DNA from: Venturia oleaginea
Lineage: Eukaryota; Ascomycota; Dothideomycetes; Venturiales; Venturiaceae
Assembly: GCA_013176395.1 (NCBI GenBank)
Contig: JABMLP010000022.1
Coordinates: 868,001 to 932,000 of the forward strand
Length of the DNA: 64,000 bases
Reading direction: 5' to 3'
Positions within the stretch are counted from its first letter, which is position 1, and each line of letters starts with the position of its first letter. Made by a program: the position numbers and the translations under genes. Positions 1 through 64,000 of the stretch are shown here, piece by piece. Under the pieces are notes generated by a model. The model was given only the letters and a program-made list of their open reading frames with translations. It did no database searches and was not told the origin of the DNA.

Positions 1-1171
1 TCTTGACCATAAAGTGTTTGTGCCATTCTTCTGTGGTTCCGGTCATATTGGAGGTGTCTACGTCTTGATAATATTGGTCCAAGGACACATATGTGGTTTG
101 CAAATGCGGGTCGCTGTCTAGTTCGACCAAAACGCGCTCTCCATCATTTCCCATCCTCTTCTCCCGGTCAACGTCGTATTGATGGCCGCATGGGTTCCTT
201 GTATCTAATGGTTCCAAGTCTCGAGCCATGGCCTTGTTTCGAACATCTGCTGTTGCACAACTGGACAACGTCTCTTTACTCGGAGCTTGGTTCTTCGGGC
301 GAGGGGGCAGTGAACGATAGGAATCGACTGAAGGGTTCACGCGGAGCCCATCAGGTTGTCGCAGAGTGTCTATGGTCCTTTGTCTAGCAGGTATGGGTTG
401 CACAAACGCTGTCTGCGTTGAGCCGTGATCCCGCTTGCTTTCATTCCGGATGGTAAGCCGTCCCATCGCAGCACAATCGCTGTGCAGCTCGGTGATGATG
501 CGTCGATGTTCTCTTGGTGCTCGTTGGTATGTTGTCGAGTTGAATTGCTGGTCGTCTTGACCAGGCTGCGTGTATTCGGCGACGCCTACTTGTAATATGC
601 TGTTCGCTCGCTCCACGCTGAGCCCTTCACCTCGGAGTTTGCACAATTCCAGCCACAGCATGTCGCACATGATTTGTCGAGCAAATCTACATGATCCGAT
701 CCAAATTTCTCCATGAGCCTGTGTAGGGTCAATTAGCTCCTCTCTGGTCCTCAAAGCACAGAATTGTGAGCCGTCCAATTTCCACCAAGCAACGAGCTCT
801 TGAACCGCCATTGTGTGCGAAATGCAAACAGGAATACTGGGTTCGATACGAGAACGATTTAGTGTAAGAATGCGATAGACCCAGCGTTGCATGGAGTTGT
901 GGGAAGCATGTTGCAGCTTATCAAGAGAGTAGGCAGGTGGAGCGAAATGCGCGGCCTGTTGAATCTCGTTCTTCTGCTGTGGTACTTTGAAGTCGTTCCA
1001 TTCATCGACGATGTTGGCGAAATGTTCGTCGTTGGAAAATCGCGATAACAGTGAGAGGTAACGAGATGAATCGGGCACTGGAGCTGAATCGGCATAAGGG
1101 ACAAGATTTGGTCGTAAATGATTGTCGAAGACTCCACGGTAGGAGAAACCGAAGGGTAATTGGTTATCCAT
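1..1171 (-). CDS. Unrecognised protein, 3' end off the left edge
   Basis: On the minus strand one frame stays open from an ATG at 1171 to the window edge (390 codons, no stop). An in-frame TGA lies three codons upstream of that ATG, so it is the natural start unless an upstream intron exists. The protein begins MDNQLPFGFSYRGVFDN. Its middle is aromatic and helical (RWVYRIL, AVQELVAWWKLDG, EIWIGSCRFARQIMCDMLWL), and the visible C-terminal part is polar and probably disordered. I recognise no domain and see no zinc cluster, signal peptide or clear membrane segment. Such a long open frame argues for a real gene. The stop and any later exons lie outside the window. Confidence 0.6.
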   Translation of the reverse strand, partial: MDNQLPFGFSYRGVFDNHLRPNLVPYADSAPVPDSSRYLSLLSRFSNDEHFANIVDEWNDFKVPQQKNEIQQAAHFAPPAYSLDKLQHASHNSMQRWVYRILTLNRSRIEPSIPVCISHTMAVQELVAWWKLDGSQFCALRTREELIDPTQAHGEIWIGSCRFARQIMCDMLWLELCKLRGEGLSVERANSILQVGVAEYTQPGQDDQQFNSTTYQRAPREHRRIITELHSDCAAMGRLTIRNESKRDHGSTQTAFVQPIPARQRTIDTLRQPDGLRVNPSVDSYRSLPPRPKNQAPSKETLSSCATADVRNKAMARDLEPLDTRNPCGHQYDVDREKRMGNDGERVLVELDSDPHLQTTYVSLDQYYQDVDTSNMTGTTEEWHKHFMVK

Positions 1172-2113
1172 TGGGCGTCAGAGAGGAAAGTGCTGGACTC
1201 GGAGTCAGTGATCAAGACAGGTGGCAGTGGTTGTCAAATATAATGATGGAGCTCAACTGGCTTTGCAGGGCCTTTATGTAGACAGGGAGAGAACGTTTTG
1301 CATCCGTTGTTGTGTCCCATGATACCTGGAGAGCCTTTTGGAGGGCTTCTGGGGAGGGAAATTCACATCCGCCCAGCGAGGAGAAAGGAAGTGAAGGTAG
1401 GATGAGGAGCTCTTGATGCTACTTTCAGCTTTCTTTCAAAAGAAATTGTCTGAAGCTTTTTAGACGATTGTTCGATACCAACCAATGCTGTACCCTGGGA
1501 CAAAATCCGAATACGGTTCAACGCTCTCAGTCAACGATGGAAATTAAATTACCAGGAATTTGACGATAACGTTGTCGAGCCAAGGAACTTCACTAAGGTA
1601 CTGATGGAGTCTTCTATTTCCCAGGGCACTGTAATGATTACGCCATGGTAGTACTCCCCGTTTATCTATTCCTTAGAGCGAGTACATTCATCGACAACAA
1701 GTCAACCTCTGCTTTCAAACATATTCTTGACTTACAGTGCCCTGTAACTCGAAACGAACAAGTGCACACTTCATGTACAATTGTCCCAACTCCTCGATGG
1801 CTGACAAGGCATGTGAGAATGCCTCACTGTTATTGGACGGATAGCTCAGGAGCTTGCACCTCTGGGAGGATCGCGTTTACTTATGCAAAATCTCGAAAGC
1901 ACCTACAATCCTCACACATTCGCTTACTGCATATCTACTAAATACTACTCACATGGGCTGAATCACCACATCACGGCCTTTCAGATAGAATCCGATCGCA
2001 TCCAGATGCATGCCGCTCTCGGCCCTTCTCAAGCTTGAAAAATCGCCCATGACGATCCCCAAAAAGCGCCAACAGCAACCATCTTTGTACGACAGCACCA
2101 AATACCACAAATT
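1172..2113. other. Intergenic / 5' region
   Basis: Between the divergent left-edge gene and the NIPA-like gene. It has only short overlapping frames, including a 98-codon plus-strand frame at 1645-1941 with no recognisable protein character. It must hold both promoters, but I see no site I can name. Confidence 0.5.
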
Positions 2114-4412
2114 ATGAGGCTTCCCTCCTCGGATTATGCTGCCGCTCCAGCTTTGCTATCGCCCTCACCCTCATCCTACAGCTTCTTTGATACTCTTCGG
2201 TCCTTCGACCAAACCAAAGGCGATGCTACCGGCGATTGGTCGTCATTGATTGGAATCGTCACTGCTATCGTTGGCAATATCCTCATATCCATTGCGCTCA
2301 ACACTCAGCGATATGCGCATATAAAACTCAATAACCAGTACGCCGAGAGGCAGCGACTATTACGGCGAGCCCAAAGACGCGCCGAAAGGACCGCGAGTGG
2401 AGGATATGGTACCCAGCCATCTTCGAAAATCAAAGAAAGAGCTAAGCAAGATGGCCGAAATGGACGGTACCGGGACGACGAGGAGGAATCAGAACAGGAG
2501 CCGCTGCTGGCATCGTCAATACACTCGGAGAACAGCGAGCGGCATAGTGAGGCCGATGTTGAGGAAATCGAGATTCCCGAAGATGTTGCGCACAAGTCAT
2601 ACTTACGATCCCCTTGGTGGTGGGCAGGTATAGTCATGATGACTATCGGCGAAGCTGGCAACTTTCTGGCATATGGATTCGCTCCTGCGTCAATTGTCTC
2701 CCCACTAGGAGTTGTGGCTTTGATATCGAATTGCATCATCGCACCGTTCTTTCTGAAAGAAAAATTCAGGAGAAGAGACATGTTTGGTGTACTTATTGCA
2801 GTTGGCGGTGCCGTCACTGTCGTTTTGAGCGCCAGCGACAGCAATCCCAAACTTGGACCCGACGAGATATGGGGCCTTATTACAACGTGGGAGTTTGAGA
2901 CGTATCTGGGCATCACAATAGGAGTGATCGTTGCATTAATGTGGACAAGTTCTAAATACGGAGGAAAGTCAATATTTGTGGATTTAGGACTTGTTGGCCT
3001 GTTTGGTAAGTTCCTCTTGTCAAGACGACCATGACCCACTTAGCTCATAACTGCGAATAGGCGGGTACACAGCATTGTCAACAAAGGGAGTTGCTTCTAT
3101 GCTCTCATACACGCTTTTCAGAGCTCTCACCTACCCCATCACCTATCTGCTTGTATTTGTCCTGGTCTTTACGGCTATCATGCAGATAAAGTATGTCAAC
3201 AGGGCATTGCAACGTTTTTCCTCGACACAGGTCATTCCGACCCAATTCGTGATGTTTACCTTGTCTGTCATCGTGGGCAGTGCGGTTCTGTATCGCGATT
3301 TTGAAAAGGAATCAGGTGAAGACGCAAGCAAGTTCATCGGTGGTTGCGCGTTGACCTTCTTTGGAGTTTGGCTCATCACGAGTGGTAGGAAGACTGAAGA
3401 GCCTGTTGAAGAAGAATTTCTAGATGACGAAGAAGAAGCCATTGGGCTTGTCCATGGCCAACTTCATGACGAGCAGCGTTACTATGATGAGCCGGAGACT
3501 CATCCGAAACCTCGAAGAAGCTCCTCTCTCCCAGGCTCGATACCCACAACGTCAAATCCCAATGGCTTGACCACAAGCGAGGGGTCTTCCGAGCGACGAC
3601 GAAGCTTTGAATCCGACCTGGAGGATCTGCCAACCATTACACGAACAGGGACTGGTCGATCTGTCACCTTTGTAGACGACGAGCCTTTCGTACCAACCTC
3701 ATCTCCCGGCATACCCACCATCATTGAAAACCCTTGGGCTGAGTCGGATGATCACACGCCCAAGGAGCGACGATCTATTCAAGATCTTCTGAAACCTCTG
3801 AGTAAACTCTTCCCTGGTCAAGAATCCCGACCGCTTCCTAGCACCCTCAAAACTACCCATTCAGCACCTCTTCTTCCTTCCGAAGCACAATATTACTCTA
3901 GACCGCAAACTCCTATTAACTCTACGCCTCGAGACACCGACCATCTCACCACCCCCCAGACACCGGACGGAACACTGCGTTTGGCCCGCCACCATTCCAT
4001 TGTTGACCTCATTCCTGGGCCATTCACCTCTACACTGTCGTCTCCACTCTCCGCAATCGTCGCCGATTCTCTGCGCCGCGGTGTTGATATAGCTTCTTTG
4101 AAACCAAAAAGACGACGAAAGCTGCCCGGTATGCCACAGAGGACCAGTCTGAGAGAAAGAGGTCTCTCAGAAGCCGACGTTCGATCCGAGCGTCCCACCA
4201 ACTCATCTTCCTCAAGCTTACCTACGGAGGAATCTGAAGCCGTCAAGTCTTCCACAGACATACGCAGTCGAGTCCGAAGCCTCAGCAGCACATTTGGTGA
4301 CCTCCTCCGAGGCAATAAGACGCCGACGCGTGCCTCGGGGTCAGGTGTATCAGCTACTGCCCGTTCCCAACCATCAACACCTTCGCTTGAAGAGTCCGCG
4401 TTCATAAGTTAG
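2114..4412 (+). CDS. NIPA-like magnesium transporter (DUF803 family)
   Basis: CDS join(2114..3005,3061..4412), 747 aa. The 55-bp intron (GTAAGT...AATAG) joins LVGLFG to GYTALSTKG without disturbing the frame. The N-terminal ~400 residues carry the multipass NIPA/DUF803 pattern: TM1 (GIVTAIVGNILISIALN) followed by an acidic/basic cytoplasmic insert, then TM helices with FLAYGFAPASIVSPLG, the hallmark of this drug/metabolite-transporter-related family. Further helices follow in exon 2 (SYTLFRALTYPITYLLVFVL, QFVMFTLSVIVGSAVLYRDF). The last ~350 residues are a Ser/Pro/Arg-rich tail, probably cytoplasmic and regulatory. Family members move Mg2+ across plasma or endosomal membranes; the substrate here is inferred. 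Family call firm, ion specificity less so. Confidence 0.9.
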
Positions 4413-5947
4413 CGCGTGCCGCCTCACTTCGACGTTTCATGCACCGCTGGAAGTGGCGTAATTCCGGTCCAATTGTACACTTTTATTGATGTGGCACGGA
4501 GTCTACATGCAGTCATTTGGACAATGCTACTTTCTTTGGCCAGAACACTTCGCTCTTGTCGTTCTGATTTATGGACTGCAGAACATCGTGAAGTTAGCTT
4601 CGCCTAGCCCTATATTAGCTAGGATCTGCCAACATGACGTTGATTCCGGCAGTCTGTCTTTGTTGCAGATCATCCTTCATCCCCACCAGTGGAGAGCATG
4701 GCACCGGCGTTGGAAGCTACATCCTGGACACTTTCATGTAGATTACATTTCTGTCAGAGCTTCGTGAAAGCTTTGTTGACGCTTTGTTTGCGTTATACCT
4801 TTCTTTGGTCTGCGATACCCTCTACAGCTCTCTTTATGCCTCCGAAATATCATTGGCAAGGCTTGTAATCCTTTACCGCTCGAAGGCCTCGGTCCTTCGG
4901 ACATTAATCTATGAAATCTTCCTCCTCCGCTACCTTCTTCTTTTAGGTCTCTTGGCTTCTCTTGTGGCAAGGTGTCTCTACTACTACGTATGCATTGTAT
5001 GCGCAGTATCCATGCTTGACTGACGTCCTTTCATTTCAAGGTCCTGGTGCATCCGTTACGGCCCGACATCAGCCCTGTGGGTTTCTCTGAAACACCGTCG
5101 TTCTTTACCAAAACCACCAGAGCGCCCCAGGACGGTTTCAACGAGTTGATTTGATATCCAGTGGTTAGTATGCTAAAGTAAAACTCGAAATCTAGTTTCA
5201 CCGATTGATAAATTAACCGTACATAAGGTCTGTTTCCATTCGTCGTTGATACTCAGCCTGGGCTGCGCTGGTTTGAGCAATACATACTATAGTACTGAGT
5301 ACTATAGCAGAGCTTGGATTCTGGGCACGCTCCTCGAGAAGCTTAATTATATTGCGTACGAGTGCATGGATACTCATGTCTATTCAACGGACCGATAAAT
5401 GGCTGCCTGCCCGGCCAAGGGAGACTTGGCAGATTCTACAAGTACTGAAGTTTAGCGTTGAAGATCTCTTCCCACAGCCTTAAGGGTCACCCGTGTTGTT
5501 GACCGTGGATCTATGACAGTTTTGGCATGCCCTATCCAATTGTTCTGGCAGGGGAGAAATCTGGCGGCTGTGAGTAGCTGGGATATTTGTTGTTTGTTTG
5601 CCTTAGTAATTGGCTTGGGTTTGGATCGTGAGATTGGGAGGTGGGAATTTGTGCTGATCCGGCGGCCGGCGCTATTTGCTGCTATGAGGAAGTTGATGGA
5701 GGTCAGGATTCAGGAAAACTCCGGAAGCTTCTTATCGACCGATCTCGACTGTGAGGTTTTTGAATAAGTAGGGAGGGGCTCACTTGGCTTCTTCCTACTG
5801 TACAACGACAGCTTGTTCTTATCGCTATCAGTTACTTCACAAACAAGTCTTCAGACATCAGCAATATTCCTTTCAGGCAGCAGGTTCTCCTTGCTAGTCA
5901 TCAATATGATATTCGAGCCTATCAATCTTAGAGCAGATATGCTCAGC
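4413..5947. other. Intergenic, no supported gene
   Basis: 3' flank of the NIPA-like gene and about 1.4 kb more. Only frames under 95 codons occur, in both orientations, none with recognisable protein character, paired splice sites or conserved motifs. Confidence 0.45.
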
Positions 5948-6370
5948 ATGGCTCCTATATCTTCCAGTAAATCAGCACCAGTGCCACCACCAACATGCCC
6001 CACCTCAGACCGTCCACCAATGTTCAGATCAACCACTTCAGTATCCTTCGGCGACCTTTCCGAGCCAGCACAAAAGAAGAAACCCACCCTTCAAAAACGA
6101 TCCTCCAAACGAGGATTTTCAAGAGCAACTACGAATACTCCGCACAGGACGGATGCGGCGGAGGCGGCGACAGGGGTTACGTTGAAGTCCAGGATGAGAA
6201 ATATTTTGGGGCCGGTGGCGAGTAATTTTTTCAAGGCGACTATTAGTGGGTACTTCTTTTTCCTTATGTCCCTTCTTTCTCTGAGATGCTGACGAGCTAA
6301 TTATTGGATAGCGAGCCATGCCTTGTCGGCATTTCATTATTCGCCTGTTATGATGGGGTGTGTTTTGTGA
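5948..6370 (+). CDS. Possible small hypothetical protein, two exons
   Basis: From the ATG at 5948 a frame encodes a Ser/Pro- and Lys-rich segment (MAPISSSKSAPVPPP) that ends in a more ordered stretch (LKSRMRNILGPVASNFFKA). A GT...TAG intron-like stretch follows. Splicing at 6246-6311 gives SHALSAFHYSPVMMG and a stop at 6368-6370 (118 aa). Using the better-looking donor at 6250 instead gives a 160-aa product ending at 6492. The same frame is open upstream to 5813. I recognise no family; the exon model and even coding status are uncertain. Confidence 0.35.
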
Positions 6371-6914
6371 GGTGGATTTGGTGTATGGAGGGATTAATGC
6401 GAGTGGAGGGCGGGAAGGAATTTGGAGTGGCATGGAGAACTTATAAATTGGGGTTACCTGTGCGGAACGTTTGGATGTGGGACGAGTTTTGATGCTTTTG
6501 AAGTTGAGACTGAGGGATTTCACCTTGGGGGGTTGGGGATACCGATGCGAGTCAGACGACTATTTCCTTTGTCCACATTTGTTTCTTGGATGATCGTTTC
6601 GATCAAGTTATGAGTCTGGTCATTTATCTCTTCTCTATCATCGATATGGTGAAGGGATCAAATTTTGGAGAGGAATGCCTTCCAAAGTTGAACTTATCAC
6701 ATTTGGCAGGGTGCCTATTTGGGATGCCAGTGATGGTCTCAAAGCCGAGTTTGTAGCAAGCCTTTGAGCATTGCATACAACTCATCAAACATGTAGAAAG
6801 TATTGGTATTGCTGGTCAATTCACATGCTAACATTATTGACTCTTGAAGTTTTCACGTGGACGAGCTCCTAATCTAACGTCGACCAAGAATCAACAAAGC
6901 ATCAGTATTCCACC
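6371..6914. other. Intergenic, upstream of the lipid-droplet hydrolase
   Basis: No supportable gene. An alternative last exon of the preceding small gene could reach 6492. The remainder should contain the promoter of the gene at 6915. Confidence 0.45.
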
Positions 6915-7973
6915 ATGTCCTCTTCAGACTCGATATCCATCGCAAGCCCTTCTCGGAGCTCAAAGCCCCAAAACTCAAAGAAATACATCATCATTTTCTT
7001 GACTGGGAATCCAGGGCTGATCGGTTATTACGACACCTTCTTGACACATCTCCATGCACTCCTGAGTCTAGACTCGGGCAGCGCTACAAAGAGCGACGTC
7101 GTATTCGAGGTCCATGGGTCCAGCCTTGCCGGATTCGAAACAGAAAGGCTCGGAGATGAGGAGAGGAGACGACGTTGGAGAAGCTTGGGATTGGATCACG
7201 ATGCGCCGTTCGCCTTGAAGGACACAATTCGTGCCGTGGAGCAAAGCATTTTTAAGATTATCAAGAAGAGCGAGGAGAATTGTAACGCGGGGGTAATTCT
7301 GATAGGCCATTCCCTGGGTGCATTCATAGCTTTGGAAGTGATTGAACGCCACCGCAAAAGACTCGAGATCAAACAAGCCGTAGAAGGCGAACCATCCATT
7401 ATCGGAGGAATCGGACTCTTCCCATGCGTCTTCGAAATGCGCCAAAGTAAAAGCGGGATTAAGTTACAGAATCTGGCACAACTACCTTTCTTCAAAACGG
7501 GACTTCCGCATTTCCTGTACTTCCTCATTTGTCTCATCCCGCTCGTCATTCTCGGCCCTCTTGTCCGCCTCGTTACGCGAATGCCTCAAGACGCTGCAGC
7601 GGTGACAACGGCTTTCCTCAAGTCACCAAAGGGAATCAGATCAGCGCTCTACCTCGCTTGCGACGAAATAGAAACAATCACGACGGATAAATGGTCTGAT
7701 GAGATTTGGGGCGCTACACATCCATCACCTACCGGCGTTCCAAGACCGAAACTCTACTTTTTCTTCGGCGAGGAAGATCATTGGGTTAGTGGGAAGACGA
7801 GGGACGAACTGATTCTGATGAAAGGCGGTGAAGAGGAATGGAGACCGAAGATGGAAATTGATAAGACGGGAGTGCCGCATGGATTCTGTATTGAGCATTC
7901 TGTGCCTGTGGCCGAGAAAGTTGCGGAGTATATCAGAGAGATAGTTCGAATTGGGCAGCAACAATATCATTGA
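6915..7973 (+). CDS. Lipid-droplet-associated serine hydrolase (LDAH family)
   Basis: Single-exon gene, 352 aa. The N-terminal FLTGNPGLIGYYDTF (about residues 28-42) is the family signature (GNPG..xYY). The nucleophile elbow GHSLG places the catalytic Ser at about residue 133. The late FFGEEDHWV and GVPHGFCIEHS segments are placed to give the acid and His of an alpha/beta-hydrolase triad. A hydrophobic stretch around residues 195-215 (FLYFLICLIPLVILGPLV) fits the hairpin or membrane-anchoring segment used for lipid-droplet targeting. Relatives are LDAH proteins acting at the droplet surface; true lipid substrates are debated. The ATG has an A at -3 and is the first in the frame. Confidence 0.9.
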   Translation: MSSSDSISIASPSRSSKPQNSKKYIIIFLTGNPGLIGYYDTFLTHLHALLSLDSGSATKSDVVFEVHGSSLAGFETERLGDEERRRRWRSLGLDHDAPFALKDTIRAVEQSIFKIIKKSEENCNAGVILIGHSLGAFIALEVIERHRKRLEIKQAVEGEPSIIGGIGLFPCVFEMRQSKSGIKLQNLAQLPFFKTGLPHFLYFLICLIPLVILGPLVRLVTRMPQDAAAVTTAFLKSPKGIRSALYLACDEIETITTDKWSDEIWGATHPSPTGVPRPKLYFFFGEEDHWVSGKTRDELILMKGGEEEWRPKMEIDKTGVPHGFCIEHSVPVAEKVAEYIREIVRIGQQQYH

Positions 7974-8602
7974 GCTGGCTGGTTTCAAGAGTATAGAGCG
8001 TGGCGCGTGCTCTCACTGGAGCAGAAAAACTTTGTTTTTCTTTCCGGTCAAAGTCTTTCACAAATCTGCCTGGGTAGATGAAGCCGGGGACTAAATATCT
8101 ACAGGTTTCCCAATGGTAGGGTAATCCAACAACACTGTTCAACCGTGCAGACGCAGCCCAAATTCTCACAGTCGAAACCACAATATCCATCAAAACAGCC
8201 GCATCTCCGCCTCGCATTCATGGCAAAATATAAACCTTCACCAAGTTTCAATAGTACGCCTACCTCGTCCTATATCACTCTCCCCCCTTAGCCTGGATAT
8301 GCATGCAACCTTTTGAGCTTAACTGGTTTTGCGTTTTCTCCTTTAATTGATCGGGTATGTGCTTCACGAGCCTCCAATCTCAATTAGGTTTTGCTATGGT
8401 AGCTGGGGAGATAAACGTTAATTGTGACCCTGGTAGTGGCCAATGCAGTGGCAATGCATTAATCTAAACGAAGCTGCCATCATGCTTATATCAGCGTGTT
8501 CTTGGTGTATCAATACCTCCTCCACGTCAATACATTGAAGCCACCTTTACTGCTATCTTTGAAGCCATTTTCTGGCTGTACACACAGGTTTTTGGAGTCA
8601 CA
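7974..8602. other. Intergenic, 5' flank of a transposon relic
   Basis: 3' flank of the hydrolase gene and the left flank of the Tc1-type relic. I looked for a terminal inverted repeat matching the far side and found none. A minus-strand 94-codon frame at 7933-8217 overlaps the hydrolase 3' end and has no recognisable character. Confidence 0.4.
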
Positions 8603-9650
8603 ATGCGGCATCAGGAGCTTACACGAGACGAGCGAAACCAAGTCATCACCCTCCACCTTGCAGATTTCTTATATAAGCAAATCCAGCACTTTTTTAAGGA
8701 GAAGAGAAGCAAAGAAGTCACTCTACTTCAAATTCAATGGGCTAATGAACACGGCCATCCTACCCCACAAAAAAAAGGGACATTGTGGCGGTAAGAGGCT
8801 GCTTTCTGAAGAGGAGGTTGATGAAATTGAGCTATTTGTGGTACATTCCAAGAGCCACCGCCTTCTCTTCTATCAAATCATTGCTAGTATCCTTGAATTA
8901 CCTGTATCTGGTGATGTTGTACGTGCAGCACTACAGAGAAGAGGTTATAAGCGATATATTGTAAGAGCTAAACCACCAATTACGGAAAATAATGCACGGC
9001 TACGGCTACAATGGGCGGAGGAGCACCTGCACTGGACAATACAGGATTCGTGTATGATCTTATGGACTGATGAGACTTGGGTTACCGGTGGAGGGCATAG
9101 GAGACAATGAGTTACTCGAAAAGCTGGAGAGGAGTTGTTTCATCCTGACTGTGTACTTCAAAAGATACGCAAGAGGAAAGGGTGGATGTTCTGGGGTTGC
9201 TTCTTTGGGGCGATAAAAGGACCAGGAATCTTCTGGGAAAAGGATTGGGGTTCAATTGGCATGGTAAGTTAAGAATATTGTAAATTCCTACTCTTTCTAA
9301 CCTTGTAATAGGAGTCCTATACGGAGAGGATTGTCCCTAAAGTATACCGCTTCCTACAACAACATCCACACCTCTATTTAATGCAGGATAATGCCCCAGG
9401 GCATAGCGGTTCTATCACTCAAGAGGCTCTTGTACAACTTGGGGTTCGGCTTATCTTTTGGCCGCCATGTTCTCCAGATTTGAACCCGATTGAGACAGTT
9501 TGGAATAAGATGAAGGAGTGGATTGAGGATAATTACAAGGATAAGCAGTTTTCTTATCCACGATTAAGGCGTACTGTGCAGCAGGCCTGGAATGAGGCTA
9601 TTACACCAGAATTTCTAGTGTCGTTACGCTTCTTACAAAGATGTCAGTTT
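8603..9650 (+). mobile_element. Degenerate Tc1/mariner-type transposase (DD34E)
   Basis: Conceptual transposase of the Tc1 group. An N-terminal helix-turn-helix half (MRHQELTRDERNQVI...) is followed by LLSEEEVDEI and the DDE core: WTDETW, then MQDNAPGH, then WPPCSPDLNPIE, with 34 residues between the second Asp and the Glu. A 48-bp intron-like segment (9264-9311, GTAAGT...ATAG) separates WGSIGM from ESYTERI in frame. The copy is dead: the frame shifts at an A8 run (8769-8776), and a TGA at 9108-9110 follows GGHRRQ, where CGA is the likely ancestral codon. The C-terminus loses resemblance after LQRCQ at about 9650, about 150 bp from the arpC3 stop, so the right end looks truncated. No inverted repeats were identified. 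Confidence 0.85.
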
Positions 9651-9795
9651 CAAAACCTCTTCCGAAGGCAGCACAACAATTTCCTTGCTCTTCATCTGAG
9701 AGACGTGCATATTCTCCAGCAGAGGGCTCAAATATGGGACAGTCACTCTGACTGCATCCCCCATTCATCCCCAACAGTGATTTTACGTCCAATTT

Positions 9796-10492
9796 CTACA
9801 AGCTCTTGCCCATGAACTTTCTCTTCGTGAAACTTAACCACCACTTGCTCGGTTTATCAGGGCCATCCGCATATACCCTGTTGACCAACCTCGCACCCAA
9901 CTCCTGTCGCATCTGCATCATGTACTGTCTCAACGTCTCTGCCTCATGCCTATCCTTTGGTCCCTCAAACAGTTGGTTGAGTGGGAATCCAGCATCGCCT
10001 GGGACGGAGAAATTGGTATCGAGGGAAACATTCATGATGGCCTTTTCCGCTTCCCGCCTCGTCATATCTACATTTTGTCAGCCTCGCTCATTCCCATAAA
10101 TCCCACCACCAAAACAGCACGGGCGAAAGGAAGTGCCTACTCTTCGTGATCTTCGCCAGGATATCTTGCACAAAAAGAATGCCATAAATCAGAACTCGAT
10201 CCGCTGGCCCCTTGATCTCGAAGTTGCGGAAGAAGGTATTTGCGCGAAAGAGGAGTAGGACTTCGTCTAGCGAGTCATAGCTTTCGTGAGAGGCGTCTAT
10301 TGTCAACTCGGTGAGATCTGGTGTGAGTGGAGGCAGAGCTTGAGCAGGACCGCGGGTTCTCGTTCGGAGGGGTAGCAGGGCGAAGTTGCCTATTGTGAAT
10401 TGGTTCGGTTCGTCAAGGAAGACGGAGTGGTAGGCCTGTCTGAAGAATTAGAGAGACAGATTGATACATTATGTGGGAGAACATACGGGCAT
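9796..10492 (-). CDS. arc18: Arp2/3 complex subunit 3 (p21-Arc, ARPC3)
   Basis: CDS complement(join(9796..10067,10141..10435,10487..10492)), 190 aa. The first coding exon is only six bases (ATG CCC). The 51-bp intron then joins it to GCC TAC CAC, giving MPAYHSVFLDEPNQ, the conserved ARPC3 start. Later hallmarks are FFRNFEIKGPADRVLIYG, TRREAEKAIMNVSL and KWWLSFTKRKFMGKSL at the C-terminus. The product is one of seven subunits of the Arp2/3 actin nucleator, which makes branched actin at endocytic patches. Length matches the family. It is divergent from RFC3 with 251 bp between start codons. A transposon relic lies just beyond the 3' end. The gene symbol follows the yeast/fission-yeast orthologue. 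Confidence 0.95.
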
Positions 10493-10743
10493 GATGGCGG
10501 TGGGAATTGGTGTGGTGAGAGTTATGGTGGTAACTCGGATAGCTTGGTGTTGATGAAGGTGGGATAGCGATTACGCAGCTGACGGAGATACTGATCCCTG
10601 CTAATTCACATCGCGAACTCAGCGCGTCTTTCTCTTCCCCAATTTCAGAATATTTCCCCCTCACTTCTCGAGTTCGTCATTTCATTCTCTTGACGCGTCT
10701 TCATAAGCTCCTGCCAATTTCCACACATAACGAAACATTCACC
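10493..10743. promoter_or_regulatory. Divergent promoter region, arpC3 / RFC3
   Basis: 251 bp separate the two start codons of divergently transcribed housekeeping genes, so both promoters must lie here or in the 5' leaders. I see no individually convincing element. Confidence 0.5.
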
Positions 10744-12089
10744 ATGTCGGACATTGAGGATGAGATGGACGTTGACGCGCCTTTCTCAAAGGACGAGATC
10801 ACTTTCAGTTCTGGTAACAAAGGCGGCAAGAGAAGCGCTGCCAATTTGCCTGTAGAAGCGGAAGACTCTCTGCCGTGGTATGTCTTAAGAGTCGCTCTTT
10901 CAAAAGAATGAGACTAACGCAAGATAGGGTAGAAAAGTACAGACCAAACTCTCTCGAGGACGTAGAAGGACACCAAGATATTCTCGCAACCATAAACAAA
11001 TTCGTGGAGAAGAACGTATGGATCGCCACGTCTCATGATTTAGCAATGCCCATGTCTAATCTTGAAATAGAGGTTACCACATCTGTTGCTATACGGACCA
11101 CCAGGAACAGGCAAAACATCGACAGTCCTCGCCCTCGCTAGACACATATATGGCAACAAGAACATGCGCCAAATGGTCCTCGAACTCAATGCCTCAGATG
11201 ACAGAGGTATTGACGTTGTTCGGTCAGCCTCCACCACCTCTCCTCCAAGATAGAATACTAACAACCACCCAGAGAACAAATCAAGACCTTCAGCAGCACA
11301 AAACAAATCTTCTCCTCCCTCCCTCAACCCTTCGACTCCAAAATTCCCCTAGCAACATTCAAACTCATCATCCTCGACGAAGCCGACGCAATGACCTCAA
11401 CAGCCCAGATGGCCCTCCGCCGCATAATGGAGAAATACACAGCAAACACCCGCTTCTGCATAATAGCCAATTACACCCACAAGCTATCCCCAGCCCTCCT
11501 CTCCCGCTGCACGAGATTCCGCTTCTCTCCCCTAAAAGAACCAGATATACGTCGACTTGTTGACCACGTCATAACCGAAGAATCCGTCAAGATAGACGAA
11601 GCAGCCACGGAATCTCTAGTCCGTCTTTCCAAGGGTGACATGCGTCGCGCTCTCAACGTCCTCCAAGCATGCCATGCCTCCTCCACCCCTCTTCGAAAAC
11701 CAGGCGAACCAACTCCCAGTAACGCAAACATTCAACGCGAAACGATTACCGAAAGCACAATTTACGAGTGTATAGCTGCACCACATCCAGCAGATATAAG
11801 ACAGATACGAGATACATTATTAACAACGAATGATGTAACAAGGTGTTTACAAACGTTGAATACACTCAAGGCAAACAAAGGTCTGGCATTAGCGGATATA
11901 TTGACGAGTTTGGCCGAGGAATTGGGAAAACTGGATGTTCCACCCAAAACGAGGATTGCATGGTTAGAAGGGTTGAGTGAGGTGGAGTATAGACTCAGCG
12001 GTGGTGGAAGCGAGACTATACAGACGGGTGGACTTGTGGGTGTCATTAGAGGAGGCACGGAGTTCATAGACAAGAGGGATGGGAAATGA
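10744..12089 (+). CDS. RFC3: Replication factor C small subunit (yeast Rfc3 / human RFC5 type)
   Basis: CDS join(10744..10877,10928..11015,11071..11222,11273..12089), 396 aa; introns of 50, 55 and 50 bp. After an acidic leader the AAA+ module starts at [16 protein letters not shown]. Walker A is GPPGTGKT (about residues 83-90). Walker B is LIILDEAD, and the small-subunit signature ALLSRCTRF carries the SRC arginine finger. The C-terminal third ([25 protein letters not shown]) is the RFC collar domain. The protein is one of the four small clamp-loader subunits that open PCNA with ATP during replication and repair. Assignment to Rfc3 rather than Rfc2/4 rests on the N-terminal VEKYRP context and the C-terminal ECIAAP-type segment. 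Confidence 0.93.
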
Positions 12090-12582
12090 ATAATATATGT
12101 GGAGGGACCAAGAATATTTGAATGCGTTTCTAGCGAAAAGAGGGATTTGCTATTGCGAGATTTTTGCATGAGCACTGAAAGGATGGTAGACATACCACAG
12201 CCTGGTATCGAGACCACGTCACCTTACTCATTCATATTCCCCATGAGTCGATCGAGATCGATTGGTAGTCATGCATTATAAGCGATCTAGGAATCCCAAT
12301 TTCGAGGTTGGTGATAATCGATCTCAAGCCGCAAAGCAAGCATGGCATCGACGGTGCCGTATCACAAAGGATCACGTACAATGATGACCGTACAACGCAA
12401 AGACCAAAAAAGACCACGATCAGAAGAAGAATCCAAATGCCTACTCGACCCAACCTCCTTGTCCTCTCCTCCTGAGTGAAACTTACAAGGGAGACAAATC
12501 ACAGTACAGGGTATCACCAGACCACCCATCAAACCATTCTTCCCAAACAGCCAAACTGTTTCCCTCGCCCAAAACTAATTAA
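12090..12582. other. Convergent 3' region of RFC3 and YPP1
   Basis: 493 bp between two converging genes. It should hold both 3' UTRs and polyadenylation sites. No further gene seen. Confidence 0.5.
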
Positions 12583-15500
12583 TTAATATCCCCCTGCAAC
12601 GGCCCCCCACCCCCGAACCGGCCTCGTATCCTCCAATTCAACACACCACCAAAGCACCTCCTTCGCCTTTCCCACCTGTCCACTCTCCTCATAAGCCCTC
12701 GCCAGCGAAAACCACGCCTCGCTATAATCCCATCCACTCCCTAATTTCGTCAACGTATTCAACAAGCCGTACGCTCGATCCCTGGCTGCAAGACGGTTGA
12801 GTTCTTCGGGTGTGTGGTCGGAATTGGGGAGTATTGATGTGGTGGCAGCAGTGGAGGTATCTGGATCTGATGAGGTGGGTTTAATGGTCGGGAGGGAGTC
12901 TTGGCGGGCTATTGAGTTTGTTGTTGTTTGCCTGCTGAGGACGGGGGAGTGGGTTGAGGGGATTGAGGTGGGATAGGAGCCGATGGATGTTACTTGGGTT
13001 AGTGGCGCTGGGGCTGGACTCGAGCTGACTAGGTTGAGAGACGGTGTCGAAGAGATGTAGGAGGCGTATGTGGCGGAGGTGATTGGTAGCGTGGGTTCTG
13101 GTGATAATTTTTGGCAATAAATATCTAGAAGAATATCTGAAAGGCCTACAACAGCGGTTGGGTGATCTGGGTGATGTGCGACGGCCTTTTCAAAGTGTGA
13201 CATTGCTTCGTGTTGGAAGTCTTGGATTCGGGCGAGATCACCGCGCTTTGGTGATGTTAGCATGTCTTGTGAACAGTTCACTGATCAGTCTTACCTGAGC
13301 CCAGATGTCTGCCCACAGTTCCTCTACAGACTTCCCACCGCCCCAGCCGCGTGCTGTAAAGGCTTTCACAGAAGAATCTTGCTGTGCAACCTGGCTCTCA
13401 AGAGCTTGCACCAGATCTGCAGCTTCATCAATAGCACCTTTGGCATCGTCAAACACTTCAGCCCGAGTATAAAGTCCAGCCACGAACAGCCACACCTGTA
13501 TTAATAACGTAATTCGGTGCTTCCTTTCCTGGAACTCAGGGAAGACAGGCTCTGGAGAGATGCTTTCTCCTGAGGATGACAAAGCCGCAGCAATACCAAC
13601 CCGTTTTGTTGGCATACCATGGTTAGTTGATGCGCGCCGTCTGGTGGATGTGGATATTCTCCCAGCATTACTGGGCATAGGATGCTCCTCAATTCTTGCC
13701 GTATTGCTGTCGGAATTGGCTGTTCCAGGTCGAGACGCCGAAGAAGCTCTCGGCCTGCTCTCCACGGGGTTTGGTGTACCATTGGCATAGTCGGCCACGA
13801 TAGACTCTTCTACTGTCACCGGAACTGCAGATCGATGAGACTCAAAAGAGTTTCGCTTGCTTTGGCTGGAACTTCGTTTCTGCAATTTATGGCTCGGGCT
13901 TCGCAGAGGTGTCTCGTAATCAGCGTTTTGAGATCTGCTGCGGAGTATTGAGTGGTGATGCGCATTACTATACGCATTGCTGTGACCTCTTCGACCGCGA
14001 GGAGTGGATCCATCGTCTGCGGTGATTTGAATGGTGGGAGCGGCTGTGTTCGAAGTCGCTCTTGTTGATGGTCGTGCATCGTCAAGCGATGGCAGCGGCG
14101 GAGGAATCGACGACATTCGCTTATCTTTCCGACTGCGACTTCTGGCTCGGCTCATGAACGAATTTCGTATTGAACCTACGGCACTTTTCGGTGGCTTTGC
14201 AGTGACAGCACGGGCTTGGGATCTGAGAAGGTCGCCCTTAGGGTCTCCAAAAATTCTAGCAAACAAGGCCAGCAGCTCAGCACTCGCGTCTACAGCGTCT
14301 GCTGATGACTGTAGTTCCTCCAAAATGGCAATCTGCGTTATCTTCACTTGAACTATGCTTTCCTTCTCATGCCGTTCCATCTTATCGATGAGAGCTTTCG
14401 ATCGAGACGTCTCTGGTTTCTCAAGGTCGTTCAAATGTTCACTCTTGAATATTTGCTCAGGGCCGAAAAGATTGGTGGGATCCTCAAACTGCTCAAATGC
14501 CGCATTGCTTGATCTGGCCGCTGTCGACAAGTCGGCTTTGGCCGATAAAAGCAGCGTCAGAAGGTGCCAAAAGGGGATGAGCTTCCTTTCACGAGTAAAG
14601 TCCGATGAAGCGTTGCGTTGGAAGTGCTCAGGGGCGTTTCCATTAGCAAGATAAGCCGAAAAGGTTTGCGTCTCTGACGGCCTCGAAAGTGCTTGCTTGG
14701 CAATCTTTATGGCTGGTGCAAGCTCCCTCATTTCTGCTAGAACGAACGCGAGTGCGAATTGAGTCTCGAGGTCGTTGCCGTTGGCATATCTTATGTCAAG
14801 GGCGTTACGATAGTATTCGACTGCCTTTTGCTGATGAGTATTCCTAGTGCTTGCATCATATGTCCATCGTGCCCAAGTAGCTTCGCAAGTTCCGAGAGCG
14901 CGATACGCCTCAGATATCACTCTCAGCGAGGCCGGAACACGTATCGGGATTGTCGTGTCCGATTCTTCCCTTTCTTGTGCCTCTGCTTCTAGAGCAGCCT
15001 TTTCGACCCATTGCCGAAGTTCTAAGCTAATTTCCAAAGCCTTCTCAACCTCTTTGCGAGCACCAAAGCGGCAGAGAAGACGAATTGCTTCAGATGCTGT
15101 TTGCAAAACATTGTCGTCGTTGTCCAGACTGTAATCAGGCTCGTTGCTCTTCTCTTCTCTTTGCTTCCCACGCTGAACAAGTTCAACATACGAATCAAAA
15201 GCCTTGAAAGCGAGGTCGAATTCGGCGACATAGGCATGCACGCAGAAGAGGTATCTGAGAATCTGCGTCGAGTGGTAGCTCTTGGTCGCAGCACGGTAGA
15301 GAATCTATGTTATACGTTAGCAAGTATCCAGTTCTTGTGAAACGGAGTTTACCCTACATCAAGAATGCCTCGTGCAATAGCGTTCTTTCCACCTTCTCCA
15401 AGCTCTTCGTCTTGCCAAGACGGACCGCACATTATTCGCCAGTTCTGGATAACTGCATCAACCCATCGCTCGACTCTTGAATTTCGTTCATTTGCCTTTG

Positions 15501-16662
15501 GGAATCGAGTTTCTTCCAATAGCTTGGCCTCGATGCTGGACTCGACCTTCTTGAGCTCGGCACGCTGTTGCAATCTAACTCTCAAATACTCCTCATCACT
15601 CAGTGGTTCACGCGTGAACAAAATCTGAGGCTTCTTTTCTGTATAATTGGGCGAATAGCAGTACCCTAGACGCAGAATTTCCGACAACGTCTCGTAATAT
15701 GCCATCCACACGTCCCATCGCGAGTAGTCGACTTCTGTACCAAGATCGACCGTGGATGGCACCTTCCGGGGTGCTTCTGACATTGGTTCGACTGGCGTAA
15801 ACCGGAACAGGGACAACCAGAGGTGGAACATGCGGAGCATAACCTCGAAGTCCATGATCTCTCCCAGAGGTTTCCATTTTATGGTCACAGCAACCATGCG
15901 ACTCAGAGCCCTTTCCGTCCAGACACGAAATTCCGGGCTGCCAGAGCCCAACGAGCTTGGTATGGCAGTCAAAAACGGCATGGTGGATCTGTAGGTTCTG
16001 AGAGCATCTGCAGGTGCCGCACTCTTTTCTTGCGCGAAGCCTGTGAAAAAATAAGCTGGGTGCCAGAGACCAAAGACTGTTTGATTCACCTTTCATATAG
16101 GCAGCTTTCATGTAGCATACCTGAACCCATGATGCTGAAGAATCATGATTGTGCGCCACCAAATTGTCCATTGTAACCACCAAGTCTCTAGGCAGACACT
16201 CAATTGCCAAACTCAACTCTTTTCGCACCCAATGTATCCACCCTAGACATACTGTGGCCTGGAACGAGTCTTCCTTATAGACCAGTTCCTCTTCGATTGC
16301 ACTGAGCAATGGCATAATCAGGTTGGAGAGGGACGAAGGAGCAGCCTCAGCCGCAGCGGTTGGTGGACGGTGGGAGGTATCATGAAGGGCGACTTGAGCT
16401 TCGGTATGTGCAGTAAGGATGAGGCCTGGTCATGTTCTCAGTATTGAATCATGGTATGGCTTGGATTATCTTTTACATTTGCGATGGGGAGCATGTTTTG
16501 CGAGTTTGCGTGTCAGTTCAGGTATTTTGTCCCATTCGGCATTACATCTCGCGTTGTCTAGGTAGTCGATATAGCGGAGAGCCTTCTCGGTTTCACGCGG
16601 CTGCAAATTGAGTCAATAGGAGTATGACGTTCGCTGTATTTACATGGCATACGTACGGCCAT
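12583..16662 (-). CDS. ypp1: YPP1/TTC7-type cargo-transport protein (TPR repeats)
   Basis: CDS complement(join(12583..13245,13295..15304,15358..16040,16090..16425,16477..16600,16657..16662)), 1273 aa. Introns are 49-56 bp, and the first coding exon is ATG GCC only. The protein opens RETEKALRYIDYLDNARCNAEWDKIPELTRKL in helical style. It runs through TPR-like helical pairs (CLGWIHWVRKELSLAIEC, AYVAEFDLAFKAFDSY), then a long Ser/Arg-rich loop (about residues 680-860), and ends in a TPR cap (WFSLARAYEESGQVGKAKEVLW). That order and length are those of yeast Ypp1, a partner of Efr3 and the PI4-kinase Stt4 at the plasma membrane (TTC7 in animals). It therefore probably scaffolds PI4P synthesis and endocytosis. 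Divergent from RIX1. Confidence 0.9.
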
Positions 16663-16946
16663 GGTGTTTTAAACGGTACAAATCAATTGTTGGTTGGTTA
16701 TTGTGAGTAAGGCGACCGTCATGATGGAAGAAGCATTAGGGGATACGGGCATTTGGAATTGGCATCAGCCATGGGATTTCTGGTGTCTGTCTCCAGCATC
16801 GCCGTAACCATCCCGCATGGAGCTTGCGTCAAAGAGCTTCCCCATTGGTCAGGGAAAATAAAAAGAGTCGACCGAGAAATATTTGCGACCCCTTCAATAC
16901 GACTCCAGACACGAACAGTCTTGGCTTGTTCTCTAACACATACGAC
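16663..16946. promoter_or_regulatory. Divergent promoter region, YPP1 / RIX1
   Basis: 284 bp between the two start codons. Both promoters must lie here. No named element recognised. Confidence 0.5.
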
Positions 16947-19244
16947 ATGGCCCCTATTCGCCCAGACGACTCGCAGTCGTTGTCGTTGCGCTCAGTCACA
17001 ATTCGCCTCACTTCGACCCCAGCTCACCAGCTACCACAAATCGTACCCTACCTCGCCCGCCAACTCGTTTCCTGTCGCCAATTCCTCTCCCAGGGCCAGG
17101 ACACAATCGAAAGGGACAATGTTGCGCTTCTCCACAGCTTCAAGGCGCGCTTGTCGAGCTTGCTCCAAGAAAGAACCGTTGAAGGTCGATGGAGCGCAGT
17201 GGCATTGATCAAGGCTACAATTGAGCTCTCAGGCGAGGAAGTGCTGTATGGAGACAAAGATCAGGTTTCGAAATGGATACGAGGTCTTATTGTCGTATTG
17301 AACAAACCTGATCCTACTACTACCAAGAAATTGTGCATCATTACCCTCACCCGTATCTTCATGCTCACGAGAGAATATCCCACCTTACTACGAGAACTGA
17401 CCACGCCATGCTTGCCATCCTTCGTGACCGCTTGCCTCAACCACTTCCAAGGAAAAGAGCTAGGCCAAACTGCTATTCAGAGAGCATTACTTGGGCCGGT
17501 TCTTGAGAGCATATCCATCTTACTGCCCCGTCATCCTGCCATCTTCAGGCCCTTCGAGAACCGGCTCCTTAACATTGGCCTCCATATCCTCTCCACCGAT
17601 GCCTTTCAGACGGATTGCAAATATACGGCACCAAAAGAGATACGTAGCATTGCTCAGCGACTTCTCGCCCTTCTCCCAACGTGTGTGCCAAAAGGAGGAT
17701 CTGCAGAGAAGCTGGATAGATTGGTTAGAGAGACTGTCAAGTACGTCCATGCTTCAGCGGATCAAATCTTCCGTGCCGTAGAAGAAGACTGGAAATCAAC
17801 ATGCAATGTCACCTCCACGATCGAAGGACACACCCTGAGCGATCAGCCGGAAATAGAAGCAACGGAAGGAAACAAGCATGAAAGTTGGGTCGGCATACGA
17901 TCTGGTGCAGAAAGAATAGTCTCCCATCTGGGGTTTATCAAGCACTGCATTCTCACGCCAACTTCCTCTGCCATTCCACTTCGCATAGGTGTCATTGTGG
18001 ACCTGTTGACCCGACTGCTGTATATGCAAGTGTTGAAGGCAGACGGTGGATCCAGCCGATTCAACCCGCAAGTCAGTAGACAGGAGCGTGAAGAACTATG
18101 GGCAGTTCTTCCAAGTATTCACGTCGCTTCGATTGAGATTTTCGTGGCATTTGTTCAACGATTGTCAACAGCTTCTGCTCCTACTTGCCAGCAACTACTC
18201 GAGCTTCTACCCTGGCTATTCGAGGCCGAGCGCTCCAACGTCTATCTCCGTACAGCTGTCTACCGAGCTGTATCGACCGTAATACCTTGCGTTGGACCAT
18301 CTCTCCCAAAATCGACAGTCTCATCTCTGGAAAATATAGTCAAATCTTGCTGCACAGACTTGATACCAACTGTGAAGGAGGATACCTCGAGCCAAACAGG
18401 AGCGAAGGCGCAGAATGGACACACCCACACAACGAACGGAACCAAGAGCACCGCGAACACCGAAGCTCTGATGTCTTCAACAACCGCTGTCGTAACAATG
18501 CCTACACAAAACGAGGGTCTCCACGCTGCAGCTTCTGATCTCCTTCCTATCCTCCTTTCGACGCTTCCAGCATTTCTCATATCCATTCCCGTACGAACCG
18601 AGATGGATCGCGTCGCCGTCCTGACTAGACACCGAGATGCCCTCTTGGCAAGTGTTTTGAACCCGCACCCACACAAACCAAGTCTCCTCCCCATCCTAGC
18701 CTTCTTCTACCCTGACAGCCCGGCCATAGAAGGACTCGTCCGACCACGCATGCCCGTTATCCGAATCGAAGGGCGCGATGACGAAATGATTGATGAGACA
18801 GATGAAATTGATGAGACGGCGGGATCGAAGTTCAACACATCGGTGCACCATCTCCAGATTGCACCGACTCAGGCTTTCGATTGGAGTAGTCTCAATGCGC
18901 CCTCGACAGGCTCAAAGGGTGATGCTGTGGCATCGAGTGAACCGCGTCAACCCAAACGTGCACAGGTGGAAGAGCCAGAGAAGGATGTTGGGATTATGTC
19001 TCCGCTCAAACGTGCGAGGTTGGATGAGTCGGTTGTCCCGTGTTCCTCGTATGAAACTGCGAGGAGTGAGATGACGCCTAAGGCTACAAAGACTTTTACT
19101 AGTGAGGATGTTGGCGTGGCTCAGGCGGCTGTGGGAGAGGAGAGTGATAGTGATGATGGGTCTGGTTTTGAGGTTCCGACGTTGGTTATGCAGGTGGATA
19201 GTGATGAAGATGAGGATGAGGACGAGGATGAAGAGGAGACGTAG
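16947..19244 (+). CDS. rix1: Pre-rRNA-processing protein RIX1
   Basis: Single exon, 765 aa from the ATG at 16947 (MAPIRPDDSQSLSLRSVTIRL). The same frame is open upstream to 16824, but the shorter start gives the usual fungal N-terminus. The first ~200 residues have the RIX1 helical-repeat pattern (LPQIVPYLARQLVSCRQFLS, RWSAVALIKATIELSGEEVL, KKLCIITLTRIFMLTREYPT). The middle is all-helical, and the end is a long acidic tail (DSDEDEDEDEDEEET). In yeast Rix1 acts with Ipi1 and Ipi3 on pre-60S particles, in ITS2 removal and Rea1 recruitment. The acidic tail is common in pre-ribosome factors. No intron is needed. Confidence 0.88.
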   Translation: MAPIRPDDSQSLSLRSVTIRLTSTPAHQLPQIVPYLARQLVSCRQFLSQGQDTIERDNVALLHSFKARLSSLLQERTVEGRWSAVALIKATIELSGEEVLYGDKDQVSKWIRGLIVVLNKPDPTTTKKLCIITLTRIFMLTREYPTLLRELTTPCLPSFVTACLNHFQGKELGQTAIQRALLGPVLESISILLPRHPAIFRPFENRLLNIGLHILSTDAFQTDCKYTAPKEIRSIAQRLLALLPTCVPKGGSAEKLDRLVRETVKYVHASADQIFRAVEEDWKSTCNVTSTIEGHTLSDQPEIEATEGNKHESWVGIRSGAERIVSHLGFIKHCILTPTSSAIPLRIGVIVDLLTRLLYMQVLKADGGSSRFNPQVSRQEREELWAVLPSIHVASIEIFVAFVQRLSTASAPTCQQLLELLPWLFEAERSNVYLRTAVYRAVSTVIPCVGPSLPKSTVSSLENIVKSCCTDLIPTVKEDTSSQTGAKAQNGHTHTTNGTKSTANTEALMSSTTAVVTMPTQNEGLHAAASDLLPILLSTLPAFLISIPVRTEMDRVAVLTRHRDALLASVLNPHPHKPSLLPILAFFYPDSPAIEGLVRPRMPVIRIEGRDDEMIDETDEIDETAGSKFNTSVHHLQIAPTQAFDWSSLNAPSTGSKGDAVASSEPRQPKRAQVEEPEKDVGIMSPLKRARLDESVVPCSSYETARSEMTPKATKTFTSEDVGVAQAAVGEESDSDDGSGFEVPTLVMQVDSDEDEDEDEDEEET

Positions 19245-19734
19245 GGGTAGAAGATGATTCGAAGCTGATGTTTGACTTGCATTTCCGTTCTGTGTAATGG
19301 TCGAAGTATGTTGTGGAATTGGTGATTCAAGGCGATATCCTAGGTGCGCTCAAATCCTAGCCTTCTGCGCCCAGAAGTGGGATATTGTTTTTCCTTTCGA
19401 ATTTCTCTCTTCCGCATCGATATCGAGGAATTTCTGGCGATCGCTGAAGGAGTCTGACTCATAAGAACCTCCCACTCAAGTCACTCTTTCTGCAACGTAC
19501 TCTCCTGTTCAAGTATTGGTTGATCAACCATGTTGCAAAGAATAGACGATTGTGCCGAGTTACGCCTAGCCCTCTTTGCTAGATCTCCTGCCAGCCCTTA
19601 AGATCTGATTGCCGTTCGCTATCAATGCATACCATGAATAAATCCCATAAACGCCATGCTAAACACCCGCCAAACCAACATTCCAAAAATGCTCAGATGC
19701 AAATCTCTCCCCAGAGGAAGAAAGAAAGATCACC
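19245..19734. other. Convergent 3' region
   Basis: 490 bp between the stop codons of RIX1 and the converging gene at 19735-21399. No further gene recognised. Confidence 0.5.
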
Positions 19735-21229
19735 TCAACAACGCCCCAAAACAACCCTCAGCGAATCATAAAAAACCCTATACCGCCACACACACCCCCT
19801 CCCCTCACAAACCTCCCTTCCCCTAACAGCCCCCCCATCAAACCCACCCCTAACCCCATCATCAATAGGAAAAACCCAATTCCCCCTATCAAACCTCCCC
19901 TGCAAAACCTCCAACAGCACCTCCTCCCTCCTCAACTTCTCCTCCCAAACCTCATCCCCATCCTCCGGCAACCGGATCAAAACCGTATACCCCGCCACCG
20001 CCTCCAACCCCAACTGCCGCAGTTCCCATGAGGCCAACCGCCGCTGACGGAGACAATACGGTGCGTCTCCGGAGCGTTGGCAGCGTTTGCAGCAAGGGTG
20101 GTAATCGTCACAGGGCAGGTGTTTGAGGCAACATTGGAGGCAGTCTTGTTCTAGGATTACGTAGCGTTGGGTTGGTGAGCGGGTGTGGAAGAGGGATAGG
20201 GGCGTGAAGTCGATGTGTTTGTAGACTTCTGAGCGGGGTGGGGTTAGTCTTGTTTCGGCGAGGTTGAAGATGGGTGGGCCGGTTATGGGGGGGGGTGACC
20301 ATTTTATGGAGTTTTCCATGGGTTGGAGGTCGTCTTCGTCTTCGTCTTCTGTTTCGTAGACGGGGCCTGGGGTTTTAAATTTGGAGAGGTTGCGGTGCTT
20401 GAGTGGGCTTTGGGGTGGGAATGGTGTTGGTGGTGATGAGGGACAGGTGTCGGTGTCGTTGAAGGATGGTTCTTGGGAGATGTCGAAGTCCTCGTTGCGG
20501 GAACTGATGCTAGCAGATGATGAGACTGGGGTGTCGATTCTTGTCTCTCCACTGTGTTTGGCTAGTGTTGCTTGGAATCTATCGGAGACTCGCTTTTTGT
20601 ACTCTTCCATCCTCTCGTTGGGTAGCTGGTAACGTGGTCCGAACGGGTCCTCAAGTTCTGTTGGTTCTGAGGGTTTTTCTACGTCCTCCACGGGGCTGGG
20701 AGAAGCATTTTCAAGCGAATTTGATTCCTGTTTTGGGTTTGGTTGAGATACTTCCTTGTGCTCCAAGTCTTTGAGAGACATTGTTGAAAAACTCGATCTG
20801 GAGACGAATGCAGAAGTAAAGTCTACGGAAGTGTCCAAGACTTGGATCAAGGGCCCATCTGTGTTATCTTCAGCGGATGAAATGGCATTACCGGCGCATG
20901 CCTCTTTGGTGCCAAAGACTGGGTCATTACGGAGTCTTCTCAGGTAAATTTCGACGTTGTCAATCTTCAATCCTTGAAGGCTGGGAGGGTCGTTTAGTTC
21001 ATAAACTTCGATGGCGAGGACCATAGGGTCGATGTCTGGAAAGGTTTCTGGAGCATCTATCCCGTGATTGGAGGATGGACTCTTTGCGAGAATAAGCTTG
21101 GTGACGGACTCACCTCGGGAGCGTGGCACGTCGTCAAAAGCGATACCACTGTCATATCGTGAGTCGCCGTTAGAGTGTGCAGATGAGTGCAATGAGTAAG
21201 GAGGGGAGCCAGGCTCGCCCTCACCGTCA

Positions 21230-21264
<35 letters not shown>

Positions 21265-21399
21265 AGTGTCAGTGTCAGTGTCAGTGTCAGTTTTGTCGCC
21301 GGAGTCAATTGAATAAGTTTCCACACGAGCCTGTGCGGCTCTATCCTTCACCACTCGCTTGCCTGTGAGCGTACCATAGATCCTGGAGAGAGTGGACAT
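19735..21399 (-). CDS. Hypothetical protein with a C-terminal Zn2Cys6-like cysteine cluster
   Basis: Single exon, 554 aa, starting MSTLSRIYGTLTGKRVV. Residues ~35-60 are a Thr-Asp/Asp run from a hexanucleotide microsatellite. Residues ~60-400 are Ser/Pro/Glu-rich and probably disordered. At about residues 419-448 six cysteines in C-x2-C-x6-C-x6-C-x2-C-x8-C spacing (QDCLQCC...HPCCKRC...PYC), plus two extra Cys, fit the loose consensus of the fungal binuclear zinc cluster. It lies near the C-terminus instead of the usual N-terminus and lacks the basic loop typical of DNA-binding versions. No fungal regulatory middle-homology domain is seen. Function unknown; metal binding is inferred from spacing alone. 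Confidence 0.75.
21241..21288 (+). repeat. Hexanucleotide microsatellite (GGTGTC/AGTGTC)
   Basis: Eight tandem six-base units: four GGTGTC then four AGTGTC. On the coding (minus) strand they read as alternating Asp and Thr codons in the 554-aa gene, next to a GTC/GTCATC-type Asp run. Unit changes keep the frame, so length polymorphism would only lengthen or shorten the acidic tract. Confidence 0.9.
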
Positions 21400-22767
21400 G
21401 ACGAGCGGTGCGAGCAGTGAGGTAAGGCGTGAGAGAAAGCGTGGTCGTTGCTGTTGCGTTGGGCGAAAATATGAATGATTAAAATTAACTAATTGAGGTG
21501 AGAGGGATGAGCATCTGCCATTAGAACGGTGACACCGAGAGAAAATATCGAAGTGAAGGTTGGAGGTGAAGATGTTGAAATTGAGAACAACCTAACGGGA
21601 AATTCACGTGGCGCTTCACTTATTAACCTTCATCCACAGAAAACATTTCCGTCGCATAAACTCGCGTCAATGACCTGGATTTAAATCGTTGCGAGAATGT
21701 TTCCGTTGGAAGTTCGGGGGAAACATAGACAATACTATGTCACTATCGATAAATTCCTGACAATAATGTTTCAGCGACTTACCAGAAATTTGTAAACGTC
21801 AGTGTTGCATTGATGGTCATCAAACAGAACGCACTCACTATGAGGGAAAGAGAACGGGCAGACCTACCCCGTACATTAATGGCTCTTGGGTTCTCACACG
21901 CTCGACGAGACCTGCCCCCTAAATGATTGATCTCCCGGCCCTTAATTCGAAGCCGAATTCAGTGTCACCAATATTCTGGAAACTTCATTCATAAAATGCT
22001 GGGATTTCGATGACATGGTCTCCGTCTGAACAGTTTGAGTTCCTGTTTCTCGGTCGAAACTCAGCTCGTGTCTGTTTATACATGTCAGCACGACATTGCA
22101 TTGTGCCCTTTCTCCGAAACGAGCATACCTGTCCATCAGAACATAACCACCCTAGCGGAAGCCATTATAAATACATGAGAAGATTGTCAAAAGAAATCTG
22201 CAAGCTGACCTCTCCGCCCTGTTCGTTAGGAGCGTATATGCTTCGATCTTTGCTGTGAGAGGCCAAAGATTCGAGTCACTCCAAAAAGAGGTCCCGGGAC
22301 ACGTACTGTCAAGAAAAGATATCGTTTAACGAAAATTCAATCTATTGAACTCCAATACCGCCATCGCCAAGAATCATAAAATTGTCCCATTGTTCAAAAC
22401 CGTCATACATTGACCATGGCGGGTCATTAGCCAAGGAACATACATCACCCGCACTACCATAATTATCCGCTCCACGATCGTGACCATACTTCACAGCAGG
22501 CCCACAAAAAAACTGGAAATCAGAGACCGCCATTTCAAAAAAGCAAAAAGGCCCAAGACAGTATAGGTTCGTGGTAAGAAAATTATGCCATGGTCTCTTG
22601 TCTTTTGACTTAACAGGGCTCCAGATCTTCCTTTCCAACAGATTGACCGGTTTGATAGGAATCCAGATTGCTTCATTCTATCTCGTTTCAACAGGGGACC
22701 CTAAATCCGAGCTAGCCGTTGTAAGCAAACTGAATTGCGATCATTGAGCCCTGTCGTCATGATCCCC
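21400..22767. other. Intergenic region, no supported gene
   Basis: About 1.4 kb between the 5' end of the zinc-cluster gene and the 3' end of YOP1. A minus-strand frame at 22342-22638 (98 codons) contains a coding-like stretch (PPWSMYDGFEQWDNFMIL), but I could not attach it to a family or flanking exons. The rest holds only short frames. Confidence 0.4.
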
Positions 22768-23591
22768 TTACTGGATCTTCTCAGCCTGAGCCTTTAGATT
22801 CTCGGAGGTAGAGGCGGTGGATGAGAAGTATCGAGAGAAGACGGGTTGGAGGAAGGAGCGGAAGACGACCTGGGCGCCACTGTGATACTTGTCAGGATGG
22901 GGCTTTCATGCATAGAGTCGGTGAAGAAACATACGCAGTCTGGGGAAGAGACATCCAGAGGACGAGGACAAACTTGAAGGTGTAGTAGAACGGGAACCAG
23001 TAGACGGCGTTAACAGCACTCTCGAAGAAGCTAGTAAATGTCAGTGAAATGTCTCAAAGATGCACGGATGATGCCGCTTACCTCAAGAAGGCGTAAACGA
23101 CCCAGTACTGAGCGGGCAAAGTTAGTACACAATCCAAATCAACGTAGACTGAGGTTGATCTGCGTAAAGCTTACCGTGAGCCACTAATGAACAGTCAGTA
23201 TTGCGTGCTTGACACGTATGCCGAGTACAGATAAGCTCACCTGGGTATCGTCGGTTGTCTTGCTGGTAAAAAGGGCATCTAGCGAGTAGTATGCGGGGAT
23301 GGCAAATCCAATAGTATTGACCAAGAAATTGGCAGCAATGTTGAAGAAAACGAGGAAGAAGTAGAGAGCTCCAAGGCCTAGGACAACATAGACCTTTGGC
23401 ACGCTGGTCTGCTTCTCGAAGTTGGTGAGAGCTGGGTACTTGGAGAGCTGGAGAGTAAAGGTTAGTAGGCGAATAATAGAGGCGCGATGATGGTGGTGAT
23501 GGAATTGACGTTCGGAGGGCACGAGACAGCATAAACATACCTCCTTATCGAGCTGGGAGATGGAGTGCTGGGCGCGGTCTTGGATAGACAT
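22768..23591 (-). CDS. yop1: YOP1/REEP (DP1-TB2-HVA22) ER-shaping protein
   Basis: CDS complement(join(22768..22879,22935..23030,23082..23107,23175..23183,23241..23447,23541..23591)), 166 aa; six exons, one of only nine bases (TGG CTC ACG). Order: MSIQDRAQHSISQLDKE, then LSKYPALTNFEKQTSVPK, hydrophobic hairpin 1 (VYVVLGLGALYFFLVFFNIAANFLVN), GFAIPAYYSLDAL, DDTQWLTYWVVYAFLSFFES and hairpin 2, then a short tail. The YPAL and TxDDTQWLTYWVVY signatures are diagnostic. The family makes membrane hairpins that curve ER tubules together with reticulons and traffics with Yip/Rab proteins. The exon junctions rebuild the family sequence without gaps. Confidence 0.95.
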
Positions 23592-24530
23592 GGCGGATGG
23601 TTTTCTGAGGAGTTTGTGTGTTGGATTGGATGGGAGAGTTGTGAATGTAAGTGCTCAGGTTTATTGAGGCAGGTGTAGGAGGAATGTATTCTTGTGGAAG
23701 AAACATGACGTGTGGGAGAGCCGGAGGCAGCCCTAAGTCTTAGCGCCAACAAAGCCGAGCTCACTTCGCAGCAGAGTCACGGGTCAAGGGGGAACAGCAA
23801 CAGCTAACAACATAACAACAAGAGAGTCATAGCATCATACGGTCAAACGAGGAGAAGACGATGGATTATGTGTGTCTGCTGCCTGGAGCTCCAGCAGGGA
23901 AAGACGTGGTCAGTCACGTACTGCCAGCGAGGTGGTATAGATTGCACTGCTGAGTCTGGCGTTACGGTATTGTCCATAGACTGCTGGAAGATTGGACAAC
24001 TACTTCATGGCCAGCAGCAGCGATGCATAGTGTATCTCTTGTATATCTACACAACACCCTCCACAGTCCTGGCTGCAGTAGTGGATGTGGTCGTTCGGAG
24101 TAATTTAAGTGAAGTGAAGTTGCATATTCACGTGACGAGGTTTCGGCTGGTTGCTAGCTGGCATTGTTTACTGCTGTGTTTTGATGCTCCGGCTTTTGCA
24201 ACTCCATTTCCAACCTCCCGCCCGCCGCCAGGCCTCGAACGACCGACGCCCTCTCCCCTTAGGATATCCACCATCGCGACATCGTTCAGACGATAGCAAC
24301 TTCCTCGACCCCCCCCCACGGCCAATCAGCTTTTTCACCCCAGCGCAACTGAGTACCTTCGGCTTCACGGAACAAACACAATATCTACAATCACTGCATA
24401 TGCTCTACAGTGGCCCGTCGCAGGGATTGGAATATTTCCATAAAGTGGTGGTTGACAAACGTGCCAATCTTGGTTGCGCCACGGCACATATTGCAAGCCC
24501 ATCGCATATTCTTCGGCTGTGTAGATAAAC
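23592..24530. other. Intergenic: YOP1 / RFX divergent region with an upstream ORF
   Basis: 939 bp between divergent starts. A 125-codon plus-strand frame (24151-24528) stops two bases before the RFX start codon. It has no recognisable protein content and may be a chance or regulatory upstream ORF. The RFX leader is C-rich (a run of nine C near 24310). Confidence 0.4.
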
Positions 24531-27315
24531 ATGACGGGCCAGACGAGACGCTCGAGGTCGACAACTGCTGCTTCCCAACGCCCAGCCTCGCGGGGATCAA
24601 CAGCAAGTGTTCATTCTGGCCATACACAACATCAACAACAACACATAGAATCCGGATACAGAATCTCGCCCTATAATGGACTTCCTATTGCTTCCAACAA
24701 CCATCAGATGGGAACCGACTACTCCGCACATCAACAATCCATAATTCAGAACGCTGCCAACGGGGTGAACGCGCAAGATTCTTTTGATTCGCAGGCTTTG
24801 CAGATGAGCATGAGTGGACACATACCTCCGCATTTCCAATCTCAGGATGCTTCTCAGTTTTACCAACCGAGTCAAGTGCCGTACATCGCCCAGCAACCGC
24901 CAGTGGACTACAGCTATATGCCGCCTCAACCTCCAACGTCGGCTCCTGCTGACCCCAAGGCGAAAAAGACGGGTTCCCAGTCAAGTCAGACGAACGACAA
25001 GGAGCTTCGTGAGCTGCGTGCTGCGAACATGCACAGAACTTTGTCGGACGTTGCTGTAGAAGTGCTGTCGACGGAGCGGACGCCTAGAGCCGAGAAGACG
25101 AAGCAACTGTTTGCTATGTTATGGTTTGTGTTCTATTTCACATGGGACATTTTGTCAAATGCTAATATATGTCCAGGCTTGGTAACTCTTGTGAGAGTGC
25201 GAAAACGTCGGTACCGCGAGGCCGAGTTTACTCAACTTATGCAAACGGATGTGCAGCAGAGCGTGTTCAGCCGCTCAATCCAGCCTCATTCGGAAAGCTT
25301 GTTCGAGTGATATTTCCAGGAATCGCAACGCGACGCCTGGGCGTCCGTGGAGAGTCAAAATACCATTATGTCGACCTAGCACTCAAGGACGATGTTCCAG
25401 GCATCGAGGGCATGCCTCGAAGCGTTGATCCTGCACCACAGCAACCCAACTCTGGAAATGCTGCGGCAATTCCACGTCCTTCACTGGACCCAACCAACAT
25501 GCTCGCGGAGGACCCACCATTGCAGTCACCAGAATTATCAGCTCTCACCGCGCCCAATCGTCCCGATGGGTATATCTTTGTCAATCCTCCAGAGCCCGGA
25601 TTTCATCCTCCCAGCCTTATGACGTCAAATATGTACGAACAGCACTTGGAATTTTGTCGACCACCACAAAATCAGAGCAGTGATGTTATAGACATGCCTG
25701 ATATCTGGCTTTGGGCATCGAAGGAGACCGATGTCGACGCTGCCAACGCCCTGGTTGCGCTGTACCGATCCCACTGCACTTCTCTTGTGGACAGCGTCCG
25801 TTTCTGCAAAGAGAAGACATTTTTTAAGTTGTTCAAGACGTTCCAGGGAACGTTGACTGTGCCTGTAGGAAAACTATTCGCGGATCCAAAAGTGGCTGGT
25901 TGGGTCAAAGAATGCGATTGGCTCGTGTATCAGAAGATGCTTGAGCAACTTTACTCTCTCACTCTTCAAGTCATGCCAGTTCAGGTCATGAGGTTTCTCG
26001 ATAACATCGCAAGGGCTCTTCATCTTCACATCACACAAAATTATAATTCCTGTCCGCGATACCTCCTGGAGGCCAAACTAGAGCCTGCGAATCTCTTCTC
26101 TGAGCTGGTGGGTCGCATGCTGAAAGTCAACCAGACTGCTCATGCTGCTGCCCGAGTCGTCGAGAGCCGCGAATTTCGCGAGAGCCTCTTGAGAGACTGG
26201 GTACAATACGTTAACCCGAAGCGAATCATGGAAAGCGAATTGCCTGGATGTGGGTATGCAGAGACATACAAGATCATCACTGAAGACATCCCATCGTTAC
26301 TCTCGCCAATCTCTCGAGATGTTTGGTCAGGCTCAGAAACACATTACCGCGACATGGTTTTGCCGGTCTCGGAGGAACAGGAGCCATCGGAGCCAATTGT
26401 CGACAAGATTGGAAGCTGGCTGTCTTTGCTTCCTTCACGGTTCCCCAATGCCTCGGCTCGCACGCTTGTCGATTGTATCAAGAACATTGGTACGGCTGCA
26501 ATGCGTGACATGACCATCGGCGGTGCACAGTCCTTCAATGCCTGGTGGATATTGAAGGTCTATATCGACGAAATGGCGCAGTGGTTAGCAAGCTCAGGCG
26601 GCTTCCTTGCTCATCGGTCATCCCAACACGACCGGTCCTCTTCACCTTTGTCAAATGCTGGCGCGCCTCTTTCCAATGGCATCGACAATCATGGGTCCGC
26701 AGGTAGTCAGCAAGCTGGTCAATCTGGCAGCATGGATATAGACATGTCTTCACAAAACGGCAGCACACAAATGCCCACTTACCATGTCCGTTCTGGCCAT
26801 GTATCGAGTGGGGTCCAGCATCAAGGTAAGCATATAAAAGGCAGAGAAGCAAGATAAGGGAATAAATCGAAAGATCATTCCCCTACTCACTTTCTTGCTA
26901 CTTTTTTGCGACGTGGTGACGCTCTCAAACTAATCTCAAAACGACAGTGAACATGAGTAGTCAACACGGACCAAACTCACAGCCGATGCAACATGCACCA
27001 CCGCACATCGTCCGAAAGCGCCGCTCTCAGGACTCCGCGCATGGCTCTCGATCCTCTTCGCCAGGAAAGAGACTTCGCTTCAGCCAAGACGATTCGCAGC
27101 CGATGTTCGAACAAAATCCTAGCTTCGCAACCTCAAGCTTCAATTCTGCCCCGGAGCTTCGGCCCCAATCTTCTCACGATATGCATGATGATAGCGGTAT
27201 CGATCTCAGTGCTTACATGGAAAGCAATTACGATATTCCCAAAGACGTGGACCAACCAGTCCTTTCCGTCGACGATAGACTCAAGGCTGCTATCGCTAGT
27301 CAGTCCGAGTCGTGA
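24531..27315 (+). CDS. RFX-type (winged-helix) transcription factor
   Basis: CDS join(24531..25123,25177..26825,26948..27315), 869 aa; introns 53 bp (GTTTGT donor) and 122 bp. A Gln/Ser-rich N-terminus precedes the DNA-binding domain around residues 195-285: the first intron splices inside MLW/LGNSCE. The hallmark stretches VPRGRVYSTYANGCAAE, LNPASFGKLVRVIFPGI, TRRLGVRGESKYHY are all present. A long helical region follows (B/C/dimerisation-like), then a Ser-rich tail ending AIASQSES. Ascomycete relatives include CPCR1 and RFX1/Crt1, which control DNA-damage, cell-cycle or secondary-metabolism genes; which role applies here cannot be read from sequence. A basic KRRS motif in exon 3 may be a nuclear signal. 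Confidence 0.92.
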
Positions 27316-28833
27316 CATGTCTTTCACGCCCCTTTTACGACCTTGATGAACTGACGATACGGTTCTGGTAATAATACAAAATGGGATCCAGGATGTGACG
27401 TTGGTACACATGAATGCACGGTGTGGGTATGAATACCTTAGATCTCTGGGCATATGTTGGATGATTTTTGTAATTTCTTCACGTGTACGTTGGATTCTGG
27501 TTGGCGGAAGTTTTTTTTCTTTTTTCTTTTTTGATTTGTTCAAATGTAGGGTTTTGCTACGGAGATTTGCAAGGTATTTTGAGGTGGTATTACTGCTTTT
27601 GTTGTGATTGATGTCGTCTACGGACGGAATATGGACGGCTGTGGTTCACCGTCATGTATGGTTTGGGATACCTAGGGTTCTTTCTGGTGGAGTGGAGCGT
27701 GTTCATGTTTGGCGACTGTTGTATTTGTATATTTTTTCTGGACCCGTGATTTGGCTTGTCGTGTAGGTCTTTGCGCTTTATGCATTATGAATATCTTTGA
27801 CTATGTATCTGGTTCTCTACTTCGCGCTTCTTCCTTTTTGGGAGAGCTTTGAATCTCGCTGCTTGATGCTAGGACTTGCTGATGTATCACGTTCATGCTA
27901 TATACACGGAGCAAACACTCCGTAATAAAGGCTGAGAATGGTGTTTATTGGCCCGTATTGACGAGGCTTTCGCCTAGTGAGAAGCATCTTTCAGCCCAGC
28001 TTACCAAACTTTTTTTTTTTTTTTGCAAACCTACCGATTCTATATGATAATGGATTTGAAATGTGAAACTCTTCTAAGAGCTTATGCAAAACGCAGTTAA
28101 TTCACAAGGTTGAATAAGAATGTTGTCAGGTATGTTAACAGGTCTGATTATAGTATCTTAATATTGGAGTAGGAGGAAATGGATGATTTCCCATTTCGTT
28201 TGATAGTTGAGATTTTCGAGATAATGGACCGGTGTGTGATTCCATCACTATATGTAGGAACGTGAGAGGGTGATTGGTAAAATAGAAGGGTTGATAAAGA
28301 TCAAGATGGCTTGGATGTAGGATGTTACATACAGGAGCGTGCTGCCAATGCGAATTCAGAAGTCAAAGGGTTAATGGCCCGTGTAATGACAGCGAGTTCG
28401 ATAGAGTCGACGGTAGGGCCGATGGAAACTAGGCAGACTGCAGGAAGAAGTCCCAAAGCGATGACTACAGCTGCGCAGAACGAGGCGGTGGACGAAAGTC
28501 ATGGTCTAGGGTGGACAGTAATTGTTATCGGACGAATTTTTGTTGGTTTGATTAGTGATTTCGTGGCGATGAGGATATGCTTGGAAAGACAGTTCGGTGG
28601 TGATATGTTCTGCGGTGACGAGATGGCCGAGTATATCGTTAAATTGAGTCGAAATTTCTGTCAGCCTAGCATAGGTGATTCCTTCCTGTGGTGGCGCAAC
28701 GAGTCACTATACAGTGTCTCAGCGAGTTGTGCTCCTGAGGCTGCCGCACAATTTATTTTTGCCATTTTCGGGCCTTGGCATTCGAGCAGGCGGGTCAACT
28801 CAAGCAACATCCAATCGAGGATTACATATAAAT
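27316..28833. other. Intergenic, 3' of the RFX gene
   Basis: 1.5 kb with no convincing gene. It includes a T15 homopolymer (28010-28024). A plus-strand 208-codon frame (28311-28937) runs antisense into the methyltransferase pseudogene and has no recognised motif. Confidence 0.4.
28010..28024 (+). repeat. Poly(T) tract, 15 bases
   Basis: Uninterrupted run of 15 T. It could be a nucleosome-depleting tract or a retro-insertion tail (poly A on the minus strand); nothing adjacent on either side identifies an inserted element. Confidence 0.8.
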
Positions 28834-29715
28834 TCACCAATATCGCAAGCTGTCGTTCGTCCGTTCAAGCACATACAACCAATAGGAGATGCGTGGACGA
28901 CACACTGTTCCGGCAGTTTTCTCTTCAGGAGCGTTGACAGCTTCCTTGCTCACCAGTCTCCAGTATTGGGCAGGGGTTCGGTATCCATTATCCAATAGTC
29001 TGGAAGGGACCAGTTCCTCCAAGGCGCAGTCATTCTGAAGAAAATGGAAGCGGTCAGACGAGTAAGACACAGCTATCCAGCGGCAACCTGGAGCTGCGAT
29101 GAGAGCGAGATGAAGTGCCAGTATGCACACGGGATGCACAAAACCTAGTACCTCGTCCTCATGTCTTCCAGAGAGCTGGGGGCCAGTCTTCTGGCGGTTG
29201 CAGTATGACTTGAACGATAGTTCAACGTCGTCTCCACATGCAATTGTATCGGCAGTGCTCTTGTCCACAATAACTGCATAACTGGATTCCGAACAGGTTG
29301 ACAAGACCGAAATTTGGCAGAGGAGAGAGACTTGAGACCAACGCATTATGTTGTCCGAACCCTTAGGAAAATTCTCGTGCGATCCAACTCCAGCATTCTG
29401 TATATCTTCTCCCTCTTGTTTCTAGAATATGGCCTTCTCATTCTGCATGCCCTATTCGATGGCTCTCGCTGAGAAGTCCACATTATGAATACGCGCAGGG
29501 TCGTCTACGTGTGCTTGAAGGTGAAAGGACAACAGGGAGGTGCCACAGCCTATATGTAATATCTCGGAAGAGCCTTGTGAACGCAGCTCCAGTGCCTCGG
29601 TGATGTGATGATCCATACACGACGCGGGTAGAAGCCAGTCAAAGGCTTCGTCGTTCTTTTGGAAGCGGTTCTCCCAGTATTCCTTGGAGGCGAACGGTGG
29701 AGGCTGCGGTGCCAT
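28834..29715 (-). pseudogene. Class I methyltransferase (EEF1AKMT4/METTL13-like) with two in-frame TAGs
   Basis: From the ATG at 29715 (MAPQPPPFASKEYWENRFQ) one frame runs to a TGA at 28834 (294 codons) and keeps methyltransferase homology throughout. It has EYWENRF, DWLLPAS, the SAM-binding loop EILHIGCGTSLLSFHL, the beta-2 acidic motif NVDFSARAIE, then MRWSQVSLL and YAVIVDKSTADTIACG. Two TAG codons interrupt it ten codons apart (29452-29454 and 29422-29424). Coding character resumes in the same frame immediately after each, so these look like nonsense mutations, not frame errors. An 87-nt GTAGAC...TTCTAG segment (29422-29508) would remove both stops in frame if spliced, but would also delete the conserved NVDFS motif. 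Family members methylate lysines of eEF1A-type proteins. Confidence 0.75.
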
Positions 29716-30295
29716 GGTACTATTCTTTGACAGCAGACAGTAGTTATCTCGCGAGAAACACAACGTTCCTTTACTCTACCTTGAGTCGAGCTGTACATTT
29801 CCATGCCTACTTAGGCACTTACCAGTATGCTCAGTTCAGTACAACTGTCTCCAGTCCGGGGTAGGGCTTAGGGACTTCTCCCTTCGATTCTGAAAGGATG
29901 AGATGCCCGAATAAATTGAAATGCTTCTTAACAGTGGAAGTCTCCCACAGAAAATTGGTTGAACATCTCAGTTTTGGTCAGAAATCCGAGGAGACCTTCG
30001 TATGGACCTTGAAATACTCCCCGATATCGGCTCTTTACTATTAGAGCACCAATCTCCATTGCTGCCATCGTTTTCTGCTTCTCGAAATTTGTCTACTTGG
30101 GTCTATGTAACGGCTCTTTGGCTCAGGTAGGACAGTATAGGTATAAATTCGCCACATCGCGCCTCGAAAGTCTTGGCATAAACCCAAGCTTCTCTCTCTC
30201 TGGCCTGTTTGCTTTATGACTGGCTACAAAAGAAGAGCGCTTCAGCCATAAGCAAACCACCTAAAGTCAAGAGCAACATCATGCGGCCCTAGAAT
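29716..30295. other. Intergenic or unrecognised 5' part of a pseudogene
   Basis: 580 bp with only short frames. Upstream exons of the decayed membrane-protein gene to the right may be hidden here but cannot be followed. Confidence 0.35.
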
Positions 30296-31616
30296 ATGCA
30301 CCTCTCCAAAAGGATCCCGCCCACCGGTTCTGCTATCACCGGATTAGAAGCATACAAGACGGTATTCCTGGGAGATGTAATCTCTCGAACAGGTTTTCCC
30401 GGCTTGATTCGCGAGTTGAAGTACTTCACCCTCTGCCATTGAAAGTCGGTATGATCTGGATGATTACAAGTGCAATAATTCTCGTTGCTTTCCCTACTTT
30501 CGTCAACGCCATGAGTGGCTACAACAGTAACAACAAACCATTCATACTTGACGCCGGTAATAATTATATGGATTACGAAAGTTGCTCTTGATAGACTACG
30601 TCATCTACAATTCTTCGCGGCTGAAGAAGCTGCCGCATTTTGGATTTTCAGACATGAATATTGCCGACCCTTATTTCGTCAAAAGGCCTAAATGTAAGTT
30701 CGCTACAAGGCCACATTTTAGGCACAGCATGCCTAACACGATGCAGATGATCAACAATGTAGTTTTGGCAGCTATAGTGTCTCAATCCCCAATTCCCCGT
30801 TGAAGATTGCTACCTTAGATTAGCGGTGATCTCCAAACCAAGTTAAGACTCCACAGGATCATTAGCTGATGTCGTGATATTAGTACAGACGTCGAAATCT
30901 ACGGGTTTGACGGGCTCAATCAAACGGAATTCTATCTACTTGACGCGAACTCCTCGGCTCCAGCACTTCACATATCGGCCAAATATATTGACCCTAGAAT
31001 GGCGTTCTCGTTGAAAGAAGATAGTGTCACCGTCCAAATATCGCTAAGAAACAGCAGCCAGACCGCAAACTCGCGGTTTCATGACGTGGCAAACGCAACA
31101 TACACAACGGAGAGCAACAACCAGACTTTCGTGCTGGGAGACAGCTCAGCCCAGGGTCGATGTCAGCCAGACATCACACACATGTGGGGATTCTCGTTCC
31201 TACTCCTATTTAACTTCTTACTACTCCTACTCGTCTGGTCCGTGGGCACTTATTTACTCTGGCTGAACTCACAAACCTCAAATGACTACCACGAGGAGCC
31301 AGAGATCGCTAGCGATTACAAGGCTGTGCTCGAATTAGCTTCGGTCATGAATAACCAGCTTGAAAACAAAGGCAACAATCCGATTCTACTGCCGGAAGAG
31401 CAAATCTGGGAGCTTATTGAGAAAGACCTTGATGGCAGAACGATGAAGCATTGTCAAATTCTGCGGCAAGAAAAGTTTCGATATCGAAGCGATGTAGCTT
31501 TTTGGGGACAGAAAGTATTGGACGGAGGCAGAGGAGGAGCCGGCAGAGTTCTCAGGAGCATAAAGGACAAATCGAAAAGCGTTGAAGACCTAAATGACAG
31601 ATCATCGCAAGGCTGA
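30296..31616 (+). pseudogene. Decayed fungal multipass membrane protein
   Basis: Pieces of one protein appear in order but in broken frames. ITGLEAYKTVFLGDVISRTGFPG and LKYFTLCH hit a TGA at 30440. KSVGMIWMITSAIILVAFP and NAMSGY, the first membrane helix, continue in another frame. A one-base shift near 30580 leads to LLIDYVIYNSSRL. A likely intron (GTAAGT...ATGCAG, from 30696) leads to YDQQCSFGSYSVS, which meets a TAG near 30818. The last piece, YGFDGLNQTEFYLLD through WGFSFLLLFNFLLLLLVW (a second membrane helix) to a charged tail (KAVLELASVMNNQL), is open to 31616. I associate this layout with a common uncharacterised fungal membrane-protein family. At least three disabling changes make this a pseudogene. 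Confidence 0.6.
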
Positions 31617-31940
31617 TGCAAAATGAAGAAGTTGTGGGTCGAGTAGTGAAGCGTGTGCAGTGGATTTCAAGAAGTAAGCAGACAGAGCGATGGAGACTTT
31701 GCTCGTATGCTATCCTATTCAGTATCCCATGACAATTAGCCCTCCACTTACAAAGCCAATAATTGCTATGGTACTGAACGGGATTGACTGATAATTATTT
31801 AACATATCACTTGTCACAAATCCGTATTTAAGTTGAAGTGAACCAAAAACAACGACCAAAAATGCACTGCTGAAGGATTATCGTAACAAAAGCGAACCCC
31901 ATTTCTGCAACAAAAAGTCATTCAAGCCATTTGACTGTGA
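31617..31940. other. Intergenic, downstream of the tRNA gene on the minus strand
   Basis: No gene recognised. It contains the T5 stretch read as a Pol III terminator for the tRNA-Ser gene. Confidence 0.5.
31912..31916 (-). terminator. Candidate RNA polymerase III terminator (T5)
   Basis: On the minus strand five T residues lie 25 bases past the discriminator base of the tRNA-Ser gene, the usual kind of Pol III stop. Its presence argues that the tRNA gene is a Pol III unit, not a fragment inside an mRNA gene. Confidence 0.55.
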
Positions 31941-31961
31941 CGACACCTGAGTGATTCGAAC

Positions 31962-32015
31962 CTAGTCTTTCCATTAGCGTCTTCCGGTGTTGCACATGCG
32001 AAGGTATAAACTTAC
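31962..32015 (-). other. Intron 2 of tRNA-Ser(GCU), 54 nt, in the T stem
   Basis: Begins GTAAGT, has GCTAAT 11-12 bases before the 3' end and finishes ACTAG: a textbook short fungal spliceosomal intron by its ends. It separates GAGT from GTTCGAATCACTC; joining them restores the T stem exactly. Confidence 0.78.
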
Positions 32016-32046
32016 ACTCGCTCCCGAAGGAACGGGCTTAGCAGGC

Positions 32047-32098
32047 CTGGAGAAAATTAATTATAATATCAATATTATTTCGATGCGTGAGAACAAAC
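32047..32098 (-). other. Intron 1 of tRNA-Ser(GCU), 52 nt, in the anticodon stem
   Basis: Begins GTTTGT (the donor also used by the RFX gene in this window), is very A/T-rich, contains TTAAT about ten bases before a TTTTCTCCAG acceptor, and ends at a pyrimidine-rich AG. Removal creates a five-base-pair anticodon stem and the GCU loop. A TSEN-type tRNA intron would sit after base 37; this one is between 29 and 30. Confidence 0.75.
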
Positions 32099-32127
32099 CC
32101 GCGCGTTAACCACTCCGCCAAAGTGCC

Positions 32128-32982
32128 TGTATAGTCGTGGCTAAACAGCTTTATTGTATATATAGCTCGTCTTGATCATTGGGACTACTGCGGATCGTTG
32201 TGGACGAGTCCCCTCTTTGTATGCTCGCGGGTGGGGAGATACAGCCGAAATCGCAAGGCAAGCGTGGCAAGGCTAGCGTGGCAAGGCTGGGTAGGGAGTA
32301 CGAATCAGTAGGATTACGATAGGTTTAGAATAGAAGGAGATTTCTATAATGATCCAATCTTTTAATTGTAGGAAAATCTTTCAAGCCTTTCATCATTGGT
32401 GAAAAATTCAGCACTTGGATCAATCACGATTGCGGCAGATTCCGTTTGTTAGCTGGCCTTGTTCCGAACCCTGCATGTGGGATCAGGCGATAGAGAGCCA
32501 ACATTTATTGAGACAATTAGGTGCTAACGCTTTTAGAATTCAGCCTGGTAGCATTGTACAACTGTTGACCACTTTACTGCAGTCCAGGCTGAGATGGGCT
32601 TCACAGGCCGATCCATCCGCCTCATTTTCCTTTTCAATTGAATACGAACATAGCAAGGAATGCAAGGATGCATTCCTTCCACTTGAGATCTGCAATTTGG
32701 CCGACAAAGAGAGCTGTGAAAAGACAACTTGAAAAAAGGCCAAATGCCTTTAGTTTCGCTGCATGAGATCCTAGTTACCATAACCATCTATCGAATTGGC
32801 TTCTAGTAGTTTACGGAATGAACTCCAAAAAGTATGTAGCCGCTGTGGCCGAGCCTCTGCTATTGTACAGCTTTGTAGCTGATGGTGCAATTTTCAACCT
32901 ATGCAGCTCCTTGTTCCTTTTCTCTTCCTGTCTCTTAATCGAGTCCAATCTAATCGCATTATGCTCTCCATATTTAACACAT
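32128..32982. other. Intergenic, no supported gene
   Basis: 855 bp between the tRNA 5' end and the stop of the pyruvate carrier gene. Overlapping frames of up to 105 codons on both strands (32415-32787) have no recognised content. A short imperfect direct repeat (ggcaagcgtggcaaggct, near 32258-32290) is visible. Confidence 0.4.
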
Positions 32983-33753
32983 TTAGGAGACTGCCTTCTT
33001 AGCCGCAGCAGCAGTGTCCTTGATAGCCTGGCCCTCTGCCTTTGCCTCGTCCTTAATAGTCTCCGTGATTCCTCCCTTCTTCAGAGAATTGTTGTACAGT
33101 GTGATGCGGGTAACTTGGATCGCGCCGACAACTCCCAGTCCGAAGTTGATTGCTGCCAGGCTGTTTGGAATGTTAGCATACATCTGTGCATCCTTTCCAA
33201 GACACAATTGTAGCTCTTACAAGAGGTTCTGCGGCTTGATGATGAAGCACCATCGGGTCCAGATGGCGCCTGTTGATAGAAGAGCGAGATTCTGGTTCAA
33301 AGAGAGGGACTCTGGTGGTTTGGCGAAATCTGCTACGCCTGCCAGGACAATAACCAACTGTTTATACGCTATCAGCTAAGCTTCCGGAAGAGGTCCACGT
33401 CGCGTGAGCTCGCGCTTTGGCTCTGGGAGGAGGGAATCTCGCGAAGAAAAAGATGTACCTTCATAATAGGTGCCCTGCAAAATGTTCATGTTAGCAATTG
33501 CAATTGATCTATGCCTTCCCAACAATATGACGTCCGGCTTTTCAAGGGAGCTTTACCAGAAGTGCACCGTCTTTGGGCCGACCTTACTGTTCCAGAACTT
33601 AGAGAATCCGGTCTCCTCAACTACAGGAGCAGCCTCAGTCGCGGCATATCTGCGTTGAAACCTGAACGGTTGTTGGAACTGTTGGCGGAAGGATGTGCGG
33701 AGGGCCGATATCTGGTGAGTGCGGAGGAGACGGACGGGGACTCGTGGAGGCAT
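32983..33753 (-). CDS. Mitochondrial pyruvate carrier subunit (MPC2/MPC3 type)
   Basis: CDS complement(join(32983..33160,33221..33357,33459..33474,33557..33753)), 175 aa; one exon is 16 nt. The N-terminus (MPPRVPVRLLRTHQ...RFQRRYAATEAAP) is Arg-rich and non-acidic, a mitochondrial presequence. The core has FWNSKVGPKTVHFWAPIMKW-like order: HFW/APIMK/LVIVLAGVADFAKPPESLSLNQN, the MPC signature GAIWTRWCFIIKPQN, then FLAAINFGLGVVGAIQVTRI. The Lys/Ala-rich end is helical. MPC heterodimers import pyruvate through the inner membrane. The longer form with presequence and C-terminal tail fits the MPC2/3 partner rather than MPC1. Confidence 0.92.
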
Positions 33754-35259
33754 GATGGCGGTATTGAGAGGAGATTAAAGAGTAATAGACCGTGTCCAGG
33801 TTATGGAGAGGTCAAGCCGTGATTGAGATTGTTGGAGATTCCTCCCGTGATGGAACTTGAAGCTTCCCCAACAGCCGGACTCCGACGGGCGCATCAACTC
33901 AACAACAACCATATATCCTACATTGGACTACACATACGCACTGGAAATGCAAGATACTAATCGAGGGAACTAATAGCCCTCATAGTCAGCTCGCCAAGTT
34001 TTCTCTTAACACCATACACCTAGGACTATTCTTCCCGTACAAGTTTTCCCAGCCGTAGTTAGACACCGATGCTAACCAAGACCTGGCCATTTCTATCCCA
34101 GCTCGCCAGGAATCCTTGATATTGACGCCCAGCCAATCACAACGTAGTAACTCAATTGAATGAAAGTATGACAAGATTCGTTTTCTGTATCTTTGGACTT
34201 GTAATCACCTGCAACCTCGAACGGCTGCTTACTACTAGGAAGGATCGCTTGGGCACGCTTCGTATTGTAGATTCTATCTCCTTCCACCCGTGTACCTTTA
34301 CCTTTACCAGGTTTTGAGTTTTGCTTACATCTGTTAGTAATTGGCTCAATGGCCTAGATAATGAATATAGGGGCTCGGGCTATCATTCTATTCTCTTAGA
34401 TGATTCACATACTCTATCGCTATACAGCGCAAGACTTCGAGCTTACTAGAAATGCAAAGATATGACCAAGGTCGACACTTCGACCTTGTGCAAACCAACC
34501 AAGAGAAGACATAGAATCATCATTGGCTTTGTAGCCTGCCGATGTGCAAAGCTGACAGATGATGCTCATACCAGTCCCATCTTGAGAATATGGTATATCT
34601 ACTGGATAGGGCCCGATATGCCATTTTGCAATGCGTAGTGGTAGATCGTAACGTCGGTTTCCAACAACTAGTTGCATTTAATGGCGCTGGCGTTTGAGGT
34701 TTCGTCTGCCTCCGAGAATGACAGTCCTTTCTTGGATATCGTTCTGACCCTGGCATACTCTGGCAAGATAATACTTTACTACAATCATTTTTACTTGGAG
34801 GAGGATGTTTTCTTTTCAAATTTCCAAGTCTCATATACGATCACAGAGTGCAATGCGGGATCGCGTTGAGTAGTGTAAAGCAAAGTTTCATCAATTTATC
34901 ATCGAAAGGAGATGGTGATGAGTGGAAAGTAGTCGAATGAGAGTGATGGGAAAAGAGCGGCACCAGGTAATGAAACAACCTTAGTAGCACTAAGATTTTG
35001 ATGAACTGGCAATTACTGAGCCATGAAATATCCGGACTAGACTATTTTGAGGGAATTGAATACAGAAAAAATGCATGAATTTAGACCGAGCTCATACCTA
35101 TCCCTGGGTATCTATGTCCATCAAACCAGCCCTGCGCCAAGCCGAGTACAAACGCCTATCACTATGCTTTATTCAGTTCCCGCAAATAATTTCCTGCGCA
35201 GCCTCGTGCAGACTCATCCAGTTCTCAACCTCTTGCCAGATCGTTCTCCCTCTGTCTCG
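33754..35259. other. Intergenic with possible coding relic
   Basis: 1.5 kb without a supportable gene. On the minus strand at 34420-34760 coding-like pieces appear in two frames (RVRTISKKGLSFSEADETSN; RIAKWHIGPYPVDIPYSQDG) broken by stops, suggesting an old gene fragment I cannot identify. The rest is featureless. Confidence 0.35.
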
Positions 35260-37020
35260 TCAGCAGCATACTTTGGTGATTGCTTTTGCGCAGCCTTGAA
35301 ACGACTCAGGTGAATAGTGTCCGATTGAAAAGAAGAACAAATCATTGGCTTTGTCGCGACGAAAGATGTTCTCGAGTTTCTCTACCTTCTTCTTCGATTT
35401 GGTTCGCTCGTCCTGGTCTTCGCCTTCGGATGCAGAATCGCCTTCTTCGATGACGCGAGCCATTGCTTTCTGCAATTTAGGTTCGCGATCTCTATTGAAG
35501 ATACTCGAGTTCTTGCTAGTCTTCTTAGCCGCAGCGTCCTTGTTGTCATTCTTCTTGTTTTCTTTATCATCAGTTTCAGAAGTTTCCTCTTCGGCTTCGG
35601 TAAAGTTCCACATCAGCTTGACCTCGCCTCGAACGATTGCCGTACCCCATAGAGAACCAAGGACGCTTGGTACCAACCAGAGCAAGGCTGGCTGCGCATG
35701 CTTGAAGATGATCATGACCCAGAGAGTCGTGATCATGCCTACAGTGTAGCCAATCACGCTCGCCCAGAAGTATGTCTTGGGGAAGGCGCCAGTTCGAAGC
35801 AAGTCGGGCCGAGGACCACGATTGGAGAACCAGGAAGAAGTCCAGAAATTCGTCCAGAAATGTTTTCCAGGAGCAATATAGTGAGCAGTCCACACTTGCG
35901 TGCCTTCAACCTTCTCTTTTGTCTTCTGCTGTCGGAGATAGTGAAGATACAAATCGAAGCGAAGAGCCAGACCAACCATCATGCCCGGAATCACAATGTC
36001 GCCCAATCCAAGCATAGAGAAACCAGCCTTGCCGTCCTTGTCTGCTGGTCGGGGAAAGAGTAACTTGATAGGGACTTCTAAATTCGTGGCTACGGTGATC
36101 ATCATTGGAGTATAGAAAACCATGATAATGTCGTAGACGAACAGTCCACAGAGGATAAGATTTCCGATACCGAAAGTAGTAGGAGATATAAGTTGGAGAG
36201 CACTATAGGAGAATGCCCATCCCATCAAATTGGTCAAGTACCATGGCTTGTCGAAGAAGAAGTAGCACCCTGTTGCGATGGACCCGAGAACCACGCCGAT
36301 GATAGTGGATGCAGTGAGATGAGTCCTTGCTGCCACGATGCGATGAACGTAGAATTTGAGAGTGATTTTGTGTCTTGGGAGTTCTCGTATTGTCCAGAGA
36401 AAATCATCGACAGAAGCAGGCAGAGGCAGCTTGCGAAGGACTCCAGGAAGTGGAGAGCTACGTTCTTCGACAACCGTTTCTCCGGCGCCTTGTCTGACTA
36501 GAGCCATTGTACGATTTGTACTGATGGCACGCCAATATCCCTTGCTATCAGCATACCATTTGGGGAAGAAGAATGAGTGGCTAAATTCTACGAGGTCGGC
36601 AAGCAGTTTGCAAATTCCGAAAAATCCCACCGTGGAGAAGTAGTAGTTCAGAACCTTGTTCAGAAGGTTCAAATCCTTCAGCCACTTGATCAGAAAGTAG
36701 AGTCCAGTCAAAGTGATGCCTGCAAATAGCGGCATGTAAAGGGCATCTCTTCGTGAGAATCCCTCCATATGCTGTACTGTGTCCTCTTCTTCATCCTGGC
36801 TGTCCTCCTCTTGACCAAATTCTCCGACGGTCTCGCTTTCGCGTGGATTCGGCTTCGCAGCGGAGGACGGGCGCGAGAGGGAGGCGTGGGCAGCTGTAAT
36901 GATGGGCAGGAGAGATGCGAGGATAACGTGGAGCTCTGTCCATAGGTATGGCTGGATTTTGCTGAAGTTGAAGGCGATGATGCCGGCGATTTCAGCCCAA
37001 AGTCCTGGTTCTGAGGACAT
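35260..37020 (-). CDS. Signal peptide peptidase (intramembrane aspartyl protease)
   Basis: Single exon, 586 aa. It carries the presenilin/SPP catalytic set: YD in LFVYDIIMVFYTPMM (about residue 297), GLGD in MLGLGDIVIPGMM (about residue 341) and the PAL motif in HAQPALLWLVPS (about residue 442). At least seven hydrophobic segments surround them. The N-terminus has a helix (HVILASLLPIITAAHA) and a Ser/Glu-rich loop. The C-terminal ~110 residues are charged and disordered (ETDDKENKKNDNKD). SPPs sit in the ER membrane and cut signal-peptide remnants and tail-anchored proteins. The last residues (GCAKAITKVCC) are atypical; a 3' intron giving a different end cannot be excluded. Confidence 0.92.
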   Translation of the reverse strand: MSSEPGLWAEIAGIIAFNFSKIQPYLWTELHVILASLLPIITAAHASLSRPSSAAKPNPRESETVGEFGQEEDSQDEEEDTVQHMEGFSRRDALYMPLFAGITLTGLYFLIKWLKDLNLLNKVLNYYFSTVGFFGICKLLADLVEFSHSFFFPKWYADSKGYWRAISTNRTMALVRQGAGETVVEERSSPLPGVLRKLPLPASVDDFLWTIRELPRHKITLKFYVHRIVAARTHLTASTIIGVVLGSIATGCYFFFDKPWYLTNLMGWAFSYSALQLISPTTFGIGNLILCGLFVYDIIMVFYTPMMITVATNLEVPIKLLFPRPADKDGKAGFSMLGLGDIVIPGMMVGLALRFDLYLHYLRQQKTKEKVEGTQVWTAHYIAPGKHFWTNFWTSSWFSNRGPRPDLLRTGAFPKTYFWASVIGYTVGMITTLWVMIIFKHAQPALLWLVPSVLGSLWGTAIVRGEVKLMWNFTEAEEETSETDDKENKKNDNKDAAAKKTSKNSSIFNRDREPKLQKAMARVIEEGDSASEGEDQDERTKSKKKVEKLENIFRRDKANDLFFFSIGHYSPESFQGCAKAITKVCC

Positions 37021-37308
37021 GGTGGGCGATGGTAGGTGGGTTGTTTGAGGAGGTAGCTATCTTGTCTTATATTGTGGCATCTTGTGTTTACTGTGTATGG
37101 CTGCGGGAGAGATGGTCCAAGGATTGAGACGTGAGACGCGCCGAATGCAGTTAAGCGATATCGCCTTAATGCCAACAATATCTAATGACGTATAGGGTCA
37201 TACAGTAGTACGGCATAATAGCAAGGAAAAGAGCAAGGCATTAGTATATAGGGATGGGAGCTCGTCTGAGCCATGTAGAATCATATCAATCCAAACTTCA
37301 TTACAAAA

Positions 37309-37760
37309 ATGTCAGAAGAACACAATCACATCAACGTTCCCGCTCCATACAAGGAACAGAAGTCACCCTACAAAGATGAGAATGAGGAGCCAAAAGAGCC
37401 CGAACAAGGTAGATGGAAATGTACTAGAAACATATATACGAGGAGCTAACATATACCACCATAGGCCCCCTCAAATACATCGGTGATCCCCTAGGCAAAG
37501 GCCTTGGAACCGTGTTGAGTCCAGTTGGAGCTGGTCTAGGAAAAGTGACAGGGCCACTCGGTAACGCTGTTGGTGGCATCACAAAACCTGCTCTTGGTCC
37601 ATTTCTGGGCGAGAAGGCAGAGAAGGCAGAGGTTCTTGGAGGCGACAACAAGGACTCGTACGTTCACGGAAAGACAGGCCTTGGAGGACACCTACAAACT
37701 GGAGAAAATCCTTTGGGTTTGAATGAGACAGGCAGCAATGAGTTCGCCAAGGATGATTAA
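37309..37760 (+). CDS. Small glycine-rich conserved-looking protein
   Basis: CDS join(37309..37408,37465..37760), 131 aa; the 56-bp intron (GTAGAT...CTAAC...ATAG) lies after GAG CCC GAA CAA G. The N-terminus is short and charged (MSEEHNHINVPAPYKEQK). The centre is a Gly/Leu/Pro pseudo-repeat (GDPLGKGLGTVLSPVGAGLG, then KVTGPLGNAVGG) and the tail is polar (HLQTGENPLGLNETGSNEF). No signal peptide or domain that I recognise. Regular GLG.V/PVG spacing and a clean intron support a real gene. Its start is 288 bp from the divergent SPP start. Confidence 0.7.
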
Positions 37761-38159
37761 TCATTGTTGTATGGGACACAACGAGTATACGATTTTATGA
37801 GGGAGATGGGCTAGTACATGTGCAGGACATTAGGACAGTTCATTGGACGGCATTGTAAACTTAGGAAGACAACGTATCTATCGTCTTCAAAGATACTATC
37901 AAAAGACTCTTCCAGGCCTCTATTCTAGTGAACTCCAATCCATGCCCGAGGGAAAGTACATGTCCAATTTGGGAAATGTACTGTATCTTGACGAGTCGAG
38001 TCGGCTATCGTACGGAGGTATCTCGCCCGACCCCACTTGAAGCTCTCAACATTTCATCGGAAGCTTGCGTGCGACACATATTGGGCGGAAGTCCGACAAA
38101 GAGTGCCTATACCTCTTCCCATGTCTTCACCTATCTTCCCTTAATTGCAAATCCTCATC
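37761..38159. other. Intergenic, promoter side of the M28B gene
   Basis: About 400 bp, no gene seen. Confidence 0.45.
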
Positions 38160-40715
38160 ATGGCCGACTACCAGCACGACGAGCGCACTCCCCTGCTCGT
38201 CGTAGTCCATTCGCGAAAGCGATATCAGCATAGCACATCGAGAAAATGCTGCTCCACCATTCTTGCCCTCACTTTGTTAATTGTTCTTACTATTTTCCTG
38301 CTGTTCATGTTCATAGTGCCTGACTGTGAAGATCGTCGCAGACACGGCCATCGCAAAGGACCCGATGTCTGTATCCCAAAGCACCCATTCTTCCGAAACG
38401 ACGACGTCCCTATACATATCCAAGAAGAGACCTTTGGATATCCAGAATTGGTGGATACGCTACTTAAAACTCCAGAAGAGAGCAAAGCAAGAGAGTGGAG
38501 CTATTATTACACCTCGGGAACATCTCTTGCCGGCAAGAATATATCCCAAGCAGAGTGGACCAAAGACAAGTGGGTGGAATTTGGCATACCTCAGACGGAA
38601 GTGGTGGCCTATGATATCTATGTCAATTATCCTCTGGGTCACCGATTGGCATTGCTGGAGAAGAGCAAGAAGAGCAAGACTAGCGAAGACGACTCTGCAG
38701 CAGTATCTTCGTGGAAGGTCAAATACGAGGCATCATTGAAGGAAGATGTCCTCGAAGAAGACCCTACAACTAGCTCGCCAGATAGTGTTCCAACTTTCCA
38801 TGGATACTCTGCTTCGGGAAATGTCACTGCTCAATATGTGTACGTCAATTACGGGACGTATGGAGATTTCGAAGATCTTGTCAATGCCAATGTGAGCTTA
38901 AAAGGCAAAATCGCTTTGGCCAAATATGGCCGGATCTTCAGAGGACTAAAGGTAAAAAGAGCGCAAGATGTGGGCATGATTGGGACAATCCTCTACAGTG
39001 ATCCTGGTGACGATGGCGATGTATCTCCAGAACATGGAGACAAACCTTATCCTGAGGGACCCGCTCGCAACCCCAGCAGTGTTCAAAGAGGCTCTGCTGA
39101 ATTTCTCTGTAAGTGTGACCTCAAAACTTGCCACTCCTTGAAGTACACTAACACCACAGCGATCTCTCCTGGTGACCCAACTACTCCAGGCTATCCTTCG
39201 CTTCCAGGAGTTCCGAGACAGCCAGTCAACTTCTCGATTCCTTCCATCCCATCCCTCCCGATATCCTATGTTGATGCACTGCCATTGCTAAAAGCACTAA
39301 ATGGCTATGGCCCAGGAGCCAAAGACTTCAACAAATGGTGGCAAGGTGGAGGCCTAGGCGACAAAGGTGTGAAGTACAACATCGGACCTTCCCCTCCTGA
39401 GCTGGTCCTCAACCTTGTCAACGAACAGGAATACGTCACCACCCCCATGTGGAATGTGGTTGGCATCATTAATGGTACTATCCAAGATGAAGTTGTTATT
39501 TTGGGAAATCATCGTGATGCCTGGATCGTGGGTGGTGCAGGCGATCCTCACAGTGGCTCAGCGGCCATGAATGAGGTGGTCAGAAGTTTTGGAGCTGCGC
39601 TCGCTAAGGGCTGGAAACCACTCCGCACTATTGTGTTTGCCAGCTGGGACGGTGAAGAGTACGGCCTGATCGGCTCTACCGAATGGGTCGAAGAATATCT
39701 GCCTTGGTTGAACGAGACCGCTGTCGCTTACCTCAACGTGGACGTCGGCACGGTTGGTCCACATTTCAAGACAAGCTCCGCGCCTCTGTTGAATCTTGCG
39801 CTGATTGAGACCACGAAACTGGTGCTCTCGCCTAACCAGACTATTGAGAACCAGACAGTTTATGATACTTGGAACAAGCACATTTCCACCATGGGCTCAG
39901 GATCCGACTTCACTGCCTTCCAAGACTACGCTGGTATACTTGTACTATCTACTCTCCCATTGATCATCTACTGACACTATGCTCAAGGCATTCCTTCTCT
40001 AGATATAGGCTTCAGTGTAGGAAAAGACAGCGCCGTTTACCACTATCACAGCAACTACGACAGCTTCCATTGGATGGACACCTATGGAGACCCAGGCTGG
40101 CACTACCACGTCGCCATCGCCAAAATCTGGTCACTCCTCGCAGCAAGAATCGTGGAAACACCCATTCTGCAACTCAACGCCACAGACTATGCTGTCGGAC
40201 TGCGAGTTTACCTCGAATCCGTCAAAGACAAAGCTTTGAACCGAACCTCCGAAGCCAAAGCCGAAAACGAAGAAGCCGCTCGATACAGCGACATGAACGT
40301 CCAAGGCCTCCCGTTCAACATCTCTTTCCATACCCTCGATTTCGTCGTAGCCCGCTTCCACAGCATCTCCCTCGCCTTCGATGCCGAAGCCTCGGCCTTA
40401 CTCACCGATCTCGAGAAAAATCCTTTACCATGGTGGAAATGGTGGTCCAAAGTTAAGCAAGCCCAACATATCAAGTCTGTCAATGACAAGTACAAGTTCT
40501 TGGAGCGACAGTTTCTGTACGAGAAGGGATTGGATGGGCGACCATGGTTTAAGCATGTTGTTTTTGCGCCGGGGAAGTGGACGGGGTATTCTGGGGCTAC
40601 GTTCCCGGGACTTGTGGAGGCGGTTGAGGCGGGTGATTTGGCGGGTGTTTATAGATGGATGGGACATATTACGGGGATTATTGCGCATGCGACGAAGACT
40701 TTGGAGGGGAAGTGA
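38160..40715 (+). CDS. Glutamate carboxypeptidase II-like protein (M28B, transferrin-receptor fold)
   Basis: CDS join(38160..39108,39160..39933,39988..40715), 816 aa. Type II membrane protein: cytoplasmic MADYQHDERTPLL, a Cys/basic patch, then one TM helix (TILALTLLIVLTIFLLFMFIV). A PA-like insert follows (VNYGTYGDFEDLVNANVSLKGKIALAKYG). The co-catalytic zinc site is present: NHRDAW, GDPHSGSAAMNE, SWDGEEYGLIGSTEW, YLNVDVG and YHYHSNYDSFHWM. The C-terminal helical dimerisation domain closes the protein. Relatives (NAALADase/PSMA, yeast Vps70) are vacuolar or surface peptidases. Both introns (51 and 54 nt) are multiples of three; the first has no stop codon, so an unspliced form would read through it. 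Start at 38160 preferred over an in-frame ATG five codons upstream. Confidence 0.92.
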
Positions 40716-41404
40716 ATGTGGGGTGTTGTTGATGTGGGTATTTGGATGAGAATGGATTGGAAATCTATAGACGTAGTGTTCTTTCATTAGATCTAAGAGA
40801 GGAGTAATAACAGCTCGAGTTAAAGTTTGGCTTTGAATTTGGAGAGGTAGAGGTGTATTCGCTCGCCACATCAGCACTATCACGATCCGTCCTACCTAAC
40901 AACCATCTCCTCCAAACGCGAAATATCTATAAAAGCAGTTCTCGTTCCTTCCTCGCTGACGCTACCCCTTTCTAACCGCAACACGGGGAACTCACTCGAA
41001 GGCAGGCAACATCAGTAATAGCTATGCAGAGTGATCTGTTTACCGGATAGCAGGTAGAAAGTCAAAGGCAAGGTCTTGAACATCTCACCCGTCACTATCA
41101 ATTGGTGAATCGAAGACGAATGGGTTGAAAATAAATGGCACATCAGCGTTGATGAATCTGAAACTCATGAGCCCACTTGAGCCATTGGTCGAAAGGAAAA
41201 GGGATGTATCTTAATCATGCTATTGATGATTTGGTTTACGAAGCTGGTGGGATCATCTTCGCTGCTCTCATTCTATCGAAAACTATGCTCCAGGTCTTTA
41301 GTGGTGTTCTCTCCTCCTCGAATCCTGTGGCGTACATCTTCGTCATGTCGTATTGTCTGTCGAAGTCACTATTTTTCGAGGTTAGCAGAGGACCGACTCT
41401 GGAT
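40716..41404. other. Convergent 3' region
   Basis: Between the M28B gene and the converging PRISE gene. No supported gene. Confidence 0.45.
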
Positions 41405-42569
41405 CTATCCGCTGGGGAAGAAAGAGTATGAACTTGGAGACACGTACAACTGCGTCAACAAAAAGTATTCGAAGCCGACAAACGTTATCGGCGAATCTGC
41501 TTTGCCCGTCGACAGGCCAAATTTATTTTCCAATTCCTCCCATGTCGCGAAGTTATCTTTGATGTATCTTCGTACCTCGAATGGATTTTCAGCTGGAGGT
41601 GGTGTACCCTTGAGACCAAAATAGGAACATATCGCTGGCCACTTAGTTTCCCAACTCGATGCATACTTTGCATCAGCAACATTATATCCCTCACCTTTCA
41701 CGGATGGTGGAAGAGTAAGGGAGAGATGCAAAGTCTGACGCGCAATCATATCAGAACTCGAGTCGATGGATTTGGCGACCCATGCTTTTGCACTTCCAGG
41801 GTAAGGACATTCCGCGCTCTCTCCATTAATCGCTCGATAGAGCGATAGGAAAACTGCCAGGGAAGTGCCAAGGGAGTAGAAATTCTGATTTGGAACGAAG
41901 CCTATGATAACATCGGGACGCGTTTCAGCCCAGTTCCAACTTTTCTCTTTCGCGAAAGTGGTGAGCCAATCAAGTTGAGGGTGGTAGAAGAGGCCATTAT
42001 AATGAGATGCTTTTATTCGAGGCATTGATTCTGCGAGGGGCGTGTGGATTCCTGGTGTTCCACCGTAAGAGGGATCTGTGGCGATGAGGTGGCATGCGTA
42101 CATCTTTGCGCCTGTTTGTAGGACTACAAACTCTAGAGCCGGGGATAGGTTGTCCATTGCGATGGTGGAGCGTTTGAACATTGCCACGGCATCCTTCAAT
42201 TCTTGGGTGAAGTCTGTGGAGGCTTTGTAGGCTACTTGCTGTTAGTATATCTGATTTATCCATCTCTCTTGGGGAAAGACTGCTCGTGCCTAGGTAGTAC
42301 ACATGTGTGACCTTCTCTATTCCCTCTACTTTGGTTCTGAGCTCTTCCTCCAGATCTTTTTGACTCCCTTTCAGTAAGTCAATACCAGAGACGATATCCA
42401 ACCGTAGATCATGAGGCCAATGCGAGTCTTTCTGGCTCAATGGACGGTTGGTGAGAGCATGGACTTTGTCCCAGATTCCCTCCTTTGGGTAATCCGTCAA
42501 GATCTCATTGACGATAGACCATCCTGTCACTCCAGAAGCACCAAGCACGAGTGCGACCTTGCCAGGCAT
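41405..42569 (-). CDS. PRISE-type (progesterone 5-beta-reductase/iridoid synthase-like) SDR
   Basis: CDS complement(join(41405..42231,42290..42569)), 368 aa. The N-terminal dinucleotide loop is LVLGASGVTGWSIVNEIL, followed by the atypical-SDR segments ALTNRPLSQKD (cofactor arginine motif) and VTHVYYLAYKAS. LQTGAKMYACHL, then FYHPQLDWL and the conserved ETRPDVIIGFVPNQ follow, all typical of PRISE reductases, which reduce activated C=C bonds of enones with NADPH. Fungal members often sit in secondary-metabolite or xenobiotic loci. The single intron appears to be GC-AG (GCACGA...TACTAACAG...AAGTAG, 58 nt); only this junction restores the family sequence L-AYKA. Confidence 0.88.
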
Positions 42570-43255
42570 CTTGAATTGTAAAAGAGGAATAAAAGACGTG
42601 GGTGTTGAGTTGTAGATTCGCACAACGGTAACGACGACAGTAGATTGTGAAGATATGAGAAACACTGGAATCTTGCTTGGAAAGTCCGTGTGCACGCATC
42701 ATGGGTGCATGCCCATTGTAGGGTCGTCTGCAATACCATGGTCGTACAGGCCGCTACCCACGTTCGTATAGTTCGCCGACAGTTAGTGGCATGAGGGTTG
42801 CAGTGGATACAGAGGTCCAATGTCCGCAGTTGTAAAGGTGAGCGCGAGCCAATATTTAGGAGTCTACGGGATCTTACAAATCATAATATTTTCTTATCCT
42901 CCTTGGCAAAGAAAATTTAATATTCTCTACGAACTGAAGTATATTTAGTGCAGATTTGAACGACTCTAGAATATGAGGTTATTGGTGTAGGATTACCGTA
43001 GCTGTATGGATATTGCCGACTTCAGGGGTCCCTGTAGTATTCAGCAGATTACTAATCAATCCTTTTGTTCATTTCAGTACAATCAATATCAAAGTTCCCG
43101 CAGCGAAGCTACCGCAATCAAAAACTCGAGTAGGCCGAAAACAAAAGAATGTCAATCATAGGATTCAACTACCAGCCTCTCGTTTGAAGTCAAAAATTGG
43201 ACACTTCTGAGGAACCTAGGATAGCGAGATATTTGATTATGTGCACGTTGAAAAC
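42570..43255. other. Intergenic, no supported gene
   Basis: Upstream of the PRISE gene and downstream of an aldehyde dehydrogenase relic. Short frames only. Confidence 0.45.
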
Positions 43256-43780
43256 TTAACACGTCAGATTGATCATAATAGTCTTTGGCTCCGTGAATGC
43301 CCTCAGAGCATGAATTCCACATTCGCGCCCCAAGCCATTCTCTTTACTCCCTCCAAACGGTGCATTCATCATCATGAGCGAAACGCAATTGACACCTACC
43401 ATACCCGAGTCAAACTCACTAGCCACCCTCAGCGCTTTGTTGACATCTTGTGTGAAAACTAGAAATTGTTAGTATTTTACAACAGAGGAGGAATACACAT
43501 CTCCAACATCTTTGACCTTGGAAAGCATAGCTTCTTTGTACTTTTGAATAAACTCGTCGTAGATTCCTTCTTGAACGTACACACGGGAGGCCGAGAGGAC
43601 CGAGAGCGAGAGAAGCAAGAGGTGTTTTCTCAGATGGCTTTAAATGAAGGCATTTCCTGTTGCCAGGGCTGGCGCTGCCTTGAAACCCACTGTTGCAAGT
43701 GCCGAATTTGCTGGAGACGTTGAGAAGTCTTTCAGACAGGGAAGAAGCTGGTATTGAGATCGAGGTCAAGAACAGGGAGA
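43256..43780 (-). pseudogene. Aldehyde dehydrogenase relic
   Basis: Minus-strand fragments in order: FKAAPALATGNAFI and, shifted by frame, KPSEKTPLASLALGPL (the ALDH cofactor-site region). A jump over the whole catalytic centre follows, then SRVYVQEGIYDEFIQKYKEA, an intron remnant (GTGTAT...ACTAAC...TTCTAG), then FTQDVNKALRVASEFDSG, MNAPFGGSKENGLGREC and AFTEPKTIMIN before a stop at 43256. The N-terminal third and the catalytic Glu/Cys region are missing, and at least one frameshift is present. Clearly a dead copy. Confidence 0.85.
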
Positions 43781-44309
43781 GTTAGCTTTCTGGACAAAGG
43801 AAGACAACGAATGACGCGGGACCAAAGACGTTCGGCCTGAGCAGACAGTACTCCCATAGCGGCTGTTCTGTTGGGGAGTGTGTTGTCCAGACTGCGAAAA
43901 GGTGGGGGTATGGCCTCGGCGTTTAGAAGCTAAGCTCTCTTTTCTAGTGGTAGCTCCGTAGTGGCTGGCATGGGCGCCTGGCTGAAGTCTTTCGACAGAG
44001 AAATCTTCTGCCAGCAACAACTAACCTGACTTCTTCTTCCATGACCGCAATTGCTCTTCTACTGGGCCAGTCATACCGTCCATTATAAGGGCAAAACTTG
44101 GCCACCTCCATGACTGATGCCGACACTACCCCACACAGCTCCGCACCACCTCCACTCTGTTTATGGATCGCTACTCCGTACACATCCAGTTGCGGAGCTT
44201 GCGGGATGTGGCTATCTAAGTAGTTGAAAGTTCCCTCCTGTCCCGGGTCTCCAGACAATCAACTGAACTTTTTACATTCACATCGAGTTTGATCCTCCTT
44301 TAGTACGAA
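43781..44309. other. Intergenic, possible relic
   Basis: Minus-strand frames at 43766-44258 read as possible protein but match nothing I know. They may be the scrambled 5' end of the aldehyde dehydrogenase relic. Confidence 0.3.
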
Positions 44310-45245
44310 ATGCCAACTGCTATAATCACCGGAGGAGGTTCGTACAGTACGTTAAATGACATGAAACAATCTAATAAACCAAAGTCTCCGGCATCGGTCT
44401 AGCTGTAGCACAAGCACTATCAGCTCGCGGGAATTGGTCCCTCCACCTCGTAGATCTAAACTCAGAACGCGGATTAGCAGTAGAAAGCTCCCTAAAAGGC
44501 GCCCACTTCCACAAGGCAGACGTAAATTCCTATGCCTCCCTTGCTTGACTTTCGAAACCTTGCACAAAGAGGAAGGCCGTCTCGATTTCGTCTTCGCCAA
44601 TGCCGGGATTATGGAGAGCTGGAACTTTTACGAAAAACATGAGGGAGAGGGACCGCCGCCCGAACCGGATCAGTTGACTATTGATCTGGATCTGAAGGCT
44701 GTGATAAATACGACGTACTTGGCGCAGCATTACTTTAGGTTGAGCAAGGAGAGCTATGGGACGGGAACACAGACGCTTGTTATGACGAGTAGTTGTGGTG
44801 GACTTTATCCGGGTTGTTACATCCCAATGTATACGGCTGCTAAACATGGTGAGTCTAGTTCTTTGGGTAGAGCATCTGTTGCTGATATGGTGTCCAAGGT
44901 CTCATCGGGTTCAATCGAGCTGTGGCGAAGCACTTTTACCTCAAAGACAAAATCCGCGTCAATTGCATTGCTCCGGGAAGCGTTCGAACCAATCTCCAGG
45001 ATGAAGCAACCTGGTCTCGATTTCCTGAGAAACTCTTCACTAAAATTGAGAAGGTTGTCCAGGTAGTTCTGATGCTGATCGATGGTGGGAAGATGGAGGA
45101 TGCAAAGGGTGTGGTGAAGAATGAAGGTCAGGATTGGGGCCTGACAGTTGAAATCAACATAGGGAATCATTATTTCAGGGAACAACCTGAGGCGTGTGAT
45201 GAGAAGATCGAGGAATTCATGGCGCTGACGGATGTGCCGAAATAA
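44310..45245 (+). pseudogene. Short-chain dehydrogenase (15-PGDH-like) with a one-base frameshift
   Basis: Exon model join(44310..44337,44385..44848,44899..45245). MPTAIITGG/VSGIGLAVAQALS forms the NAD-binding loop, HLVDLN the beta-2 acidic end, FVFANAGI the NAG motif, LVMTSSCGGLYPG the catalytic Ser strand, YTAAKHG the YxxxK pair, and RVNCIAPGSVRTNL the post-catalytic motif. The frame breaks at a TGA (44546-44548) after NSYASLA; deletion of one base in an ancestral GCT-TCG-ACT would explain it. The sequence is otherwise well preserved, so the lesion is recent or a sequence error. Likely substrate class for intact relatives: secondary alcohols and hydroxy fatty acids. Confidence 0.8.
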
Positions 45246-45796
45246 GATTCTTTCCAAGTCAATACTGGAAACTAATGATGCCAATCGACCAACCCTTATC
45301 ATTATGAACTCTGATTCAAACACCTGGTTCTCTCCAAATCTTCAATGGCTCCAGGCGACTGATGTACAACCTTTTGACCATTGACAGTACCTAGACTATT
45401 CAATATACATGGACCTTCAAATAACATCCCCAGAACAGACCATCGAACATTCACTATCACAAGTATATTCACAAAACAAACCAATCTTCTCCCAACCACA
45501 ATCAAATCTCCCCTTTAACCATTCCCACAATTCACGCCTTCTCTCTTTTCACCCTGACAATACCCAAAATTAGCAAACCATCCTTTCAGCCAACAAAAAA
45601 CAGCAAACTGACAGTTTCCCATTCAACTCCAGCTTCTCCCACGCATCAAAAGCCCGCCTACACTTCATCTCCCCAGCCAGATCCCACGTCTTCAAGCCCC
45701 ATCCATCCATACTAACAACATCAACCCCCAAAGTAACCCCCAAGAATCACCCTCATCTCCATATATATAACTCAGATGTTCCCAATACACCCCCGC
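45246..45796. other. Intergenic with possible minus-strand relic
   Basis: A minus-strand stretch at 45605-45720 reads SMDGWGLKTWDLAGEMKCRRAF-like protein without a full frame; I cannot name it. Pyrimidine-rich plus strand. No intact gene. Confidence 0.3.
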
Positions 45797-46055
45797 GGCC
45801 CAAGACGAAACGATTGTATCGCCTTTTTCGCATCCCCGTTTAGACAGCATCGATCCACCTCTCGGGGATGAAATGATCGCAATCTTTGAAGTTTTGGGGT
45901 TGAGGGATGTGGCCTATGAATTGACGGGAATGGAGGTGCCTTTGATGACGAGGGAGACGTTGATTGTTAAGCCGGCGGTCGGGACGGTGTGGAGGACCTG
46001 CTGGACGGGTGGGTGGCAGCGAGACCTGTTTCTAGGTAGGCTTGAGATAGGCTAG
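45797..46055 (+). pseudogene. Unidentified coding relic
   Basis: About 85 codons of coherent protein (TIVSPFSHPRLDSIDPPLGD, then LRDVAYELTGMEVPLMTRET) end at a stop at 46053-46055, with no start or flanking exons that I can attach. The composition looks like a conserved internal segment of a longer enzyme. I do not recognise the family. Confidence 0.35.
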
Positions 46056-46734
46056 TTTTTGGATGTTTTTGCTTGTTAGATCGTCTTCGTTAAAGATACT
46101 GTATAGAGTAGACGACCAAAGAGAGGGCGGAAGCACTGCCAGAAGAAAAATGGCATCCGTCGTCAGAGTGGGCGATACCTACAGATTTGTTCTGAATTCG
46201 ATGAAGTGATTAAATCAAATCGGCCTGAGAAGATTGGATAATCAGAACGAAATCCAGTTGCCAAAATTCTATTCAACGTCAAATCCGAGTGTGCTGATAT
46301 GCCGAGAACCGTACTGTTAGCATCATGCATCTCGTCCCTGAGACCTGCTCGCCAAAGGTGAAGCTGCATGACGGAGATTTTGTAGTCCCCGCCATGGCAA
46401 TTACTCGAGCTGCAGAATCACTGGGCTTTGATCGAGTCTTCGTGGAGTGCATATGCGAAGATTGGAGAAGTATGCTGCAGTTGCGTCCTCGGAGAATGAT
46501 ACCCGGGTTGCGAGCAGGCCAAGCTTCCTACCGGCGTTAAAACTGATGGAACGCTTAGCCTTCGCATGTGCACAAACTGAGCAGGGCGGAAAGCGCAGAG
46601 ATGGTTTCCAGCCACTAGCATCTGAGCGATTTGCGAGAATGGAGAGAAATGTGAGCGAATTTGTACAGTAGCTTGCATTCAAAGGTGTAGTTTGCAAAAT
46701 TGATATAGCCCTAACACCTGTGAATGCCATGAGA
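46056..46734. other. Intergenic, no supported gene
   Basis: Opposed 70-110-codon frames at 46325-46730 overlap each other; neither has a recognised motif. Confidence 0.35.
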
Positions 46735-47213
46735 TTATTCTACTTTTGTCATACGACCAGCAGACCATCGTGCACCACCATCGACTGTGATGTCTTCAAC
46801 CGTTGATATACGCGCCAGCTCGGGAGGCGAGAAAGACTATTACGGAGAGAATTAGTATTTTCAATCTCGAAAAGCGATATATATCAGCGCTTACCTCCCG
46901 CAATGTCCTCTGGTTCTCCTAATCTTCCGCTTGGGTTATTTGCCTTCAATTCTTCTTCACTTCCTAATATCTCTATCAAGCCATTGGCGAGCTTGGAGAG
47001 AAAGAAGCCAGGTTTCGTGACAAGTGATGTGCAGCAGCTTTCGATACTGAGTACATGATTGTGCCATGGTCTCCAAAATGAGGAACGGTCGATCCCGTCC
47101 CAGAGTCATTAGACATGGCTGTGGAAGGCGTACAGCTTGGATATACCGCCTGTAATCAACGCGACCTTTCCATCGACGCGGAATAGGTTGTCAAACTGCT
47201 TGAACTTGGACAT
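46735..47213 (-). pseudogene. Short-chain dehydrogenase relic (RhlG-like)
   Basis: The ATG at 47213 gives SKFKQFDNLFRVDGKVALITGG, the N-terminus of a fungal SDR, which then loses the frame in the cofactor loop. After a large internal loss, FGDHGTIMYSVSKAAAHHLSRNLA (YxxxK catalytic pair) and LEILGSEEELKANNPSGRLG-like sequence appear. An intron (GTAAGC...AATAG) leads to FLASRAGAYING, where one extra base shifts into EDITVDGGARW and a stop at 46735. Two frame breaks and a missing centre make it a pseudogene. Confidence 0.8.
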
Positions 47214-47527
47214 GGTTTTGACGGGATAGTTGGAAACTGGAGTCCATCGACGCGGTCAGCAACGACTTCGCCATTTTGAACATGGCCATGACTGGGATGA
47301 AGCTTGTTGCATGCGGCAATCGTGGGGAAAGGTTATCCCCATACTCCGCGGTTAGAGACTCGGACCATTCGCCCGGGTTGAAACTCCATGCAACAGCCAT
47401 CACGTACCGCCATCCTGCTAACAACCAGCTAAGATGGCTGGACTTAAGTCAAATGAATCCCCGTGTACCAACATTACTTTAGACATTCGCGTCCGCTGCT
47501 TTTCTGAAGCCCATTCACGTCGCCAAC
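47214..47527. other. Intergenic between SDR relic and CoA ligase
   Basis: 314 bp. Likely promoter of the CoA-ligase gene; no other feature. Confidence 0.4.
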
Positions 47528-49451
47528 ATGATCCTCATGTCGCCCTTGGATCCAATCGAGATCCCTAAGACTGACATTCTTTCATACCTCTTCCCACCAG
47601 GAGCAGACCCTTCAGAAAACCCATTATGGCTGGAATCTGCGGATCCAGACAACTCCCTCTCACCGAGACAAGCCCTCAATTGGGTGAAGAGACTCGCCAT
47701 TGGCCTCGATAGGAAAGGAGTGAAGACTCAAGAAGCTGTTCTGATGTTTACGCCCAATCATATATACGTTCCATCTGCATACCTTGGAATTGTTGGTTCG
47801 AGGAGGATCTTCTCTGCAGCCAATCCAATATACACCGTTTCTGGTATGCCTCACGTGTATATCGGCTTGCCATTGGCTAACAATTGGTCCCAGAACTTTC
47901 TCACCAGCTCAAGAATACTGGCGCAAAAGTCATTCTCGTTCACCCCACTCTCCTAGATGTAGCCATTCAAGCAGCAAATAACTGTGGCATGTCAAAGGAT
48001 GGCATCTACCAATTCTCAAATAGACCGAACGCTGTGCTGCATGGAGTTCAGGATTGGCGGGGATTGCTTGCTTCTCCAGAAGAGGCTGAGCTCTATCTGT
48101 GGAAACCTATGACAGAGGCAGAATCAGCTACGACCATTGCAACTATCAACTATTCTTCTGGAACCACAGGTGAGACTCGTTTCTGTTTTGTTGATCAAGT
48201 TCTCCACATCCTTATGCACCCTGGTAGGCTTGCCGAAAGGTGTCTGTGTCAGCCATCTCAACCTTATAGCGAACACCCAGCAAACCATTGCGATCAAACA
48301 TCATGGCTTCGACCACGGGCCTGAAAATGCACCCCTCGAAAGATGGTTAGGCTTCCTTCCGCTATATCATGCATATGGTCAATTGTGGTGCATGAGTATG
48401 GCCATCAAACTCAATATCCCAATCTACGTGATGGAAGCGTTTAGCTACGAGACGTTCCTCAAAAACATTCAGCAATACAAGATCACACATCTCCAGGCCG
48501 CACCGCCTATCCTTGTCATGCTTAGCAAGCGGCCCGAAACCTCAAACTACGATCTCAGCAGTGTCAGACACATATTATGCGGTGCAGCGCCGTTGTCGAA
48601 AGAGCTTCAGAATGATGTTACCAGGCGGTTCAAGCTTCGAGTTACACAGGGGTGGGGCATGACAGAGGTTACATGCGGAGCAATGATGGTGCCATTCTCT
48701 GTGGAAGACGAGTGAGTTGGCAGTATTGCCATACCCGAGTTCATGGCTGACATGGCTGCAGTTCCGGAAGTGTCGGTGTTCTTGCTCCAAACGTTGAATG
48801 CATGCTGCTTGACGACGAAGGCAAGGAGGTTGAGGATGGACAGCCCGGTGAGATCTTTGTTCGTGGTCCAAACATCTGCATGGGTTACTGGAAGAATGAG
48901 GCAGCGACAAGAGAAAGCTTAGATGGGGACGGCTGGTTGAAGACCGGCGATATCGCGGTGGTCAACAAGGATGGATACTACTGGATTGTGGACAGGAAGA
49001 AGGTAAAGCGAGAGATCCACAATGACTAGATCATGACTAATATGGTATAGGAGCTTATCAAAGTCAACGCCTTACAAGTAGCCCCTGCTGAGCTTGAGGC
49101 TATCTTCCTCGAGCACGATCACGTCGCAGATGCAGCTTGTGTAGGCATCACGTTGTAAGTCTCAGCCGGGCTTCTCTTGGTTTCTCTCACTGACATACAC
49201 ACAGACATGGCGAAGAATGGCCGAGGGGCTACGTCGTACTCAAAGATGCGTCTAAAGGGAAGATATCAGAAGACGATCTGCACAAGTATATGCACGACAA
49301 GGTGGCCAAACACAAACGTCTGGTGGGTGGGATCGTGTTCATTGATGAGGTGCCAAAACTTGCAAGCGGAAAGATTGTGCGAAAGTTGCTGAAGGAGTGG
49401 GCTAAAAGAGACGCACCGATACTGGAAGGAAAGGTCAAAGCAAGGCTGTGA
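47528..49451 (+). CDS. 4-coumarate-CoA ligase-like acyl-CoA synthetase, peroxisomal
   Basis: CDS join(47528..47843,47894..48169,48228..48711,48762..49002,49051..49154,49205..49451), 555 aa, five introns of 48-58 bp. ANL-superfamily motifs in order: P-loop INYSSGTTGLPKGV (about residue 195, across intron 2), FLPLYHAYGQ, CGAAPLSKEL, GWGMTE (about 338), GDGWLKTGDIAVVNKDGYYWIVDRKK with the adenylate-binding Asp, and PKLASGKIVRKLL with the catalytic Lys. It forms an acyl-adenylate then an acyl-CoA. The C-terminus ARL is a PTS1 variant, so peroxisomal import is likely. Fungal 4CL-like ligases act on phenylpropanoid or fatty acids in catabolism and secondary metabolism; the exact acid is unknown. 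Intact, unlike most neighbours. Confidence 0.93.
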
Positions 49452-50123
49452 TCGTCGGATATTCTGGTGCTCTTAAATAGACATGCATCATGTTCTGGCT
49501 ATCTCCGCTCCAACCCTGCTCATGGATGTTCCATTGACTATACTACTGAGACCCCGTTACCTCTCTAGGGAGAAGATAGTGTCCAAGGAGGAGTTTATCA
49601 CACCTTGTCAGATCAAGAAACGACGCAAGCTCAAGCTCCAGTTTCATCCTCAATAAAGCTAAGATCCTTCCTCGTTCACACCAAAAACACAAGCTGACTT
49701 TGAGGCTCAATCCATCATTCACACTACTCATCATCGGGTTTGGACAGTCCATACTCGATAAAATTCCAAATCACGGATATACATTTCTGCAACCATTAGT
49801 GCCGTCATCACTGTCGAAACGCGTCGCGTATCCTTTTCCGACCGCAGAATCGCTTCCACGAGATCACCACGCAACACCAGGCGGATAACTAGTGGAACTT
49901 GTGCTATGTAGTTAATCTTGTAGATTAGGCCTGGCCTGCGATATCCCAGCACATGATTAAACATTTACTTGGGATCGCAAGTGGGACTGATCGCATTTCT
50001 TTGGTCCGGGGGATGAGATCCAGCACTACTCTAAGGGCTTTGCAGAACGTCATGGTATGCAGCCTTCCTTTAAGGTCAACATTAGTCAGGTACTAACTCT
50101 TTCGATAAGGGAGCAAGAAATAA
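49452..50123. other. Intergenic, no supported gene
   Basis: 3' flank of the CoA ligase. Only frames below 80 codons. Confidence 0.45.
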
Positions 50124-50350
50124 ATGAAACTCAATACGAAGGTGGTGGAGTGCCGATGGGATGAGGAGCATGGCGTTTGGAACATCACGCTGGAAGACCA
50201 GAAGACGAAAGGCCGATACAACGACTGGGCCCACGTACTCATCAATGGAACCGGAATCTTGAACAACTGGAAGTGACCGGATATCGAGGGCTTACACATT
50301 GCCGTTTGGTGTGATTGGGAGAGGCTGCTCGGTGCTGGGCGCGTACACCA
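50124..50350 (+). pseudogene. Flavin monooxygenase (Baeyer-Villiger type) fragment
   Basis: MKLNTKVVECRWDEEHGVWN, then VLINGTGILNNWK, a TGA (50274-50276), then PDIEGL. This is the segment of BVMO-like flavoenzymes where substrate-dependent W(x)V text leads to NGxGxLNNWKWPDI, the second part of the dinucleotide site. The TGA replaces the expected Trp (TGG to TGA). Upstream is closed by a TAA directly before the ATG, and nothing of the N- or C-terminal domains is visible. A short relic only. Confidence 0.7.
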
Positions 50351-51049
50351 AGGAAGTTGCGAGGAGAAGGTGAATACAATTGATCTCTTTCTCGTGAACC
50401 GGGGCATTTGCAAGCGAGTTGATGAGATGGCGAAGATGCTTACTAATCGCTGGGCATACGCAATACCCTCATCCTGATTGGGCACACTCCTTTTGTCCGT
50501 CACGGCGAGTCCGCAATTCGTACTACAGAGTAGAGAGATCTGTTATCGCTTCCAGCATCCGAAAAATGCCAAGCAGATAAGCAAGCTCAACCTCTTCACT
50601 CTTCATCCCAGGTCCTCTTCTTCTCCGCAATCTCAGATATCCTGTGACCTTACGTCATCCGTTCCGGAAGCCGTGCTATTGGTTCGCTAGAGTCATGGAG
50701 GCCTGGGTTTCCCTACAAACATGATTCGTACGGACCCGCGAAAGTCTGTCGACGTCAACGTCTCGTATCGATTTTGACAACAACTCCTCGTTGCAAGCTC
50801 AGCGGGGCTTAGGTAGGTCCCATGGGGACCCCGCAGCCGTAATTATGGACTCTTGGGCAGCTTCGCGCGCTCATTACGCGCTACCTCACCGTTGCTATGC
50901 GTCCGTATGCATCTCCGGTCGCTAGTCTTAGTGCTGTCTGTTGGAACTCTCCCTCTTCTACTCACATTTCTAATCCCCATTTTCTGCCATTCTGATTTCC
51001 ATTGTTGTTTACACCCATTGTCTTGCCAGCCATTGGAAATTGAGCTACC
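50351..51049. other. Intergenic, upstream of the Zn2Cys6 regulator
   Basis: About 700 bp; the first part may still belong to the monooxygenase relic (open but unrecognisable frame to about 50480). The rest should hold the regulator's promoter and leader. Confidence 0.4.
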
Positions 51050-53973
51050 ATGGCTGCTCAAAATATGGCAAGCTCTCAGGAGCTGACGGATGAAGTCTGT
51101 GATAAAGTCGCCCATGAGATGGGAACTTCTCCTGCTGCCCAGAAACGACTAAAGTCGAGGCATCGGGCTTCTGTGGCCTGTGCTTCGTGTAGAGATCGCA
51201 GAATTCGCGTACGTATTGACTTCGGTTCCATTGCGATTGCGACTATTCTAACAAACTGCTCAGTGTGTAGTGCCTGCTGGAGACTCGGAATGCACCCAAT
51301 GCAAACGGTCTGGTATCGAATGCGTGATAAAGAATGATGATGAGCGGAGAAGGTACTTGATTATCTGTGAGCTGGGAATTCCCTGGCTGACAATGTGTAG
51401 ACCAATCTCCCGAGCATACATGTGCTCGTTAACAGAACGCGTAGCCTTGCTAGAAGGCATGCTCAAGGAGCAAGGCACGTCTCCTCCTCCAGCAAATCAC
51501 CCTCCCATGACTCGGCACGGGCCTCGACCGGAAGATGCATCTCCCTCTAGGAAATACCACAAATCACAAAACCCTATTAGTATCTCAAACTCGAATCAAG
51601 ATGAATCGAGTCCTGGAAGCCAGCATGAAGACTATATGGATGGCGACCTCGAACAACATCACATTAGTCGAAGCCAACACATTAAAATAGACAGACATTC
51701 TCCTCATGGCGAAGACGGACTGTCGAATCATTCAGCACCCTCTCCTTCTGTTCTGGCTCTGTCCTTTAAAGAAGATGGAATGCTCAAGAGATTACTTTCC
51801 ACCCGAGGACACTTGAGTTTTGATCAACTGAGCGGGAGACTCCGATACTTCGGCCCAACAACAAATTGCCACGTCCACTCCCACCAAACAGGATCCGCGG
51901 AGCTGAGTCGAGAAGCCGCTGGACAGACGAGGAGAGCTGAGAAAGCGATTCGCATCCTTTCCGAAGACACGTACCAGTATCTCATGAATCTGTTTTGGCA
52001 GTATTACAACACGACTCTGCATGTGCTCCACAAGGAGGCGTTCTATGAGGAGCGGGAAACTGGTCGGACGCAATTTTACTCTGGGTTTTTGCATATTTGT
52101 GTGTTGGCTATGGGGTATCGCTTTGCGGACAAGAATAGACCTGATATGCAGAGGATTACTTTGCAGGGGAAGGAAAGTACGCTACATCGCGAGGCGAAAT
52201 ATATGCTCGATTCTGAACTGGAAAGACCGGGAGGTATTCCATCGGTAGTTGCGTTGCTGCTGCTCGGTGATCTAGAACGCGGTGTTGGGAGAGACAATGT
52301 TGGTTGGCTTTACAGTGGCATGGCTGTTCGGTGAGTCTTTTTCAGCAGGATGCATAATGGATATTCTGACAACAAGCCATAGAATCGCCTTCGATATTGG
52401 TCTGCATCTCGACACACGCCTCTCAGGATTGCCAGAACGAGAAGAAGAGATCCGCCGGATGACTCTGTGGGCTTGTGTCATCTACGACAAATACTGGTCC
52501 TTATCCTTGGGAAGACCGACAAGCATGAAGAGCTCTGATCTGGAAGTCTATCACCTCTCAAAGCAATTCGAAAGACTCGGAACATGCCTACCAGCAGGTC
52601 CAGAAAAGGCTCTGGAGACACAGATTTACGAGGCTCTCCTTGACTTGATGGAGCTCGCTGGAAAGATTACCGAAAACATGGATCCGAGATTGCAGACGGT
52701 CGCTGCAGTCGATCGAGATGCCTACCTTCGCATGGCTGCATTAGACCGTGAGTTCGGCAACTGGTATGCCAACCTCCCGGAAGCATTGAAATGGACGCCT
52801 CTGAATATCAACACTGCTCCGTTCTCGTTCTTCCTTCTCCATCAACAATACCACGCAGCTTTGATCCTTCTCCACCAACCTTTCGCCATTTACGAAGAGC
52901 CCAGTGGTTCTGATGCCGAAGACAGCCACAGCCCGGACAACCACTTTTCCGCCCTCTCGAGGACAGTCTGTACCAAGCACGCCATCCGCGTAGCCCGAAT
53001 CTTCTGGCAACACCGCCAACGCTTCGACACAAAACAAATCTGCGTCACCGGTCTCCAACATGCCTGCACCGCCGCAACAGCCCTCGTAGCAGCATTGGCA
53101 TTCATCAAAGACGCAACCGAGCGAAACAACAACATGCAACACCTAGAATGCCTTTCCGCCTCTCTCAAAGACATGTCGCATACCTACCAACCCGCAGAAA
53201 GAATGTTCCTCGTTCTCCAAGCCGTCCTTGCTGAACTCCGCGGCTCACTGGACGACACAACCACCACCAATACCTTCCCCCACAGACCGAGGGGCGTCAT
53301 GGTCCCCGCTCGGAGAAGTAGTACCTGTCTAGACGACATGGATCCACCATCCCTCACCACGCACAAACGCCGCCAAGTAGCACGCTCCTACTCCAAAACA
53401 AAACACCCACCTATCGATCACCGCAGACCTAGCCTCGATCCCTCCCTATCCCTATCCATATCAAATACCAACCATAATCCGCCCCACCGCAAACAGAGCC
53501 AATCCGACTCAGAAAGGATAGACGGATTCGTAACAGTAACGCCCCAAAACGAACTCGCAACTTGGGGTCCAACTCCGACTTCGGAAAATTCTACTCCACT
53601 TCCATCCCAACTCATGCAACGGAAGACCTCAACAAGCACATGGTTAACGCAGAAAATGGACGAACATAGCATCGAACACCTCGCTGCTGTCCACTTCCCC
53701 GAGCTCAACGATCTAGCCGCGCCCGATGACGGACATGGCATGGATGGACTCACCACCTGTGACAGTGGCATGAGCGACATCAATTCTGTAAGGAACACAA
53801 GCGCAAATCAACACCTCGATTTCATGATTCTAGGCGGTGATGAGTGGAAGGATTGGCAGCCAAATGGGATGGATGATCTATCGGGATTCCGGCCATCGAA
53901 TTCCTTCTCGGCGGCGTTTGGGGCGGGGAAATTTGGGCAGGGGATTTCGGTGGGATTTGGGGATGGGGATTGA
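51050..53973 (+). CDS. Zn2Cys6 transcription factor with fungal-specific regulatory domain
   Basis: CDS join(51050..51208,51264..51352,51401..52330,52383..53973), 922 aa. The binuclear cluster at residues ~44-73 is CX2CX6CX8CX2CX6C (CASCRDRRIR/C...ECTQCKRSGIEC), split by intron 1. A short linker and coiled-coil start (LTERVALLEGMLKEQ) follow. The middle-homology domain has FWQYYNTTLHVLHKEAF, PSVVALLLLGDLERG, FDIGLHLDTR and MTLWACVIYDKYWSLSLGRP. The Ser/Pro-rich C-terminus is probably an activation region. Intron 2 (48 nt) is frame-neutral and stop-free. It is probably a pathway regulator; proximity to the CoA ligase and reductases hints at, but does not prove, local control. Confidence 0.93.
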
Positions 53974-54234
53974 TGTTTGTTGCTGCGTCTTGAAATTACT
54001 ACGCGATGGCCTAGTCTTGGATGATATTTCCAAGCGGTGATGGGTATCGATATAGTGGCGAAGGCGAAGAATGCCTATCCAAAATTAATAGTATAAGACG
54101 TCCCTCGTCAAGTACACATCACACCGCCCATACCCAAAACACGTACCCAATCTTGCACACCCATAACCCGCGCGAACATGGATATCTCACAAATTCAGCC
54201 CACACAAAACTTTTATTATTCCAAGCTACGCTTC

Positions 54235-56105
54235 TCACGAGGTTGATCCCATCTTGGGACTCGACACTCCATCAATCGTCCCATACGTCCTAGAGCCATT
54301 TCCATTCTGAGCCCAGTCAACGCCATTCTCGGCACCAGGCATCAACCGCTCTTCCGCCTCTCCAGCTTCTTCTCGTAGCACGTCAACGCTAATCGTCTTA
54401 CTCTGGTGGTAGACAAAGAGGACAAGTGCGCCACCAACACAAACTGCAATGCTGAGGAGCATGAGGTTGACCGGGATGGGATTGTTATCAAAGACCTTAT
54501 GCGTCAAAGCATCAAGAGCGGATTGCGAGAAATTGAAGAGACCAGCCATGCAAATGATCAGACCATATACCTTTCCGAAAGTGGCGAAGCCGAAAACCTT
54601 GGCTGCGTAGTCGCTGATGTCATGTTAGTCTGGGGGGCTGATCGATAAGGAGGTCCGACTTACGAAACAGTGGTGTAGTAAAAAGGACGGTAAACAACGA
54701 AAAGACAGATGTTGACATAGGATGCCCAATGATACGGAAGTATTCCAAAAATTCCAATCGCAGTGGCAAAACTGACGAGCCCGGCTAGCACGACTGTGGT
54801 GCTGAAGTTGTCGAGAACCATGCCTATGAACGGAACGGCGATCACGCCTCCAAGTGGCAGTGCGATGTCGAAGAAGGTGTTTACTTGAACGGCCTTTTCG
54901 TAGCTGCCAAGAAGATACTCGTACTGCGGCCGAATCGTCGCAACAAAGTAGTTGATACGAGTCATCTGGATGACAGTGAAAAGCGTAATGAGAACGAACC
55001 ACCATGACTTGATCTGCTCTGCAGCAGTCTTTCCATGCATAGCGCCCCAGACTCCGCTGGTCTGTTTTTTCTCTGCCTCTTTCTTGATCTGTTTCTGGCC
55101 CTTCTTCGATCCGAGGAGCTCTGTGATTTCCTCAATGACACTCTCGCGCCTCGCACGGGCAGAGGCGCGAGATGCACGACGGCCATCGTCAATGTCCTCG
55201 TCTGAATCGACGCTAGACTCCTCCTCGTTCTCAGCTTGCGTAACAAGCTCGCCGACCGTTTTATATGAATATCTCGGCATCAAGAATATTTGAACGATCA
55301 GAATAAATGCCGGAACAACCAGGTATGAGAGGAAGAACTTCTTGGGCCAGAAGCTTCCATTGGTGGCTTGGTAGATCAAACGATAGATTAAGAATATGGC
55401 AGAGGAGGTATCGAAGGCTCCGGTGAGCAAGGCGAGGATAAGACCAGAGTATTTTGGGAAGGTATTGCTGAGTTGGAAGGACGAGATGAAGATGAAGGGA
55501 CCTCCTAGTGCAAGGAACAAATAACCGGGGGTGTAGCCATCGATGCCTCTTTCTGCCAGATTCCAAGCATATGCAAAAAAGATGCATCCTATTGCTACGA
55601 ACATACCGCCCATGATACCACAGACTCGAGGCCCATATCGATCGAGGATTGTTCCTATAGGCAAAGCAGCGACGTTGGTGGAGACTGCAGCCATGGTGAA
55701 CATGAAGTTCAGCCGTATCTCCTGCTCAAAACATGTCCGTGTTCCCGTTTCCAGCTCTTCCTTTATACAGTACTGTCGATAGACACCCTCTTGTATCAGC
55801 ACCGGTTTTATAGCAGCGTATCCGAAGACTATTCCTGCGGCGAACAGGCAGTACATAACAGCAGAAGAGACTTGTACTGTGAATAGGTTAGCAAGATTGG
55901 CAATATCAGTATTGTAGCACAACTCACCTATCCTCTTCGTTTTCGAGACCTCAAAAGCTCCCACGGGTTCTTCCAGAAGCTCCTCGGGCAGCCAGCTTCC
56001 GACAGGATTGAAGCTGAGTTTCCGTCGCTGCGAGCCAGCTGGAGACAACTCTCGCCATGGAGAATCATACTCCTCCATGGTGGAGACTCGCTCAGCAAGA
56101 GACAT
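54235..56105 (-). CDS. MFS transporter of the FMP42/LAT3 (SLC43)-like group
   Basis: CDS complement(join(54235..54613,54664..55876,55928..56105)), 589 aa. N-terminal cytoplasmic part MSLAERVSTMEEYDSPWREL, then 12 predicted helices in two blocks split by an acidic/basic loop (about residues 265-345). Typical points are FAAGIVFGYAAIKPVLIQEGVY, the DRYGPRVCGIMGG loop (MFS motif A) and ITLFTVIQMTRINYFVATI. The C-terminal half ends at a short tail. Yeast Fmp42-like proteins resemble SLC43 amino-acid facilitators; substrate not deducible. Intron 1 (51 nt, GTGAGT...TTCACAG) has no stop and keeps frame, so an unspliced read-through would add 17 residues. The frame is open upstream to 56342, but the ATG at 56105 gives the usual start. 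It converges with the Zn2Cys6 gene, 261 bp apart. Confidence 0.88.
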
Positions 56106-56756
56106 GTTGAATGCTAGATGGATGACCGACCCCTTCTGGACGGAGTTAAAGCAAGAAGGGCCGATGGTGGTTCGCGCGCGGAAGGTCGGCAGCCGTGCAG
56201 GATATTGGCCAATTGGTACGACGCTGAGTGTAGTCCAGCTTCGAGTGGACGGCAGCTGACTGTCATTGATATAGAATGCGATGATAATATTGCGCCACAG
56301 AGGGGCCGAAAGCACAGCCTCTCTCCATCCCATGAACAACATATCCTCATTGGCTGACTCGGATTCCAGCGAGATCTCTGCAAATGAGTCCAGGGGTCAA
56401 GAATGGGACCCGCGTCATGAGCCTCGGCCTCCTCTGCATCCAAAATATCAGAAAAAACTTGAAGAATACCCAAGATGATATATTAACCATGGTATCCGTA
56501 TATCCTTATCATACGATATGCTCTAAAAATAAGAGAGAAGCTGTAAGTGGCCTTTGTCCCCAGGCAGTTGAAAAGTTGGTATATCTATAGAGCGAAGCGA
56601 TGTATCAGTGCGGATATCATCCAATGCACGATTACCAATACGCGACGAGTAAGCACTACGTGTAGAGTCTACTACAAATCCCCGATTGGACCCCGGTGCA
56701 TCTTGACTTCTGTTCTCGCTTTGGCTCTTCACTTCCTCCCTCACTGTCACATCAAC
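56106..56756. other. Divergent intergenic region, MFS / GFA genes
   Basis: 651 bp holding both promoters. Open frames continue from the genes on each side but look non-coding. No named element. Confidence 0.4.
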
Positions 56757-57219
56757 ATGTGCACTCACTCCTATACAGCGAATTGCCATTGTGGCCAGGT
56801 CAAGCTCACTTTCACTCTCACAGAATCAATTCAAGAATCCGAGGTCATTCGCTGCAACTGTTCCATCTGTACCAAATCCGGCTATATCAACGTGTATCCA
56901 TTACGCAAGGATGTCACTTTCATCTCCGGCGAACAAACAATGACCGAATATCGATTTGGGAACAAAGACAAACCGCACAAGTTCTGCCCGCGTTGTGGTA
57001 CTTCCATGTTGATCGATTTTCGATACAGCCCGTACGAGAGTGAGAAATCTCATTATGCTATCAACGTGAGTATTTTGTGCGCCGCCAAGAGAAGTCATAT
57101 TACTGATGCGCATACAGATAAACGCTATCGCTGGAATCCAGGATTTGATGTCAAGCTTGAATATCACCCCCTTCGATGGGTATAGCAAACTGAAGCCGTC
57201 CTACGTAGTGCCGCAGTAG
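56757..57219 (+). CDS. GFA/CENP-V family zinc protein
   Basis: CDS join(56757..57065,57118..57219), 136 aa; intron 52 bp (GTGAGT...ATACAG). It carries the Gfa zinc ligands: ANCHCGQVKL near the start, EVIRCNCSICTKSGY, then HKFCPRCGTSMLIDF. The C-terminal exon gives YAININAIAGIQDL and ITPFDGYSK, the usual INVR...DG ending in altered form. Family members are small glutathione-dependent formaldehyde-activating-like proteins of poorly known substrate; most fungal copies are orphan detoxification candidates. Length is normal. Confidence 0.9.
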
Positions 57220-57557
57220 AGGACTTGGAATTCACATCTGGGAATCCTCTCCATGTTCGCTTTCATTCCATAGGCTCGTTAGTGGCGCGTAAGGTCTAAA
57301 CACTTTTCTTCACTGCTGAAACCATCCGCCTTCATGGTACCGATGTCTCACCCTTTTATGATCGTCTGCGACAAGCCCTCCCTTCTTCTGGTATTCATTG
57401 TACAGAACTGCAAGACAAAGCCGCATTCCAGACACGATTTCGCAAAGCAATCTGAAGATCAGAACATGAACTAATGTTTTGGCAACCTTCCTTAGATGAA
57501 AAATCGCCAACGACTACACCATCAAGACGCAATTTCGAAACTCCCAAGATCAACAAA
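57220..57557. other. Intergenic
   Basis: 338 bp, no feature seen other than in-frame upstream codons of the next gene (open from 57474). Confidence 0.4.
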
Positions 57558-57887
57558 ATGGCCAACAATACCCTTTCCCGCTCACCAAATCAAACCTCTC
57601 CAATAACACAAGCCGCACATTCCGAGAGGTCCGCTCGGATGTTCCTCATCGCTGAGAACAGCCGAACAGATGATGAAGTTTTCGAGCAGATCATCTCCGA
57701 GATGCCAGACGGGGGTTGGACGATTGATGAGAAAGGCGCTGTAATTGGACCTTGGCTAGCCGAAGCACTCGATGAAGTCGACCACAACGAGGCCGGTGAA
57801 GAGCAAGGTGACGAAGACAGCAAGGATGATGAAGTGAATGGAGGGGATAAGAAAGCACAAGAAGAAAATAGTGGTGAAGGTGATTAA
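57558..57887 (+). CDS. Small acidic protein with a GWTID motif
   Basis: 109 aa from the ATG at 57558 (context AAAATGG). The frame is open to 57474, but the strong context favours this start. N-terminus Ser/Thr/Asn-rich, centre ARMFLIAENSRTDDEVFEQI then ISEMPDGGWTIDEKGAVIGP, tail strongly acidic (GDEDSKDDEVNGGDK). No known domain. The GGWTIDEKGxxxGP motif recurs in the next gene, so the two may be related. No signal peptide. Confidence 0.6.
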   Translation: MANNTLSRSPNQTSPITQAAHSERSARMFLIAENSRTDDEVFEQIISEMPDGGWTIDEKGAVIGPWLAEALDEVDHNEAGEEQGDEDSKDDEVNGGDKKAQEENSGEGD

Positions 57888-58203
57888 GAGTTTGGGCCGC
57901 AGCAAGAGAGCAAAGGGCCAAAATCTGGATTTCGGAAATAGTAGGTCGAAATTACTCTGAGCGTTCGGTCCATCTACTAGGAATGTCGCGGGGCGGCCTC
58001 TCGGGAGTTCCTGTACTATTCAACAATGACTCCTGGAACATGTGTCTTGCACGATTCTCCCACCAGTGCATCGAAACCATCCACCACTCTATTCAACAAC
58101 ACAATTTTCTCTCATAACAACACCCAGAACCGCTTCGACCATTTTTCAACACTACTGTCCAACACAATACTCTTTCTCCTCGGATTAAGAAATCAGAATC
58201 AAA
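57888..58203. other. Intergenic
   Basis: 316 bp between the two small GW(T/S)ID genes; an overlapping frame (58026-58346) is a shadow of the next gene's start. Confidence 0.4.
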
Positions 58204-59061
58204 ATGTCTCGCTCAAAACCGAATCCAACAGAGGCACCGCTTCCACCACCGGACATCGCGATCACAAGTCCGAGTTCAATACCTGGCTTAACACCTGCGT
58301 CTCCATCAACTATGCCATCAACACGCCTGACAATGTCCTTATGTAGCCGCCAACGCGAGGCCCTAAAACATCTTCTCCATAATCATGGCGTAGAAGACCA
58401 GCCTCATCAAGACCTAGACTCACTCCTCCACATATTACTTGTTAGAATGCAACAAGAAGGGTGGTCCATTGATAAGCGGGGACGACTCATGACACCCGAA
58501 CAAACCGAAAAAAATGCGCGACGAGCAGCGGAGGCAGCAAATTTAAGAAAGAATGCAGATGCAGAAACAGAGAACCCAGTGGACGGCCAGTACTTGAGAA
58601 AGGGGGTCGTTGCAAACTCTTCAGCTGTAGATGTTGGACGACGATGTGCAGATTCTCGGGCCTATGCATCTCCCTATGATAATACCGACGATCTTCCACG
58701 CCACCCTCCTCTAGCCGCCCTCGCGTATCCCTTTCTTGGTGGAGGCAGTGATCGCGCGAGAACTGGCATGCCACGGGGCTACGTTCCTTACATGGAGCGT
58801 GGCAGCGCTTACCGATCAAAATACCGGGACTCGAACACAAATAAGAACTCTCCCGGAGGGCCGGCGAACGAAGAAATCGATGATGATCCTCATTACATCG
58901 AGGAAGACGCTGTTTTCGAATTCTGGCTGGCCAAGATTTGGAAGCCATTTGATCCGATTAAGGTACAGGAGGAGCGTGACGAGGTTGTGGTCAGGAAGAA
59001 GGAATGGTTTTGGGGGCTTTGGGGCGGAAATGTTGACGGTTCTTATGTTGAGAATAGTTAG
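58204..59061 (+). CDS. Hypothetical protein with a GWSID motif
   Basis: 285 aa, single exon, ATG context AAAATGT. After a Pro/Ser-rich leader, REALKHLLHNHGVED and LDSLLHILLVRMQQEGWSID then KRGRLMTPEQTEKN repeat the architecture of the neighbour: a helix, then GW(S/T)ID(K/E)(R/K)G, then a proline-containing step. The C-terminal half ends in an aromatic/acidic block (AVFEFWLAKIWKPFDPIKVQ, EWFWGLWGGN). No family recognised. Tandem arrangement with 57558-57887 suggests an old duplication followed by divergence. Confidence 0.65.
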   Translation: MSRSKPNPTEAPLPPPDIAITSPSSIPGLTPASPSTMPSTRLTMSLCSRQREALKHLLHNHGVEDQPHQDLDSLLHILLVRMQQEGWSIDKRGRLMTPEQTEKNARRAAEAANLRKNADAETENPVDGQYLRKGVVANSSAVDVGRRCADSRAYASPYDNTDDLPRHPPLAALAYPFLGGGSDRARTGMPRGYVPYMERGSAYRSKYRDSNTNKNSPGGPANEEIDDDPHYIEEDAVFEFWLAKIWKPFDPIKVQEERDEVVVRKKEWFWGLWGGNVDGSYVENS

Positions 59062-59482
59062 GATAAAGGCTAGTGTTAGCTAGCTCAAGTTGTTTATATG
59101 AACATTGCCTGCAATAGTTTGTCACCCAACGTGGTTCAGGCCGTTCGGCGCGCTACAGCCAGAAAATCCATCCCTGTTTGAAATCATAGCAGGCTCGACT
59201 CGCGGCTCTTACAATCAATCAGCCATTGTTGGGTGCCTCCTTCTTATCATTTTTCACCATTACGAGGTCAATTCCCAGTGAGCATGCACCTCAGCCCAAG
59301 AGCACCTTGTTCAGAATGTAATCCAAGGCTTTAAACCAATATCAATCACTTTCAAGTGTTTTGAGGATCTCAAATTGCCTGGCAATGTGAGAACTGGGAG
59401 ATACTATATCAAGCTGGCTTGAGAGTACAATTGAAAGACTTACCACGATTACGTCCAATTAATAGAAAACCAAGCCCGTCTA
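59062..59482. other. Intergenic
   Basis: 421 bp; 3' region of converging genes. A plus-strand Pro-rich frame (59419-59691) is the shadow of the phosphatase gene. Confidence 0.45.
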
Positions 59483-60328
59483 TCACTTCTTCCCTCCATC
59501 AACACAAATACCATACTCACCATAAGGAAAATCCTCAAGGCTCTTCAAAATCCGTGCCCATCCATCCACCGTCCCTAGCACCACCTCACCAGTCCCCACT
59601 CCCCCCACTTTCTCAAACAAATCCAAAGCCACACCATCAACCTCCGTCCTCCCCTCCAACACATCCATTTCCCTTCCTTGACAGGCCTTGAGCAATCCCT
59701 CATGCGGCACCCAAACAACCCTCATCCGCGCCCTCCTCCCAGCCTCAACGCCAGCAATCGAATCCTCAAACACCAAACACTCCTCGGGCTTGATATGCTC
59801 CTCTCCCTCCACGAGCGAGGCATTAATCCGATCCAACGCTAGCAAAAAAATATCAGGCCTCGGTTTCTTCTTCGCCTCACCCATATCAGGATCATCGCCA
59901 AAGACTCTCAATGACTCCGGGAACGCCTCCGAAATCCGCGGTATATTCGACGTCTTGACCTCGAAAAGCCTTCGACTCGAGGAACTCGCCAGAGCAATTT
60001 TTACAGATGGATTAGTGTGATGCGATAGCGTGTCGAGTAATCCGAGGACACCAGGAAGCGGTTCACTATTTTGAAATTTAAACTGTAGGGCGGCACATTT
60101 GGCGTTCCATTCCGAGATTGGGATGGAGAGTTTTGCCCAGTCTAGGATGCGTTGGGTTCCTTTTGTTCCTCGGCTTTGGTGGAGGGCTTTGATTTCCCAG
60201 GGTAGATCTGGACGGTTGTACGAGCGGAGTACTTGGTTGTAGATTTCTGTGTAGATGTCTTCTGAGTTTATGAGGAGGCCGTCTACGTCGAAGATGCAGG
60301 CGCGGATTGGTGGGAATTCGTTTGCCAT
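59483..60328 (-). CDS. HAD-superfamily hydrolase (pseudouridine-5'-phosphatase/phosphoglycolate-like)
   Basis: 281 aa from the ATG at 60328 (MANEFPPIRACIFDVDGLLINSE). The frame is open to 60409, but this start puts the HAD motif I (DVDGLL, nucleophile Asp first) at the usual distance. Cap domain residues ~25-95 are helical. Motif II is IALASSSS, motif III the KKKPRPDIF Lys, and motif IV FEDSIAGVEAG with the acidic pair. The order is that of small subfamily-I phosphatases acting on sugar or nucleoside monophosphates; the exact substrate is not visible. An extended C-terminus (DGVALDLFEKVGGVG) is common in fungi. Confidence 0.9.
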   Translation of the reverse strand: MANEFPPIRACIFDVDGLLINSEDIYTEIYNQVLRSYNRPDLPWEIKALHQSRGTKGTQRILDWAKLSIPISEWNAKCAALQFKFQNSEPLPGVLGLLDTLSHHTNPSVKIALASSSSRRLFEVKTSNIPRISEAFPESLRVFGDDPDMGEAKKKPRPDIFLLALDRINASLVEGEEHIKPEECLVFEDSIAGVEAGRRARMRVVWVPHEGLLKACQGREMDVLEGRTEVDGVALDLFEKVGGVGTGEVVLGTVDGWARILKSLEDFPYGEYGICVDGGKK

Positions 60329-62461
60329 CTTTGAAAGAAAGATTTTGGTTATTGGTGAGATGGCTATTTTGGTTGTGTAAGATAAGATACTCGAAGCTTT
60401 CTTATCCAATCATATTTGGGGATTACTCATCCAAGCATTTATGATTGTATCTTACGACTTGAGAGAAATGGAGTGTTTCCCATTGATGCAATATCCCAAT
60501 GAGGCCGTAACAATCATTTTCGCCCTCGGCGATAAACAAAAAGAAGTCTACCACAAAGAAGCAGACCACACCTTCGCCCGGCTACGCCAAAGCGACCAGC
60601 CGCTTCTTTATATGTAGCTATCTCCTTTCCTGGTCCGGGTTAATGACTGAATCCTGAATCCTGAATCCTAGACTCTCGATAATCGGGTAGTTGGTCTTTG
60701 CAGGTGTTTGGTGGTCAGCGCTGGCAACCGGGCTTGTTCTTGAGAGCAATGGGGCATGGGGCCGGTTTGCCTAGACACTGCAGTCTGCATTCGAAAATAA
60801 GCACAAGGACGAATCTGGACATAAACGAAAACGAGTGAAGAAGCTGGATGCGGACTTGGCAAAAGCGACGCGTCCTAAGTTATACGTTATACATAGGATT
60901 ACTTGCGCTGGCGTCGTCTGGTAAGCCGTGCTTTTCATGTGCCAAAACAACAGAACGCGTCCCTATCTACAACGTTACTGCCAATTCAGCGGTTCCTCCA
61001 AGACCATATTGAGTCTCCATGTACAAGATTACAAATGCTGAGCTCGCATTGGCTGGGATGGGAAGTGAGCATCGTTGGAAGCGAGCGAAGACCGTCACTA
61101 CCAATCCTCAGATACGCGTCGCGAATGACTTCCAGCCACCACTTTGTTGCAGAGGAAGAAATGACAGGACAATTCGAAAGGGATTTAACAGAATCCCAGT
61201 TCCGATTTTCATCGAGCAGAGAAGTGTACCTGAAGACACATCAAGAGGGGCACCAAGAAAAATACCAGAAGGAACACAATGCCTCCCAGTTTCTTCAATA
61301 TTTAGCATGAATGCGCAAAGTTCAAATTCGCGAAGCAGCTCGAATATGGAAGGCGGCTATTGCATGGAAGATAACAGCGATTTCAACATCGGACTGTTTC
61401 GTTGCAGGTGGGAAATAGCCATAACGCCACAAATTCAGGCTTGGCTGAGTATATTCGTATTCAGTTGTTCAAAAGGATTGAATACACTCGAAGATCCTGC
61501 CAAGCAGATGTAGTCTATCCGTAACCGGTTGCCCCTATGGTCTCATTCATACATGCCTTTCGCTCAGGTACAAATCCACAGTCCTGAACTCTAGATCAAG
61601 ACGATGTTGGTGGAAATATTGGACAGTGTCGAATCTACTCGCGACCTCCGCTGGCCATCTGCGCGTCTAGAGAGGAATCAATCCATCAACCACCGAGCTT
61701 TAGTCGGCGTGACAGGAGCATCAAATTTGGGGCGGAGGAAAGGATCACAACAAATCAGTCATGGCGGTGGCTGTGGCAGAAATCTTGAGAAACCGAGGGT
61801 CTGGTCTGTAGGAACTCAAAAAGATCATGTTTCCTTGAAGCTGGCCTTCCGGTTGATATTGCGGTTGCGTATTTGTCGAGAAATTGCAAGTCGCGGAATT
61901 AAGGAATATGAACCCTGACATAGACAACAATTGGATGAAAGTCGCTGCCATTGCGAGGAAGTATTTTTGAATTACCGGGCAAATGTTCCTTACCCACTGA
62001 AAAGTAGTTTGTGATTTGTAATGTGTACTTGAAATTAGATTGATTGGACTTCGAAACACCTCCGCAACGAAGATCAGTTCCGGCAGCACATGATTATTTT
62101 AGCTACACCAGTAGCCAAGCAGCCCAAGCAGGTCTCGGCTGATGATGTTGATTGCGGAGGTGGGAAGGGTTCCCAAATTCTCCTAGATTCTGGAAAGACA
62201 CGACATACTATTTTTGTAGTCACAGGCCAAGTTCTTAGCACCTATTTATAACCTGTAATATGATCGCTGTAAGGATAGTCGGAAGGAAATGAAGAGAAGA
62301 AGGACTTCTCGGAGACTGCTTCAAATCTTGGCCTCAGGGACAATGTCCGCATTGTTAATATTTAACGGACAGATCCACTGGATTTCGTTTTCACATCCAC
62401 CACAGCTTCCAACCGCAACAACAAATAACACAACATCGACAACTCCAAACATCAAACAACC
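60329..62461. other. Large intergenic region, no supported gene
   Basis: 2.1 kb. A 49-codon frame at 60467-60616 has clean codons but no known homologue. Two overlapping plus-strand frames of 135 and 164 codons (60903-61310, 61019-61513) compete and show no domain, signal peptide or motif. Otherwise featureless. Confidence 0.4.
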
Positions 62462-63049
62462 ATGTTCCAACCAACAACCATCCTCGCCCTCCTCGCCCTC
62501 ACCACCTCCACATTCGCCGCACCAAACGACCTCGAAAAACGCTTCCAGTGCGACGCCTCCGTCTCCGTAGACGACTGCACCGCCAAATCAGCCTACTTCA
62601 ACAACTGCCTCGCCAAAAGAATTCCAGCAGAAACCTGCCTCCTCGACATCCCCAAAATCACCGCCGCAAACCCAAACCCAAAACCAGCCACCCCCCTCGA
62701 AAAACGCTACACTTGTCTCCCCTCCGTCTCAACCGAAGATTGCGTCGCAAAATCAACCTTCTTCAACAAATGCACAGCCGATAATCGCATTCCCGTGTCC
62801 GAGTGCTTCGATCAGTCAACTAGGATTACGGCTAAGAACAATAATCCTTTTAACCCGGCTCGTGTGGCGCCGGTGGCGCCTGTGCCATCCCCGCCTGCGA
62901 CTTTGGGTGAGCAGTATCAGTGTGCGCCCAGTGTGTCGGCAGAGGAGTGTTCGAAGAGAAAGCAGAGGTACAAGAACTGTCTTTCCAATGGGGGTAAGCC
63001 TTCGGACTGTTACAATAACTCTCAGTTGCCAACTGAGAGCAAGAAGTGA
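62462..63049 (+). CDS. Secreted three-repeat Cys-rich protein with Kex2-type sites
   Basis: 195 aa, single exon. Signal peptide MFQPTTILALLALTTSTFAA with cleavage near residue 20. Then LEKR before repeat 1 (residues ~29-68) and LEKR before repeat 2 (~82-122), both Kex2-type dibasic sites. Repeat 3 (~150-190) is preceded by LGEQ instead. Each repeat follows (F/Y)xC..SVS..(D/E)C....................C....PxxxC, four Cys each, so 12 in all, no odd Cys. Repeats 1 and 2 end PKIT/TRIT. Ala/Pro-rich linker between 2 and 3. Likely a secreted precursor cut into small disulfide peptides, as in fungal KEP proteins; effector or signalling roles are possible but unproven. Confidence 0.85.
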   Translation: MFQPTTILALLALTTSTFAAPNDLEKRFQCDASVSVDDCTAKSAYFNNCLAKRIPAETCLLDIPKITAANPNPKPATPLEKRYTCLPSVSTEDCVAKSTFFNKCTADNRIPVSECFDQSTRITAKNNNPFNPARVAPVAPVPSPPATLGEQYQCAPSVSAEECSKRKQRYKNCLSNGGKPSDCYNNSQLPTESKK

Positions 63050-63437
63050 AAGAGTTGATGAGAGGTGGAATGGGAGGTGGATCTGGAGGTGGAGTCTTGG
63101 TGGTTGAAGGCAGAGACCGGAGAGAGAAAGGGTGGTAGAAGCTTCGCATGTTGTAGTCTACATATTTGTATTCAAGTAAGAAAAATGAAAAGCACAAATT
63201 ACAGAAGGGAAATTAAAGCAATGCTTTCCAATATCTCTCACGCTAGCAACGAGAATGGTGCCCTGATTTGAAGTCAATTACCCCGATTGAGACCAAACCT
63301 AGTTGAGTACTTCGCAAAGGTACTGTCTTTTGGACTGATCTTATCTTGCATACTGCTTGCTTCCGCCACGGCACCTTCTCTCACCCTAGAACACAAGGTT
63401 AGCTCACATTCATTTTCGCACATGGCCAATGGTAGAC
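63050..63437. other. Convergent 3' region
   Basis: 388 bp between the secreted protein and SEC15; no gene seen. Confidence 0.45.
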
Positions 63438-64000
63438 CTACTTCTCCAACAATGTAATGCCGTGTATCCTATCCACACGACCGTACTTCCTGTTGGCGAT
63501 ACCTTTGTCGTAGAACTCCTCTGGATTTTCGCTTTGCATCAATGCTACCGTCTGGAACAATCCGTCCAGGTTCTCTCGCAAAATGGGGTCATTGAGAGAG
63601 TCGACGAAGTTGCCGAGGAAAGCCACATCTTGGGCCAACACCTTGAGTGCGGCCGGGGAGATCTTGGGGACTTGAAGGTCTAGTGGTAATGCCTGTAGTA
63701 TGTTAATTAGTGAAATACACGTTCATACCAGTGGTGAGAATGCTTACAAGAATCTTGTCGGCAGCATGCGATAATGCATCAAAGTAAATAAGCTCCTTGA
63801 TTTCAGTAGGCAAACCAAGCAACACTGAACTCATATTGGCACTCAGGTACCGCGTCAGCTCTTGCATGTACAAACTGGCATCTTGCCTTGCCGTAGCAGT
63901 CATCCAATCATAATCAGCCGTGTCGATCAGATCATCGATCTTCGAGTTGACAAGTTCAAAGATCCGTTTCTCAGCTGTCTTCTTGGCGTCAACAAATTGA
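63438..64000 (-). CDS. sec15: Exocyst complex component SEC15, C-terminal part
   Basis: Partial: complement(join(63438..63692,63748..>64000)), about 168 residues; the N-terminal bulk lies beyond the right edge. A 55-bp intron joins AADKIL to ALPLDLQVPKISPAA. The visible part has the Sec15 C-terminal helices: DWMTATARQDASLYMQELTR, the conserved MSSVLLGLPTEIKELIYFDAL, LAQDVAFLGNFVDSL and MQSENPEEFYDKGI, then a stop after ITLLEK. Sec15 links the Rab GTPase Sec4 to the exocyst and tethers secretory vesicles at the plasma membrane, important at hyphal tips. Confidence 0.92.

What the first reader, a model, noticed from the sequence alone, without database searches (positions are those of the whole stretch)
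31941..32127. A tRNA-Ser(GCU) gene carrying two spliceosomal-type introns at non-canonical positions
Seen: removal of a 52-nt GTTTGT...TTTTCTCCAG block and a 54-nt GTAAGT...GCTAAT...ACTAG block leaves an 81-nt class II tRNA with every stem paired, U33, GCU anticodon, G73 and a serine-type variable arm. Unspliced, both the anticodon stem and the T stem are destroyed. Known: eukaryotic nuclear tRNA introns sit after base 37 and are cut by the TSEN endonuclease; short spliceosomal introns occur in some ascomycete rRNA genes and in U6 genes. I know of no tRNA with two such introns at 29/30 and 52/53. Inference: a Pol III transcript processed by the spliceosome, or a tRNA gene colonised by introns through reverse splicing.
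Basis: partly seen in the sequence, partly recalled or inferred. Interest (0 to 1): 0.96.

Follow-up and report, generated by a model that had tools for sequence, protein, structure and literature searches.

The report
Fungal tRNA genes with mRNA-type introns
A fungus related to the apple-scab genus carries transfer-RNA genes interrupted by short introns of the kind normally found in messenger RNA, which suggests that its spliceosome, and not only the usual tRNA-splicing enzyme, helps to make tRNAs.

Summary
On the minus strand (32127→31941) lies a tRNA-Ser(GCU) in three exons (29+31+21 = 81 nt) split by GT-AG inserts of 52 and 54 nt at 29/30 and 52/53. It is one of a family. In this 46-Mb Venturiaceae-like genome I read 14 nuclear tRNA genes (nine Ser, Leu, Arg, His, two Gly) with 17 such inserts in the D-loop, anticodon stem, T-stem and T-loop. 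All 17 start GT, end AG and have a branch-like site near the 3' end, like three protein-gene introns in the window. A second tRNA-Ser(GCU) has both introns at the same sites: spliced exons 81/81 identical, intron interiors no more alike than shuffles. Two other genes splice in silico to exactly an intron-free sister. A strict bulge-helix-bulge, the usual mark of ectopic tRNA introns, is absent from the 15 tested. Best explanation: ordinary spliceosomal introns in nuclear, presumably Pol III-transcribed tRNAs. Eight pertinent searches of the held papers listed no such report. RNA data and related genomes were not available, so splicing itself is inferred. Two U6 copies here carry such introns too, a known kind.

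The parts
32099..32127 (-). exon 1 (29 nt): acceptor 5' strand, D arm, first three bases of the anticodon stem; holds the A box TGGCGGAGTGG (32110-32120)
   Evidence: 81/81 exon identity with the C23 copy
32047..32098 (-). intron 1 (52 nt) at 29/30: GTTTGT ... TTAAT (32056-32060) ... CAG
32016..32046 (-). exon 2 (31 nt): rest of the anticodon arm with GCU, variable arm, T-stem 5' side
31962..32015 (-). intron 2 (54 nt) at 52/53: GTAAGT ... CTAAT (31973-31977) ... TAG
31941..31961 (-). exon 3 (21 nt): T loop and 3' acceptor strand, G73; holds the B box GTTCGAATC (31953-31961)
31912..31916 (-). TTTTT, candidate Pol III terminator, 24 nt after the gene
   Evidence: function inferred
32157..32164 (-). 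TATATATA, 30-37 nt upstream of the gene, possible TFIIIB site
   Evidence: function inferred

Best explanation
A nuclear tRNA-Ser(GCU) gene interrupted by two ordinary spliceosomal (GT-AG) introns, one of many such tRNA genes in this genome. Proposed path: Pol III, using the A and B boxes that both remain intact here, makes a ~187-nt precursor that cannot fold as a tRNA; the nuclear spliceosome recognises each ~52-nt intron by intron definition (GT at the start, YTRAY branch with its A 10-13 nt from the AG) and joins the exons exactly; only then does the cloverleaf form, so end trimming and, in genes that also hold a canonical 37/38 intron, the tRNA-splicing endonuclease would act afterwards. 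Shown by sequence: the exon/intron anatomy, the signals, recurrence at several sites, exon conservation against intron turnover, absence of a strict endonuclease motif. Inferred: transcription by Pol III, the spliceosome as the cutter, the order of steps.
For: 15 of 15 curated inserts are GT..AG with a YTRAY branch-like site 10-13 nt (one 19) from the end; 14 of 15 have G at position 5; 14 are 49-60 nt, one 89; two further inserts in Gly-GCC agree. Boundary-plus-branch null P 0.001-0.004 each. Three protein-gene introns of the window have the same form and size, 55, 52, 53 nt. C15 and C23: exons 81/81 identical, intron interiors at shuffle level (P 0.24, 0.79). Ser-AGA C20 and Ser-UGA C2 splice to the exact sequence of intron-free sisters C59 and C1 (for UGA after the 37/38 introns are removed too). 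13 of 13 spliced forms are called tRNAs by ARAGORN, 11 of 13 unspliced forms are not called and 2 are miscalled. Two U6 copies of this genome carry introns of the same form.
Against: No RNA evidence. Part of the catalogue was bounded by a scan that itself demanded GT, branch and AG, though 12 of 13 curated genes were found without it. Intron-free sisters exist for several of these tRNAs, so an individual interrupted copy need not be used. Some copies look decayed: Ser-AGA C27, and one T-stem mismatch each in Ser-GCU C5 and His C24. Genes with the 57/58 intron have a split B box. The window's intron 1 holds TTTT, which might stop Pol III at times. 5S genes, also Pol III, showed no insert in 33 hits.
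Confidence: 0.88

Rival explanations
1. The inserts are ectopic tRNA introns cut by the tRNA-splicing endonuclease, as in Crenarchaeota, nucleomorphs and Cyanidioschyzon.
For: Sites such as 29/30 and 53/54 are used by archaeal ectopic introns (PMC4090602, passages); this genome has canonical 37/38 introns in many tRNA genes, so the enzyme should be present. Many nucleomorph ectopic introns form no defined motif (PMC3978253, passage), so absence of the motif is not conclusive.
Against: 0 of 15 inserts have the 4-bp central helix; best 3 of 4; none beats shuffled introns (P 0.12 or more; strict geometry only, relaxed forms not tested). The rival does not explain GT, branch and AG in all of them.
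Confidence: 0.05
2. The interrupted genes are dead or dying tRNA copies into which introns or intron-like DNA fell; the intact fold after removal is a relic.
For: Intron-free sisters exist for Ser-GCU, Ser-AGA, Ser-UGA, Leu-UAG and Gly-GCC (Leu with a 37/38 intron only). C27 is degraded, C5 and His C24 have a T-stem mismatch, Arg C20 has A33.
Against: C15 and C23 exons are identical over 81 nt while introns have lost likeness; paired two-sided changes in stems, e.g. 27-43 and 28-42 in C17 against C15; both Arg-UCU loci found are interrupted at the same site and no intron-free one was found. Caveat: if introns were inserted twice independently into young copies, the exon identity would weigh less.
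Confidence: 0.06
3. The genes are spliced as proposed but are transcribed by Pol II, not Pol III.
For: Spliceosomes normally act on Pol II RNA (recalled); the two introns widen the A-to-B box distance of the window gene by 106 nt.
Against: A and B boxes are intact in the window gene and a T run follows; 10 of 13 genes have five or more T within 60 nt downstream; introns of this form sit in U6 copies here and U6 introns are known in fungi (cited in PMC5832005, passages).
Confidence: 0.1

Closest known systems
Spliceosomal introns in fungal U6 snRNA and U3 snoRNA genes
   Same: Short GT-AG introns with fungal branch sites in small structured RNAs; PMC5832005 (2017; passages) calls U3 and U6 the only small structured RNAs known to be often interrupted. 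Two U6 copies of this genome have 52- and 58-nt introns.
   Different: Here the hosts are tRNAs, at five or more sites and in five amino-acid families, with exons as short as 4 nt.
Ectopic (non-37/38) tRNA introns of Crenarchaeota, nucleomorphs and Cyanidioschyzon merolae
   Same: Introns in D, anticodon and T arms, sometimes several per gene (PMC4090602, PMC3978253; passages).
   Different: Those are ascribed to the tRNA endonuclease and mostly to BHB motifs; here no strict BHB, instead GT-branch-AG. The G. theta inserts are 3-24 nt, these 49-89 nt.
Canonical eukaryotic 37/38 tRNA introns
   Same: Present in this genome, also in some of the same genes (Ser-UGA, Ser-CGA, Leu-UAG, Gly-CCC, Gly-GCC).
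   Different: Different site, longer, GT-AG ends.
Introner-like elements of Dothideomycetes
   Same: A known source of new spliceosomal introns in related fungi (PMC4457414; search listing; a term search for Venturia, tRNA, rRNA and non-coding found nothing).
   Different: The introns are not near-identical copies: the window introns found no near-identical second copy. Of 105 intron pairs one stands out (window intron 2 and His C24, z 4.0), which may be common descent.
mRNA-type introns in fungal rRNA genes
   Same: Spliceosomal introns in a stable RNA (recalled; a 1993 title in a reference list was seen).
   Different: rRNA is a Pol I transcript; not tRNA.

Membership tests
Spliceosomal GT-AG introns | GT start and AG end | tested here: met
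   15 of 15 curated inserts and both Gly-GCC inserts
Spliceosomal GT-AG introns | branch-site motif at the usual distance from the 3' end | tested here: met
   YTRAY, A 10-13 nt (one 19) from the end in 15 of 15; partly a search criterion
Spliceosomal GT-AG introns | same size and signals as the organism's mRNA introns | tested here: met
   three protein-gene introns of 55, 52, 53 nt; a small sample
Spliceosomal GT-AG introns | removal in vivo by the spliceosome, lariat product | not testable with these tools
   no RNA data
Ectopic tRNA introns cut by the tRNA endonuclease | bulge-helix-bulge at the junctions | tested here: not met
   strict form in 0 of 15, not above shuffles; relaxed forms not tested
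Canonical nuclear tRNA introns | position 37/38 | tested here: not met
   sites 29/30, 52/53, 53/54, 57/58 and two in the D loop
Group I / group II self-splicing introns | conserved catalytic RNA of some hundreds of nt | tested here: not met
   49-89 nt; no group I or II family among the Rfam matches over 31800-32300
Introner-like elements | many near-identical copies in the genome | tested here: not met
   window introns only: no near-identical second copy at E 0.001; the other introns were compared only with each other
Functional tRNA | paired arms, anticodon loop, recognised by a tRNA finder once spliced | tested here: met
   window gene 119.2, acceptor 7/7, T stem 5/5; expression and charging not testable

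The most novel reading that the evidence does not exclude
In this fungal lineage the spliceosome is an obligatory tRNA-maturation machine: it removes GT-AG introns from the D, anticodon and T arms of Pol III pre-tRNAs of at least five amino-acid families, including a tRNA-Gly(GCC) with a 4-nt exon between two introns and the only convincing tRNA-Arg(UCU) gene found, so that decoding of AGA codons depends on spliceosomal splicing.
Probability: 0.5. Interest if true: 0.96.

Novelty: new variant of a known kind. Interest (0 to 1): 0.92.

Why it matters
[quoted passage not shown] If these introns are cut as they look, one organism uses two unrelated splicing systems on the same tRNA, and the spliceosome works on very short, presumably Pol III, RNAs with exons down to 4 nt. 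tRNA gene finders would miss such genes: ARAGORN called 0 of 13 unspliced genes correctly, so tRNA counts in such genomes would be too low. It also offers a natural system for asking how introns enter non-coding genes.

Tried and rejected
Endonuclease (BHB) introns: tested, not supported. Self-splicing introns: too short. Introner copies: none seen for the window introns. Dead-copy reading: rejected for most loci, kept as likely for C27 and possible for C5, His C24 and Arg C20. 5S rRNA genes with inserts: 0 of 33 hits; a 5S gene with a large insert could have been missed by the first look.

The motif searches for further T-stem introns gave 33, 20 and 24 hits against 34, 67 and 50 for the reversed control, so the motif alone is not enriched. 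30 of the 33 loci were cut out and 5 of these were tRNA genes in the scan, one of them new (His C24). In some searches no loci were cut out; apart from Gly-CCC C10 and Ser-AGA C13, known already and seen, those hits were not screened. The A-box search had 81 hits against 132 for its reversed control, most at 3 mismatches; I read the first 20 loci by eye and scanned all 30. The catalogue is therefore a lower bound and the share of interrupted tRNA genes is unknown: the Rfam tRNA search scored 63 of 1697 candidates. Composite queries of other isotypes (Asp, Lys, Asn, Ile; Leu, Gln, Glu, Thr) showed by coordinates no new gene with a clear non-37/38 gap; several Ile matches covered only the 5' half and were not resolved.

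Dropped rows: hits on L007, L011, L026, L029, L034 and L077, which are intact tRNA genes or lie on the AT-rich contig C38, 10 of the 11 hits in locus flanks, all on C38; the eleventh is the Gly-GCC gene. Spliced His C24 is named tRNA-Thr by ARAGORN; I call it His from its likeness to L073. L050, which I count as a Ser tRNA by eye, is not called by ARAGORN. The minimum-energy fold of the spliced window RNA is not a cloverleaf. My variable-arm columns were wrongly placed, so that arm was not tested.

Ten literature searches listed no paper on spliceosomal introns in tRNA genes; 42 (Venturia) and 51 (U6) were on neighbouring questions. Most subscription papers and bioRxiv preprints are not held. 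No related genome could be searched.

Full report
WHAT IS THERE. The window is C15:868001-932000 of a 46.1-Mb, 61-contig genome. A window protein (signal peptide peptidase, 35260-37020 minus) has its best named matches in Venturia (86% V. inaequalis, 84% V. effusa, 83% V. nashicola), and the XlnR-like gene agrees (77% V. effusa and V. inaequalis), so the organism is a member or close relative of Venturiaceae, Dothideomycetes (lineage). On the minus strand, 32127 to 31941, lie 29+31+21 nt that join into an 81-nt tRNA-Ser(GCU) once blocks of 52 and 54 nt are removed. ARAGORN scores the joined form 119.2 and finds nothing in the unspliced form or in the whole window.

IT IS A FAMILY. A DNA search, the Rfam tRNA model and an A-box pattern in the own genome showed further copies. 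Five copies of tRNA-Ser(GCU) were found: C12 intron-free; C15 (window) and C23 with introns at 29/30 and 52/53; C17 with 52/53 only; C5 with 57/58 only. Of the first 20 loci of the A-box search that I read by eye (81 hits, 30 with loci), 16 are nuclear tRNA genes by my reading and 10 of these have a GT-AG insert outside 37/38. In all I read 14 genes with 17 inserts: Ser-GCU x4, Ser-AGA x3, Ser-UGA, Ser-CGA, Leu-UAG, Arg-UCU, Gly-CCC and His (13 genes, 15 inserts) and Gly-GCC (2 inserts). Sites, by my numbering: 52/53 in nine genes, 57/58 in three, 53/54 in one, 29/30 in two, and two in the D loop of one gene. Two more genes are suspected from coordinates alone: Arg-UCU C20 (a gap of about 55 nt at the site of C6) and Gly-GCC C60 (its match starts at position 20).

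SIGNALS. All 15 curated inserts start GT and end AG, 14 have G at position 5, and all have YTRAY with its A 10-13 nt from the end (19 in Gly-CCC); 14 are 49-60 nt, one 89. The scan that bounded many of them asked for such a branch motif, but 12 genes with 14 inserts were found without it. Allowing boundary slides that keep the product, shuffled inserts reach GT-AG in 0.6-2.7% and GT-AG plus branch in 0.1-0.4% of trials; the log10 P values sum to -41.7 if the loci were independent, which gene copies are not fully, and His was found by motif. Three introns of protein genes in the window, two placed with Venturia proteins (XlnR-like) and one by reading-frame continuity with the recalled RFX domain, are GTACGT..CTAAC..CAG, GTGAGT..CTGAC..TAG and GTTTGT..CTAAT..CAG, 55, 52 and 53 nt. 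The third shares the GTTTGT start of the window tRNA's intron 1.

EXONS ARE KEPT, INTRONS ARE NOT. Window and C23 copies: 81 of 81 exon bases identical, while intron interiors (first 6 and last 3 nt left out) match in 26 and 24 bases against shuffle means of 24.3 and 25.0 (P 0.24, 0.79). Flanks of 60 nt align in 34 and 32 bases; I ran no shuffles for these. Spliced Ser-AGA C20 equals intron-free C59, and spliced Ser-UGA C2 equals C1 after the 37/38 introns are also taken out. Among the 13 Ser genes compared (9 interrupted, 4 not), the acceptor, D and anticodon columns tested and the T stem keep pairing through many two-sided changes; the unpaired cells there belong to C27 (anticodon, T) and C5 (T); the variable arm was not properly tested. 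If introns had entered young copies twice independently, exon identity alone would weigh less; the stem changes do not depend on that.

WHAT CUTS IT. A strict bulge-helix-bulge needs four pairs between exon and intron at fixed places: 0 of 15 inserts have them and none exceeds shuffled introns (P 0.12 or more). Relaxed forms were not tested, and many nucleomorph ectopic introns lack a defined motif (PMC3978253, passage), so this lowers but does not exclude that rival. The inserts are far too short for group I or II introns. The spliceosome remains. Precedent: U3 and U6 introns in fungi (PMC5832005, passages). In this genome 7 U6 hits were found; I read three of them: one of ordinary length and the two long ones, with 52 nt inside the ACAGAGA region of C12:1178091-1178250 (whose box reads GCAGAGA, so perhaps not functional) and 58 nt after GATTAGCATG in C36:59841-60006. 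5S genes show none in 33 hits.

POL III. A and B boxes of the window gene are intact, the 52/53 intron falling just before the B box; TTTTT follows 24 nt after the gene and TATATATA precedes it. In 10 of 13 genes a run of five or more T lies within 60 nt downstream; inside introns the longest run is 4, once, in the window's intron 1. The three 57/58 introns split the B box. That Pol III transcribes these genes is inferred.

STRONGEST SINGLE CASES. (a) Gly-GCC at C2 (L038 651-835): introns of 50 and 52 nt flank a 4-nt exon, TGGT, in the D loop, and a 37/38 intron follows; the joined exons match intact Gly-GCC L080 outside the 37/38 intron; removing only one D-loop intron gives no tRNA call. (b) Arg-UCU: two nuclear loci were found, both interrupted at 53/54; the C20 copy has A at position 33, leaving C6 as the only convincing gene. 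No intron-free copy appeared in the DNA search (12 of 12 candidates scored) or among the 13 readable rows of an anticodon-loop pattern (52 hits, letters of 39 withheld), so a divergent intron-free copy is not excluded. AGA occurs 29 times in 2278 codons of four frames.

ORDER OF STEPS (inference). Genes with both a T-arm intron and a 37/38 intron probably need the mature T arm for endonuclease recognition and end trimming, so spliceosomal removal should come first.

NOVELTY. Reviews seen in passages place nuclear tRNA introns at 37/38 except in algae and nucleomorphs (PMC4090602, PMC3978253) and call tRNA splicing spliceosome-independent (PMC13149111). Ten searches, eight of them directly on the point, listed no report of spliceosomal introns in tRNA genes; the library lacks most subscription papers. 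The machinery is known, the host class is new as far as I could see: a new variant of a known kind.

Noticed in passing
L117 (C12:1178085-1178256) and L118 (C36:59835-60012): Two U6 snRNA copies with GT-AG introns of 52 and 58 nt at different sites, beside U6 copies of ordinary length.
   Followed up: partly
L038 651-835 (C2, 658 nt before the Ser-UGA gene): tRNA-Gly(GCC) with two D-loop introns around a 4-nt exon plus a canonical intron.
   Followed up: yes
C23:763712-763736, just downstream of the Leu-UAG gene (in L043, minus strand): A partial second copy of the Leu tRNA 3' end with what looks like its own T-stem intron (GTAAGC...AG before GTTCGAACC): a local duplication that includes the intron.
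   Followed up: partly
   Followed up: partly
C60:1432826-1432887: tRNA-Gly(GCC) whose match starts at position 20, as in the C2 copy with D-loop introns; probably a second such gene.
   Followed up: no
L110 (C24:198427 onward) and window intron 2: The T-stem intron of His C24 and the window's intron 2 are the most alike of 105 intron pairs (z 4.0); may be common descent or chance.
   Followed up: no
contig C38 (L011, L013, L016-L018, L021, L023, L026, L029, L033, L056): Contig with many closely set, intact tRNA genes of another style and AT-rich spacers; looks mitochondrial.
   Followed up: no
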